Source of the DNA: Ganoderma boninense
Lineage: Eukaryota; Basidiomycota; Agaricomycetes; Polyporales; Polyporaceae
Reading direction: 5' to 3'
DNA: 64,000 nt
Assembly (NCBI GenBank): GCA_002900995.3
Contig: CM035306.1
Span: forward strand, 1,984,001 to 2,048,000
Part shown: positions 1-64,000 of the stretch, piece after piece
Layout of the letters: the number at the start of each line of letters is the position of its first letter
Position numbering within the stretch: position 1 is the first letter of the stretch
Made by a program: the position numbers and the translations under genes
The notes under the pieces: generated by a model
Seen by the model: the letters and a program-made list of their open reading frames with translations, nothing else
Database searches by the model: none
What the model was told of the DNA's origin: nothing

Positions 1-639
1 GGTTGGACGCCCCGCATGCCCTCATCTGGCTTCTCTACACCATCGCCCTATGGGACGCCCTCTCGCGCCGACTTCCCCGATACCCTGACGCAGAAGCTCC
101 TTGTGGCCTCTCCGCGGCACGTGAACGGGAGCGACGTCGAGTCGGACGGCGGCGATACGCCAGGTCCCCACACGCACACAGGCGCGCGCGCATATGATCT
201 GCCCCCGCCCGAACTCCGCCCGCCTCCAGGAGCGGACCCCACCGCGCCTCGAGCGGACGACGTCACCTTCCTGGGCACTTCCACCCTGTTCCTCCCTGCA
301 CTCAGGCTACCCATAGCCTCCCTCTCTACTCCCGCGACCCAGCCACGCGCTTCTGGTCACACACGCGACGTCTCGGACAGCTCGGTGGATAGCGAGAGCG
401 ACAACGAGCCCCTCGTCGCGCCGGAAAGGCTGAAGGTCACCGCGTCGCAGGAGTTCGAGCTCTCATACGTCCCACGCAGGAGCGGATTCCTGGCTGTTGG
501 CGGGCTTCGCGTCCTGGTCGTTGAAGATCGGCTGGTTGACGAGGACGACAGCGCCGATGCCGTCCCCGTTATCCCGGTCATGGAACCTCGGGTGCTCAAG
601 GAATGGGAGGTTATTGGGGAAGTGTGGGTGAAGTCGTGA
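1..639 (+). CDS. C-terminal part of a probable TRAPP-complex subunit (Trs65-like), cut by the window edge
   Basis: The reading frame is open from the first base and ends at a TGA at 637-639, so the start codon lies outside the window. The visible 212 residues begin with a Ser/Pro-rich, probably disordered stretch. They end in a compact beta-rich segment with the pattern RSGFLAVGGLRVLVVEDR followed by LKEWEVIGEVWV. That pattern resembles the C-terminal Ig-like domain of fungal Trs65, a TRAPPII subunit that helps activate Rab GTPases at the Golgi; this is recall of the family, not a search result. The gene converges on the P450 gene, with only 64 bp between the two stop codons. The first Met in frame (position 16) is internal and should not be taken as the start. 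The family call is moderate; that this is a real 3' exon is much surer. Confidence 0.55.
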   Translation, partial: GWTPRMPSSGFSTPSPYGTPSRADFPDTLTQKLLVASPRHVNGSDVESDGGDTPGPHTHTGARAYDLPPPELRPPPGADPTAPRADDVTFLGTSTLFLPALRLPIASLSTPATQPRASGHTRDVSDSSVDSESDNEPLVAPERLKVTASQEFELSYVPRRSGFLAVGGLRVLVVEDRLVDEDDSADAVPVIPVMEPRVLKEWEVIGEVWVKS

Positions 640-703
640 CGTTGTCTCGTTGTCGTGCAGAAGGTATATTGTATCATACATTGCGAAAGGATAGGACATG
701 AAG

Positions 704-2918
704 TCACGCATCTGTGTGCCCTAGCTCTTGGAGGATCGCCTCGTGCTCCCTCGAGCGCGGCTTGATGACGCACGGGAAGGGCTTCGGGTGGCTGAAAATG
801 TTGGGTCAAAGCCACGTCTAGTGAACGCACCGAGGCGAGAGAGTGTGTCGGATACGCACCACAAAAAACCACGGTTATACTTCCCGTCCGGGATGATCTC
901 CTTGCCGTTTTCGTCCACGGCCCTCTCGATCTTGAACAACGCTAGGACACTAGCGATGGTGAACCACATAGAGTCCAGAGCCATGAATCTCCCAGGGCAG
1001 ATGCGTCTCCCGAACCCGAACGCAGCCACGGCGGGGTCGCGGACATTGGGGTCCAACGTGCCATCAGGCTGTAGGAAGCGATCTGGATTGAAGTCTGATG
1101 TATCCGGTCCGTACGCCTTCTCGTCGTGTAAGATAGCCCTAGAATAAGAGGCTGTAGTTAGCGAATCCATGCTTGAATGGAATGTCGAGATGGCAGGACC
1201 AGAGTCTAGGGTAACGTGCGATACCGTGGGAGGGTATTATGCACCACGCACCAATTGTTGGCGACGAGGAGGGTGCCTTTGGGAAGGTAATACCCCTTGT
1301 ACACGTCGTCCTCAGTCAACATATGGGGCACGTCTACGCGCAGTGGTCAGAGTCAGCGTAACGTAATCAAATAGAGATCTTCGAGGAGATGCTCGTACTG
1401 AGAGGTACGACAGGGTTCCAGCGCAAGCTTTCTCTCAGGATGGCTTCTATGTAGGGTAGCGACGACTGGTCACCAAAGTTTGGCAGACGATGCGGACCGA
1501 GGACTCGGTCCAGCTCCTTGCGGGCATTCTTTTGGATGTCGGGGTACAATGTCATGGCCAGGAAGAATGACCCGAGAGACGAGACAGTGGTATCCGCGCC
1601 ACCTGCAAATGTGGCTGATGAATATAATGCCGTCATCGCGACTAGGATGTCGGGTTAATGCCTACCAATATAGAGGGAGCCCAGCGTAGAACGCATGATA
1701 TATTCGGCGTATGCTGGGTCCTTCTCGCCCAGACTCTTTTCGATGGTCTCAACGACATACTTTGCAGCGCAGTCCTTGAGGTCACCTGCCAGCTACACAA
1801 CATAAGCAGCTGCCGCTCTCGTGAGAAGGGGAAGGGTTGTACTTACTAGCCGCTTCATTGTGTTTTCGTAAGGCGCGTCACGCAACCTATCAACCACTAC
1901 ACGCCATTCCTTCGCTCTCTTCTGGAAGCCTGCGCCAGGGAACCATTCTGGCACGTGTCTCACTGAAGTCAAGTTAGCCTCATATGTAAGGTGGTAAATG
2001 CACGCTTGCTGAGCTCACAGAGTGGGATGATATCCACCAAAAAGGAACCTGCGATCGTGGTCGCCGATACGGCGTCTCCGGCTTCTTCGGCGGTGTGAAT
2101 GTACGGGTCGTCGAGGGATTTCACGTCGATGTCGTACACCATGGCCATGATAGTTGCTGCGGCGAGGCTGCAAGAACATAGTCAGCTCGATACAAAATGA
2201 GCGATAATCCACCTGCATACTGGCGAAGATTATACGTGAGCTTCTCGGGGTGTCTATGCAGATTGACCAAAAACTGCGTGGAAACCTTCTGCTCGATCGG
2301 TCGAAAGCGCTTCACTGGACCCGGACGGAACTCTTGATGAGCGATTCTTCGACTGTCTCTCCACGGGTCACCATATGGCATGAAAGCCAAACCCCACCCG
2401 AAACCACACCTATTGCGTCCGGTATCAGCAGCTCATACGACGTGATAGCGAAAAAAAGATACCCACAATTCGTTCAGCATGACCATCCTTGGCCTGCACA
2501 AGTGCATGGCATCAGCTTCATTATTCAGCCTGCGGAGAACCGGTTGACCTATCGGAATAAATGCTGGACCGCTTGTCAAGCAACTCGTTGACGGCTCCCA
2601 ATTTATTCACCACGACGATGTTCATCCCCAGTGCGGACAGTCTGACCATCTCGGAGTCTGCATTCGGTTTTCTCGGTTAGATTTGTGGAATTAGAGACAC
2701 CATAACGTACCATAGCGGCGGCCCCATTCAGCGTATGCTTTCCAGGGAAAACCGGTCGGGTCCGGCACGTCCAGCAAGTTTCCGAGGAGGGGAAGAGGCT
2801 TGGGGCCAGGCGGGTGAGGGTATTGGGCGGTAGCCCTTCTGCTGCGTAGGAACAGCCATAGGCTCAGTAGCACACAGGTCAACGTGGCGAGGATGTCGGG
2901 GGAGGTGAGGGAGAGCAT
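704..2918 (-). CDS. Cytochrome P450 monooxygenase, microsomal type
   Basis: A multi-exon gene encoding a complete P450. The N-terminal exon gives a membrane anchor (MLSLTSPDILATLTCVLLSL), a basic stretch and the proline hinge PHPPGPKPLPLLGN. Further exons carry a helix-C-like W-R region (GDPWRDSRRIAHQEF), the I-helix oxygen-binding motif AGGADTT, the ExxR motif ESLR and the haem-binding loop FGFGRRICPGR with its axial cysteine. The last exon (704-791) ends in TGA at 704-706. I placed the start at 2916-2918 because it immediately precedes the anchor; an in-frame upstream Met would add a non-membrane leader. Fungal P450s of this kind sit in the ER membrane and take electrons from a P450 reductase. 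The substrate cannot be read from the sequence, and no secondary-metabolite core gene lies nearby. At least seven short introns interrupt the gene. Confidence 0.9.
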
Positions 2919-3750
2919 GAGGAGAACACCAAGGGCTCTAGAACTCTCGAGATCAGATCGTTTTATGTATACGTCGGCAAGAGGCGTAGCGCTAGCCCAG
3001 AGAGCCCAGAGGGACGGCGGGCGCATTTGGTGTGTAGTTTGACATTGGCGTCCTTTTCGGGGACGTGGGCCTGAACGCATGAGAAATCAGTCAAGCGATT
3101 TAGTGGCCCAAAGGAGTCGGTCGCAGCAACAAGACAATGCATGAGTATGGATCCGCTTCCGTGGACCACGATGTGGTAAGCCTCGCGCCCGGCCTCAACG
3201 TTGATCCTGAGCATGCCGTGGCGATTGTCGGTGGCATGTTGCCATTCAGGAAAGAACCTCGTGATGCTGAGCATACATTGACCTGGGGTGCAGTACAATT
3301 TTACCGGCGTGAGAGTGGAAAATTGGCTCACAGAGTACAGGTCGTAGTTTGTTTGAGACCCTGAGGTTTGCGTGATATGGGCCGAAGAAGTTTACCCTCA
3401 GGCTGTCGATGAAGCTCTGCCAGTGGCTCGGAACCAATGGAATCGTATCCGGGGCCTCTGCTCCGGCTGTTCATGAAAGATGTTCCAAGCACCGGAGAGA
3501 GATGAAAGAGATGGACTTGGGGACCATCGGCGTCCAAGCAGGAGGGTCGGACGTGAGACAGCCCTGCGAATGGTTTACGGCACAGAATCATCCGCTCCCC
3601 CCCAAAATGGGCATGCACTCGGGCCAACTCCCGGCCCGCCGGCGCCGCCCCCATCGTGGCACCGGCTGCTTCTGTTCCGTCTGGAGTCAGACTCTTGACC
3701 ACTCTCTTCCCATCCCTTCTCCTCGAAATCTCCCCATGTAGACCTATTCA
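2919..3750. other. Intergenic region between divergent P450 and BMT2 genes
   Basis: About 830 bp upstream of both the P450 (leftward) and the rRNA methyltransferase gene (rightward). Open frames here are short, overlap on both strands and show no recognisable domain, so I call none of them genes. The region presumably holds both promoters; no clear TATA box was seen. Confidence 0.5.
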
Positions 3751-4843
3751 ATGCCCAAGGGACGCAAGAATACACGCAGAACACCCGTGACCTCGACCGC
3801 CCCTTCTGACCATTCTTCCCTTCCTTCTGGCTCCTCAAATCGACCCCAAGTAACGAGAACGATCATCCGCCGCTTCCATGTCCTTATCAAACGCCAAACC
3901 CAGCTCCAGCATCTTCTCCAGGATGCCACTGCGAAGAAGCACAACCAGGACTTGACATCGGCCAGGGCAGAACTGGTCGATGTCGAGCGTGACATTGACG
4001 CTTTGGGTGGGCTCGCTGCGTATCAGCGCATGTCCACCATCGGTCAAGGCAAGGACAGAGGCGGCGGAAGCGAAAAGGTGCTCATCGGATGGCTGCGCGA
4101 GCTAGGACTGCCGGAGGAGCTAGAGCGCAAGGGCACAAAGCTTCGGTCAGTTATCCATCCACGTTTATACCCAGACTCCATCCACCCCATATTCAATGCG
4201 TCGGTGCAGCCTTCTCGAAGTTGGTGCTCTCAAGCCAGACAACTATACATCTTGTCAGGCGTGGGTAGATGTAACCCCTATAGACCTCCATTCACAACAT
4301 CCCAACATCCTCGAGCAGGACTTTCTGCTCATGGATCCTCATGAACACCGCGAAAAATGGGGTGCGATCAGCCTGAGTCTCGTTCTCAACTTTGTACCTG
4401 ATGCTCAGGATCGAGGTAAGGACGGTCCTTCCAATATTGAGGCAAGCATTGAATTACAATCGATGACCCCTGCCTAGGCAAGATGTTGAAGTTGGCACGT
4501 AGTATGTTGCACTCCGGCGGCCTCCTTTTCGTAGCGGTATGTCCCTCCTGCTGCACCTTCCTATTTAGATGTTGCTCGCTCACGGAGAATGTTGCGTTTG
4601 TAGCTTCCACTACCTTGTATCTTGAATTCAAGGTACACCACAGCAGAACATTACGAAACCCTCATGGTCGCAGTTGGGTTTGAGAAGCTCCAATCAAGGT
4701 GGAAGGAGGGTGGCAAGATGGCGTACTGGCTGTTCCGACGGATTGATCGGACCGCCTCCACAACATATCAAGACCATATACTGTACGAGAAGAAGACTGT
4801 GTTCCGCACGGGAGACAGAAATAATTTTGTAATATTGCTGTAG
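3751..4843 (+). CDS. BMT2: 25S rRNA adenine-N1 methyltransferase (Bmt2 family)
   Basis: Four exons join cleanly: 3751-4145, 4210-4415, 4478-4536 and 4604-4843. The N-terminal exon has a Lys/Arg-rich start (MPKGRKNTRR, suited to nucleolar targeting) and a helical region. The second exon opens with the SAM-binding segment LLEVGALKPDNY, then WVDVTPIDLHS and ILEQDFL. The third and fourth give SLSLVLNFVPDAQDRG, a GGLLFVALPLPC motif and NSRY, all characteristic of Bmt2, the nucleolar enzyme that methylates N1 of an adenine in 25S rRNA. The exon 3-4 junction restores the LPLPC..NSRY motif exactly, which supports the splice sites. The gene converges on the D-lactate dehydrogenase gene, with 70 bp between stop codons. 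Length (299 aa) fits the family. Start: ATG at 3751 with no better upstream choice. Confidence 0.9.
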
Positions 4844-4913
4844 CGATTGTCTAAAGCCGGGCCCAGGCAAAATCTCGGACATGATCACGGTGGTCTAACT
4901 GGATGAGCCTTTG

Positions 4914-7389
4914 TTATGATCTGTTGGGTCTGGGTACAACTACCCCGCACGCCATGAATATTTGAATCAGTACTGTGCCGCTTCTGTTTGCTGTACAGTT
5001 GACCAGCTCTCACCTTTCCTGGGTTCATAATGTTGAGCGGATCAACAGCACGCTTGATTGTCCACATCAACTCAACCGTGTCGGCCCCAAGCTCATCCAC
5101 AAGATACTCTTTCTTTCCCACTCCTACGCCGTGCTCGCCAGTGCCTGTCTCCCTTAAGTATCAGTTTTCTGAAATTAGAAGCTTGTGTCAATAGTCCTCA
5201 CACGTTCCGTCCAAGGCGATCGCTCGATGCACGAGACGATGAACGGCATCTTCGACTGCCTTCAGCTCCTCGTCATTTCGGAACTTGATGAGGGCATGGA
5301 AGTTTCCTGATGCCTGAGGGTTAACGGGCGACCATTGAAAGACTAGTACATCTCACTGACCATCGCCGACGTGGCCGACTATTGTAGCCCTCAAGTTTGA
5401 TGCTGCCAGGTCCTTCTTGGTCTCGTACACTAGTTCCGGTAAGCGAGAGACGGGGACACTGAGTATCCATTGAGCCTCATATCGTGCAGAGGAAGCGCCA
5501 CGAGGAACTCACCAGACGTCTGTCGTCCACACCCTTGCGCCTTCCTCACTCTGGATAGTGCTGGTCAAAGCATACTTGCGGTTGTCCCATAGCTCATCCG
5601 CCTCCTCCTTGGTACTAGCAAACTGGAAGTTGTTTCCGCCATGCTCAAGGACGGTCTTCTGGACACTCTGAGCTGTAGCGGCAATAGCAGAGGGGTCCCC
5701 TTGGATCTTGAAGAACAAGGTGTCAACGACGGGGTACTGTTTCGACACGAGACCAGCTTTATTGCTGGCGGCGATCACTGTACCGGACCAAAACCTCTAT
5801 ATCAACAATGCGATTACGAGGAGATAAAGAAGCATGTCCTACTTTCGTCGTCCATCAGCTCGACACACTCTGATCAACCCTAATGTTAGTAGACGCTACA
5901 GATGTCCTGAAAAATTCACTGACGTATATGCGGGCCAGCCGGAGAGTTGAGAATCTCTTGCACTGCGCTAACAGCCTTCTCAACATTCGGAAATTGGGCC
6001 ATCGCCACCTTCGTCGGAATTACGGGTGCAAGCCTTAATGTCGCTGGACAATAGAAATATTCGTAAGACGGAAGGCTCTCGGATTGACAGAATAAGTTCG
6101 CTAGCCTTCCGTCACGATCCCCAAGGTACCTTCGGCGCCGATGAAGAGTTTCGTCATATCGACGCCTGCGGACGACTTCCGTGCCCGTCGCCGGGTCTTG
6201 ATCACTTTGCCATTGGGCAGAACGACAGTAAAGTTGAGGAACCATTCGGCCCTTGCAGTTCCGTAGCGTACAGCGTTCGCTGTTAGATGGTTCTCATTCA
6301 GGTTGGCCTCTTTGACAGGTCAGTCCAGCACTTACTTCCAGAACAGCCGGTGCCCACCATGCCGCCAATAGTCTGCATGACGATCAGCATCCGACCTTCA
6401 TTTGTATGCACTCGCCAGGATGCTCACAGCGCCTGGTCCTGGATCAAGCTTTAGAGCGGAAAGTAAGTGCTACGTCCCATGATTGGCACGGCATGTGCAG
6501 GAAGGCGTCTCACGGGAAAGAAGAGGCATATACCCTTCTCAGCCAGGAATGAATTGATGTCTTCCCATCGTGCACCGGCTTGACACACAATATCACTGTC
6601 GGCCTCTGCACATACATCCAGGTCAGTGGCGCAACATGGGGGCATGCAACGTTTCCCACCATGAAGCTCTAGTATTTTGTTCATGCCTGACATGTCAAGG
6701 CAGATGCTGCCTGACGGGTACTGTAACGGCAATGTTCTGAGCCAGACTTCGCTGAGGTTAAGAATGAGGCTTACTCCGGAGAAGTGGCCTTCCAAACTTG
6801 TCGCCCCGCTGTACGGGACGATGGGGACCCTGTACTTCCGCGCGATATTTACGACGGTGACGACGTCTTCCGTGTTTTCCACCCGCACGACTACAGAATG
6901 AGGAGATTCCGGATGGTACGAGTTCTCCGAAGACCCATAAGCCTTGAGGACCTTTGGATCCAAGTTTGTTGCCCCGGACCCATCCAGCGTGGCTTGCAAC
7001 TCCTGGATGGCTAGCTGCAGCTCCTTGCGCGAGGCATATTTTGGGGTTGCAGAATTCGAGGTACCTGGCAATAGAGTGTTATAGACCTTGAATTTATCCT
7101 TGTCCGCAGGTGGAGCTGTGTCGAGATGTAGCGTAGGGTTAGAAATGCCATAATAAACGACGGTTGCCGCGAGCACGAGCCCAAGGCTAACAGCGACATG
7201 CTGCAAATTCACAGCCGAGCCTTGCCCAGAGGGGAGTTTGCGATCGACAGAGGAGTTGGAGGACACGTCACGGCTGAAGCTATGACCTGGACGATGCGAG
7301 CCAGCTCGGCGGGTCGCGGTGGGGAGTACAGTTGAACGCACCACGCTCCTCGAACAGTTGTAGAGCGAGCGGCGCAAGATTCGATCCAT
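4914..7389 (-). CDS. DLD1: Mitochondrial D-lactate dehydrogenase (cytochrome), FAD-linked
   Basis: A multi-exon FAD-binding oxidoreductase of the DLD family, which oxidises D-lactate to pyruvate and passes electrons to cytochrome c at the inner mitochondrial membrane. From the start at 7387-7389 the protein opens with an Arg/Ser-rich amphipathic presequence ([20 protein letters not shown]), followed by one membrane segment ([17 protein letters not shown]). The FAD domain follows: [19 protein letters not shown] joined to LDPGPGA, then [18 protein letters not shown] and [15 protein letters not shown]. The C-terminal substrate domain includes a segment close to [13 protein letters not shown] and NIMNPGK. 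Joining a 3' intron after NPGK yields a short tail ending at a TAA at 4914-4916; that last junction is the least certain. A further in-frame Met lies 16 codons upstream, but the presequence begins better at 7389. The gene appears intact. Confidence 0.88.
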
Positions 7390-7722
7390 CTGCCACAAAG
7401 TTGAACTTGCTGGGAGGAGGGAACAGAATCCGGCCATAAAACGGCACTACTTATTGCAGGCCGAGTGATTAGTAATGACGCAATTTTGCGTGATCTCACA
7501 ATGTTAACCGTCCCCTCGTGACAACCTTTGTGCGCGGAGAACCCGTGGGCTGTCATTCTGGGACTGCATTGTCGCTCGGCGGGATAATGGTAGAGATAGG
7601 CGGTGTTTAATGGACGGAATGCGTGGCGGATAGACGCGCTCACTTGAAGCACTCCTTTTCAATCGTGGATTGGGCTTGTTGGGAAGGGAGGAACGCAGAT
7701 GATTATAAGGAGATAGGATATT
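7390..7722. other. Short intergenic region between two head-to-tail genes
   Basis: The 333 bp between the uL15m stop and the D-lactate dehydrogenase start must hold the uL15m 3' end and the DLD promoter. No further gene or clear motif was seen. Confidence 0.4.
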
Positions 7723-8674
7723 CTACTTCGCCTTCTCGTACTCCTGGGTCTTGAATGTGAGAAGTTGTTTGGAAAGCGACTTCCAGCGTTCTTCTACAGC
7801 GGGCATCTTGTCCAGGGCAGTAGGTGAAAGGTAACCCCGGTTCCGCCATGAAGTGTACCATACTGTTGCCGATGTGAGCATAGCGATGATGGGACAGGGA
7901 AGTGACACGTACATATGTCGTTCTTGCGCGTCGGTGCGGCCTCCGTGTGCTCCGTGTTGCCCTTGACACAATCGCGCAGAGCAAGGTCATTGTAGTACTT
8001 GCAGAAAACAGACCCGCCCTTCTTCTCGACAGCACGGATCGCGCTTTGCGAAGCGCGTGAAGGCGTAATATGAATGGCGGACTTCAAGTGCTCGGAACCC
8101 TGGAGTCTGTGCGCGTTAGAATGGCACGACCGCTGGCGAATTTGCACTCACGCTGCCCAAGAGTTTGATACCGTCATGCACTTGGTGGATGCATCCACTC
8201 GATAACAACTCGCGCGCGGTGATAGGCTTGTCTGGTGACGAAGTGAGGCGACCTGTGTCAATCCAGTGCTGGATACGGTCTAGGTTGACAGGCGCATATG
8301 TCTTCTGGTTTCTGAAGGACGCCAACGGGCGTAAAGACAAAATATGAACGCACAGCAAGATATGAAACGCACTGGTTGACGAAACCCGTCTTAGGGAACC
8401 GCTTGACAATGGTTGTCTGACCACCCTCGAAGCCTGCTTTTGGCTTGCCATTCCCGGCGCGAGCTTTCTGACCCTTGTGACCACGTCCGGAGGTCTTTCC
8501 GAGGCCGGAACTGCGACCACGACCCAACCGTTTTTGCTGAACCGCCAACGTCAGCCAGCGCGGACCAGGACAGAGAGCCAGTCATACCGTAGACTGCGAT
8601 CCAGGCGCAGGGGAAAGGTTGAAGAGGTGGACACGACCCGCGGTCGCCTTAAAGCGCGAGGCCACACCAGACAT
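7723..8674 (-). CDS. MRPL10: Mitochondrial large-subunit ribosomal protein uL15m
   Basis: Exon 1 (8674-8588) encodes a 29-residue Met-Ser leader that looks like a mitochondrial presequence ([17 protein letters not shown]). It splices in phase 0 to an exon starting at 8536 that gives [26 protein letters not shown], the glycine- and arginine-rich N-terminal signature of L15. The next segments ([20 protein letters not shown]) are also typical. Later exons carry the C-terminal fold ([25 protein letters not shown]) and end with a mitochondrial-type extension, [12 protein letters not shown], closing in EYEKAK and a stop at 7723-7725. The product is part of the mitoribosome. It is transcribed divergently from the 5'-nucleotidase gene, 321 bp away. 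The first exon is easy to miss because of its length; the in-frame splice makes it convincing. Confidence 0.9.
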
Positions 8675-8995
8675 CTCCGAGCGACCAAGTCCCAGGAAAA
8701 GAGCAGAGGAAAGGCAGGCCGCAACTCGCGGAGGAGTTGGCGTCGAACTTGAAAGCGAGCCAGGCGGAGGCGCGGGGGCCCTTAGGCTCGATAGGGCTCG
8801 ATGGCGTTGCCTATTTTGGGAGTAAACGCCGACCGCGTGGCTTTGACGCCGACCTCTCGCATTGGCCGGGGCCCGCGGGGCAGGGTGATCCCCTCGCGTC
8901 CCCTCGCTTGAAGGCATATGTAGCTCAGCGCCGAATATAGCTCTCATCTTCTCCAGCCTCCTCTCCTGCTTGCTGCGTGGGCTGTTCGTCACAGT
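8675..8995. promoter_or_regulatory. Shared upstream region of divergent uL15m and 5'-nucleotidase genes
   Basis: A 321-bp GC-rich interval between two divergent start codons. Both promoters must lie here. No canonical TATA box was identified in it. Confidence 0.4.
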
Positions 8996-11836
8996 ATGTC
9001 GACCCTCAACATCCTGCATTTCAACGATGTCTATCGTGTGCAGCCTTTCAAACTCGAGCCCAAATCTCCAGAGACCATTGACGTGACCCAATGGGCTGCC
9101 ATGCTCGACGATCTCAGAGATCAGTGGCCATTGAGGCACGATGGAAAACGCGACGGTTTGGTGCTCTTCTCTGGAGATGTGTTCAGCCCCTCGGTGGAGA
9201 GCTCTGTCACAAGAGGAAGTCATATGGTTCCCGTCATGAACACACTCGCCCCCGATGTTTCCCTCACAGGTAGGCCTTCTCCAAATCCTTGACATACCGA
9301 GTAACCTCAAATGCATTGCCGTCTAGGAAATCACGACTTTGATTTCGGTGAGGAACTCCCTCCTTTGCTGTATTGCGCTGTGCAAGACATTGTCGTTGTC
9401 TTTAGGGTACCCTCACCTCTCCAATCTGATTCAAGACACAAACTTTGTTAGTTCTCGCCCGTGTCAGGTGACTATATAGTGTTAATTCCCGCATACAGCC
9501 ATGGATCTTGAGCAATATCATTAACACCGATACATCTCAAGTCCCGGAACATCTCCTTGAGTTCGTTGTCTTAGAGCGTGCAGGTGTTCGCGTAGGCGTC
9601 ATCGGGCTTGTAGAGAAGTAAGACATGACAACCCCCCTTTCTTTCTGGCAGGATGACTGCGACGCTAAGCCCGTCTCTGCAGAGAATGGATCGCAACAGT
9701 TTCCACTTGGCCCGCGAATTTCCAGTACAAGGACATGGCCGAAGTTGCTCTCGACCTTTCAAAGCGTCTCCGAGATCCCACCGGAGAACATAAATGCGAC
9801 TTGATCATTGCACTTACACATGCTAGGTACGTCCTTTGACTATGTTGGCATGGCCTGACGACTCATGCGTCATTTCGTCCAGGGTGCCGAACGTATGTTC
9901 GTGATCCCTCTAGCCGTACCTGAGTTCACCTCCTGAATGTGCTGTCAGGACATTGCCCTTGCCAAGAAGATCAATGCTCTTTCACCGTCAGCTCAAGAAA
10001 AGACTCCCATTGACGACCTCCACGGAGCTGACATCATCTTCGGGGGACATGACCATCTTTACTACATTTCGAAGGGCGTGACTTCGTGGGAGAACTATGA
10101 CCTGAACCAAGAAGTTCTCGGCGGAGAACAGGACCATGGTGATGTCCTTGTGGTGAAGAGCGGTACAGATTTCAGGGATCTTAGTGATTTGAAGCTAGAC
10201 CTTGCGGAAACCGCGGAAGGTAGTGTCCGAAGGAAAGTCATCAAAGCCATCACCGGTAAAGCAACCGCGAGCATGTTTTCAATTTCGGCAGCTAAAATAT
10301 TCCGTAGGGAATCACGTCGAAACGACTCCGGACTACAGAAAGAGCCAGCCCTTGGCAGAACTCCTCAAAGATGTTCTATCAACCGTGTCTTCTGCACTGA
10401 AGGCGCCAGCTTGCAAGAGTGCTGTTGAACTGGACCTCCGTTCGTCGCTCATCCGCGTGCAAGAGGTAAAGAACTGTTCTTCGAATTGGCTGAGTGCTTT
10501 GGGTTTGCATTGATTGCGATGACCAGACTGCTGCGGCGAACTGGTTCGCTGATGTTCTCCGCCATGCGTACGATGATGCTTTGTGTCTTCAAACCGGAGG
10601 CGGTTCCGATGGTGTCTTCATATGTGCTGGAACCCTCCGTGGAGACTCAGTTTATGGACCTGGCTTGGTCACGCTGGGGAACATTCTCGAGATATTACCG
10701 TTTGAAGACCCGGTAGTTGTCCTGGAGTTGGATGGTGAGACCATCTGGGCGGCACTGGAAGCGTCCCTGGAAACGTGGCCTGCGCAGGAAGGGTAAGCAA
10801 GAATGTCCTTATGCTTATAACGCATTTGTTTATGTCCTGTAAATCTTCCCAGACGTTTCCCCGTGATCTCTGGCTTCCGTGTTTCATGGGACTCCCGCCG
10901 TCCGCCCGGCCAGCGCGTCCTTGGAGTCTGGCTCCTACAAGAGCAACTCAATGGAAGTACAAGCAACTCGGGAGCCAGCACACCCACAACGCCGACACAG
11001 AGTGGCCATGCATCGCCCCAACGAGCAGGTTCAGCGTCTTCATCCACGTCCAATTTGCTGCCAAACGCTGCAGCTAACCAGTCGACCCCGACACTGGTCG
11101 ACGGGGAGCCGGTTCAACGTGTCAAGGGAGGCAGGATGTACAAGATCGTTACTCGAGAATATATGGCCCAGGGCCATGACGGCTTCTTGCCTCTCAAGGG
11201 CAACAAATACCTTGTGGATGATGAGAGTGGTCAGCTCATGAGCGCTATTGTGCGCAAATACCTCCTGGGTGCGTGTCTAGTAGATTTGCAACGCCTCGGC
11301 CCACATCCTGACGCCCCACTTCCACAGGGTGCCGCTTTGTGAACCGCCTCTCGCGCCTAGCAAACATGCATGTCCTGATGCTCCTCGACCCCGAGACCCC
11401 TGCGGTCGTCTCGCGCGAGAAGGCCCGCCAGTCGCATGCCGCCCGCCACTCACGGTCGAAGTCGAAGGACAGGCTCGCCGGGGCGGTGCGCTCCAAGAGC
11501 CCGGCGCATATGCTCAGAGACGCGATTCCGCGCTCGCTGAGCCCGTCGCGCATCGGCGACATGTGGCGGCGTGTCGCGGGCGCCGCCTTGCGGTGGTCGC
11601 GTGGGCACTACCGCGACAACCTGCGCATCTCAGCGCGAGAGCACATGAGCGACGTCGACTGCTTTGACGGGGCGAAGGTCAGGAAGGGGCGGTTTGAGAG
11701 AGAGGAAGCGAAGGTCCGGGAAGAAGTCAAGGAGAGCAAGGGAGAAGAAGGCGCCGAGTTGACTGGCTTCGAGGAAGACCTGCTGACCATTTTCCCGATG
11801 GTCGACGGTAGGTTGAAGGACGAAGGGAGGAAGTGA
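8996..11836 (+). CDS. 5'-nucleotidase / UshA-like metallophosphoesterase
   Basis: A multi-exon gene. The N-terminal metallophosphatase domain shows the metal-binding set in order: LHFNDVYR, FSGDVFSPS, GNHDFDFG (restored across the intron after 9270), ALTHAR and GGHDHLYY. A linker leads to the C-terminal nucleotidase domain, recognisable from GGSDGVFICAGTLRGDSVYGPGLVTLGNILEILPFED and VVLELDGETIWAALE. This is the two-domain plan of 5'-nucleotidases that remove phosphate from nucleotides or related esters. No N-terminal signal peptide is visible (MSTLNILHFN), so it may act in the cytosol rather than at the surface. An insert rich in Ser/Thr/Asn sits around 10950-11100. The C-terminus is a long charged tail ending in a TGA at 11834-11836. 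Substrate specificity is unknown. Confidence 0.85.
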
Positions 11837-12014
11837 AGTGAAGTGCCATCACGAAGTTGTCTCGTCGTAGGATTCAAAGAGCGGAGGGTGTAGATTCAAA
11901 GGCCATGTATTATACAGTGATGTCAGTGTTCCCAGTCCAGATTCGGTCGGCTCTGAGCAAATCTGCTCCTTTCATACTCGAGGGTAGGCTTTTACAAGCC
12001 CTGTAAACGACGTC

Positions 12015-12710
12015 TCACGGCGAAGCGACTGGGGGACTCTCTGGCACAGAAACGGTGGGTGCGGGATCTCCTGTCACAGTCCTTGCATGGTGCGCAATCA
12101 AACCAATAGCAGAGCCCAAGCCCGCTCCACCAAGAATCACTGTAAACGAGAAAAAATGAGGAGACGCTTCGAGCTACATATATGTGGGACTCACGGTTCA
12201 AGCTGTTTGCCCTCTTCCAGAATAGGGCAGGCGTGATCACCGCGAAGAGGATGCCGCCAATCGTAGAGTGGTCATCCGCTCGGAGAGAAGACGTCTGACA
12301 GGCCCGATAGCACCAATGGGGTAGATGGAGAACGAAATGTGGCACCACTCACGTCGTAGGCAGTACGGAATCTCCTTATCCTGACCTTTTCTGGATTCGA
12401 GTATGCTGAGCGTGCATACTCGAAAGCCCCACCACCGACAATACCTACAAGGAGATTAGTTTCAGTTGCAGGTAAACCAGCACTATGAAGGCAACGCACC
12501 GATAGACCCTCCCATCCATGTCGCGCGGAGCAACCGGTTCGTGTTGATATGCGACCGGCCATAGCGAGTTGTCGCGAACACGGTGTACACGACAGGCGTT
12601 AACAAAGAGGCTAGCTGGTAGCCCTTCGTCATTCCTCTGCGGACAAAATATTCGATGTCTGCATTGTGGGCCTGCGCTACTGCTTCGTCAGCAACGAGGT
12701 CGTCAGTCAT
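12015..12710 (-). CDS. Small conserved-looking membrane protein of unknown function
   Basis: About four exons. The N-terminus is MTDDLVADEAVAQAHNADIE, followed by a Gly/Tyr/Ala-rich region with likely membrane segments: GYQLASLLTPVVYTVFATTR, then TIGGILFAVITPALFW, then VILGGAGLGSAIGLIAHHA. In the last exon the frame entered from a TTTACAG acceptor ends ...PESPPVASP and stops at 12015-12017, not at the downstream in-frame stop of another frame. I do not recognise the family. The topology, with three or so hydrophobic segments and a basic stretch between them (KVRIRRFRTAY), suggests an organelle membrane protein, but that is inference. It shares a 208-bp upstream region with TEL2. Confidence 0.6.
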
Positions 12711-12918
12711 GGCTGGGGGCTAGGAGAGCAGAGCAAGGAAGAAGGCGGATCTCGAGATGAGGTCACCAGGACAAGTACTGTACTACTCGGACTCGGAGAT
12801 GCGCCGCACGACGCGCGTTCGAGCGCTCGGCGCGACTGCAGCTTGACTTCACTTGATTCCCCCACCACGCCGACCCTGCGCGCACCCACACCATCCATCC
12901 CTGCTCCTCCATGCCGAC
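12711..12918. promoter_or_regulatory. Bidirectional promoter region between a membrane-protein gene and TEL2
   Basis: Only 208 bp separate two divergent start codons. The interval is GC-rich with no obvious TATA box. Co-regulation of the two genes is possible but is inference only. Confidence 0.4.
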
Positions 12919-15900
12919 ATGTCCACTGATTTTGCGGACGCAAGCCTAACACAGATACGGGAAACAATCGCCCGCCTCCAATCCCCCGTCCCTGATCTGC
13001 CGACTCTTCTCTCTCTCCTGGCTGCGCCGCTCGCATCCATCGGACTCTTACCACCACGCTTCAGGCAATACAATGTTTCTCAAATAGCCGGTGAAGCCTT
13101 CAGCGTCCCCCGGCACATGCCACCTTTACAGAGAGCTCTTCTAGAGCACGTAATCCCGACCTGGGAACCACTTCTCCTGCAAGAGTCCTCGTACGAACTG
13201 GTCGAGCAGTACTTCTGTCCCGACGCCATGTCGTTCGCTTCCCCAGCTGCAGGTCAAGTCGCATTGTACGCATACTCCGCATTGCTGTCAATACGCTTGC
13301 AAGACTCCGCTGTGGAATTACTTGCCAAGCTCTGCAAAGCTTATCCCGTCGATGTCTTGCATTCCGTTTTGTTCCCTGTTGGCGGGACGTCAAGAAGGCA
13401 CACGATCACCTGGGAGGACTGTGTGCGGGACGTCATGGCGGTACCCGCTAAGGTCGCGAATTACATGGGTAGTCGACGCGATATGCCATCTACCCTCGAA
13501 CCAGGGTTGTACTACGCCAACGTGAGTCTCCGGACAGAAACTCTCATATTCAGTTCCTCTGCGCAGCCATCTCAAGGTCCGTTTTGCGCATTTTTAGTTT
13601 ATGAAGTAGACGTTGATCCTTTCGATGCACACATGCAGAACGAGTAGGGTCTATCGCCTATTTGATTAGCAAGCTGGTCAATGTCGGAGTGTTCCCCACT
13701 TCCGTCCCCATATCTCCAACCCAACCTTCTTTCTTTCGGAGCGCTCTGGCTACCGTTCGCGCTCGGCTCGCAGATACGGGCTCTCATGAGTATTCAGCCT
13801 TCTGGATCGAATTACTTGGCTCGCTTCCCTCCTCGCTGGCCTTGAGGTCGGTCCTGGCTTCCCTCCTGTCATGTTTGAGAGTCGAGGACATCGATGTCAA
13901 CTTTTCTCCGCGTTCAAGAGCACAAGTGAAGAGGGAAGCACGTCTTTTGAAGTCACTAGTCGGACCCCTCACGAAGGCAAATAGTGAGCTTTCTGAATGC
14001 CTGAGTGCAATAGCGCTGGGTCGGGCGTGGAGCGAGGGTCACGCAAGGGTCCTTGCATGCTGGGCGGCAGGTGTTCAGAAAGGGACTAGGACAAGAGAAG
14101 GTGACTGAAGCGAATCTACTCCCTAACATCCCCGAGTTCTGACGTATACGTAGGTCTGGATATCCTGCTCGCTAAGGTCGTCGACTTGTGGACCGATCCC
14201 GACCACATCAGACACGCGTTGCTTTCTCAGCACAAATGTATGTCCCAAGTTTCAGCATTCATGCCATTTCAGTGGGTGACGGAACCACAGACTTGACGGC
14301 GCTGCTCCTGATCACCATTAATTACTTTCCAACGCCATCTCCCGCTCATGAACTGGCCTTGTCGACGGCCTTCATCCAGTCAATCTCTACATACATCTCA
14401 CACCTGGACCCTTCCGTTAGGAGATGTGGGATGCTGGTGGCCGAAGAAGTGGCTAGTGCGTCAGGAAAGACGCTCGACTTCGGCGAATGGGAGGGAGATG
14501 AACAGGGCAAGGCCTGGTGCAGGCATCTCAGAAAATTGCTACGGGGAAACGACGCCGACGCCGACGATATCCTAGAGGACGAGCTGGAGGATGCTAGTCA
14601 GCCTGAGAAACCATCACCCCTAGTGGAGGTCGAGGAATCTGCCCCGAGCAACATTACCGTACTCGCACCAGCCTCCGGATATGACTCTGATGACTCCCTC
14701 ATAGGATACGCCTCTCCGACCTCCTCACGGTCGGCTTCCCCAACTCCTTCCGAGCTGGCTGAGATTGAAAGGGATCCTACTTTGGGTGTTGGTATCAAGA
14801 AGGTTCCTCGGCCAGTTTATCTTGCACAGCTTGGCGAGTTGGTCCGACCCACAAGTGGACTTCAATCTGGCGACGAACAAAACAATGCGACCAGGATCGA
14901 AGTGGCGTTGGAGGTGGCTGAAGAATTGATACGGCGCAAGAGTGGTTATGGGTCAGAGCTTGGTACATCCATCCATCTCCCTGGTGATTGTATGAGTGGT
15001 TTGATGACGATAACCTTCCAGATGAAAATGCGGTCAACCTTGTGTACGGCTTCATAGGCCTCCAGGATAACTATGATTTGGACGATTTCAGCCAGAAACG
15101 ACAGGCCGCTTTGAATGCTCTGGTCACCTGTTGCCCTCGAAAAGCTGCGCCGTAAGTCCTTTTCTACTGTATTAGGCAGGCAGCCTAGTGGAAATCTAAA
15201 GCGTTTGGACAGCACGATCATCGAACAGTTCTTCACAAGTCAATACTCCACCGATCAGCGTTTTGCAATGCTGAATGCACTAGGCCTTGGTGCACAGGAG
15301 CTGGCTTCCCTTCCTGTCCCAGAGCTCACCGGACGCCACCCCCTCCGACCCGAGAAAATCGCCTTCCCTAGCAAGCAACTTCCACCTTCGCTTCACAAAA
15401 AGTATCTCACAGCTGGTGATCAGCTAAACACAAATGACCCTATCCACCTCCTTCTTGACGGGATCAGCCAACTTGCGGTCGAGAAGAGCAAAGACGTCAC
15501 CGCTGGCAAGGTACCGGAATTTGTCCGCGAACGCGATCTGCGTATCCGTCGACCCGCCAAAGTCACGGAGGTCTCCTCGTCATCCTCCACTCGCGCCGCA
15601 CTCGTCAAGGCGCTGAAGGACATGGGCTCCGGACATCCGCAACTCACAACATTCACCGACGTCGCTGCCGAGTTCTTCATCTGCCCCCTGATCAACCGTT
15701 TTTGGCTCTTCCTTCGAGACGAGCAGACGCGCGAGGAGCGTACCGCCCACCAGCCGCTCCTGCACCGGTATCGCGGCGCAGGGAGCGGCCTAGTGCTCTC
15801 CGCGCTGGTCCTCGGGCGCATGCTGGAGACTCTCGCCGTGCTAGTGCACGCAGCGCGAAACGCCCGCGAGTGGCTGGCCGTCATTGCCCCCGACGCATTG

Positions 15901-16305
15901 GAGCTTGCCATAACACTGGGCACGCGGCCCATTTCACTTGGAGAAGGGGCCGATGAAGACGACAGTTCCGGACGGAAAGAGAAATCGGGTCTCCCGGGGG
16001 AGAGCGGGGGCGGCAAAGAAGCTGCCCTTCTTACGGCAGCCCTGGAGCTGGCACTCATTGTGCTGGACGGATGCCTCGATCTGGACGGCGGACGATCAAT
16101 CGGTTTGGATCATACCGCGCTTCTTATGGGATCCGGTGAGTGGGCCGGCAAGGTTTTTGGGAGTTTGGAGGACGGCGCGAAGGTGCTCGGAGGTGGCGGT
16201 GCACAAGAAATGCGTTTACGCCGTGCAGCTGCCGCAGTGGTCCTCAAGGTGGACGAGCTGACGTCGAAATGGAGGCGGTCGATGGTCGACATGTCAATGG
16301 TATAA
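12919..16305 (+). CDS. TEL2: Telomere length regulation protein Tel2 (TTT complex)
   Basis: A multi-exon gene for a long helical-repeat protein. Tel2 works with Tti1 and Tti2 as a co-chaperone that brings PI3K-like kinases (TOR, ATM/ATR) to Hsp90. The signature is in the C-terminal half: LGELVRPTSG, then VALEVAEELIRRKSGYGSEL, then NAVNLVYGFIGLQDNYDL and ALNALVTCCP joined to TIIEQFFTSQYSTDQRFAMLNALGLGAQELASLP. An acidic linker (DDILEDELEDA, then YDSDDSLIGY with Ser-rich flanks) separates the two helical halves; in yeast and animals this linker is phosphorylated by CK2 and bound by the R2TP complex. The DSDD motif fits that role here. I chose ATG 12919 (MSTDFADAS); the upstream in-frame Met adds only a Pro/His-rich leader. 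The gene looks intact to its stop at 16305. Confidence 0.9.
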
Positions 16306-16654
16306 GGGAATTTGACTACCGCTAGTCTGCTGCTTACCCAGCGCTGGCTCTCGTCCGAAAATCCGAGGCGGTTTCCCGAGTCATATCAGCCTCGTGCCGA
16401 CCGAGATTCTTCCTTTCCGGCATCTTTCGTCTTACCGATGGGTTCGGCGATGAGGGAGCTTGCTGAATCAGTCAGCTGGCGGGTAAGTGTGTCTTGATCC
16501 GCACATATGGACCTTCCGTGTAAGGTTTTCTTCGCACACGGGCGTACACGGGCGTATATGTATACCCAGCTCCATTCTGGCCCTGGCAGGCTTATCCCAG
16601 CCCGACCCCCCACGTCTTCCTTTCTGCCGACGTACCCAGGGATCGTATCCCAGC
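16306..16654. other. Intergenic region upstream of the MFS gene
   Basis: About 350 bp with no supported gene. A TATA-like run (GTATATGTATACC, near 16554-16566) lies roughly 90 bp before the MFS start codon and may be its core promoter. Confidence 0.35.
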
Positions 16655-18919
16655 ATGGCAACGTCTGTACCTCTGTCTCAGGCTACAACACTGTACGCTA
16701 CGGATGATCAAGCGGTGCTTCGCATCCGCAATGATGCTGAGGACTGCTCGACGGTCAAACTGGAGGGCGGCGGCCCAGGGAAGTCGCTCAAGTTCGCTCC
16801 GCCCAGCAAGTATCCTGGTGCAGGGACGGCTCAAAATCCATATCTGGTCGACTGGGATGTCTTGGACCAAGAGAACCCGTTCAACTGGTCCAAGTCGCGG
16901 AAGTGGGCCATAACTGCACAGGTGTGTCTCTCACACGATCGTTGACGATATCAGACGCTCGCACACTAACCGCCCCTCGGCTTTACTCGGGGTAAACCTG
17001 CGCGTAGCTGGGGTTATCAGCGTTCACCGTGTCTTTCTGTAGCAGCTGTTATTCGGGGGGCCTGGCCTCGATGAGTGCTGAGCTGGACTTGTCCACGACG
17101 GTCGCCATCCTGGGTGTGTCTCTTTACGTCTTGGGTTTTGGTCTAGGCCCGCTTGTCTTTGCTCCGCTCGGCGAGCTCTACGGGAGGGTTAGTCAATTTA
17201 CTGTTTGAGTAACCCACATATAACTCAATGAGCTCATGCCCTCTGGTTTATTCTTTCAGCGGATTGTTTTCGTTGTGACCAGTTTGATATTTACTCTGTT
17301 CCATCTTGGGGGTGCTGTGGGCCATAATGCCGCGACCATCCTCAGCACTCGACTGCTTGCCGGTATTTTTGGATCGGCGCGTGCGTTTCATTCTGCCTTT
17401 ATGGGATTATTTTCATGTACTTACCGACAGTTTGCTCAATAGCGTTGACAAATGCGGGTGGTGCTTTGACTGACATGTGGATTGCCCGGGAGCGGGGTTT
17501 TGCCTCCTCGATCTATGGCACAGCGCCATGGATGGGACCCGGTACGCCAGCCAAATCGTGTTAATTACTGCTCCCTGATCAACCCGACCATTTTTAGTGT
17601 TCGGACCGATCGTCGGTGGCTGGGTAGCACAATCACGGCTCGGATGGCGCTTTTCGTTCTGGATCATGTTCATAATTTCCGCCTTGAACGCTTTGGCGTG
17701 CATTTTCATTACCCCAGAAACTGTAAGCAGTTTGCCTCCCCACTCGAATGTCCTGTATATCCAACGTTAGTCATCACTAAATCTGGATGATTTATTTTGT
17801 GGTTAGTTTTCCCCCGTCCTGCTTCGTCGCAGAGCACGGAAGCTAACGAAAGGGAATGGTGGGAAAACCGTGTATGTCTCGCGGTTCGATCTCAACCGCG
17901 CTGTGTCGCTTCCCGCCATCTTGAAGAGGGACATGAGTCGTCCTTTCTGTGCGTGGATATCACATCCGATTTTGTCGTGAAGGCGCTTACATGTGGTCAC
18001 AGATTTCCTGTTCACAGAACCCATTGTGTTTCTACTTGCCATCTACATCGCTATCGCATACGCAACGCTATACGCGTTTTTCGCGGCGTATCCCATCGTG
18101 TTCCAGCATCACAGGGGGTTTTCGGAGGGAGAAGGCGGATTAATGTTCCTCGGAATTGGGATCGGAAATCTCCTCGGTCTGTCGTTCGTGCCCGTCCAGA
18201 ATAGACTGTACTGGAGGGCGATGGACCGCAACGACGGCAGAACAATTCCAGAAGCGTAGGTGCAACTGACCCTTTCTCTGCTGGCTTAGTGCTGACCGCC
18301 TACTGGTGCTACCAGGAGGCTGTATATGCCCATGGTTGGTGGTATCTTCCTGCCAATAAGCCTCTTCTGGTTCGCATGGTAAGTAGTCTCGACGCGATCA
18401 ACAAGTATGCTTTCATTCTTACCCGGAAAACATACGTAGGACGAGTGACCCGCCGATCCATTGGATCGTCCCTGCGCTGGCCGGGATTCCATTTGGATTC
18501 TCTTGCGCGATCATCATGCAGGGCCTGGTACAATATCTCATGGATGCCTACTCAATATACTGCTCGAGCGCTATCGCATCCACCGTCGTCACCCGATCGG
18601 TTGTCGCTGCGATATTCCCACTCATCAGCCCGACGCTCTACGGGAAGCTGGGGGATAGCTGGGCGTGCAGTGTGTTTGCCTTCCTTGCGGCAGGATGCAT
18701 GCCTGTCCCGTTCCTGTTCTACGTAAGTCATTGTCGACAATGCAGTGGTTCAATGTATGATGCTGACATCGAGAGAAGAAATATGGGTCGTGGATACGAA
18801 GCAAGTCGAAGTGGGCGTTGCAAGACAACGGAACTATGATTCACACGGAGCCTCCGTCGCGGATGGAGAGCGACGAGAAGGGAGTTGCCGCGACGGTCTC
18901 GGAGAAGACAGCAGATTAG
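16655..18919 (+). CDS. Major facilitator superfamily transporter, DHA1-type (drug/polyamine exporter-like)
   Basis: Nine or so exons with short introns. A hydrophilic N-terminus ends in NPFNWSKSRKWAIT, the pre-TM1 signature of fungal DHA1 proteins. Membrane segments follow: TVAILGVSLYVLGFGLGPLVFAP, then the loop 2-3 motif GELYGRR, then IVFVVTSLIFTLFHLGGAV. The TM5 motif is GFASSIYGTAPWMGPVFGPIVGGW, restored across an intron; its G-x-x-x-G-P pattern marks proton antiporters. A central loop of about 60 residues precedes TM7 (FLLAIYIAIAYATLYAFF). The C-terminal tail is basic, then acidic, and stops at 18917-18919. The transporter is probably in the plasma membrane or vacuole; substrate unknown. 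The ATG at 16655 is preferred over TTG-type upstream openings. Confidence 0.88.
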
Positions 18920-19278
18920 GGCTTGCGCCAAAAAGTAGACCGGTGACTCGGTTAGTTAGATGTGTATGGACCACGAAGCTGGATTCACGTTGTAGCTTAC
19001 GCTGAAGAGGCGATGCTTTCAAAGTCCGCGGAGGTGGTTTGTTGGGAGAGGGATTAGTCAGCGGCTGACGTGACCGCGTCTGAGTGAGCGCCGAGCGCGT
19101 CGAGCGGCTGGAAAGTGAACTGCTCAGAGGCTCTTCCGCGCGGCTCAGCGGGCCTCAACATTCGGCTCGAGCTCCAGCGACGAGACTCACGACACTCCTT
19201 GCGCCCTCTCCGTCTGCCTGCACGCTCCTCTTCACGAGCTCAGTGCTCTCTTCCTTCCTTTCCTCTCTCCACTGCCCC

Positions 19279-20752
19279 ATGGCCCCCACGCTCGCTTTCC
19301 TCCAGTCCTCTCCGACTCCCCCATCTCTCCCCACCGCCGTCCCTCCGCCTTCCCAGGATTTTGTTATGCAGCAAATGCCTAATGTCTTCGTGCACCCTCC
19401 CGACGAGGAGCTCGAGTACAATCCCCCTTGGTGCTACTTTGACGCAACTCAGGCCGTCAAGGACAACCTTACAACACATCCCGACATCGAAGCCCTCGAC
19501 GTTGCCCTCAGTTTCTGTCAGCAGACAGATAATCGCGCCCCTGCCTTTCGCCGCACCTTTCCCAACGAGTCCCAAGACACCGTCGTCATGCCCCGCCGCG
19601 GAAGCCTCCTCAACCTCAAGTTTCGCGCCCCGGACCTCGAGATGGACATGGAGCTTGAGCCAGATGGTCAACCAGACATCCGCAGTCGTGGCCCGCGCAG
19701 GTACGACGATGATGTCGTTGAAGTAGTCAAGTTTCGCAGGGGAGAGTCCGTTGCAGACCTTGGTCCCGAGCAGACCGTCAAGGCCAAGAAGACGAACACC
19801 TTCCGCGCACGCGCTACTCAAGCCCTACGCTCCATCAAGAACGTAGGGAAAGGAAACCGCGATCGAAGAACAACCGTCAGCGCGCCCCAGCCCCTCTCCC
19901 CAGCCGAAAGTCAGTCCCAGATGGACGACCAGAGTCGACACCTTCTGCATGGCGCGACTCTCCCCACACGGCACTCATTCCAAGATTCTCTCATCTCAAG
20001 ACCAGCTTCCCCCTCAATATCCCGGCGGAGGTCACTCACCATCTCACAGTTGTTCACCTCATTCAAGGACAACAAGGAGAACCAGACCAGCCGACCTGCC
20101 TCGCCTGCGGACGAGCTCATCCCCCCTACGTCTCCCACCCTCGTCGACTCAGACTCAATGCCGTCCGTTCGACCCATGTCACCGGCCGACTCTCCCATTC
20201 CACGACGCTTCCTCCCCTCTGACCTTCAAGACTATACACCGCCGACTCCCAAGTCGCCAACTCCGACGCCGCGGCCTCCTGCACCGGAACCGACTAGCAA
20301 GGTTGAAAGGCGACGCTCATTTGTCCGGAGGCTATCTGTTCTGGAGTTGCAGAAGCTGTTCACCGGCGGACACTCAAGTTCCTCAGCATATTCATTGGAA
20401 TCAGTACGTATCCTACGCTTTGCGTTCCCTTCGTCACAGAGTGGGCTAACCAGTGTTGGTTCATATCCAGACTCCACTCCCAGAGGACGACGATGTATTT
20501 TCACCTTCCCCCTCGCAGGTGGCATCTGTGGACTCTGTTGGCATTCTTTCCGCATCGTCATCTCGGATATCCCAAGGGTCCCGGCATTCCAACACGTCGT
20601 CAGATGTGCTCTCCGCGCGGCCATCGTGGAGTTCGCAATTGAGCGGACGGGGAACGGAGGAAGGGGAGGCAGCCGATCTGGAGTTGCGGCTTGACTCGTT
20701 GCACTTTGATTCGCTCCATTTCGACCCCGACGAGATCATGAGCTCGCTCTGA
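19279..20752 (+). CDS. Predicted disordered, Ser/Pro-rich protein of unknown function
   Basis: Two exons (19279-20403 and 20471-20752), with a clean GT-AG intron that restores the frame SLES-TPLPEDDDV. The 468-residue product has one fairly ordered region near the N-terminus (VFVHPPDEELEYNPPWCYFD, then KDNLTTHPDIEALDVALSF). The rest is low-complexity Ser/Pro/Arg sequence with many proline-directed SP and TP sites and RRRS/RRLS basophilic-kinase-like sites (SRRRSLTISQLF, ERRRSFVRRLS). Near the C-terminus LDSLHFDSLHFDPDE contains a short tandem repeat. I recognise no domain. The S/P content and phosphosite-like clusters suggest a regulated scaffold, which is inference. ATG 19279 was chosen because upstream in-frame codons read through a CT-rich leader. 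Confidence 0.65.
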
Positions 20753-21425
20753 TCGTGCATTTGCTCGCTCCTCTTTCTTTCGCCGTCTCGTCCCTCCACC
20801 GCATCATGTACACAGGCAGGATTTGCTACCGTCCCTTCCCACTTCTCTTTGAACATCATCATGCATCACCCACGGCATCGCATTTCATTCGCATTGACAC
20901 TCCTATCATCTCGCACTTACGAACATCATCACATATATATCGAGGAGGCCCACTTTTCCACCTCATCCTGTGCACACGTCTGCCCGCCTGGCTGCACGCC
21001 GTTCGCCGTTTACGACTGTTCATGTCCCTTGATGCTTTCACATTCACATGCTGATTCGCTTTCGCCTTGTGTATGCTCTCTCCGTCTCTCCAGCTACATC
21101 TCTCTCTGTGTCTCTCTCCGACACCCTCTCAGTCGATCACCTTTCGTCTCCCCCAGACACACGTCCTCGGCTGCGCCGCCGGCTACCTGTTTACCCACCT
21201 CCCTTGCACCTCCTTGTCTGTCCAAGGAAATATTCCCCTCCTATCATGTTCACGCGGTTTGTGGCCCTCTGTTACCCTGTACTCGTCTATGTCTCTCTCA
21301 GTGTCTAGACCGGAGCGTACACCACACGCTGACGCACAAAATTCGGAACATTCCATTCTGGTCCATGTGGCGGTATGTAGGTTTAAGTTAGTAGTATGCG
21401 GCTGAGAGTCCGCAGTACACTCGTG
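20753..21425. other. Pyrimidine-rich intergenic stretch before the mobile element
   Basis: About 670 bp without a supported gene. The part at 21075-21130 is rich in CT and CTGTCT runs (simple-sequence-like). Open frames here are low-complexity by-products of that bias. It probably contains the 3' UTR of the preceding gene and ends at the left target-site duplicate. Confidence 0.5.
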
Positions 21426-21434
21426 GTTTGTCCC
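21426..21434 (+). repeat. Left target-site duplication (9 bp)
   Basis: GTTTGTCCC directly precedes the left terminus TAGACTCG. The identical 9-mer directly follows the right terminus. The bases next to it on the outer and inner sides differ between the copies, so the repeat is exactly 9 bp. Confidence 0.82.
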
Positions 21435-21597
21435 TAGACTCGAACCAGTCGATCGGGTCACGTCAGCGGAGAGTGAAAAGGGAGACGTGACCCTAACGAC
21501 TGGTGAAACTGGGCGGCCATTTGGCAGGGTGCCCCGATTTGGTACCCCGTGAGAGAACGTCCTTAGCAAAATCGCGAAACCCTCACCTGGAGGAATG
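21435..21597 (+). repeat. Left terminal inverted repeat
   Basis: Pairs with 28873-29030 in inverted orientation. The outer 12 bp (TAGACTCGAACC) match with one change. The inner block, about 95 bp beginning CTGGTGAAACTGGGCGGCC, matches almost throughout, including a perfect core around GGCAGGGTGCCCCGATTTGG and GTACCCCGTGAGAGAACGTC. The middle 55 bp differ in sequence but form a hairpin with stems ACCAGTCG/CGACTGGT and GGGTCACGTC/GACGTGACCC. Confidence 0.85.
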
Positions 21598-21670
21598 CGG
21601 GGCAGGAGTGTCTGTGCTCGACAATGGTTGTACAGTACCAACTTCCACCCGAGTACATAACATAACATGA

Positions 21671-24600
21671 TTACCAGTCTTCTAAATCTAATGACGGCTC
21701 TTCCTCCTGTGCAAACGCTGCGCGCGGCTCATAGTTGTCGGCGTCGTAGAACCTCCAGTAGTCCTCCTCGTCCTCTTCGGTCCACTGCACTCGCGGCACG
21801 GTGGTCGCGTTAAGTCCGTCTGAAACTTGACCAGCTTCACCTACGGAAGGGACCTGGCATGTTGTTAGTGATGTCAGGCAGGTACATTGAAAGGACTTAC
21901 TATTGGGAGCGCTACACCAGTGACTGTACCCGGCACGACCGGGTCCGGTGATTCCACGGCGGCCAGCGAGAGGGCGGCTGTGGTCTTGGGACTTGAGGGA
22001 GGTGTCATAAGGGGTGCCTCGCGACGTCGACGCTGCAGCTGTTGAAACATCTTGTTGTACTCGGAGAGCGGGTTGGGAAGTTGTTTGAGTCCCGAGGCGA
22101 CGACATTCGGAACCTCGGTGTTCTTCATGTCGCGGAGGACGCGCCCTGGCTCTACGCGAAAGATGCCGTTCTCCCGCATTGATTCTGTCAACGATGCCAA
22201 GTCACGTTCCAGGTCCGGCGAATGGTGCTTGGTGCCCAGCCGCTCACCGAGCGCCTCGTTGACCTGGCTCGCGAGCTGACGGAAAACGGAGATGCACGGA
22301 GAGACGGTTTGCAGCCACTCCCAAGATGCGTTGCTCCCCTGTGCCTTGTAGATAACCTGGCAGATGCCTATGTCAGAAGAATTATCAGTGCATGGGTTGA
22401 GAGAGACGCACCTTGACCCAAAAATTCATATGCTCCTGGAGGAGGTCAACGGGAACCCAGGAGTTCTCCTTCCCCGTGGGATTGACGAGCCAGTTCTTGA
22501 TCATGATGGCCCTGCAAACAAGAGCGACGTGAGTGAAACATTCATACAAGTAAGTTTCGAAAACTTACCGCAGTGGACCAGGCCAGACTCGCGTCAGATT
22601 GTGAATGAGGTGCAGGCACTCATGTGCATACTTGGCGCGCCCGCTGCCCCGGTACATGAGCGAAAGAATCTTAAGCGTCCGGATGATGCGCCCTGAATAA
22701 CCTCCCTTGATAGCATCTGTAAATTCACGGAGGACGAGCGCATCGCGGAAGAATAGAGAGGCATTTTCGAATACCATGTCGCCATGCTTGATGGGCTGCT
22801 CAAGGGGGTCGAAGGGTGGGGGCTTCGGGTTGGACTTGTGTGCAGCCGCATGCGCGCGTACTCGCTCTGCGACCTCCTCCTGTCGCGCAACACGGAGTTC
22901 AGCTACAGGGTTGGGGCTCGCATACGTCTTAACTACTAGGGCAGTGTGTTCTTTCAACTTGTCTAAAGTGACGTTGGCGGCATATTCTTCAAGAGATTGA
23001 GCACCCGAGACGAGCTCGAGGCAATGGAGAGCGGAGGCGGTGAGAGTCGCAAAGATGAGGTCGCGGCACGTTCGGTAGGGGGGGAGGGATGAAAGGACAA
23101 TGGGTTTACGATCTAAGAGCGTATTGAAGAAGCAGAGTGACGCGGGGTTACGATGGCCAGCGGTGGAGTCGCCAAAGTGGGTCTCCATGATGCCGTGTAC
23201 GACTGCCATCTGGTGGTGGAAGAAACCCGGTCCGAAGACGACTTGCCCATAGGACTGCTTGAGCTTCTCGTGCCCAGCACGGTTAGCAATGATGGTGCGA
23301 AGGCGAGCAATGGAGAGCTGGTCACCGAATACGGTGGCGACGATGTCAGCAAACTTAGGATCCCGCTTCTCGTACTCCAGCTCCGAGAATATGGTGTCTA
23401 ATACCTCTGCGTTTCCGGTCGTGCTTGACTCGTCTATATTCATCGCGGGAAGGGGGTATACGTCGGTGGTGTGAAGAGGAATCTTGTCATCGTCTCCTGG
23501 TAGGCAGGCATCAACGTCGGAGCGGAAGCGGGCGAAGAAGTCAGAGCCGTGGACGATCGTGCGGAGGAGTGCATGCTCAAGCGACTGATGGAAGATGGCG
23601 GCTTCTGCGGGCGTGTGGAGAATGTCTTGCATGGTAAGTGGTGTAGCGGCGTCGAACGAGGCGAGGACATCAGAGGTTTGCATGTCCTTCGCGTCGGCTT
23701 GGTGGAGAGGAAAGACTGTGGCGCAGGTGCCGTTTTCCTGGGTGTCCTTACGTCCGAGAATCTGTTCCGCGATCTTGAATACCATGTTGATGTTGTCGTA
23801 TACGTGTCCCAGTAGATGATGAGCAGCGCAGTGTCGAGTAGAGATGCGACAGGACTCTGAGAGACGTTTGAGCAAGCCAGCACCTCGAGCTAGGAGCATG
23901 AAGATGGGGTTAGGGACGTTAGGCGTGCGTTGGTCCATGTTGGGAGCGCGCGGCTCGATCGTGTCCTCGATCGCGTCCTCCTTCGAGTGCGCGCCACTTC
24001 CGTCACTGACCAGAGGCGGGTCTCTCTTGCTTCCTCTCGGTCTCTGGCTCTCTGGGCCCGAGTGTCCTCTGGATTCCTGGCTCGAACCCTCGTCGATCTC
24101 GTCGTCTTCTTCGTCGCTTGCGTCCTCTGTTTCTTCATCTGAGCTCTCTGGAACCCAGTCCGGATCCTCCTCGTCGGTGTCGTCTGAGATCTCGGCGATG
24201 GTCTTCCCAACCTTTCGTTCTTGTCGGCCGCTACCAGCAACAGTCGTGTAGCTACTGGAGTCTCCGATATTGGACATCACGGAGATCAGCTGGCGCGAGG
24301 CTCCGCTCACGTACATGTACAGGCCGACGACATGCTTCATCAGACTATTGTTTTGGCTACGTTCGCCGAGCAAGTTCGACATCGCGAAACCTATACGCTG
24401 CAGATATTCCAGGAGTCATTCGTATGTACATATGATGAGGTGAGTTTTCGCTTACTCGGTCCTTGCGCCCTTCGCGCTTTACCCTTCGACATTCTTCTGC
24501 GGCGCTGTGGGCGCTCCTCTCATTCTCTTTCAGTTGTCGAGTTGTGGTGCTGAAAGAGCGAAGTATGGCAGTCATCGATGGGCAAAGCAAGCGAAGACGT

Positions 24601-25436
24601 TGATGAATAGATGTGAAACTGAAGGAGAGCAGGAAATCGCGAGTGAATGGCTGGCGACGGGTGAGCAGCACCCCATCCCGCGTGACTGCGTTGGCCTCTT
24701 GATTGACGACTTTGCTCGTATATTGTATAGCCCATGCGTGCACGTCCGCGCAGCCAGTGCTCGAATTTCTGGACGACCAGAGATCGAGGATGCGTCGAAC
24801 TTGCGAGTCTCCGGTGCTGCGGTTTCGGTGGCTGAACAGACCGTCGAACCGCTGCTGTGCCATCCCCGAGGTAGGACTTGAAATCCATTCCACAAAGTCG
24901 CCCCAAGTAACGTTGTTCGCCTTCAGATTTTGCAACACATCTCGGTAGCACTTCACCTTTGTCTCAGCGGTCGACACTGCGTCAAGGGCTCGCGATTCGA
25001 TCTCGGCGCGAACTTCGTCGAGGAGGCGTTCCTCGCGAGCTTCTGCACGCTTCGCATTATGCGCAGTGATTGCAACTTGTCGTTTGGCCTCCCGTTTGCG
25101 CCGTCCCTTTTTGGTGGCGGGAGACGAGTATTTGACTCCGGGATCGCTGGAATCTGCCCCGATAAACACACCTTCGGAGCCCTTGTCGACGATACGGAGA
25201 GGTCGAGGTGTACGCGGTAATGGCAAATCCCTAGCAATATCAGGGACACCGGACGCCTCACCTCTATTGTCCTCCTCTCCTTCGGCCTCATCAGGTTCTT
25301 CCTCGTTGTTGTACGCGTCTCCGGGCGGTTGGGGCGGTCCTGGCGAGCTCGGTTCCGAGTCAATATTGGCTGGAGGAGATGAAGGAGGTAGCGGTGATAA
25401 GGCAAGTAGTGCGTCCAGGTCCAGAGGATCCGTCAT
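21671..25436 (-). CDS. DUF6589-domain protein, candidate transposase of the element
   Basis: Five exons (25436-24456, 24397-22569, 22511-22412, 22356-21901, 21853-21671) join in frame to give 1,182 residues with no internal stop. The N-terminal third is Pro/acidic and then basic (GRRKREAKRQ). The segment after the first intron (RIGFAMSNLLGERSQNNSLM, then GLYMYVSGASRQLI) is the usual DUF6589 entry region. An acidic insert of about 100 residues follows. The core has the recurrent motifs VYDNINMVF (Asp 528), VFGDQLSIARLR (Asp 686), FGPGFFHHQMAVVHGIMETHFG (His 721-722, Glu 732) and, before the C-terminal region, MVFENASLFFRDALVLREF. DUF6589 is a large, functionally undefined basidiomycete family. 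Its place between TIRs, and acidic residues in separate conserved motifs, suggest an RNase H-like DDE enzyme; this is inference. It is divergent from the RecQ gene. Confidence 0.85.
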
Positions 25437-25669
25437 ATTGACCAGAGTGTAGAGAGTATATAACAGAAGTTCAGGTAGCAGCTTTGGAATGTTAGGGAAT
25501 ATTGTATGCAGCGGCACGGACGGACTGCGTTTTCGCCTCGAGCGTCTACCGCAAGAGCGCCTGCGACAACCACCTCGTCTTTCCGCTTGCTAGGGTCTCG
25601 TCACTTATCATCGCGTCCTGCCCCCTCTCTCTCCACTCGAACACTCCGTCGAAACCACACTGTATCAAG
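25437..25669. promoter_or_regulatory. Bidirectional promoter of the transposon genes
   Basis: A 233-bp interval separates the divergent DUF6589 and RecQ start codons, so one region must serve both. A TATATAA at 25457-25463 is the only clear TATA-like sequence. It could serve RecQ with a long leader; it lies too close (20 bp) to the DUF6589 ATG to be its usual TATA box. Confidence 0.5.
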
Positions 25670-28600
25670 ATGCCTTTCAAAGGAACCTCATCTCGTCAGC
25701 GGTGGAAGGCCCCTCCATCTGCCTCCTATCATAAGCTCTCACCCGAGCAGCTCAAAGACCTATCCGACAAGATGAGCGAGGCATTCAAGTGGGATGGCCC
25801 CCCGAAGGACTTCCAACTTCGAGCTGTCCAGGCTCAGCTCGAGGGGACAGATATGATTGTCCAAGCCCCCACCGGGTCTGGGAAGACAGCGATCGCTGCA
25901 GGGCCTCATCTATGGCTGGGTAACGAAAAGAAGTTCACCCTCATGGTATGCCCATTACTGTCTTTGGAGGAAGAAATGGTAAGTTCGTATTTCGCCGAGC
26001 CCAATTCCCCGAAATGAGGTCGATCTCCTAGTGCGTGACCTTCGAAACCGACTTCGGTCTCAAAGCGATTGCCTTGAACAGCAAGAATGGTGCATGCTCC
26101 CCACTTAAAATCCGGGTACGCTCTATCAATCTTCTAGACTAGTGCATATTGTTCAAATTGTTTCCTCTCCTGCTGCGCTGTATGCAGGAGATTCTCGCTC
26201 TCAAGTACCAGATCATTCTCATCTCGCCAGAGATGCTGCAATCCCGTATGTTTACCAATCGAGTTCTTCGAAATGGCACATTCATGAGGAACTGCCTCTC
26301 CATGATTATCGATGAGGCCCATTGTATTGTACTGTGGGGCACGGACTTCCGCAAGAAGTATGGCACTCTAGGCAAGGTGCGCGCCTTCCTCCCGCGCGGA
26401 ACCCCTGTCGTCGCCCTCTCCGCAACGGTCACCCCTCGCGTAGTGCGGGCCATATGGGCTTCCCTCCATTTCGCGCATTCTCAGACACAGAGCCGTTACC
26501 TCAATGAAGGAAACGATCGCCCCAACGTCTCCATGGTCGTGCGCGCGTGCGAACATCCCATGAACACATACGCTGATCTGGCGTTCGCTATCCCCTCACG
26601 CCTCCGCTCCATACACGACATCCCCAAAACGTATCTTTACGTCAATCACATTCCAACAGGTGGTGAAATCATCGACTATCTCGATGCCTTGCTACAGTGC
26701 CACCCAGATCTCGTCGGCGACAACCACCAGCATATCCGCGCTGCGTTCCGCGGCATCATCCGTCCCTTCAACGCCACTCTATCCCATCGCTACCGCACTC
26801 TCGCCATGCATTACTTCCGTACAGGACACATACGTGTATTGGTGTGCACAGATGCTGCAGGCATGGTGCGTCTTTCTCATATCTTAGATTCGGCGACCAT
26901 CATGACTGTATACCTCGATACTGAAATGTTGCTATGTTCTAACCCAGGGATGCAACATCCCAGACATCGATCGAGTCATCGGCTGGAAGCTACCAACAAC
27001 GTTTTCGCAATGGATTCAGCGCGCCGGGCGCGCAGCCCGCGGGCGAGGATGCACTGGCCTCGCCGTCCTACTGGTTGAGAGGTCTGCATACAATGTAGAT
27101 CTCGTGAATGGCGAGAAGACGTCTGGAGGCAATCGCAAGCCTGCCAAAGGCAAGGCCGCAAAAACGGCGACCGAGACTGTAGCCAAGGAGACCGCGCGTG
27201 ATCGTGCAGAAGTACGCGCATATGCACTCGCCCACGGTTTAGCTCGCGGTGGGTCCACTCGACAAGACGCTGTTCCGACTGGTGACCCGCCTGTTCTCCG
27301 CGAAGACGCTGAGGACGAGGGGTTGTTGGCGTACGTTCAGAGCCCCACCTGTCGACGTAGGATCTGGGCTCGCGTCTTTGACAATCCACATCCCTTGGGT
27401 GAGTTCCTTTGCAACGTTGCCCATCAGCTAACCTCAGCTAAAGCTTCTTCACAGCTCCGACGGTTCCGTGCTGCGACATATGTGATCCCACACTGTTCAA
27501 CCGGACGAGACCGCCACCACTCCCACCCGAACGGCGTGCAAAAACTCTCAAGCGCGGCGAGCCCGACCCCGCCGCAGTCAAGAAGCTTCGTGAATGGCGC
27601 AAGCGGGTGTTCATTCGGGATCATTCATTACAACAGTACGACCACACGTCCATCCTTGACGACGACCTCATCACGACCCTCGCTTCTCACGGCACTCTAT
27701 CCGCAAACCAAGCCACTGATCTCATCCAAGACAAATGGCCCTTCTACGAACACCATGGTCTCGAACTGGGGGCTTACGTTGCTCAGCTTCCCATTGAACT
27801 CGTCGTCAAGTCACGCAAACGTGGTGCTTCGCCCGCTGACAACATGCCAGATGACTCCGCTCCGAAGCGTTCCAGAAGCGACCCAATGTTTCTGCAAACG
27901 CCGTGTTCACGGGAAGATCCAGATTCCTCGTTCGCACCTACCATCATCGCGCCCGCCCCGCAGATCCCACGGCAAGCAATGACTGAGAACTCACACCACT
28001 CTGTCGAAGGCCTTCCACATCATCGACTCGCCTTCTCGCCAGGCTCGCAGTCTGCACACTTCCCTCGCGCACCCACACGCGCCCCATCCTCTCAAGCTAG
28101 ATTGGTGCCGCAATACGGCCATGATCCCAGGATAGCTCCGCCGGTATACGCACACGCCCAGCACGATTCGAACCAACCTACCAGCCCTCGCCATCCGCCT
28201 CCCAGTTCCATCCCATCTATCTCCCACCAACTCGCTCCTCCTCCGCAGTTCTATCAATTGCCTCGGACGCCAGGCCCATCGAGGCTATCCACCCCCCACC
28301 CAACTCTGAATGTGAACCCGCTCCTTACGCCCGCAGCCCAACAGAGTTATCCGCGGCGCGCGACGGTCCCCTCACAGTTAGAGAACCCGTTTGTTTTTGA
28401 CGGGATCTCTCATCATACAGGTTCGATCCGCGCATATCCGCCACCCCCGCCCGTTCCGCAGCGCTTCCACTTGCCATCTCGGCCGCCATCGCAGACTACA
28501 ATGTACCTCTCCGCCGCCAGCATGCCCTCGCAATCGGTGCCCAACTATCCGCCCCCGCCGCCGCATCCCTCCGTCTCGGCAACATTCACCCCACCTGCTG

Positions 28601-28773
28601 CACCACATCAAGGATACCGCATTGGCATGTCACAGTCTGCCGGTGAGAGTTTCCCCGTCCACGCACAACAGCCGCCGACCATCTCTGTACCGGCGGGACA
28701 GTGGCCCCCGACGAGTCGAAGTCCTTCAATCCCGCGCTCGGACATGGGATCTCATTATTATGAATGGCAATGA
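25670..28773 (+). CDS. RecQ-family DNA helicase with proline-rich tail, carried by the element
   Basis: Exons 25670-25978, 26032-26115, 26188-26865, 26948-27398 and 27455-28773 join in frame to 946 residues. Superfamily-2 motifs are complete: FQLRAVQAQLEGTDMIVQ then Walker A APTGSGKT (about residues 66-73), DEAH box IIDEAHCI (173-176), SAT (209-211), the domain-2 segment RTGHIRVLVCTDAAGMGCNI, and motif VI QRAGRAARG (from 381). A Cys cluster, CCDIC (about 513-517), and an earlier CRRR resemble the RecQ zinc-binding site. From about residue 600 the protein is Pro/Ser/His-rich and probably disordered, unlike cellular RecQ enzymes, which carry RQC or HRDC domains. Expected activity is ATP-driven 3'-5' unwinding. 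All catalytic motifs are intact, which argues for recent function. The start context TCAAGATGCC is good; an upstream in-frame opening at 25502 uses a weaker leader. Confidence 0.88.
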
Positions 28774-28872
28774 CCACACGCACTATACCATAGATTCACT
28801 ATATATAATACATCTATCCCCCCGCCATAAATTATAGGGCCCACGGCAAGGGAGGGAGTTTGCATTCGCCGA

Positions 28873-29030
28873 GCCATTTCTCCCAGTGAGGATTTCACGA
28901 TTTTTGCTAAGGACGTTCTCTCACGGGGTACCAAATCGGGGCACCCTGCCAAAGGGCCGCCCAGTTCCACCAGCCGTTCCGGTGGTCAGAGAGGATCGCC
29001 ATCACCGGATCTCGGCTGGGTTCGAGCCTA
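28873..29030 (-). repeat. Right terminal inverted repeat
   Basis: Inverted copy of the left repeat. Read inward from the end it starts TAGGCTCGAACCCAGCCG, has a middle hairpin with stems CCAGCCG/CGGCTGG and CCGGTG/CACCGG, and then the conserved inner block ending near GAGAAATGG. The stem sequences differ from the left end, yet base pairing is kept. Confidence 0.85.
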
Positions 29031-29039
29031 GTTTGTCCC
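29031..29039 (+). repeat. Right target-site duplication (9 bp)
   Basis: GTTTGTCCC directly follows the right terminus CGAGCCTA. It is the exact copy of the left repeat at 21426-21434 and in the same orientation, as expected from a staggered cut at insertion. Confidence 0.82.
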
Positions 29040-29072
29040 ATAGAACACCCGTCCGGGACGCGACAACTCCGC

Positions 29073-32000
29073 TCAATACTTCTCCGAGATGACTGTATGC
29101 GCCGGCAAGTCAGCTCAGACGATCTACATAACGAGGCTAGGGAAAAGGCCTACCGAGCGCAACAAGTGACGTCCATCCAGTGAACGGGTGACTGCAGGGA
29201 ACGCCAGACCGTCAGCTAAAACTCAAACCTCGTTCCGCATCGAAGCAAGCATAAACGTACCTCCGCTTGCCCTCGCCAGAGAGCGGGTCGTACTGTTCCC
29301 ACACGTAGCCCGTCCGGACGTATTCCTGCACGCACAACAATGATCAGCCTCCGCGTCTAACCACTCGCGCGCGCCTGAAGAAGAGCGCCACAAGCGCACC
29401 TTGTGGACGTTGTCGATGATGTTCTTCCGGAGCTCTGCGTAGATCTCCTGCGCGCGCTGCTGGTACGGTCCCGCTTGCGCTGCGTACTTCTGCTCGGCCA
29501 CACGCGGAGACGGGATGCACAAAGAACCAACAGGGTGCCGCCGCAGTCACGTCAGCCAAAGTTCCTGCGGCACATCGCCGCGGGGCCGGAAACGCACCTT
29601 GTGGAGCGACGCAAGCGCGAGGTAGTTCATCTGGATCCAGATCGGGCCCTTCCAGTAGTTCTCTCCCAGGCCGAACTCGGGGTGCGTCGCGGAGAGGCTG
29701 CGGAGGCCGTACGGCGACCAGAGGTGCTCTGGGTCGCGGAGGAGGTCGAGGGTCGCACCGAGGTGGGGCGAGTCGGGAGGGAGGAGACCGAGGAGGAAGG
29801 GGAAGAGCGAGAGGTAGCCTTTGTGGCAGACGTGGTAGGACTCGTCTGGTGCAGCGCAGTCAGCGGTGGACATGCACATCGACAAAAGAGGGCCACGGAA
29901 CGCAAATGAAAGGAAAGTCAGCTGACCTTCGTCGTTCACGCCGACGTCGCAGTACATCTTGTTCTCTTCGCTCCAGTGCAGGTCTGCACAAAGCACGCAG
30001 ATCCGATGAGCACCCGGTGTCCATCCGATCCAATAGCAAAACATCCCGCCTCACCGTCGATGTTCGCGATCGTCGCCTTTGCGATCTCCTCAAACGCGGC
30101 TGCGTCGTCCGCCTCGCCCACGAACTCCGCGATGTCCCGCATCGTCTGCGAGAAGAACGCCATCCACGAGATGAGGTCCAGGTGCAATTCGCCCGCGTGC
30201 GCAGGCCCTCGCGGATAGTCGTCCATCCCGCTCGTGAGGACGTGCTGCTGCGAGCGCCCGCGCCAGCGGTACGCCTCCGTGCGCGAGCGCGCCTTCCGTG
30301 CGTACTGCTTGATCTGTCCACGCTGGGTCCTCCGGAACCATTCGTAGTGCCGCTTCAGTGGCGTGTAGATCGCGCGCAGGTAGTCGAGCGCGAGCTCGGG
30401 CTCGTCGAGGAACCGCCGCCCTGGCGCGGACGACGTAGAGGCTGCAGAATTAGTGAGGGGAACCTGGCCCCCCAGGCCGCCGAAGTCCATGCCAAGGTCC
30501 GCGTCCGAGGGCCCTGTCTTCTGCTGCTGGCGGAGGCGATCAATGAATGCGGTGACAGCCATGGTGAGCGTGGGCGGGTTGGCGTAGGTGGGGACCTGGG
30601 TCTGGAACTCGGGCGGGACGCGGCTGCGAGCTTCTTCGCCGAGGATCTGCTCACGCGCGACCCAGCCATCCTCGTCGATCAAGTTGATCCAGCTCTGGAG
30701 GATCTCGAGGCTGGAAGTGTTCTGTCAGAGAATGTGACAATTTATGATGGTCGACTCACGTGAGGTCGTTGTCGTACTGGCCAATGTGCAGTAGGTGAAA
30801 ACCCTCGTCCCTGTACATAGCTAATGAGTGATGCTTTTGACATGGATGTATGCGCACATACCAGTAGAAACCACGCGGGAAAAAACTTCTGCTGGGGGTG
30901 GCAGTCAGAAGACTTTTGGGTTCGACCAACGTAGGGCCCTTCCTCTCGCCGGACTCGGCAGAGTCGCTGTCGTCGTCCTGGTCCCATTCATAGGCAAAAC
31001 CGCGGTCGATGAGAGATGTGCCGTAGAAGTAGCCAACGCCACCCATTAAATTCGACGTGATCGCTTTCGAGAATGCCTTGAGAGACTCGTTGTCCGTCGC
31101 CTTGTAATTTGAAGGAATAGGGAAGACGGAGTCGAAGCGCTCGTTATATGAAGCAGACAGAGCGGGAATACCCTCGTCGAGGACAGCAGCTACCCAAGCA
31201 CTATTAACATGCGGCGACACCGACAGTTGGAGCGAATAGCTGCTTACAGCTCAGTTTCTGCTTCCCGCTCTCGAAGAAGACATCGAATTGAAAAGGCCCA
31301 TCAAAATGCTTTTGGACAGCAAAGAGATTGCTGCCAGTGTAGACTTCGTCCGGAAGCTGGAAAATAAAGGCAGGGTCTGGATATCCTTTTTGAGCGTCGG
31401 TGTATGACTTGATAATATCCTGGGCGTGTCTAACCATGGGGTTCTGGATATGCTCTGCAGCAAGAGTCAGTTTGTGACACATTCCTGAGGCGTGCAAACG
31501 CGATTCCGGGCTTGCCTTTTGCTTTCCAGATTTCACCTGGCGGAACTCGCAGCCCTAGGAGATGAGACTTTCCCGTCCTATGATGGAACGCGTTTGCGAA
31601 TTGACCGTCGGTGATGAAAACATTCTTTGAACCTGCCAGACGTGGTGAATCCAAGGCGCGTAGGGTGAGTAGGAACTGGCCAGAGCTCACTGTCAACAAT
31701 TCGGATGGTGAAGTCATCTAACTCTGGTGTCGAGCCTGTGAATGTTATAGGGCCCTCTATGCCCTGCGAGATAGCTGGTCAGACAGTGTAGTGTGCCAGC
31801 TATTAGGAGGCCGAACGTTCTCATCTTCCTCGGTCTCCATGTCAATGCCACCAAGACCCTCCAGTCCAATGTAGAAAATGGGAGATACTCTGGAAGGAAG
31901 AACTTGACGATCTAGTCAAGAGAAAGATGCAATACGGTTGTGTATGTCTCACGCACCAGTGTCAATAGGCTCTCCCTTAATTCTCGCTGCCCAGCTCCCG

Positions 32001-32398
32001 CCATGCTCTCCACCAGGAACCTTGAGGAACTCGGTGGTGAGCTTGACATTGTTGGGCCCATCATTAATGACCTGGATACCGCCCTCGCGCGGGTCGTATT
32101 CCAACCAAGAATAGCCATCCAAGCCGTCACCTTGGTCGCATCCATGGCGCGTTCCTGGTTCGAAGTTTCGCCCGTCAGTGGAGTAGCGAGAGGACAGTCA
32201 TGGACACGTACGCGAGATAGACTGGTAGTCTTGAGTGCCGAACCACATGAGCCCAGTCATGAGAGACTGGGGAATCTTGGGTTTCAGACCGAAGTATAGA
32301 TTTGGTCGATACGCTCCCCAGAAGAGAGGGTCGGAATCGATCCCTGACTTCGCCCAGACGGAGGGGAGAATGGGGAGTAGGACCCATAGTAACCTCAT
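29073..32398 (-). CDS. CWH41: Glycoside hydrolase family 63 glucosidase I (N-glycan processing)
   Basis: A multi-exon gene. From ATG 32398 the protein has a signal peptide (MRLLWVLLPILPSVWA), then DPLFWGAYRPNLYFGLKP and LMWFGTQDYQS, the GH63 N-domain signature. The catalytic (alpha/alpha) barrel follows: FFPRGFYW joined to DEGFHLLHIGQYDNDL, LTSGMDDYPRG (with the Asp commonly proposed as general acid), HLDLISWMAFF, and GLGENYWKGPIWIQMNYLA with a conserved Glu. The enzyme removes the outermost alpha-1,2-glucose from Glc3Man9GlcNAc2 in the ER lumen. The last small exons give QEYVRTGYVWEQYDPLSGEGK, HPFTGWTS and a short tail EKY with stop at 29073-29075. The transposon ends 42 bp past this stop codon (the duplicate 33 bp past it), so it probably lies in the 3' UTR or terminator. 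The coding region itself is undamaged. Confidence 0.92.
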
Positions 32399-33002
32399 AC
32401 TGAGGAATGAGGGTGAGCCAGGGACACAAGCGCAGGATGTTAGAGTCCAGTGGAGAGCAGAGAGCGGCAAGGGTTGTGTCCGTCCACAGATCCGGGTGCG
32501 GTCGAGGAGGTCGTTGAGTACAGCACTGGAGTATAGCACTCGCATAAGTAGCGACACTGATCGGACGTGGCAGCTCGAGCGCGGCAATCTTATCTTATCT
32601 AGCCGAGAGGACTTTCCTTGGTCTGGCATCGAAGTTGGCGGGCCAGCTTCTGCCTTCCTCGGCGAGTTACTATTAGTCTACAACGTCTCGAAGCCAGTCC
32701 TGTTCTGCTTCGCACCACCATCATATACGCCTATGCATTCCATCCACACATCGCGGCTTCAAAACTCAAGGGATCTGGCCCCGAGCTGCAATGCCATGGC
32801 AATGCCGAATACCCTCAGTCCTGAGAACGCTGTCGGAACACGGCGTATCGCCCATCCTCTTGACATGCGGTACAGCCCAAGTTACCACACATAATCCCCC
32901 ACCCCCCACCCCCACAACCGTCCCCTCACCTCACCCTCTTGGCTTCTTGCTTCGAGCTCTCCGCCATAGCGGACCTCCCAGGACAAGGAGCAGGCTACCC
33001 CC
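32399..33002. other. Intergenic region between divergent GH63 and NYN genes
   Basis: About 600 bp with no supported gene. It holds both promoters. A C-rich run (CCCCCACCCCCCACCCCCAC, about 32897-32916) sits some 90 bp upstream of the NYN start codon. Confidence 0.45.
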
Positions 33003-35138
33003 ATGAATCTTCCCATCCACCCCGTTGACGAACATGTTGCCATATTCTGGGACTACGGTACGTTTCTTTGCGTTAACGCACCTGAACGTGGTGTTTGATG
33101 GTTCGTTTCCGCAGAGAACTGCGCGCCTCCAACGAGTACGCCTGGCTACGATGTCGTGAACAACATACGTCAGGTTGCGCACGAGTACGGTAGCGTAAAG
33201 CTATTCAAGGCATACCTTGAACTTTCCGAGCAATCTTCTTCCAAATCCATTGGCCTTCGCTCAGAGCTGCAGTCGTGCGGAGTCTCGTTGACCGACTGTC
33301 CACATAATGGGAGGAAGGATGTCGCCGACAAGATGATGATCGGTATGTCCGTCATGCACCCTCTGTTGTGTTACCATATCATACACCAGGGCACTCAAAT
33401 CATGGCCCACATAGTCGATATGCTCACCTACGCAATCGACAACCCCGCTCCAGCCACTATTGTTCTCATCTCCGGGGATCGGGATTTCGTCTACGCTGTA
33501 TCCGTACTACGCCTGCGGAAATACCGCGTAGTATTAGTTGCACCCCATTGCGCGCACGCCAGTCTCAAATCCCAAGCTTCAGCAGTGCTGAACTGGGAGA
33601 GCGACATCATGGGCAAGACCGCGCCGCGTCCTGGAACTTTGGAGAGAGAGTATAATGCCCCCGATGATGCGCTCCAACGCTCACCCAGACGCCCGTCTGC
33701 CGGAAGTCAACTTGGACCTCCGCCTAGTCCGAGGCACGGCCGCCGTCATTCGTTCAAGACTAATACACCCATAACCCCCATATCCCCTGAAGATGCTAAC
33801 AAAGTACCTAGCCTTCCTCTTTTCGAAGGAACACACAGGAGGAACCCCTCTATTGTTACAACCGACGAGAGGCTCTCGACCGACACCACTTTGCACAGTT
33901 ATATACCCCAGCTCCGCGAAGCTCTTGATGTGCTTCAAGCACAGCCACCCATACCCGACATCGTGGACTTCATGCAGGACTTGAAAGGTTCACGACTGCA
34001 GCCTCCCTCGCCGGCAACGGTACGTATTCTTCTTGTCGTTCGGCGACACTTGCACTCATTGTCATCCCCCAATCTTATCATCTCCATCCCACGATTGCTT
34101 GAACCGTCAAACACCTTTTTGCCGACGGTTCACCGCGATTCATCAGCTTTTACTAACTGACATCGTCAGCCCTGGGGCACCCGTTGCTACCTTGACAGAT
34201 GTCAATGTCACGGCTTCCACCTTGGTCAGTTCACTCTCTCGTCCTCTCCAATTCATCGCATTACTTACTGGGAACACATACTAACATTGATATTTTTGCA
34301 GGTACAGTCTTCAGCGGAGAACGTATACCCCGAATGTGTCATTGAAACGAGCAGCCTAAGCCCAAACCTCCCTCCCACTGGCACAGAGCCCTCCAGCGCG
34401 CCCCCGCATCGTCTCAATACCAATCTAGTCATCGCACCCGAGCCTATCCCTTTTCTGCACCGCAGATTTGAGACCCCGTTAATTGTGCGGCCCGCGACCG
34501 TCGAACCGTTGTCGCGCATTTTGAGCGCCCGCGTGGAACCTTCACCGGTCCCGGTCACGACCTCGCCCTCGTCCTCCTCGGAAGGCACGTTGCACACACC
34601 CGTACCTATCCCATCCGAGACTATTGACATTACGCCGCCCACGTCTGCGCTCGACGTCGAGGAATCCTCTTGTTCTGATGTCGCCTCGCCCCCTCCGCCA
34701 CTGAGCGACCAAGCGTTTGCACCCGCGCGCCTGCTGTCTCCCACCGGAGTTCCGCCTGGATCAGGGTCGACCACCGACGGTCACGATGTGGCGCCGCCCA
34801 CGGGCGACCCTGCACTGGCAGCCGCTGTGCACCTTGCCGATGCGAGCATGTCGATCCCTCGCTTCTTCCATCCTCTCGTAAAGGCCCTTGAGGAGTCTCG
34901 CCTCCGGGGGCTGCTCAAGCCCCTTCGCTCATGGGTTGGCCTACGGATCCCCGCTGGTACGTACGCGGACGCGAAGGTGTCCTCGTTCAAGCAGTACACG
35001 GCTGCGGCCGAGAAGGCAGGCCTCGTGGAGCTCGGGGGCCTGCAGGCCAAGGCATGGATCGCGCTGCGCCCCGAGTGGCATGACAAGATCCCCATTGAGC
35101 TGCAAGTGCCGCCTTCGGCCTTGCCCTCGGTATCCTGA
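33003..35138 (+). CDS. NYN-domain (PIN-like) putative ribonuclease, copy 1
   Basis: Exon 1 (33003-33057) ends inside the motif IFWDYENC, which is completed by exon 2 from 33115. The NYN domain continues with AHEYGSVKLFKAYLE, LQSCGVSLTDCPHNGRKDVADKMMI, joined by splicing to VDMLTYAIDNPAPATIVLISGDRDFVYAV. The acidic residues of WDYEN, KDVADK and GDRDF match the metal-binding set of NYN/MARF1-type RNases. A long Pro/Ser/Thr-rich linker follows. The C-terminal 90 residues (FHPLVKALEESRLRGLLKPL, then SSFKQYTAAAEKAGLVELGG, then AWIALRPEW) look like a LOTUS/OST-HTH winged-helix RNA-binding domain. This layout suggests an RNA-directed endonuclease, though target RNA and role are unknown. A diverged paralogue lies at 48470-50224 on the other strand. 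Confidence 0.82.
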
Positions 35139-35212
35139 CTTGGTCCTGACGGCGCCGCATCGAGGCATCGAGGCCCTGGAGGACCATACTTTGCCATATC
35201 CACTGGGGAGAA

Positions 35213-35446
35213 ATCAACTTTTCCGCGTCAAGGAAAGTCTATGGATAGCCTTCTGAAAGCGGCCCTTCCCATCAAAATTTCGGCGCAATGGAAAGGCTTC
35301 GGCAAAGCGCCAATCTAGAGCCCAGAAAGGTTCATGGGCCTTTTGTGCCCGAGGAAAGGCGCTTTGCCGAAGACTTTCCTCTCCTGTGAACTTTTACGGA
35401 AGTTTTCATCATTTCCACAGACTTTCCTGCCTGCGGAAAAGTTGAT
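35213..35446. repeat. Imperfect foldback (palindromic) repeat downstream of NYN copy 1
   Basis: Two arms fold back on each other. ATCAACTTTTCCGC at 35213-35226 pairs perfectly with 35433-35446; AGGAAAGTCT at 35231-35240 pairs with AGACTTTCCT at 35419-35428; and CTTCGGCAAAGCGCC at 35297-35311 pairs perfectly with 35358-35372. Weaker complementarity extends outward to about 35180 and 35475. It starts about 75 bp after the NYN stop. It resembles a foldback or MITE-like insertion or a large hairpin in the 3' region; no coding capacity. Confidence 0.7.
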
Positions 35447-36910
35447 ATCTTCGCAGTGTATCTGTGCGCCATCAGGGCGCAGCCTGTTATCCATGGAACC
35501 GCCGTCCTGTGAACGGCGTATTTTTGGCGGGGCATGTATAATACCTCGGATGGGAAGGGTCTTCGACGGTGTAACATAAATACCCATCAATGTATTGCCT
35601 GTAGCTTGAACGCGATGTATTTTGATTAGCCCGGGCTTCTTTGACGTCAGCGCTTTGCAGTGGCTTTGCTGCGGTGAGTGAGAGGCAGCGAAATGAACTT
35701 CTGACAAGTGTTTAATCGTCAGGATAGAAGCGCGGAGCTCGAGCTCGTGCAAGTGCTTACGTCTAAAGACTGGAGCATACTGTGCCTCAGGGTTGCAGTG
35801 ACGGCATTAATGATGAGCGTTTGATAGACAGGTGTCCAGGGTGTCCACCAAGGAAGGAGCGTGCTACGAAGCTGCGGTGTTGAGTGGCATTACAGTACTT
35901 AATATTGAGGGAGATGAAGGATGCACGCCCTGTTACGTCCAACAAGCGAGAGCGAGGGGTTTCACGGTGGAACGAACCCGAACCTTCGCCTCCCGTCCCT
36001 GTGCGATGAGCTATTTCCTTAGCTCGCCAAAGAGCGCTCTCCAGCGCCCATGCGGCTGGGGAAGCTCATGAGGGCGGCTTGTCTAGTTTTTTGCCGCGAA
36101 TGGAGCTCGAGTGGTTCAAGGGTCCTGGAAACTGGCGGCCGCTGTGGGAGTGGCGTCAGTGGCTCCGTGATTACCTTCTGAGAGTGGACGCTAACAGTGT
36201 GTAGATGGATCAGCGGCGTCGAATGCCGGCATATGTTGTGTCGAGCGGTGCTTTGCATGCGCCGGGGAGCCGGTGGGCTGGAGGGGGCGAAGGAGGAGGA
36301 GCGGGTGTCGGCGGAGAGAGCGGTGCTGATAAAACAGAAAAGGATGACAGATGCGATGTGTCGAGTCGGGGCGTGTGCTGGGAGGACAAATTGCGTGGAA
36401 GGAGATGCTGCGAATGTCGGGCTGTGATTCGAGCAGGGGGCGGGACGGGACTGGGGTTGGGAAGCGAGGCGGGGCGGGCGTCTGCGGTGTGGCACTGTCG
36501 AAACAACAGCGGCTTCCTAAACGGGACATGTACGCCAATGTATGGCTAGCGATTCGCTGCCCGCTCGGCCAGCTCCCTCTTGGCCCGACCAGCACTGACA
36601 ATTCGGAGCTGCAACGCGCGCATGGCGGCTGGTCCCCCCTGGTGCGACGCCAGCCGTCTACAGTCCATTCTCACACTCCTCCCCAGGCCCTTCGCCATGC
36701 CCATTCCGCGCACTCTCGTTCGTGTTTGCGGCCGGCGACCCAGGCTCCCAGTCCGCGACGGTCGCCGTGCGCTGCTCTGATACTTGTCCTGTCTTCGGAG
36801 ACTGACACGAGGAGCGTAATCTAGCACCATCTCATGCTTCTCGTCGCGCTGATCTCGGACCCCTCTCGTAATCCATAGATTACGCGCATCTAGGACATAT
36901 GCACAGGGCA
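35447..36910. other. Intergenic stretch with no recognisable gene
   Basis: About 1.4 kb between the foldback repeat and the SulP promoter. The part at 36200-36500 is GC-rich and open on several frames at once, with Gly/Arg- or Pro/Ser-rich translations, which is typical of compositional bias and not of a gene. Confidence 0.45.
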
Positions 36911-36918
36911 TTTATAAG
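36911..36918 (+). promoter_or_regulatory. TATA box of SulP transporter copy 1
   Basis: TTTATAAG, 66 bp before the start codon and followed by GTCGAC. The same pair of motifs (TTTATAAAAG then GTCGAC) precedes copy 2, so the core promoter was probably duplicated with the gene. Confidence 0.6.
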
Positions 36919-36976
36919 GCGGTGGGTCGACTCCGCCATGCTCGTCGTGTTTCCCAGTCCCCCCTCCCCCGCAGCC

Positions 36977-39843
36977 ATGCTCGCAGAACTCTCCAAGGCC
37001 TGCAAGCGTCTCGTCGGGGCGTCCGACGACGACGTTCCCGTCATCTCGCCACAGGACTGGGCTGGGAACATCGTTCGCGACCCCGTTCAGCAGGTCCGTT
37101 CGACGCTCTATGGCCCTCCCTGTTGCCGCACTTCTGACCTCCGTCGCAGGCAATCGCATACGTGACTAGCCTCTTCCCCATATTCAGCTGGATCACCCGC
37201 TACAGTGAGTCTGACGTCCCACTTAATTTGACTCCCCTCCCCTTGACCGCGCGCTCTCTGCTAGACCTTGGATGGTTCAGCGGCGATATCATAGCGGGGA
37301 TGACCGTCGGCATCGTGCTTGTCCCTCAGAGCATGTCATACGCGCAGGTCAGTTGATCCCCTCTGGCCCCCCTTGGCACCGTCGGCCCTAAACTAGTCCC
37401 CGTAGATCGCCACTCTTCCCGCTGAATATGGCCTGTACTCTTCTTTCGTTGGCGTCTTGGTCTACTGCGTAAGTTCACGGCATACCCCACACTGGGGTTT
37501 TTTGACATCGCCGCGCTGCTTTTGACCCGCGCTAACTCTACCACAGTTCTTCGCGACTTCGAAGGATGTCTCCATCGGTCCCGTGGCTGTCATGTCCCTC
37601 ACCGTCTCCCAGATCATCAAATACGTCAACGAGGCCCATCCCGATACATGGTCCGGTCCGCAGATCGCGACCACCGTTGCCTTTATTTGCGGTTTCATCG
37701 TCCTCGGCATTGGCCTTCTCCACCTCGGCTGGCTCGTCGAGTTCATCCCCGCGCCAGCGGTCAGCGGCTTTATGACGGGATCCGCGCTTAGCATCGTGTC
37801 GGGGCAGCTTCCTGGCCTTTTGGGGATCAGCGGCTTTGAGTGAGTCGTCTCCACCACGCGCTACCCTCATGCAATGAACCTTGACTGTCCTGCCCCCGCA
37901 GCACCCGAGCGGCGACTTACAAGGTGTTCATCAATACGCTCAAACATCTGCCCAAGACCAAGCTTGACGCTGCGTTCGGCATTACCGGTTTGGTATTCCT
38001 GTACATCATCCGTTGGGCATGCGTCCGGCTATCCCATCGCTACCCTTCTCGAGGTTAGCTCCGTGGATTCATAAGGATAATGGACTGTCGCTGATGCGGA
38101 TCTATTTTCACAGCTCGGTGGTTCTTCTTCTTCTCCGTCTTCCGTAACGCCTTCGTAATCGTCGTCCTCACAATTGCGTCATGGCTGTATTGCCGCAGGC
38201 ATGGTGGCAACGGTAAGTATCCCATCAAAATCCTCCAGAACGTTCCCCGTGGCTTCAAGCACATCGGCCAACCCCCGATCGACCCCGAGCTCGTCAAAGT
38301 TCTAGCTCCCCAGCTGCCGGTCGCAACCATCATCCTATTCCTGGAGCACATCGCAATTTCCAAGTGTACGTACTTCCAATCTGGAGATTGCTCGGTTCAG
38401 CAGTGCTGATACCCTTGCCATGAAGCGTTTGGCCGAGTGAATGGTTACAAAATTAACCCGAACCAGGAGCTTATCGCCATCGGTGTGACCAACACCATCG
38501 GCACGATCTTCGGTGCCTACCCCGCCACAGGGTCCTTCTCGCGTTCGGCCCTGCAGTCCAAGTCTGGCGCGCGTTCTCCCGCATCCGGTCTCTTCAGCGC
38601 CGTCGTCGTCATCGTCGCCCTGTACGGCCTCACGCCCGCCTTCTTCTGGATCCCCACCGCGGCGCTCTCCGCCGTCATCATTCACGCCGTTGCGGACCTC
38701 GTCGCGTCGCCGGAGCAGGTCTACTCCTTCTGGCGCGTCTCGCCCGTCGAGTTCGTCATTTGGTTCGCATCCGTGCTTGTGACCGTGTTCGCGACCATCG
38801 AGGACGGCATCTACACGTCGATCGCGGCCTCGCTCGCCCTGCTCCTCGTGCGCGTCGCGCGCCCGCGGGGCCACTTCCTGGGTCGCGTCACGCTGCACAA
38901 CACGAAGGAGTCGAGCTCGCGCGACGTGTACATCCCGATGCAGCCGAATAAGTTCCTCATGAACCCACAGGTGAAGGTGTACCCGCCGTCGCCTGGAGTC
39001 GTGGTGTACCGCTTTGAGGAGAGCTTCCTGTACCCGAACTCGTCCCTCGTGAACGACGCGATCGTGGACTACGTCAAGGAGAGCACAAGGCGCGGACAGG
39101 ACATGACTGGGATCAAGGCAGGAGACAGGCCGTGGAACGACCCGGGCAAGAACTCGGACATGGAGGCAAAGGAGAATGCAGCAAAACCGATCCTCCATGC
39201 CGTCGTCCTGGACTTTTCCGCAGTGTAAGTGTCCTTCCTGCGTCGGAATGTCCGCGCCTTCCCCGCATCGCGGGCTAACTCGACTCGGCAGTTCGCATAT
39301 AGACACCACCGGGGTGCAGGGCCTCATCGATACACGTGCCGAAGTCGAGAGATGGGCCGACTGTCCTATCGAGGTAGGTTCTTCGCGGGACGCCTCGGCT
39401 TGTAACATGTTCCTGACGTGACGTCCACAGTTCCATTTCGCGACCATCCTATCTCCCTGGATCCGCCGTGCACTGATCGCCGGGGGCTTCGGTATCCGAG
39501 GGAGCGCCTTGTCCACCCACTTCCACGAAGAGATCGCACCCGTCACGCGGTACCACGACCAGTATATCGCGGACCCCGAGCACTCCGAGCCCATCGACGT
39601 GGTGAGCAGGACGACAGACCCAGAAGCCGCCGTGAGCGTGGTGCCGATCAGTGCGCTCAGTGCGCGGTCCTCAAGCGAGCAGACGGTGCAGTCGCTGCCT
39701 AGCGAGTCTGCACTGATGATGTTGCCAGACACGCCGTTCTTCCACCTAGACTTGGCATCGGCTGTCAAGGCGGCCGAGAAGGGTTTGCCTCGCGCTGTGT
39801 CCATCATCGACGCTGGTTCGGTTAAGGGGCCCGGAGACGACTA
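36977..39843 (+). CDS. SulP/SLC26 sulfate permease with STAS domain, copy 1
   Basis: A multi-exon gene for a sulfate permease of the Sul1/Sul2 class. After a soluble N-terminus (VPVISPQDWAGNIV) comes the family signature SLFPIFSWITRY, then DIIAGMTVGIVLVPQSMSYAQ. Further membrane segments include VGPVAVMSLTVS-like GPVAVMSLTVSQIIKYV, TTVAFICGFIVLGIGLLHLG, FIPAPAVSGFMTGSALSI, the NQELIAIGVTNTIGTIFGAYP segment with GSFSRSAL, and FWIPTAALSAVIIHAVADLV. The C-terminal cytosolic STAS domain is split by an intron: VVLDFSAV joined to SHIDTTGVQGLIDTR. The protein probably imports sulfate with protons across the plasma membrane. The start at 36977 aligns with that of copy 2; an upstream in-frame Met at 36899 precedes the TATA box and is rejected. 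Tail-to-tail with copy 2, with TACO1 between them. Confidence 0.92.
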
Positions 39844-40019
39844 ATGCCAGAACGGAGCGTTAGAGCTCCATGTTGCCCTAGATACGTGTAAGTATACGAT
39901 CTATGTATGCCTTGTAACGATAATTGGGATAGACGGCCCGTCGCAGAGCTCTGGGCCGGTCAATGGATGACGGCGAACTGGTAGCACGACAGCATTGACT
40001 CACAGCTACATGAAGGGAT

Positions 40020-41215
40020 CTATGCATCGGCAGTTGTCCACACTCTAAGCGTGTCGTCGGCGTCTTCGATAGCCTGCACGAGCTTGTCGAGACCTTCACC
40101 GGTCTCGTCATCAAGGTCTTCTAGTGGCTCTATGGGCGCGTACACCAGCTCGCTACTCAGCAACTCACGAGCGATTCCTGGTGTACTGAGCGCAGAGGTG
40201 AGCTTGTGCAAGGATGGCTGTGGACATTTGAACTGTCACGGTTTACCATGTCAGCGACGATTAATGGTAGAGTTGAACAGGCGGGACGGACCTCGACATG
40301 ACGGCTTCCGTCGTCTTGGTCCTCTGTCTCGAAGTCTTCGGCATCGGCATCCAACGCGACTTCAACCAGCTTTTCCAGTCTTGCCTCGAGGTCGTCCCCA
40401 GCGTCCAGGGCAACATTGACACGGCCCTCACGCTTGAACAGGAACTTAACGTCGGCCATTCGACCACTGAAAAAGGTGAGCGGGTGATAGCGAAGTGGAC
40501 TGCAGCCACTGCGTACCCATTGTCTTTGAGGACATTATTCAACTCTTTAATGGTGCGGTTGGGATTATCTGACAGGCATTCTCTTCAAGGCTTCAGGATG
40601 GGAAGCTCGACGTGACCGTGATGAAAATGCTCACACCATGAGACCGACAGACCCTGGTCCCATCACCTCGAACGTGAGTTGCGTGTCGCCCTTGTCCTTG
40701 CCGCCGACAGCCTAGAATGCAGGCGTCGAGATTTGGCGAAAGTGAAAGTGGAAACGACGTACCTTCTTCAGAGCGTTTTCAATGTTGTCCTTGGGCACTC
40801 CTGCATCCTTAGCTCGCCGAAGGGCTGCTGCTAACGAGTTGTTCTGCTCGGGGTCTGGATTTCCGCCATCTGCACCAAGTTACGTGTCAACGGGCAGGTC
40901 CGTGTGAATGAAATGCATCGTACTTCGAACTGCGAGAACTATTTCCTGGAAACCTTGTTGGAACTTTGAAATGGCGTGCACGAAAGCAGAGATACGCACC
41001 CTATATGCTCGACTGTACAAGGCTCCCTTCTGAATATCACTGGCGCCCTTCTTTTGCTTGATTTTGGACCACTGAACGCTCCGCGTCAATAAACGATGTG
41101 ATCACTGAGCCGACGGCAGAAGGCAGACTTTGTTATGACCAGATAGACACTGCGGGGTTGAGTGGAGACTCCGGAGGTGCAGGGGCCGGACTCTGAGCAG
41201 CCGGAGAGGGAGCAT
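40020..41215 (-). CDS. TACO1: TACO1/YebC-family mitochondrial translational activator
   Basis: Several small exons. ATG 41215 opens an Arg/Leu-rich mitochondrial presequence (MLPLRLLRVRPLHLRSLHST), followed by the YebC signature SGHNK spliced to WSKIKQKKGASDIQKGALYSRAYR. Next come NSLAAALRRAKDAGVPKDNI, the KAVGGKDKGDTQLTFEV region, LSDNPNRTIKELNNVLKDNG, VKFLFKREGRVNVAL and an acidic block, ending with HKLTSALSTPGIARELLSSE and a TAG at 40020-40022. In mammals TACO1 binds mitochondrial mRNA and ribosomes and helps translation through polyproline stretches such as those in COX1; bacterial YebC does the same. The gene sits in the narrow gap between the two SulP paralogues and reads in the same direction as copy 2. 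Confidence 0.88.
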
Positions 41216-41529
41216 GAAGGCCGGTGACGGAGCATCCTCATCGGCGCTTCGTCCACCTGTTCCGTTGGCAACCCTAACCTCGCGCGATGGGTGGCTATGA
41301 CGTATTGCCCAAACGGGACTTCCTCTTTGCAACATGAGGCAGGCGAGGATTGAAAAGTTCGGTGACAGGCATTCATTATGCTTGTAGTAATACAGACAGT
41401 ACATGTATACTCTATATTACAATTTTAAGGTAGATTTCGAGATATAGAGCACGATTGCCAACTCCAGTTAGTCGGCTTCCCTCGTAAAGATCAATTAGAG
41501 ACAACAAAACGAAACTCCACACCCCACAT

Positions 41530-44322
41530 CTACCCCGAGGCCTCGGTCTTGGCATTGTCCGGCGACTTGATAAAGCTCGAGCGCTCCGACCTGTCAGCTC
41601 CCAGACCTGCCTCCGCGGCGCGAACAGCCGCGCTAAGGTCGAAGTGGAAGAAGGGAGTGTCCTCAGACACGATCGGCGACCCCTCCGCCTGCAGGCTCTC
41701 CTCGATGGCCTCGATGTCGGCAGCCTTTGAGGACTCATTGATCTGCGACCTGCCCCCGCGGTAAGGAACTACAGGCGCGATCTCGGTGGGTATGCCGGAC
41801 GAGGCAGAGCCGATGCCGAAACCACCCGCGATGAGCCCGCGGCGGATCCAGGGAGAGAGGACGGTGGCAAAGTGGAACTGCGACATTTTTCGTTAGTCTG
41901 CGACTCCTTCCGCGAATATGAAACTGGAACTCACTTCGACGTTCTTGTTTGCCCAGCGCTCGACCTCGGTTCTCGTGTCAATCAAAGACTGCACGCCGGT
42001 CGTATCGATGTGCGACCTATCCCCGAAACAACTGATCAGCGACCGTATCTTGACATGTGACACGCAAATCAGAGTTAAACTCACACTCCAGAGAAGTCGA
42101 GGACGATCGCATGGAGGGCCGGCTTAGCGAGATTCTCCGCGTTCTCGTCCTGACCAGGCTTCGGACCAGGGTCGTTCCACGGCCGGTCGCTCATCCGGAT
42201 TTGGCTCATGTCGATCCCCCTGCGCGTGTGCTTCTTGACGTAATCAACGAGGGCGTCGTTGAGCAGAGACGTGTTAGGGTAGAGGACGCTTTCCTCGAAG
42301 CGGTACACGATGACGCCGGGCGACGGGGGGACGACCTTAATGGGTGACAGGACACCGGAGCGTTCCTTGAGGGGAACGTACACCTCGCGAGTTTCGGACG
42401 GGTTCCGTTGCTCTGAGAGGGTGACCTTGCCGAGGAAGTAACCACGGGGGTGGGCAAGGCGGACGAGCAGCAATGCGAGGGACGCGCAGATGGAGGTGTA
42501 GATGCCGTTCTCGATTGAGGAGAAAACGGTAACCAGCACAGCGGCGGCCCAGATGAAGAACTCGAGCGGGGAGACGCGCCAGAAAGAGAACACCTGCTTT
42601 GGACTGGCGACCAAGTCCGCGACAGCATGGATGATGACCGCCGAGAGGGCAGCGTTCGGGATCCAGAAGAAAGCAGGAGTCAACCCGTACAGAGCGACGA
42701 TCACGACGACCGCAGTGAGGATACCTGCGGCAGGAGTACGGACACCGGACTTGGACTTGAGTGCGGAACGCGAGAACGAACCGGTAGCCGGGTAAGCACC
42801 GAACACCGTGCCGACAGTGTTTGTCACGCCGATGGCGATCAGTTCCTGGTTGGGGTTAATCTTGTATCCGTTCAACCGACCAAAGGCTGGAATGTCAAAT
42901 CAGTACGAATCATCGTGGGAGCGACAGGAGTTGACTTACACTTGGAGATGGCGATGTGTTCAAGGAGCAAAATGATAGTCGCCACCGGTATCTCGCCTGC
43001 AATCGCCGACACGAGGTCCTTGTCGATGACTGGCGGGCCTACGTGCTGGAAACCCCGAGGGACGGTCTGCAAAATCCTGATGGGATATTTTCCTGACTTG
43101 CTCTTGTGGTGCCGGCAGTACAGCCAGGATGCGATCGTCAGGATGACGATCACAAATGCGTTCCTGAAAACGGAGATGAAGAAGAACAAGCGCTCTGAGA
43201 GACAACGTGTCAGAAGATAAATATGCAAGACGATTGAGGTCTACGTACTCCTGCGAGGGTAGCGTGCTCCAAGGTAGTCGCACCCGAACCGAATGAGGTA
43301 CAACGAGACAAGACCCGTGATGCCAAACGCTGCGTCCAGTTTCGTGGCAGGCAAGAATTTAAAGCAGTTGATGATAACTTTGTAGGTCGAGTCACGAGTG
43401 CTGACGACAGATGTGAACATCGCTTCCGTGTAGAGAAAGCGTAGAACATACTTGAATCCAGTCTCCCCGAGAAGTCCAGGGACTTGCCCAGCGACAATGT
43501 TGATTGCGGACCCGGTCATGAAACCACTGACGGCGGGAGAGGGGATGAACTCAACAAGCCAGCCTAGGCGCAAAATACCGATGCCCAACACGATGAAGCC
43601 GCATATGAAGGCCACCGTAGTGGCGATCTGTGGGCCTGACCAGACGCCCGGATGATGCTCGTTGACCGAGGCAATTATGTGGGAGACCGTGAGGGACATT
43701 ACGGCAACGGGACCGATTGACACATCTTTTGAGGTGGCGAACAACTAAAAACCAAAAAGGGTGTGTTTAACGCCGTACTCTGGGCGAGCTAACCATTGCA
43801 GCAAGGAGGACTTACGCAATAAATCAGCACGCCCACGAAGGCGGAGTAGAGACCGTATTGTGTGGGAAGGGTTGCAATCTGCATAGAGTGCCGGTGAATC
43901 ACTGAGCCTCCCATAGACCTAGCGGTAGAAAGCAAACGTACCTGGGCGTATGACATGCTCTGGGGAACGACGACAATACCAACGGTGAGGCCGGCGATGA
44001 CGTCGCCGTAAAGCCATCCAAAGTCTGGACACCCTATTAGGACCAACGTTCACCCATGAGAGACTGATAGGAGACTCACTGTATCGGGTGATCCAACCGA
44101 AAATGGGGAATAGCGACTGCACATATCGCAGAGCCTAGACGCGCAATCAAGGTCAGACGACGCGCAGCAAAGTAAACGACATGGACAAACATCACGGGCT
44201 GGGTTTTGAGTGAGGTTGCGTGTCCAGTCCTTGACAGTGACGACGGGCACAGGGTGCTCGGATTGGCCGATGATGCGCTTTCCGAAGCTCTTGGCCTTCG
44301 CGAACGCCGACGGGGAGGTCAT
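41530..44322 (-). CDS. SulP/SLC26 sulfate permease with STAS domain, copy 2
   Basis: Paralogue of copy 1 on the opposite strand. It has the same order: VPVVTVKDWTRNL, SLFPIFGWITRY, DVIAGLTVGIVVVPQSMSYAQ, GPVAVMSLTVSHIIASVNEH, FIPSPAVSGFMTGSAINIV, NGYKINPNQELIAIGVTN, GSFSRSALKSKSG, FWIPNAALSAVIIHAVADLV, and a STAS domain (IVLDFSGV joined to SHIDTTGVQSLIDTR). The membrane core is nearly the same as copy 1, while the N-terminus, the loop before STAS and the C-terminal tail differ, as expected for an old duplication kept by selection. The C-terminus holds acidic stretches (SKAADIEAIEESLQAEGSP) and an FFHFDLSAAVRAAE motif also present in copy 1 as FFHLDLASAVKAAE. The start at 44320-44322 matches copy 1 by position. 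Confidence 0.92.
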
Positions 44323-44383
44323 GGTGGAGGAGGGGGAGCGAGAGTCGTGGGGGACTGCTGGGTATTGGCGTTCGTGTGTCGAC

Positions 44384-44394
44384 TTTTATAAACC
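44384..44394 (-). promoter_or_regulatory. TATA box of SulP transporter copy 2
   Basis: On the minus strand the sequence reads TTTATAAAAG followed at once by GTCGAC, about 70 bp before the start codon. It matches the arrangement upstream of copy 1. Confidence 0.6.
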
Positions 44395-46795
44395 TGGACT
44401 GGGGCAAAGAGTGGCTGCCCTGGCCCGACGGAGGATGATCCAGGAACGGACTGGGAGCGGCGAGAGAATGTCGCAAGCCCCCTGACAGATGGCAGAACTC
44501 TGTCTCTAGAGCTAGTCAGAGTCGCCCCGAGATACGGTATGCTGCGTCGCGTATCGCAAGAGAGGTGTGTCGAGGGTCGAACGCGTCGAAGGCTTCGCGA
44601 GGACTCGTCGCGGCCTGCTGAAGTTGTTCACTGCGGTGGAAGAAGAAAAAGAGCGTGCATCAGCTCGGATGTGCAGGGTGAAGAAACGGCAAGAGAGCTA
44701 CGCAACCTGTTCGCAATCGCATTATTCATATTCCACAGGGCGGTAGGGGTCGCGGAGAGTGCAAGCGTTGTCGCTCAAAAGCACGTCATTCGCAATCCTT
44801 CTGGCGCAAAACCACGTGACTTTCCTTTTCCGTCAAGCTCATGCTGCACAGCTCCTCCAGCTAGCCGCGCCCACGGCCCAACAGCAACAATCTGCCAAAC
44901 GATCACCGGCCCTCAAATCGGAACAAGGTATCAACCTTTTGGGCCTCGGTGACTCTGTGACATCATTTCCCCGCTGCACGCGCCGTGAGGAAGGGGCCCA
45001 ACAACTATTCTTCGTGCTAACAAGGAGCTGGTCTGCAGGGTGCTAAGTCGATTCCTCGCACCACGCTCGTGTCACAGACCCTGACTATGGCGTTTAGGAC
45101 CTGTCAAACTGGAAGAGACTAGGAGCTAACCACCAATGGTCCAGCCCTGCCGCATAACGCACATCTGTTATGTACCGTCGCAGAACCAGTTACTGCTTCC
45201 ATCTCCTCCTCTGCGTCGATCATATACGTCTATTCATTCATATCCGTCTCATTAACGGTTAGCTAGCATTAACGTTGAAGTGAAATCGATGCTGTTCGGA
45301 ACCGGGGCCGAGGTACGTACGAAAGGCTGGCTCGTGGGACGGAGGATGCAGGGCCGTGAAAGCATGTAATTCATTGGTATCCTTCTGTTTCATGGTGCTG
45401 ACCCTGCATGTCTGTGTCGGGTGGCTAACTGGGCGGTCCAATGTGGACTTCTAACGCGATGACGACGAAGACGTATGAGAAGAGGGATCACCACACGGGT
45501 ACACGTATCTTCAGAAGCGAGCGGAAGCCTGAGTACGTACAAGTCCTTCCCGAGGAAACCGATAGCAATGACCGCCCGCACCGAGGATCTACCACCGAGC
45601 TGATCCTCATTAACACATTCTCGTCAGTTTCCATGCGACAAGGAGAGGTGTTCAGTAGCATTGGTACTGATACGTGCACATTCAGGGCACCTAACTGCAG
45701 TCGCAAGGCAAGACAGTGTGGACGGCGACTTGCATGAAGACCAGGGTCGCGCTGTTGGAGAAAACACGCTGATCCATGGACGGGCCTGGCCCAACTGCCA
45801 TGGTTGGATTACATGAAACTTGGAAACAAGGATACTTTTTGGACACCTGGCTTCTGCTCAAGACCCCGTCCGCCAAGCAATGACCACAACTATGAAGTAC
45901 GGGAACGTTGCCTCTGTATTGGGCGGAGGTTGAACGTGCATTTGACGAGTCTATGTCCTGAGAGCGCAATTAACGTCAGTCGAACCGAGCTCGGCCGCGG
46001 CGACTAGGTGCCTCTGCATGACAAAGACCCGCCATTTGGGCAATACTGGTTAGGATGGAACGGCAGAAAAACGCACCAAGTCGTATGAGGAAAAGGCAGC
46101 CGAGCAAGCTGGCTACTTACCTGTGCCGGGCGACAAGGTCCCGGACAGTGGTAATTCGGAATTGCTCTGGCAGTTGTTGCGGAAGGATCGGAGCCTGCTG
46201 GGACTTGGCTGGAACGCGACGATGCTATAGGTAGCACATCTCGCGGCCATGTTCATGAGGCTGCACGGCGGCTGTAACCGCGGACGCTGCGGGACACCCG
46301 GCGGCAGGAGGATTTAGTCGCTGCGTAATGAGCGTGTCTGGTGGGAGGCCTTCTGCCTTCACGCTGGGTTCGTTCTGCTTCGCTTCCCGGATTCTGGAGG
46401 GTGCTCGAGGTGAAGCCGCGAAGAGGTAAAGGTTAAAAGAGGCAACCTAGGGTGAGCTCGCAGCACGGCGATACCACGGACGCAGCACAGCGGAGAGGAT
46501 GCGGGGTGCGTGGTCGGGGGGGACGACAAGGGAGTGTGGGACGAGGGGCAGCGAGGATTGGGCGAGCGCTTGTGGGCGGGTGGGCGGACCGGGGAGGGCC
46601 ACGTGGGAGAGGTGCAGAGAGAAACGCCGACGAGCGAGTGACGAAGACGGAGGTTGTTTCTGTTTCGCCTGGGACACGCCGCCTGTACATTTCCTTTTCG
46701 CCACCCGCCGTTCATCTCATCTCTAGACTCAGCGCGCAGTGCGCCTGCGTAACGATCACGACTACGACTCCCATACCATAGCATACGACCCTCTT
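44395..46795. other. Gene-poor interval between SulP copy 2 and STRAP
   Basis: About 2.4 kb between two divergent genes. Open frames are short, lack domains and show no consistent codon use. A gene with no familiar domain or a non-coding transcript cannot be excluded. The last 400 bp (46400-46780) are GC-rich and probably the STRAP promoter. Confidence 0.45.
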
Positions 46796-48004
46796 ATGGC
46801 TCTCCCCTACAAGGCCGTCCCTCTCGTCGCACCAGGACACACGCGACCCGTCACCCACCTCTCTTTCTCCCCTCTCCAGGACGATGGCACGTACGTGTTG
46901 ATCTCAAGCTGTAAAGACGGCAATCCCATGCTTCGCGAATGGACCGGAGACTGGATTGGAACCTTCATCGGACACAAAGGCGCGGTTTGGAGCAGCAAGC
47001 TATCTCCGGATACTTCGCGAGCGGCCTCTGGCAGCGCGGACTTCACAGCGTACGTTTCTCTACCCTCCCCGTCTATATGCACACCTCTATCCCATGGCAT
47101 GTCTTCTCCGTGCCTCTGTTCCTGAACCTATCCCTCGTCTATAGCAAACTCTGGGACACGTACAGCGGCGACTGTCTCCAGTCTTTCCCGCACAATCACA
47201 TCGTCCGAAGTGTCGCACTGTCTCCGAGCTCTTCTTATCTACTCACTGGCGGACAAGAGAAGAAGGTCCGGATGTTCGATCTCAACCGACCGGACGCCGA
47301 GCCCGACTTTCTCGTCGACGCCGCCGGCGCTTTGTCCCACGACGGTACAGTGAAAAGCGTCGTCTGGATTGGAGATCATACTGGGGTCACTGCGGGAGAG
47401 GACGGCAAAATCAAGTGAGATTTCCCTCTTATACTCTATGGTCAATTTGTGTTCCAACACTTAGCATATCACAGGTGGTGGGATCTTCGAACACGGGCCG
47501 TCTCGACAAGTCTCAGCTTCCCGAACCCGATCACGTCAATGGAGTTGTCGCCGCAGACAAACAGGATCGTCGTCACTTCGGGAAAGACTGTGTCTTTCAT
47601 CCCTGTGCTGCCGAACGCGTCTCAAGCTCACACTCTGACGCTTCCTTACGCGCCGTCTTCCGCTTCTATCCATCCCATCCTACAGGATCGCTTCATCACG
47701 GGTAGCACTAGCGATGAATGGGTCCGCATACATGGTGTTGCGGGCGAGGAACGCGAGGTACTCAAAGGCCACCACGGTCCCGTCCACTGCGTCGAGTTCA
47801 GCCCGGATGGCGAGATGTTCGCGAGCGGAAGTGGTGCGTTATTGACATTTGTTTTCAACGTTTGAGCGTCGCTCTATCACATACGCCTATCTGGGTGGTG
47901 TATTTGCTGACTAGTTTGCAGAGGACGGTACAATTCGGCTTTGGCAGACAACTCCAGGGAAGAGCTATGGACTATGGCAAGGCGTACAGGCCGCTACAGG
48001 CTGA
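46796..48004 (+). CDS. STRAP: STRAP-like WD40-repeat protein
   Basis: Four exons. The protein has about seven WD40 blades: GHTRPVTHLSFSPLQDDGTYVLIS; MLREWTGDWIGTFIGHKGAVWSS; SGSADFTA joined to KLWDTYSGDCLQSFPHNHIV; YLLTGGQEKKVRMFDLNRPDAEP; VWIGDHTGVTAGEDGKIK joined to WWDLRTRA; GHHGPVHCVEFSPDGEMFASGS joined to EDGTIRLWQTTPGKSYGLW. The motifs GDWIGTFIGHKGAVW, TGGQ and the final RLWQT..GK.YGLW are specific to STRAP (serine-threonine kinase receptor-associated protein), which in other eukaryotes assists SMN/Gemin complex assembly and mRNA translation; its fungal role is less known. The exact last junction (exon end 47833, next exon 47922) restores GSEDGTIRLW; the stop is at 48002-48004. Start ATG 46796 (MALPYKAVPL) is the first to precede a blade. 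Confidence 0.9.
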
Positions 48005-48469
48005 AGATTTCTACCCGATCTACCCGGACGGACGTTATACACTGCCTTAATGTCGCCTCGCCTTATCTGTCGGTTGTTGTGGGTCAAGGAGATGCGGGTC
48101 GTTGGTCGAGGGCCATGCGTGTGTATGGTAGCGATATCTGGACCAACCGTGCTATCGCGCATGCGCTGGGGTCATGACATATTGGTTGTCGATTCTAACA
48201 TGGATTATTGTGTAACAGGTGTGGTTTGATACGTAAAAAGACACGCACATCAAGACATGAGGCTGAAGATATCAAAGAAACCTTTCACGAGGAGGTCCTT
48301 TGGCCTATCGACTCCTGTTTCGGCATTCAAGGCACCATCCTGCCGTAAAATATGCACGGGTGTCCTTGTTCTCTCTGGAGTCTATCAGCCGACACCTAGC
48401 GCAGAGGCCACGCCACACCGCGCAGAATTGCACACTGGATGCAAACACGCCATGGACCTAACTTCAACG

Positions 48470-50224
48470 TTACACCGCTGCTACTGCCGCCTTCCGCCGG
48501 TACGCAGGGTGCAGCGCGATGTAGTTGTGCCCGTCCGCGCTCTCCCTAGTCGTGGTAACGATGCCGCGCTCTGCTGCGAGCGCCGTGTACTCCTTGAGCC
48601 GCGCGACGCCCGCGCGCTCGTAAATGAGGCTCAGCCGCGTGACCTCCTGCGAGAGCAACTGACCCAGCAGCGAGGACTCGAGCTGCACGACCCCCTCCAC
48701 GAGCTGTCGCTTGAGCACCTTCACGAGCGGCTTGAACTCAGAGGGCAGCTGTGGGGGCGGCTTCTTCACGGCACGCGAGTAGGTCTGCCACCCGGCGCCG
48801 TCGTCGCCCTCAGAGCCGCCTTCATCTGTGCCGAACGATGCAATAGGCCTTGGAATGGGTTTGAACGAGGAGGCATTGACGTTGAGTCCGGGAGGACTAG
48901 ACGATAACGTAGTGCGGATTGCCTTTGTTTCGAAGCCGAGGGCGTCGCTAGTAACTGGCGATGGTTGATTCTGCGCGAACGGGCCCCAGCGGGTGTACTC
49001 GTGTTTTGCCAAGGTGGCCTGCGGTGATAGTTGGTTGCAGTACACACCGATACACAATGTTAGGCTTACCCATGAAGGCGGAGGAGGCGCGGTTGACTTG
49101 TCGCTTGAAGATTTCGATTTCAATGAGGCTGAACTCTTTCGCTCGGAAAGGCTCAGGCTATGGCTCGTGCTGCTGGGAGATGCCTAAGTAGCCATCATTT
49201 GGGCTTAGTGTCATTGAAGATCTGTCTACCAGAATTTGAAGCAGTGACTCACTGTCGTCGGTTCTTGACAATCCGCGTTTCCGCCCGCGCTTTCAAATTT
49301 GCCATCTGGCTCCTGGAGGTGCTCCAAGACCGAGATGTCTCCCGCGCTGGAGGTGCACGTGCCTAACACTCTCCGAGCAGGTGTGCCGCTCTCAACACAG
49401 TCATCCGGCGAACCCAAAGTGTCACCGTCCACAGACGGTTCAAAGGCGGCCTCACTGTGAGCAGGTGATGTGGATGGCGATGTGGATGCAGAACTCCAGT
49501 GCCTGTCAAAGACAAGCTGACCTGCCTTGAGAGCGTTCTGGGGACGGCCATTGCCTGAGGAGTTGACCTGAAAGGTATGCCATTGTTGGACTGAGGGGGG
49601 TATCTCAGGCAAGAAATCATCAGGCCAGTGATAAACGGCGCTGGCTTGAGCTTTGAGGCCGCCGTGCGCAGCACGTGGGGCCAATAGCACAATGCGGTAT
49701 TGGCGGAGAGAGAGGATGGACACGGCGTAGATGAAGTCGCGGTCCCCGGAGATAAGCATAATGGTTGTCGGTGCGGGGTTGTCTATAGCATGCGCCATCA
49801 TATCCACTAGCGTCAAGGATGCACATTAGTGGTGGGCAGACGTACAGATCCACAAACAAGCTTACCCATGATCATCTTGTCTGCCACATCTTTTCTACCG
49901 TTGTGGGGACAGTCGATGAGCGATACACCGCAAGATTGGAGCTCCGAGCGCAGGGCCATGGATTTTACGGACAGCTGCTCAGGGCATTCGAGGTAAGCCT
50001 TGAAGGTCTTCACGCTGCCGTACTGGTGCGCCAGTCGGCGAACCTTGTTCACAATCGTGTAGGGAGGCTCTAGCGCGGGTAAAGCGCAATTCTCTATGCA
50101 CCATTGTCAGTACCATTGCTATAGACAACTCTGGTCAGTGACACAGACCGTAGTCCCAAAAGATGGCAACGCTTTCGGGCATGACCATCGGCTTAATGGC
50201 ACAGGTAAGGTCGGGAAGTGCCAT
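48470..50224 (-). CDS. NYN-domain (PIN-like) putative ribonuclease, copy 2
   Basis: Paralogue of the gene at 33003 on the opposite strand. From ATG 50224 (MALPDLTCAIKPMVMPESVA) the first exon ends in IFWDYE, with the intron at the same codon phase as in copy 1. Then come NKVRRLAHQYGSVKTFKAYLE, LQSCGVSLIDCPHNGRKDVADKMIM joined to VDMMAHAIDNPAPTTIMLISGDRDFIYAV. The acidic residues of the NYN site are all kept. A Ser/Pro-rich linker is followed by a C-terminal segment (FKPLVKVLKRQLVEG, then RLKEYTALAAERGIV, then YIALHPAYR) that again looks like a LOTUS/OST-HTH winged helix. The nuclease core is highly similar between copies, but linker and C-terminal domain have diverged. A TATA-like run lies just upstream of the start. 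Confidence 0.82.
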
Positions 50225-50249
50225 GCCATGGGTAGAATCTACGGTGCTG

Positions 50250-50257
50250 TATATATA
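50250..50257 (-). promoter_or_regulatory. TATA-like sequence upstream of NYN copy 2
   Basis: The minus strand reads TATATATA about 26 bp before the start codon. If it is the core promoter, the mRNA leader is nearly absent; it may instead be fortuitous AT sequence. Confidence 0.3.
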
Positions 50258-51681
50258 GTGATAAGTATGCTATGGCACGTGTTGAATGCATGCATGAGCC
50301 CAGAACTCGACCATAGAAGGGTACTTACCATCGGCTAAGAGCGCTCCGCCGAAGAAGTGGGAACACCAAAGGACCATGTCTCCCCCAGTGCACACGCGGT
50401 ACTGCTTTCAATGTGCTTCGAAGGCCTTGGGGAACAACAAGGGGGTGAAAGAGGACAGACATGCGGTAGTGTTGCTGCTGCATACGCTGGGACATCTGCC
50501 TGTCGTAGGGCTCGTCCGCCTCTTGAGGTCTAGTACAGCGTGATGGTGCATGGCACAGACAGTCCATGAGGAGGCGCTCAGATTCTACAACCCTGGATAT
50601 CTGGCCTAACCGAAACCATCTGTGCTGCGGTAGGAAGACTGGCGGTTCTGTGGATGATTGAAGGTGGGCTGAAGTAGCGCTTTCGATTAGAACAGGTGCA
50701 TGGAAAGGGGGGGGGAGGTCGGCCTTATTCCTGTTCATACATGCTAGTGATTAAGTTTCCTCACTGAGCACGAGGAATAAGAGGAAGAGGTGCACGACCG
50801 AAACTGGAACAGTGGATACCATATATGCTTATGGTTTTTGGCAGTGTGGCCTCGTGTTCGGCCCCTCCGCTTTTGAAATGCCGTTGAAAGCTTCTGAACT
50901 TTCACATGAAAGCCGAGGAGAGACGTAGGCATATAGAATCTCGAACACGTTCCCCGAACGTTGGCCATAAGGAAGGCCAGGCGAACCTGAAGGAAAGTGC
51001 CAGTTGAACTTCAAGTTCCCGCTAGTACTAACGCGTGGCAGTCTCGTGCACCCCTTGAATTTACGACCAATTAAAGAAGGTTCAGATGCTATAGGGCTGT
51101 AGAGAATTTAGAACATACACGGAAAATGCTGTGCCCAGAGTTGAGGTTGGAGTGCCTGGTAGGCGTCCACTTGTTGTACGGCAGAGACTGGAAAGGACCG
51201 CGGGGGAAGTGCACACCGCGGGCCAAAGACGGGCAAACCAACAGTCGCTTGCCCATAAACGGTATCTGCTAGTACTGTGCTTCGGCCCTAGGCGCCGTAC
51301 GCTGGACGTTTGCTACAACGTTCGACTTTCGACACGCAGCCAATACAGTCCGACTTGGAGGCTCAGGCAAGCAGTTCGAGACCCATCGCATGATCACTCG
51401 CCGTCCCGTCTATCCGGCCGCTAGAGCCTGCTTCAGCGCGCGACTCTCCTGCATATGACACGACCTGGCTCACTTGACCGCCCCTTGGTCTCCCTTCGTC
51501 CGCCGCGTAGCATCAATTCACCGTTTTCCTGGCTCCGACACGTCTTCCTGTTATGTTATTCGCGACGCAGGACATCGCTGCTCGACGGCTTTCTCATCTG
51601 GGCTTGAAGAACCTTATCCCATGACTGCCCCATGACCTTGCTCTCATCCACAAGGCAACTTCTCCGGCGCGAACGCGCCTC
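50258..51681. other. Intergenic region with no recognisable gene
   Basis: About 1.4 kb between divergent NYN copy 2 and the SDR gene. A G-run lies near 50706-50717. Open frames are short and domain-free. Confidence 0.4.
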
Positions 51682-51689
51682 CTATAAGG
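51682..51689 (+). promoter_or_regulatory. TATA box candidate of the SDR gene
   Basis: CTATAAGG about 120 bp upstream of the SDR start codon, in a distance range usual for fungal core promoters. Confidence 0.4.
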
Positions 51690-51804
51690 CTATGGATGGT
51701 GGGGGCTGGCTCCACCAGGTGCACTCATCTCTCCTCTCCCGCGGCCGTACTTGCTCCTCTGCTCCTCACTGAATCCTACAGCTAGTTCTCGAATTACGCA
51801 AGCA

Positions 51805-53837
51805 ATGACTTCAATCATGGCACTCTCACTCCTCAAACGTACACATTACTTCACAAAACCGCGCCTTGTCATCAGCAGGGCAACTCTATCGTCCACGGCG
51901 AGCCTCTTCGAGAGTGCACGCGGACGTGGAACTGGCCCTCTCCCTTCTTATGGCCCGGTCGGTGTCGCAAAGGCCCTCGAGACTCCGCCTGACGCGCGTG
52001 AGTCTCGCGATTACACCTCGTGTTTATTTGTCGTCGTGCCACTGACGGAGCGCATCAAATAGCTGCGACGCCGACCCTGTTCGCGAACGAGTTCTCCCTC
52101 GCCGACCGCGTCGCCCTGGTCTCGGGCGGGAACCGCGGCCTCGGGCTCGAGATGGCTCTGGCGCTCGTCGAGGCCGGCGCACGCGCGGTCTACTGTGTGG
52201 ACCTCCCGAAGGACCCGGGCGAGGAGTGGACCAAAGTCCGCGACTACGCGAAGCGTCTAGACGGGATCGCGGGTGAGGGTCGCCTCGAGTACCTCAGCGC
52301 GGACGTGCGCGACCAAGAGCGGATGTGGAAAATTGGCGAGACGATCGGGGACAGGGAGGGCCGGCTCGATGCGTGCGTCGCCGCTGCGGGTATCCTCAGG
52401 AGCCACACGGACTGTTTGGAGTATCCAGCGAAGCAGTTCGAGGATGTGAGTAATTGTAATTTTGCCCATCTGCATAAGTGCCTCTCCCCACACGTTTCTG
52501 GCTCGTGTGGGGACTGTACCTCATCCTTCTTATCTCGCATGCACTCATGCACTATGTATGTGCGACTGCGCATACCCGGTTTTGATATTTTTCCTACCGC
52601 CGTTCGGGCAGAACTTTGAAATCTGAAAATCGGATGAGAGGTCTTGACGCATTGGACAGCCTGAGCCTCCATTGAAGCTCATGGCGACATGACTGTCCGG
52701 ATACGTCTTCTCATCAAACCATCCGGGTTTCTCTGTATGATCGAATGCTGACATCTCGCCCTAACATTTGCGCAGGTAATGAGCATAAACGTGAATGGCG
52801 TCCTCTTCACCGCGCAGGCCGCAGGTCGCCAAATGGAACGCTTCGGGAACGGTGGGAGCATCGTCCTCGTCGCGAGCATGAGCGGCAGTATCACCAACAA
52901 GGTATGTCTTTCATTTCGCCATGGTCTGCCCATTTACTGCCAGCAACCGAGACGATCCGCGCCAGCAGCCGGCCGCGCTGCGTCGCTGGCAAGCATGTCA
53001 TCGTTAATGATGGATGAGATCCGACTGCGCCCTCTCCACACCCACATACCCGCCGCTGCAATCCCGCTTCCATTGTTTGTTCGATCCCGGGCTGACACGC
53101 ACATTTTTCATGCCTGCAGGACCACGCGTGGGTGTCGTACAACACGTCCAAGTCGGCCGTGTTGCAGATGGCGCGCAGCATGGCCTGCGAGCTTGGCCCG
53201 AAGCGCATACGCGTGAACACGCTCAGCCCCGGCCACATCTACACCAAGTGCGTCACCGCTAGCTTGTGATTCAGGCTCTCGCGCCGCCCTGGCTTGGCTC
53301 CCCGACGTTCGGTCACCCGACACACGCAAAACGGGGATGCGCGGTTAGTTCCGCTTCCCGGCGTGCGTTCTCTCCATGAACGCCGGGGACTCGGCGAGCG
53401 AACCAGGGCGGGCGCGGGGGCTTGGGCCGGTCACTGAACCCTGGCGCGTCGCCCCCTGCTAAAAACGGACAGGAAGCGAAGTTGGACGCTGGGTCCTGAG
53501 GCGGGAGAAGCTGACGGTGTGCCTTTTTTGCAGCATGACCGCAGCATACCTTGATACGCAGCCGCACCTGCTGGACAAGTGGGCGAGCCTGAACCCGTTC
53601 GGCCGCATTGGTCGCCCCGACGAGCTGCGCGGCGTAGTGACCTGGCTCGCCAGCGACGCGAGTACGTTTTGCACGGGAAGCGAGTGCGTACCTTTTTCCT
53701 GTTCTATTTTCTTGAGCTTGTCCTGTCGGCTCTCTCCCTGGGTCGGCAGGACAGGTGGACGAGCGCAAGCGGACGCTGATGGGTGCGGGGTGTCTATTTG
53801 CAGCATCCTTGTGAGCGGCGGCCATCATGCGTGGTGA
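51805..53837 (+). CDS. Short-chain dehydrogenase/reductase with mitochondrial presequence
   Basis: Six or so exons. The N-terminal 35 residues (MTSIMALSLLKRTHYFTKPR) are basic and hydroxylated without acidic residues, fitting mitochondrial import. The Rossmann fold follows: FSLADRVALVSGGNRGLGLE (TGxxxGxG-type), YCVDLPKD, LSADVRDQERMW, ACVAAAGIL, MSINVNGVLFTAQAAGRQM, IVLVASMSGSITN joined to DHAWVSYNTSKSAVLQMARSMA (catalytic Ser and YxxxK), KRIRVNTLSPGHIYTN joined to MTAAYLDTQP, and ILVSGGHHAW at the end. Asp in the second strand (CVDLP) is a hint of NAD(H) preference. Relatives include D-arabinitol dehydrogenase and sorbose-reductase-like enzymes; the substrate is not determined here. The intron after the VSINK/ITNK region is about 210 bp, and the one after HIYTN about 280 bp: longer than usual in this window. 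Confidence 0.87.
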
Positions 53838-55100
53838 CGTGAGACTTGGACGTGGTGTATGAAGAGGGTTTGATACTTCTGGGCGGAATCTGATGCATTT
53901 GTAGACGGGTAGGTGGATTGTATGAGAAGAGGCCTCTGAGGAGTACCTGGGACTTGTGATATACTTGGATACCTTGTGTGTACCGCTGGCTGTACTTCGG
54001 GCACATATGTGTGGGCTCATGGAACAGCATTGCGATGTACTCGCTTGTGTGGGCGAGGACGCTTCCTGTGCAAGAGTAGTTACGCGAGCGTGTCCCGATA
54101 GAAGGTGGACATATGACATGTGGATGGACCGGAGCGGTCCGCGTAGTGGAAAGGACGCGCCTTGTGAAGTTGGATCGGGTCACGCATAGCTTCAGAATTC
54201 CCAGCTGTCTATTGCCCGAGAGATAGCGCGGGGTTTGGGATCCCCCAAAGATATGGGCAAGTGATGCGAAGGGGGCTCATGCGATTTGGGTGGGAAGGGC
54301 AACGGGGAAATCGGAGAAGGTTCATATATAGTTTCAAACCTGTACACACAGACCCAGGAAACGGGGGACAGGAGGACTCGGCGGAGGGGTTGCAAGGGAG
54401 GATGACAGTGGTGCGAAATGGAGCGCAAGGATAAAAATGTGGGACGCTGGAGAGACGGGGCCGGGAAGGTAAGTAAGCTTCCGAGAAGGCACCGACGAAG
54501 ATGGAGAGCGTTGGACGGGCGAGAGAGACGCTGTGAGGGTGGACGGCATGTGTACGAAGACCGGACACGCTGATGGTGTGCTGAGCAGAAGGCACATGTT
54601 AGCGTGAGGCGGACGGGCTTAGGGCAAAGCAGACGGGAAGGCCGGGTGATCGGAGACGTGGCCGGCGAGCGAGGGGGAGGCAGCAGGCGAGGGCCGCGGC
54701 GGGGTGACTGCGAGCGAGTCGAGGACGACGGCGGGCTGAGCAGCAGCGGCGGAGCGGACGCAGCGCTCTCGAGCCCAGGACCGCCGCCACGGTGCCGCAG
54801 CGGCGTGACCGGGTGTGACAGACGCCCGGGGAAGGGGGCAGATGGCGGGGGGCACGGGGCGGCGTGACGGGGGGTGACGATCGATCTCGATCGAATGCGC
54901 AGCTGGGGACTGCGGAGTGCGCAGGCGTGCCAACTTTGCAATTGGCTGAGAGCAGATCCCGCTAGCATTCCTCCCGCACTGCGCATCGCAGCACCCATCC
55001 TCTTTCCCTCCTCCACTCTTCTTCTCCCTCGCCTTCCACTCTCATCTCTGCCTTATTCTCGAGCCCGTCGCGCTCCCGGTTTTCCTCTCGCTTGCTCCCC
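53838..55100. other. Intergenic region, GC-rich in its right half
   Basis: About 1.26 kb. A long minus-strand frame (54192-55016) is Pro/Ser/Arg-rich and mirrors base composition, so it is not called. The part at 54600-54870 is very G-rich on the + strand. It probably contains the promoter of the EST1/PIN gene. Confidence 0.45.
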
Positions 55101-58100
55101 ATGCAAGAATCCGCAACCTCCAAAATCGCAACAGTCTCAAGGAAGGGAAAGGGAAAGGAGGGCGCGCAGCCAGACATAGCAGACAGGATAATCGCCCTCA
55201 AGCGGAGGCAGGCGTACGTGTCTGTTTGTTTTCACTATATGCGAGCCAACTTATGCCTCTTTGTGGTTTATAGTACTGCAGCACCCCCCCGCGAAAGGCC
55301 CGAGAGGCCCGAGCGGTCCTCGCAGCCTTCCTCATCCACACCCAGACCTTCCACCGCGCGCCCTTCTTCGCCACGGAGACTGCATGCGCCACCCATCCCA
55401 AGTCCCGACATCATCGTTTCCGAGGCATCTCCATCGCATCTCGAAGCGGACGCGGACGACTTCTCCCGTCGTTTGAAGATCTCCCCCCATTCGCCCCGGG
55501 CTGCGCATGCGCGACCTGCTGCGAACGGCAGTCCCGGTAAGCTATACAACCCAAACACGGTTCCTATCCGCCGCTCCGTTATAACCGCCGAGCCCGACGC
55601 GATGTCCGACGCGGCCTCGTCTTCACACTCCCCACGCGCGATGCCCGCTCGAGTCCTCCAGTCCGCGCAGGCATCAAGAGGCGTGGGCGACTCCCACCGA
55701 GAACTATTCGATCCCCGCAAACATGACCCAGTTCTCTTTTCCACTCAGAACCGACACCACATCCCCACCGCGGCCGTCAGCAGCCCCCCCAATGCTGGCC
55801 GTCCCACACCAACACCCAAGTCTTCCGGGGATTGGGTTTCCGCTTCATCAAATTCTTCAGTATCTTACGCACAGTCAACTATTTCTTCGAACTTCACGCT
55901 CTCTTCTGCTACCGACTCCTCTTCCGCTTCCTCCGCTCTTTTCGATTCTTCAAATCCCGCCGGTCGGAGGTCCGAGGACAGTGCGTCTAGCGCGAACGCC
56001 TTCTCGCGCAAACTCAAGGAAGTCTACCGCACGATCAGCGGCCTAGAGAGCAAGCTGCTTGGCAATGACCGTGATCGGGAGCGCGGGGACGGTGAGCGCG
56101 CTGCGCAGCGAGGCGTCCTCATCAAGGGGCGTCCCGCCAGCACAGGCCTTGCGCGAGACGCCGCGAGCGAGGAGGGCGAGTCGGAGCGGTGGCGCAAGCT
56201 TGTTTCCGAGCACCAGCAGTGAGTCCTTTTCGCGTCATGACATATTGCTAGACATTGATTTCGAAATCACCTCACTAGACTCGCGGAGAACATACGCGAG
56301 ATGCTGGCCCTGACCCTGGCGCCTACGGTTCCGGCCTCGCTAAAGAACATCCCGCAAAAGTACAACCTCATCATTCGCTTATGGTCGCATGGCTTCTACC
56401 ATCTGCTCGAGTCCCTACGCCATGCCGCGCGTCCTCCAACAACCTCTTTGGTTGCGTTGGAGTATCTCCAGGTACGTTGATAGCTTTTGTTTTTCAGGGC
56501 ATCGCTCTGACATACTTTGCAAAGCAATTCCTCAACTACGCCTATGTGTTCTATGGTGGGCTCATTGAGGAACGGAATTTCATTCAATACCGCGGTGCCT
56601 TCTTGGAAGCGTTGGGAGATCTCTCAAGATATTGGATGGCTGTCAGCGCCTTGCTCGAAGGGACTCACTCTTCGAGCAACACGCTAACGGTGTCTGCCGT
56701 CGCAACCAACAACCTCCTGTCTTCCAACACCCCACGCCCACTGTCCCCTAATCCGCCAGCTACTGATCTCCCGTCTAACGCCGTTTCACCCACACCCGCG
56801 CGCATCGATGATAGTCCACAATCATCAGAAGCGGAGATGCCTCTCGGAGCTGAAGCGATTGCGGGTGTTACTGGGATTCCAGCACACAACATCCCTAGTG
56901 TCGGGCAGGAGGCTGCGCGACTTATGGAGCTCGACTCTGACAAGGAGCGATGGAGACAGGTGGCGAAGGACTGGGTCGCGCGGGGCCTGGCTATTACTCC
57001 CAACTCGGGCAAGCTGCAGCACCATCTTGGCCTGCTGAGCCGCGATAAGGATGGGACAGATGAGGAGCTGCGCGGCGTTTACCATTTCGTGAAGAGGTGC
57101 TTTTCCCCCCTAGTCCTTTCCCAGCAAACGTACTGATACTGTATATTTTTAGCATGGTGGCGTTTCATCCGTTCTCAACGGCACGCGAATCTGTGCTCGC
57201 GATGTGGTCGCCAACGGCGCAGGCTCGGCGCCAGGCGCCAGACGCGCGCCTGCCCGAACTCTTCGTGCTTCTGCACGGGATGCTGTTCACGAACATCCAG
57301 CTCGACGACTTCAAGCGCGTCCTGGAGCGCTTCCAGGAAAAGCTCGAGATCGGAGGCAAGCACAACAATACCTCTTTCCGTATATGGGCGCTCACTCAGT
57401 GTTCTCTTCGTAGATGGCGAGCAAGTCGAAGAGCGAGAATGGATTATGATGGCACTCATCAATATTTCATCGCTGTTGGAGTACGGTCGCCCTACGGCTG
57501 TGCTTCGCCGTGTCGCGAGTATTGAGACGCGTGGCCTTGCTGGTCCGAACCTCAGCCCCACCCTCCCCAACGGAGTCTCCGCCGGTCGGATCAAGGTCCT
57601 CATGGCCAAGCGCCTCGACGGCGATAATTCCCGAATGGAGGTCGACGACGACGGTGGCGGCGATGAGAAGGTCATCCCAGGCGAAACGCTTGACGGATCC
57701 ACCGCGAGCGTCGAGGAGCTGCCCGCTGCTTTGGGATTTGCCATGCAACTCACCTTCGTTATGCTCTCCCACACCTTGCGCCACCCCTTGCGTCGCCAGA
57801 GCCAATATGCGACCCCGACCTTCAATCCATACAACACGGTTATGCTCACCTTCCTGGCGACTGTACTCCGCGACCCATCGGCGCGTTCCGCTCTCGAGCG
57901 CTCGATCCCCTGGGAAGAACTAGCCCATTTCTTATCCAACATTTCTCGCCGCGACGTAGCGCGCGAGTACCAGAAGTCCAGCGTTGAAGGAGGCTTCCTG
58001 CTGACCAGCGGGTGCAAGCCGCTCCCTGAGGACTGGTGCGTGCGCGGTATGGGTTGGGCCGGAAAGAAGGTGTTCGAGCGTGGGTTCTGGAACAAGGACA

Positions 58101-59321
58101 CTGACGCCGCCGGGGAGGAACGGAATATCGAGGTGGAGGTCCTCGACCGCCTCGAGGTTCCTGACCAGGCGATGGAGGACGTGATCGAGGACGATGGCGA
58201 TGACCGCCAGGCTAACGACCAGTCTCCCGAGAAGCGGCGCTCAGTCCGCCTTGCCCGCGCCGGGCTCCGCATCGCGCGCGACATTCACGGCTTCAAGTTC
58301 ACACCTGCCTCGTCGCCGGAAGGCCGTCCATCGTGGCGGGTTGAGGGCGTCCTTGCGGATAAGGTTGCTCGGTGGAAGGAGGAGGAGCGGATCGAGCGTG
58401 AGGCGGAGGAACAGCGGTTGCGAGGGACGAGGTGGGAGGACGACTCGATGGAGGTGGACGAGGACGAGGACATGCACGTGGATGGCGAGTCGAGTGAGGA
58501 CGATGAGGGCGACTCGGAGGAGATCCGGAACCTCAAGGCGAGTACTCAATCTCCGCGCTAGATCTACGATGGGGGCTAACGTGCTCTTGCTGCTTGTTTG
58601 CTTTAGGCGCGCCGGAGATACCTTCAAACTCTTCTCGAGTCTGGCCAGCGTGAGCCTCGAAGGCGGCCGCGCGGCCCGTCCGCGCGCAAGGCGGAAGCTG
58701 GTCGCCAGGCGTTGCGCTTGGTACCCGGATATTCGGTGCTTGTTGTCGACACGAATATTCTTCTGTCGTCATTGGCCGAGTTTTCCGCGCTCGTTGAGTC
58801 AGGCTGCTGGACTATGGTGGTGCCGCTGCCAGTCATTATGGAGCTTGACAGCCAGGCTACGGGAAACACAACTCCTCTTGGTCAAGCCGCGGCGGCCGCG
58901 CTCGACTACATCACCGCGCATATCCGCTCACACTCCGCCTCGCTCAAGGTCCAGACGTCTCGTGGTAACTACCTGACGAACCTCAACGTCCGACTCGAGG
59001 AGGTCGATTTCTCTAGCAGCACCTGGGAGCGCAGTATGGACGATTTGATTCTTCGTGCCGCGCTCTGGCAGGACGAGCACTGGATTGATCGCTCTGCGAT
59101 GCTGAAGGTTGGCGACTCTGCCAAGGACACGGCCGGCGCAGCAAAGGTTGTCTTGCTCAGCTTCGATCGTATGCGTAAGCCATCACTCCTCTTCGCTTAT
59201 AAGGCGCAACGTAATGCTAACGCCGCCACCTGTCCTCTTAGTGCGCCTCAAAGCCCGTTCACGACAGTTGAACGCTGCCAGCGAGCAGGAGCTTGCGTCT
59301 ATCCTTGCTCCAGCCTCGTAA
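55101..59321 (+). CDS. EST1/SMG-type protein with C-terminal PIN nuclease domain
   Basis: A large multi-exon gene. A Ser/Pro-rich, probably disordered N-terminus of about 300 residues is followed by the EST1/SMG helical region: RWRKLVSEHQQ joined to LAENIREMLA, YNLIIRLWSHGFYHLLESLRH, EYLQEFLNYAYVFYGGLIEE, SGKLQHHLGLLSRD and VKSMVAFHPFSTARESVLAM. After a conserved middle (LPELFVLLHGMLFTNIQLDD, FATVLRD-type segments) and an acidic coiled region comes a PIN domain: VLVVDTNILLSSLAEF, VPLPVIMELDSQA, SMDDLILRAALWQ, then VVLLSFDRM joined to LRLKARSRQLNA. This is the layout of SMG6-like nonsense-mediated decay endonucleases and of fungal EST1-related proteins. The usual TDDR at the last acidic site reads SFDR here. 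The last intron (59175-59241) is confirmed by the restored motif. ATG 55101 was chosen; the frame upstream begins with a TTG. Confidence 0.85.
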
Positions 59322-62300
59322 CCTTGTTTGCTGCAAGTCGTTTTCCTTTCCGGGCTCATCAAGCCGGTCACCAGCGGATCGCTCGGTTGCCACGCATAAC
59401 GACCACGGCGCCCTCATCGACCTGGGTCCCTGCGTCCACGTCGCCGCCGCCTCCAGAACGCCGGGGCCATATTGCGCGCACTTGAATGCCGAAGCAGCTC
59501 TCTCCCCGCGGGACGACATCGGGCGCGATATTCCCCAGTCGAGGTATTATTGTATCGCAGGCTGTATACGTACACAGCGGACTGCAGCGGACCATTTCTT
59601 CGCGTATTCTACATATCCCTCCTTTTTTGCGCCGATCCACCCGCGTTTCCTCATCGCTCATCCTCCGCACCGTCATCTTCAAACTGACTGCACGCAAACC
59701 CCGACAACTCTACATCATGCATATTATTTATTCCTACCACACACATTATAGCTCTTGTCGCATCGCCTGGTGTCTACGTCGCATTTTTCGAGCCCACAAC
59801 CCCACATACCCAGATCCTCATCGCCAGCTACGTATACTCTCTATCCCAATCTGCCCAACATCCAGTTTTGTCGTCGGTCTTGTTCTGTCCGTCTGCCTCT
59901 CTCAATCTCTCTGTCATACTCTATGTGTTGTCATATCTACTACATCCCTCGTTCTCTGTATCAGCATCTCCGCTAGTCTTATTGAATTGAATCTCAATCT
60001 CTCCGTTTTCCTGGGTACATTTCTGTCTGCCATGGTCAGGTCTGCGCACTGGTCCTTGAGCGAGTCACCCTTGTGCGCGCCCACAACGGGACTTGCAAGC
60101 TCGCTACCTCGAGTATTCATGCACGCGAATTCGTTATCGATGCTCCAGGATACTATTGGAGGACAAGGCATAGATTTGATAAGGCTCGGTCACTGGGCGC
60201 TTGCAGACTCGTCCGTGACCATGAACTTGAAGCTTCCGACATCCGCACGGCGTTCGTTCTCCTTCCAACAACCCTGGTTTTCTTCCCGTGTCCCGCCGTT
60301 GCTAGGATCAACGTTTACTCGAGGACAACCCTCCACAGATGGTCGCAGACGTCTTGAGACTTAAGTGATTTATCGCCCCCGGTGTAAGCACCTTGGCACC
60401 TTTACAGAGGTATTTTTCCGCCGTTTCTGCCAGCTATCTAAGGTGACATGCACTGTTGGGAGTAGTAGTATTCTTTTAGATTCACTCGCTGCAGACGCTA
60501 TGAGCAAAAGACGAACCATTGCATCAAGGCTCGACAAGACACACCTGTTTGTTACTGATGTGGCGTCTGGAGGATCTTCCATCCATCCTTTTATCCAACT
60601 ACCGGAGGTCATTGGGGGAACACAGGTGTTGATAACAATTGCTTGCGGTTAATAGAGTTTGTGGGGTAGGCCAGTCGACGTTGCCCTCGAAGTTGATCCG
60701 GCCACTGACATGTTCAACTAACCCTCACTTTGCCAATCCGCCTGCATTCCACCCGCGTTTCCAGGCCACGTCAACGCGACTGGCGTTCTCTCTGACAAAT
60801 CCCGGCCTTTGGTCGTTGGTACCCCTGGGTGGAAATACGACCGACATTACAGTCTTCCAAGGTTTCTCCAGAGGCGGCGCGTTCTATTCACCCAACGACA
60901 GCTTGCATGGGAGGCGCCACACGAGTAGTGACATCATCGGTCTCGCAGGAATACTCCCGGCCGCCGATCCTGAGGAAGATGTTGAAAGCTTCGATCACAC
61001 CGGGTGGGGGTATTCCTCTGCTGGTCCGTGATGTTGTATGTGAGCACATCTCTCTCGATATCTGCCGAGTTCTAACAACACTCCATTGAAGTGGGTGATT
61101 ACACAGACCCACCCAGAGCGCATCTGACCAAGGAGAAATGCACCAATTTGGTAATAACCTGAATAACCATTCTTGATCGGGCATTCACTAACTATGAGCG
61201 TACCATTGCACCTAAGAAGCAACCTGTCTAGGGCGTTTCACTTGGTGAGCACTCTGCCTGAAATCGAATGTCGTAAAAGTTAAAACCGCCTTTCGTCTTC
61301 CACTCAAACCCCCACTATTGACATTGACTCTCACAAAGTGTGCGCGCGCGCAAGGGGTCACGACAATGTCGGGTTTGTCGACATGTCGAGCTCCGAGGGA
61401 ATCAGTCACGCAGTCCAAAGAGCGTTAGCGTCCTTGACTTCTCGTTCAAAGTTGAAGATGCACGAACGGTGAATGGAATGCTCAAGAACAACAGTAACTT
61501 CTATATTACGGTGAGTCCTAGCGTGAAAATATGTTGATGGACTTCTCGTGCAGATGGCACATTCGAATTTCGCATCGAGACTTTAAGATACTAGCTAGGT
61601 CCGATCAATTACGCCCTGGACAGCCTCTTCTCCTCTTCTCACTACTGATATCACCCTCTCACATTGTAGTCTGGCCAGAAGACATGCTGTGCCCCGGCCA
61701 GAAGGCTTTCCGGGGGCCGCTGTGGTCGTGCACCGGTCACGCGAATCATCCAAGGGAACGTCTAATGACTAGTAAGGTAAGAAATCATTTCTACCCTCAT
61801 ATCATACCTTCTTATCCCCTGTTTGACATTTTATGTGCTGTCTGTAGAATCGAATATCAACGACACATGGAATGGGCGGACGGCACGCATGCCCGCCATT
61901 AGTGGACCCCATCTATCTGCAGCGGGTACGTCTACTAGCATGAAAGGCCATATGAGGAATTTTGCACGGATGTGTTTATGCATTTTGATGGATGAACGCC
62001 GCATTGTACGAGCATATTACCTGATGGGCATTCCAAGGATGCGTCAGCGATGTTTATCGGCTCCTTGTGACGGTTTTGTTCTCATCAGGGCCTTGCGCGA
62101 TCCGTATCAACGGATTAGCAATGGCAACACCTGTAAACGGAGCCGTCTTGACAGGCCGTTGAATGCAATACCCACCGAGGACTCGAAGGAACGGCAGGAC
62201 GGACTCTCGAGGCGAAAAACTGCCACCTCCGAGAGATGACGTCGTTGATGTTCAACCGAATTGCACTGTAGATGATGGCGTTCCTTTTGACGACCCGTGC

Positions 62301-62862
62301 ACAGCCTGGATGCGCCTTTTCTTGCGCTGCATCTTAGACTTCCTGGCGATTGGGAGGAGTTTAACGCCCACCAGCGGCCATGAAGGTCTACAATGGAATC
62401 CGAAGCTTCTTGAGCCAAATCGCCCCGCCAACGCCGGAGCAAGTCTGCGTACCCCGGAAGTGCAGGCAGCGCCGACCGGCCTGTTCTCAGACTAGAAAGT
62501 TTGTGCCGGTAAAGTTTTGCGATAGGTCCGGGAGGGCCGGAGGTCAATTGCTGGTTCTCCAGGCTGAAACGCCGATCCCGCGTCCTTGTAAGGAGTTCCG
62601 ATCAAAGGACCAGATCCATCCGCCTACCCTCCTGGAATCTGCGGGCGAGTTACGTTTGCATTGTCAGTAGGGTCTCCATCGTAACGATAGCGTCCCAGAG
62701 CCTGATGACGATGCCTGAGAACATTCAGTTCCTTGGGACTGGTCGTCTGACGTGCGTCAGGTAGGTGGAGATGGAGATCTGTACGCCCAGCGCCTCTCCA
62801 TACCAGCGGCAGGATCTGAACGCCTGTACTATCTGAGCACCCATCCTGGCGCTGTCCAACCC
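59322..62862. other. Long stretch with no recognisable gene
   Basis: About 3.5 kb, the longest gap in the window. The first 700 bp are CT/AT-rich (59580-60050, with TCTCTCAATCTCTCT-like runs) and may be 3' UTR and spacer. Between 60,100 and 62,500 there are open segments with plausible splice sites on the + strand, such as the one ending near 61511 at a GTGAGT, but they cannot be joined into a product I recognise. They could be exons of an orphan gene or of a decayed one. Confidence 0.4.
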
Positions 62863-62870
62863 TATATAAG
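62863..62870 (+). promoter_or_regulatory. TATA box of the small membrane-protein gene
   Basis: TATATAAG, 90 bp before the start codon at 62953. This is one of the clearest TATA boxes in the window. Confidence 0.55.
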
Positions 62871-62952
62871 TTGTGGATGGATTGCGTTCACCATCGCAGC
62901 CAGACCTGACAAAGGCCCCCTTCACCTGCCACTTAACATCTCTCCACCGCCG

Positions 62953-63270
62953 ATGTTCACGCTGGCGACCCAACCTCACCGCCAACTCCCAAGAGTCATG
63001 CGCCCCTTGAAGCTGTACGAGCACCCAGACCTCAAGGCAGAGGAGCCCGACGTCTCGCTCCTTACCACCATCTGTTTCGTTCTCACACTCGCCTTGGCCG
63101 GCGCAATACTCGTCCTGAGCGTGTCGTGTCTCCTCTTATGGGACGACTGCAAAACATGTGAGTTTTCTACGTGCTTTTGAATGGGACCCCCGTTGATTTC
63201 TTGTGCAGCATATCCAATCTACACTGCACGGCCACACCTATTAACAGTACAGCAAGTGCTGAAGCGTTGA
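62953..63270 (+). CDS. Predicted small single-pass membrane protein (orphan)
   Basis: Two exons, 62953-63157 and 63209-63270, separated by a 51-bp GTGAGT...TGCAG intron of normal size, give an 88-residue protein. Residues about 1-33 are polar (MFTLATQPHRQLPRVMRPLK, then YEHPDLKAEEPD). Residues about 35-64 form one hydrophobic segment with a central alanine/valine/leucine core (TICFVLTLALAGAILVLSVS). A short polar tail with WDDCKT follows and the stop is at 63268-63270. The upstream TATA box and a good intron support it as a real gene. I know no family for it. Unspliced, the frame would stop at 63178-63180 with a Cys-rich tail, so intron retention would give a slightly shorter product. Confidence 0.5.
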
Positions 63271-64000
63271 TTTACTGCGCGCTTCGATTTTCCACATAGT
63301 CTTCCCTTTCCCTTGGTTCTTGTCTTTGGTGAGCTCACAGGGACTTTCCATGCGCCATATTCCTGGCTGATAACATTGTGTAGCCCGCTTTGTAGATTGC
63401 ACCATTGTATCAATAGGTCTGCTCAACCACTCATCCGCCGCCCGCTCGATTTTGGCTATCGGGCGCTGTACTACGCCGCTGCATGATTACTGGCTTTAGA
63501 ACTGTAGATTGGTCGCACATGACTGGATTTCCGAGAGGGTTTGTAAGAGGAGACCATGTATATCTACTAGATTCTCATAGCACTCGCTCGCTTGGCTTAA
63601 TGCGTTAATCTTATTGCATTTCATATCATTGTTCTCTCTTCCATACCGACGAATGGACAGGTTGCCGAACAAGAGGTTGGCTTCGCCTCTTCGCTCGCAA
63701 TCCCTTTGCCACTTGTCTGCTCCGACAGTACGCGAGCTCCGACTATTCGGTCCAGGAGGGGTGCTGTCAACGGACCCTATCGCTACGTATACCGGTTTTG
63801 TGCGTCTGGGGCGCAACGCTCACCACATTTGTCGATGAACGTGGGCGACAAGCAAGCGCGAGCACGGTACGGCAGCCGCCGTCATGAGCATCCGGTCAAG
63901 GACGGCCAAGATGGAGGGTTGTGCGCGGGAAGGGATTTACCCACAAAGTCAGCAGAGTACAGTCCTCGGAGTGAGCTCGGGTATAACCAGTAAGGTAGCC
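63271..64000. other. Terminal stretch with no supported gene
   Basis: The last 730 bp contain only short frames on both strands without domains. Part of a gene reaching beyond the window cannot be excluded. Confidence 0.35.

What the first reader, a model, noticed from the sequence alone, without database searches (positions are those of the whole stretch)
21426..29039. A complete 7.6-kb transposon that pairs a DUF6589 gene with a RecQ helicase
Seen directly: an exact 9-bp direct repeat (GTTTGTCCC) abuts matching ends (TAGACTCGAACC and, inverted, TAGGCTCGAACC), the ends continue into about 160-bp inverted repeats, and only two genes lie inside, both with uninterrupted frames after splicing (1,182 and 946 residues). 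Family knowledge: DUF6589 and RecQ-like proteins are both abundant in Agaricomycete genomes and neither is normally annotated as a transposon part. Inference: the two form one mobile unit, with DUF6589 as the likely transposase and the helicase as accessory replication or repair factor. I know of no description of this combination but could not search for one.
Basis: partly seen in the sequence, partly recalled or inferred. Interest (0 to 1): 0.9.

Follow-up and report, generated by a model that had tools for sequence, protein, structure and literature searches.

The report
Mushroom transposon pairing transposase and RecQ
This is a complete jumping gene from a fungal genome that carries two genes, a previously uncharacterised protein that looks like its transposase and a DNA-unwinding RecQ-like helicase, and related copies found elsewhere in the same genome nearly always carry the same two genes together.

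Summary
Window 21435-29030 is a 7,596-bp element with a 9-bp duplication and inverted ends, holding a DUF6589 gene (1,182 aa) and a RecQ-like gene (946 aa). In the window's own genome 15 of 16 DUF6589 loci found carry a RecQ-like gene beside them; 11 of the 15 have recognisable ends. Distances of the two proteins correlate at r = 0.968 over 14 loci. A sibling element on contig C38 has an empty site with one 9-mer, 111 of 111 bases. Short gene-less copies share the ends and 9-bp duplications. AlphaFold models of two distant DUF6589 clades match Hermes best and then other DDE enzymes; D, D, E and H line up. I conclude that DUF6589 is the transposase of a lineage I could not match to a named superfamily, with RecQ as co-inherited partner. 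The helicase's job is inferred. RecQ in a transposon has precedent (KolobokH), but duplication, ends and gene layout differ. My searches found no description; Repbase was not available.

The parts
21426..21434 (.). left 9-bp target-site duplication GTTTGTCCC
21435..21597 (+). left terminal repeat region (outer TAGACTCGAACC; inner 82-104 bp block matched inverted at the right end)
   Evidence: about the first 141-143 bp are shared with short copies
21444..21504 (.). sub-terminal palindrome inside the left end (two 21-nt arms, 90% complementary, 19-nt spacer)
   Evidence: I2; predicted DNA hairpin, z = -5.5 against mono-nucleotide shuffles
21671..25436 (-). DUF6589 gene, putative DDE transposase, 1,182 aa; exons 25436-24456, 24397-22569, 22511-22412, 22356-21901, 21853-21671
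   Evidence: homologues; fold of homologue P0003; conserved D, D, E, H
25437..25669 (.). short region between the two divergent start codons, presumably holding both promoters (inferred)
   Evidence: gene models
25670..28773 (+). RecQ-like helicase gene, 946 aa; exons 25670-25978, 26032-26115, 26188-26865, 26948-27398, 27455-28773
   Evidence: closest solved chains RECQL5; Walker A, DEAH, SAT and motif VI present
28875..29030 (-). right terminal repeat region (outer TAGGCTCGAACC, inverted)
29031..29039 (.). right 9-bp target-site duplication GTTTGTCCC

Best explanation
Window 21435-29030 is one copy of a family of two-gene DNA transposons. Shown by sequence: the unit has inverted ends beginning YAGNCTC, makes 9-bp target duplications, is inherited as a DUF6589 + RecQ-like pair, and shares its ends with short gene-less copies, which must have been moved in trans (inference). 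Supported by prediction: DUF6589 is an RNase H-fold DDE transposase with a large helical insertion, of the broad hAT/P/MuDR/Kolobok/Dada type, which cuts the element out and joins it to a 9-bp staggered target. Inferred: the RecQ-like helicase acts alongside the transposase, most likely in DNA processing around the break. It could drive strand-displacement synthesis that refills the donor site, which would also raise copy number, or unwind the structured ends. I give about 40% to donor-gap repair, 25% to end or strand unwinding during the reaction, the rest to other roles.
Confidence: 0.87

Rival explanations
1. RecQ is only cargo: a host gene captured by a one-gene DUF6589 transposon, as TET/JBP genes were captured by several fungal transposons.
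For: Accessory genes in fungal DNA transposons are known (PMC12730594, passages). No role for the helicase was tested.
Against: 15 of 16 DUF6589 loci carry it and the exception looks like a fragment; distances of the two proteins correlate at 0.968; low dN/dS in both genes (rough); present in both gene orders (3 divergent, 12 convergent); on the same contig in other fungi.
Confidence: 0.15
2. The element is a divergent branch of a named superfamily (MuDR/MULE, hAT, P or Kolobok) rather than a lineage of superfamily rank.
For: Fold matches Hermes (hAT) and P. [quoted passage not shown] MuDR makes 9-bp duplications (recalled).
Against: No Pfam transposase family matched 16 diverse members; 9-bp duplications differ from hAT (usually 8 bp), P (8 bp, recalled) and Kolobok (TTAA); first residue of the motif is G, or A/E/M in some own-genome clades, not C or D.
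Confidence: 0.35
3. It moves by a helicase-driven replicative route (copy-out or peeling of a strand), with RecQ unwinding the element and DUF6589 only nicking and joining.
For: A RecQ-like helicase gene accompanies 15 of 16 DUF6589 loci; one end of several elements forms strong predicted hairpins.
Against: Exact 9-bp duplications and inverted ends are typical of double-strand cut-and-paste (recalled); 101-112-bp copies also moved; hairpins not seen in the CAGGCTCC clade (z no lower than -2.0).
Confidence: 0.12
4. Not mobile: a chance or segmental arrangement of inverted repeats around two neighbouring genes.
For: The window's own insertion has no empty allele in this assembly.
Against: Empty sites of two related copies; different duplications at independent copies; near-identical copies at different sites.
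Confidence: 0.01

Closest known systems
KolobokH (Kolobok superfamily, fungi)
   Same: A fungal DDE transposon that encodes a RecQ helicase (PMC9587614, passages).
   Different: There RecQ is encoded downstream of the transposase domain; Kolobok duplicates TTAA and ends RR..YY. Here RecQ is a separate gene on the other strand, duplications are 9 bp and the ends are YAGNCTC. The same passage mentions one red-algal Kolobok with RecQ on the complementary strand.
hAT (Hermes)
   Same: Best structural match to both models; RNase H core with a large helical insertion; conserved D, D, E.
   Different: hAT duplications are usually 8 bp, with 5-7-bp variants; no hAT Pfam match; no RecQ partner known to me.
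P element
   Same: Second structural match. Repair of P-induced gaps depends on a host RecQ helicase, Blm/Mus309 (recalled), an attractive parallel.
   Different: 8-bp duplications (recalled); helicase supplied by the host, not the element (recalled).
AcademH
   Same: Academ lineage encoding a helicase, in animals and fungi (title, in the reference lists shown).
   Different: Paper not held, so not compared.
TET/JBP-carrying KDZ, Plavaka, hAT7 and IS3EU transposons of fungi
   Same: Fungal DNA transposons with an extra enzyme gene.
   Different: Different accessory gene; duplications of 8 (Zisupton, Dileera), 2-3, 7 and 6 bp.
Subtelomeric RecQ genes of fungi
   Same: Repeated RecQ-like genes in fungi (passages).
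   Different: Described as near telomeres; DUF6589 is not mentioned in the passages seen. I did not compare sequences.

Membership tests
DUF6589 (PF20231) | profile match over the curated cut-off of 27 bits | tested here: met
   322.5 bits, E = 4.3e-96
RecQ-like SF2 helicases | Walker A, DExH, SAT and motif VI; best solved relatives in the RecQ family | tested here: met
   APTGSGKT, DEAH, SAT, QRAGRAARGR; RECQL5 chains best
RecQ (TIGR00614) | score over the curated cut-off (219.8 bits) | tested here: not met
   129.2 bits for homologue P0121, 68.7 for window exon 3 alone; best family in that library but divergent, hence RecQ-like
DDE cut-and-paste transposons | inverted ends and fixed-length target duplication at independent insertions | tested here: met
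   20 of 23 exact 9 bp; empty site
DDE cut-and-paste transposons | RNase H fold with D on the first strand, D after a later strand, E on a late helix | tested here: met
   in predicted models only: D207/D365/E643 and D228/D406/E657 at those places; catalysis untested
hAT | 8-bp target duplication (5-7 bp variants) | tested here: not met
   9 bp; definition
hAT | hAT transposase or dimerisation profile | tested here: inconclusive
   no hAT Pfam family among matches of 16 members at E <= 10
P element | 8-bp target duplication (recalled) | tested here: not met
   9 bp
MuDR/MULE | 9-bp target duplication (recalled) | tested here: met
MuDR/MULE | MULE transposase profile | tested here: inconclusive
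   no such match in Pfam for 16 members
Kolobok / KolobokH | TTAA 4-bp target duplication, ends RR..YY | tested here: not met
   definition; here 9 bp, ends YAGNCTC
Kolobok / KolobokH | RecQ downstream of the transposase domain | tested here: not met
   definition; here separate genes on opposite strands
[quoted passage not shown]
   H invariant in 76/76 and 48/48 rows with G three before it: a GxxH variant; definition
AcademH | Academ transposase and its duplication length | not tested
   paper not held

The most novel reading that the evidence does not exclude
DUF6589 + RecQ is an undescribed superfamily of eukaryotic DNA transposons, widespread in Agaricomycetes, in which an element-encoded RecQ-like helicase is an obligate working partner of the DDE transposase. 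Every DUF6589 gene of these fungi would then be a live or dead transposase, and much of the RecQ-like expansion annotated in mushroom genomes would be transposon machinery.
Probability: 0.45. Interest if true: 0.85.

Novelty: new variant of a known kind. Interest (0 to 1): 0.76.

Why it matters
It gives a likely function to a Pfam family of unknown function with many members across mushroom-forming fungi, and may explain part of the 'P-loop NTPase' or RecQ-like genes annotated on the same contigs. It offers a natural two-component system for asking what a helicase adds to DDE transposition, a question usually hidden because host RecQ proteins do the work (recalled: Blm in P-element gap repair). 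It also warns that gene-family 'expansions' of RecQ or DUF6589 in these genomes may be transposon copy number.

Tried and rejected
Non-mobile inverted repeat: rejected by the empty sites. KolobokH membership: rejected on duplication, ends and gene layout. Helitron: not pursued, since inverted ends and fixed duplications do not fit one (recalled). Viral relatives of the fold: no match at E <= 0.001. Sequence match of DUF6589 to solved structures: none at E <= 1. MULE or other superfamilies absent from the fold lists: says nothing, as those lists only re-rank Foldseek's matches. A preference for G at position 1 and C at 9 of the duplication (18 of 34, both strands of 17 sites) was seen but not tested against background. 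Sub-terminal hairpins as a general trait: strong in the left ends of the window, L009x and L013 and the right end of L022, weaker in L011x and L015, not seen in the CAGGCTCC clade (mono-nucleotide shuffles only), so not used.

Rows dropped before counts. Of 20 short loci fetched (L028-L047), 12 gave paired ends with a 9-bp repeat of at most one mismatch; L030, L035, L037, L040, L041, L045, L046 and L047 did not. L043 and L044 carry the same duplication inverted and share one flank, so they are probably one insertion copied. L021 was left out of the distance test because its stretch also holds part of the neighbouring element. Whole-genome counts are lower bounds, as only best candidates are scored (35 and 20). 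Of the 120 DUF6589 rows listed only the 78 with an NCBI name were used, and of the 120 RecQ rows the 119 with a contig length; both lists are truncated (269 and 691 hits), so a missing partner is not evidence of absence. The species names agree by eye in the 45 matched pairs. Alignment A3 was not used for a model because its first sequence lacks the E region.

Not in print: full-text searches 'DUF6589' (0 papers); the library holds only open-licence PMC papers, and of the listed ones I read passages of eight, none in full. Repbase was not available.
Full report
What was checked. The window lies at G000:C3:1984001-2048000 of a 55.6-Mb, 74-contig genome. One correction: the inverted repeat is a mosaic, with well-matched outer ~19 bp, ~40 poorly matched bases and an inner 82-104-bp block at 91-94%.

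Copies in the genome. The left end gave 32 matches and the right end 30. Of 20 short loci fetched, 12 have paired ends and a 9-bp duplication (11 exact, one with a mismatch), at 101 to 1,339 bp; the other eight do not. Their matches to the window's element are confined to about the outer 145 bp on the left and 155 bp on the right (rows of 60 bp or more), so they lack both genes. Two pairs are 99.4% and 99.1% identical at different sites with different duplications, so movement was recent (inference). The copies of 101-112 bp consist of little more than the two outer ends fused, so about 64 bp of one end and 49 of the other may suffice in cis (inference).

The gene pair. Searching the genome with the DUF6589 profile gave 33 matches, which I merge into 16 loci. 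The helicase exon gave 17 places. Fifteen loci hold both genes, 3 divergent like the window and 12 convergent; one locus (L025) has what looks like a DUF6589 fragment alone, and two (L026, L027) a helicase fragment alone. Eleven of the fifteen gave ends; four did not (L016, L021, L023, L024). Of all 23 copies with ends, 20 have an exact 9-bp duplication, two have one mismatch and one has 8 bp; shifted flanks gave 0 of 690. The boundaries of L009x, L011x, L013, L015 and L022 were found with the duplication as a criterion, and L015 and L022 have the least typical ends, so those five are weaker support; the L009x boundary is independently borne out by its empty site.

Empty sites. I tested five sites by joining flanks. 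The C38 element (C38:6529-13931, 7,403 bp, both genes, same divergent layout as the window) matches C12:1199428-1199538 over 111 of 111 bases, with one TAAGAGTCT where the filled site has two. The flanks continue at 97.8% over 1,561 columns on one side and 89.6% over 809 on the other, so C38 may be an alternative haplotype or a diverged duplicate. A 112-bp copy has a diverged empty site at 82% over 94 bases. The window's own site and those of two short copies had none in this assembly.

Co-inheritance. Distances between loci for the two proteins correlate at r = 0.968 (14 loci, 91 pairs, 0 of 10,000 permutations); the trees agree on the main clades but place L018 and L023 differently. Exon pieces give dN/dS of 0.03-0.18 in the five of six comparisons that returned a value; dS exceeds 1 in four of these five, so the ratios are rough. 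In other species, 45 of 78 named DUF6589 hits sit on a contig of exactly the length of one carrying a helicase hit, including contigs of 9,855 bp (Trametes cingulata) and 19,374 bp (Phlebia brevispora, gene names g2309 and g2307).

How it probably works. Shown: a mobile two-gene unit with fixed ends and duplications. Predicted: DUF6589 is a DDE transposase. Inferred: cut-and-paste with a 9-bp stagger, and a helicase that helps process the break or the ends. The P-element precedent, where a host RecQ helicase repairs the gap, is recalled. I give 0.87 to the two-gene transposon with DUF6589 as transposase and much less to any one helicase role.

What is known. RecQ helicases have been reported in KolobokH (passages of PMC9587614), so 'transposon plus RecQ' is not new. 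The 9-bp duplication, YAGNCTC ends and separate helicase gene differ, and I found no match of DUF6589 to a named transposase family. The full-text search for DUF6589 returned nothing, and the other searches named in Tried and rejected turned up no such element, but the library is open-licence PMC only and Repbase was out of reach. I rate it a new variant of a known kind, possibly of superfamily rank.

Noticed in passing
window 37263-39496 and 41812-44026: Inverted pair of sulfate permease genes (PF00916), 68.6% identical over 1.7 kb.
   Followed up: partly
window 33156-33577 and 49644-50052: Second inverted similarity (67.6% over 426 bp), the first part inside an ORF with a NYN domain (PF01936).
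   Followed up: partly
L011x (C2:2256621-2271117): 14.5-kb, apparently decayed copy of the same family with an extra internal stretch bearing a 776-bp, 99% inverted repeat, and N in place of the first catalytic D.
   Followed up: partly
L020 (C10): 7,420-bp convergent element with inverted repeats of about 565 bp at 99.6% identity, longer and more alike than in the window copy.
   Followed up: no
L021/L022 (C7, about 640.1-650.8 kb): Two DUF6589 + RecQ pairs lie within about 11 kb in the same orientation, possibly a tandem duplication.
   Followed up: no
C16:46367-46467: A 101-bp copy sits beside a dispersed repeat whose roughly 45-bp edge matched at 22 further places; a preferred landing place or chance.
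   Followed up: no
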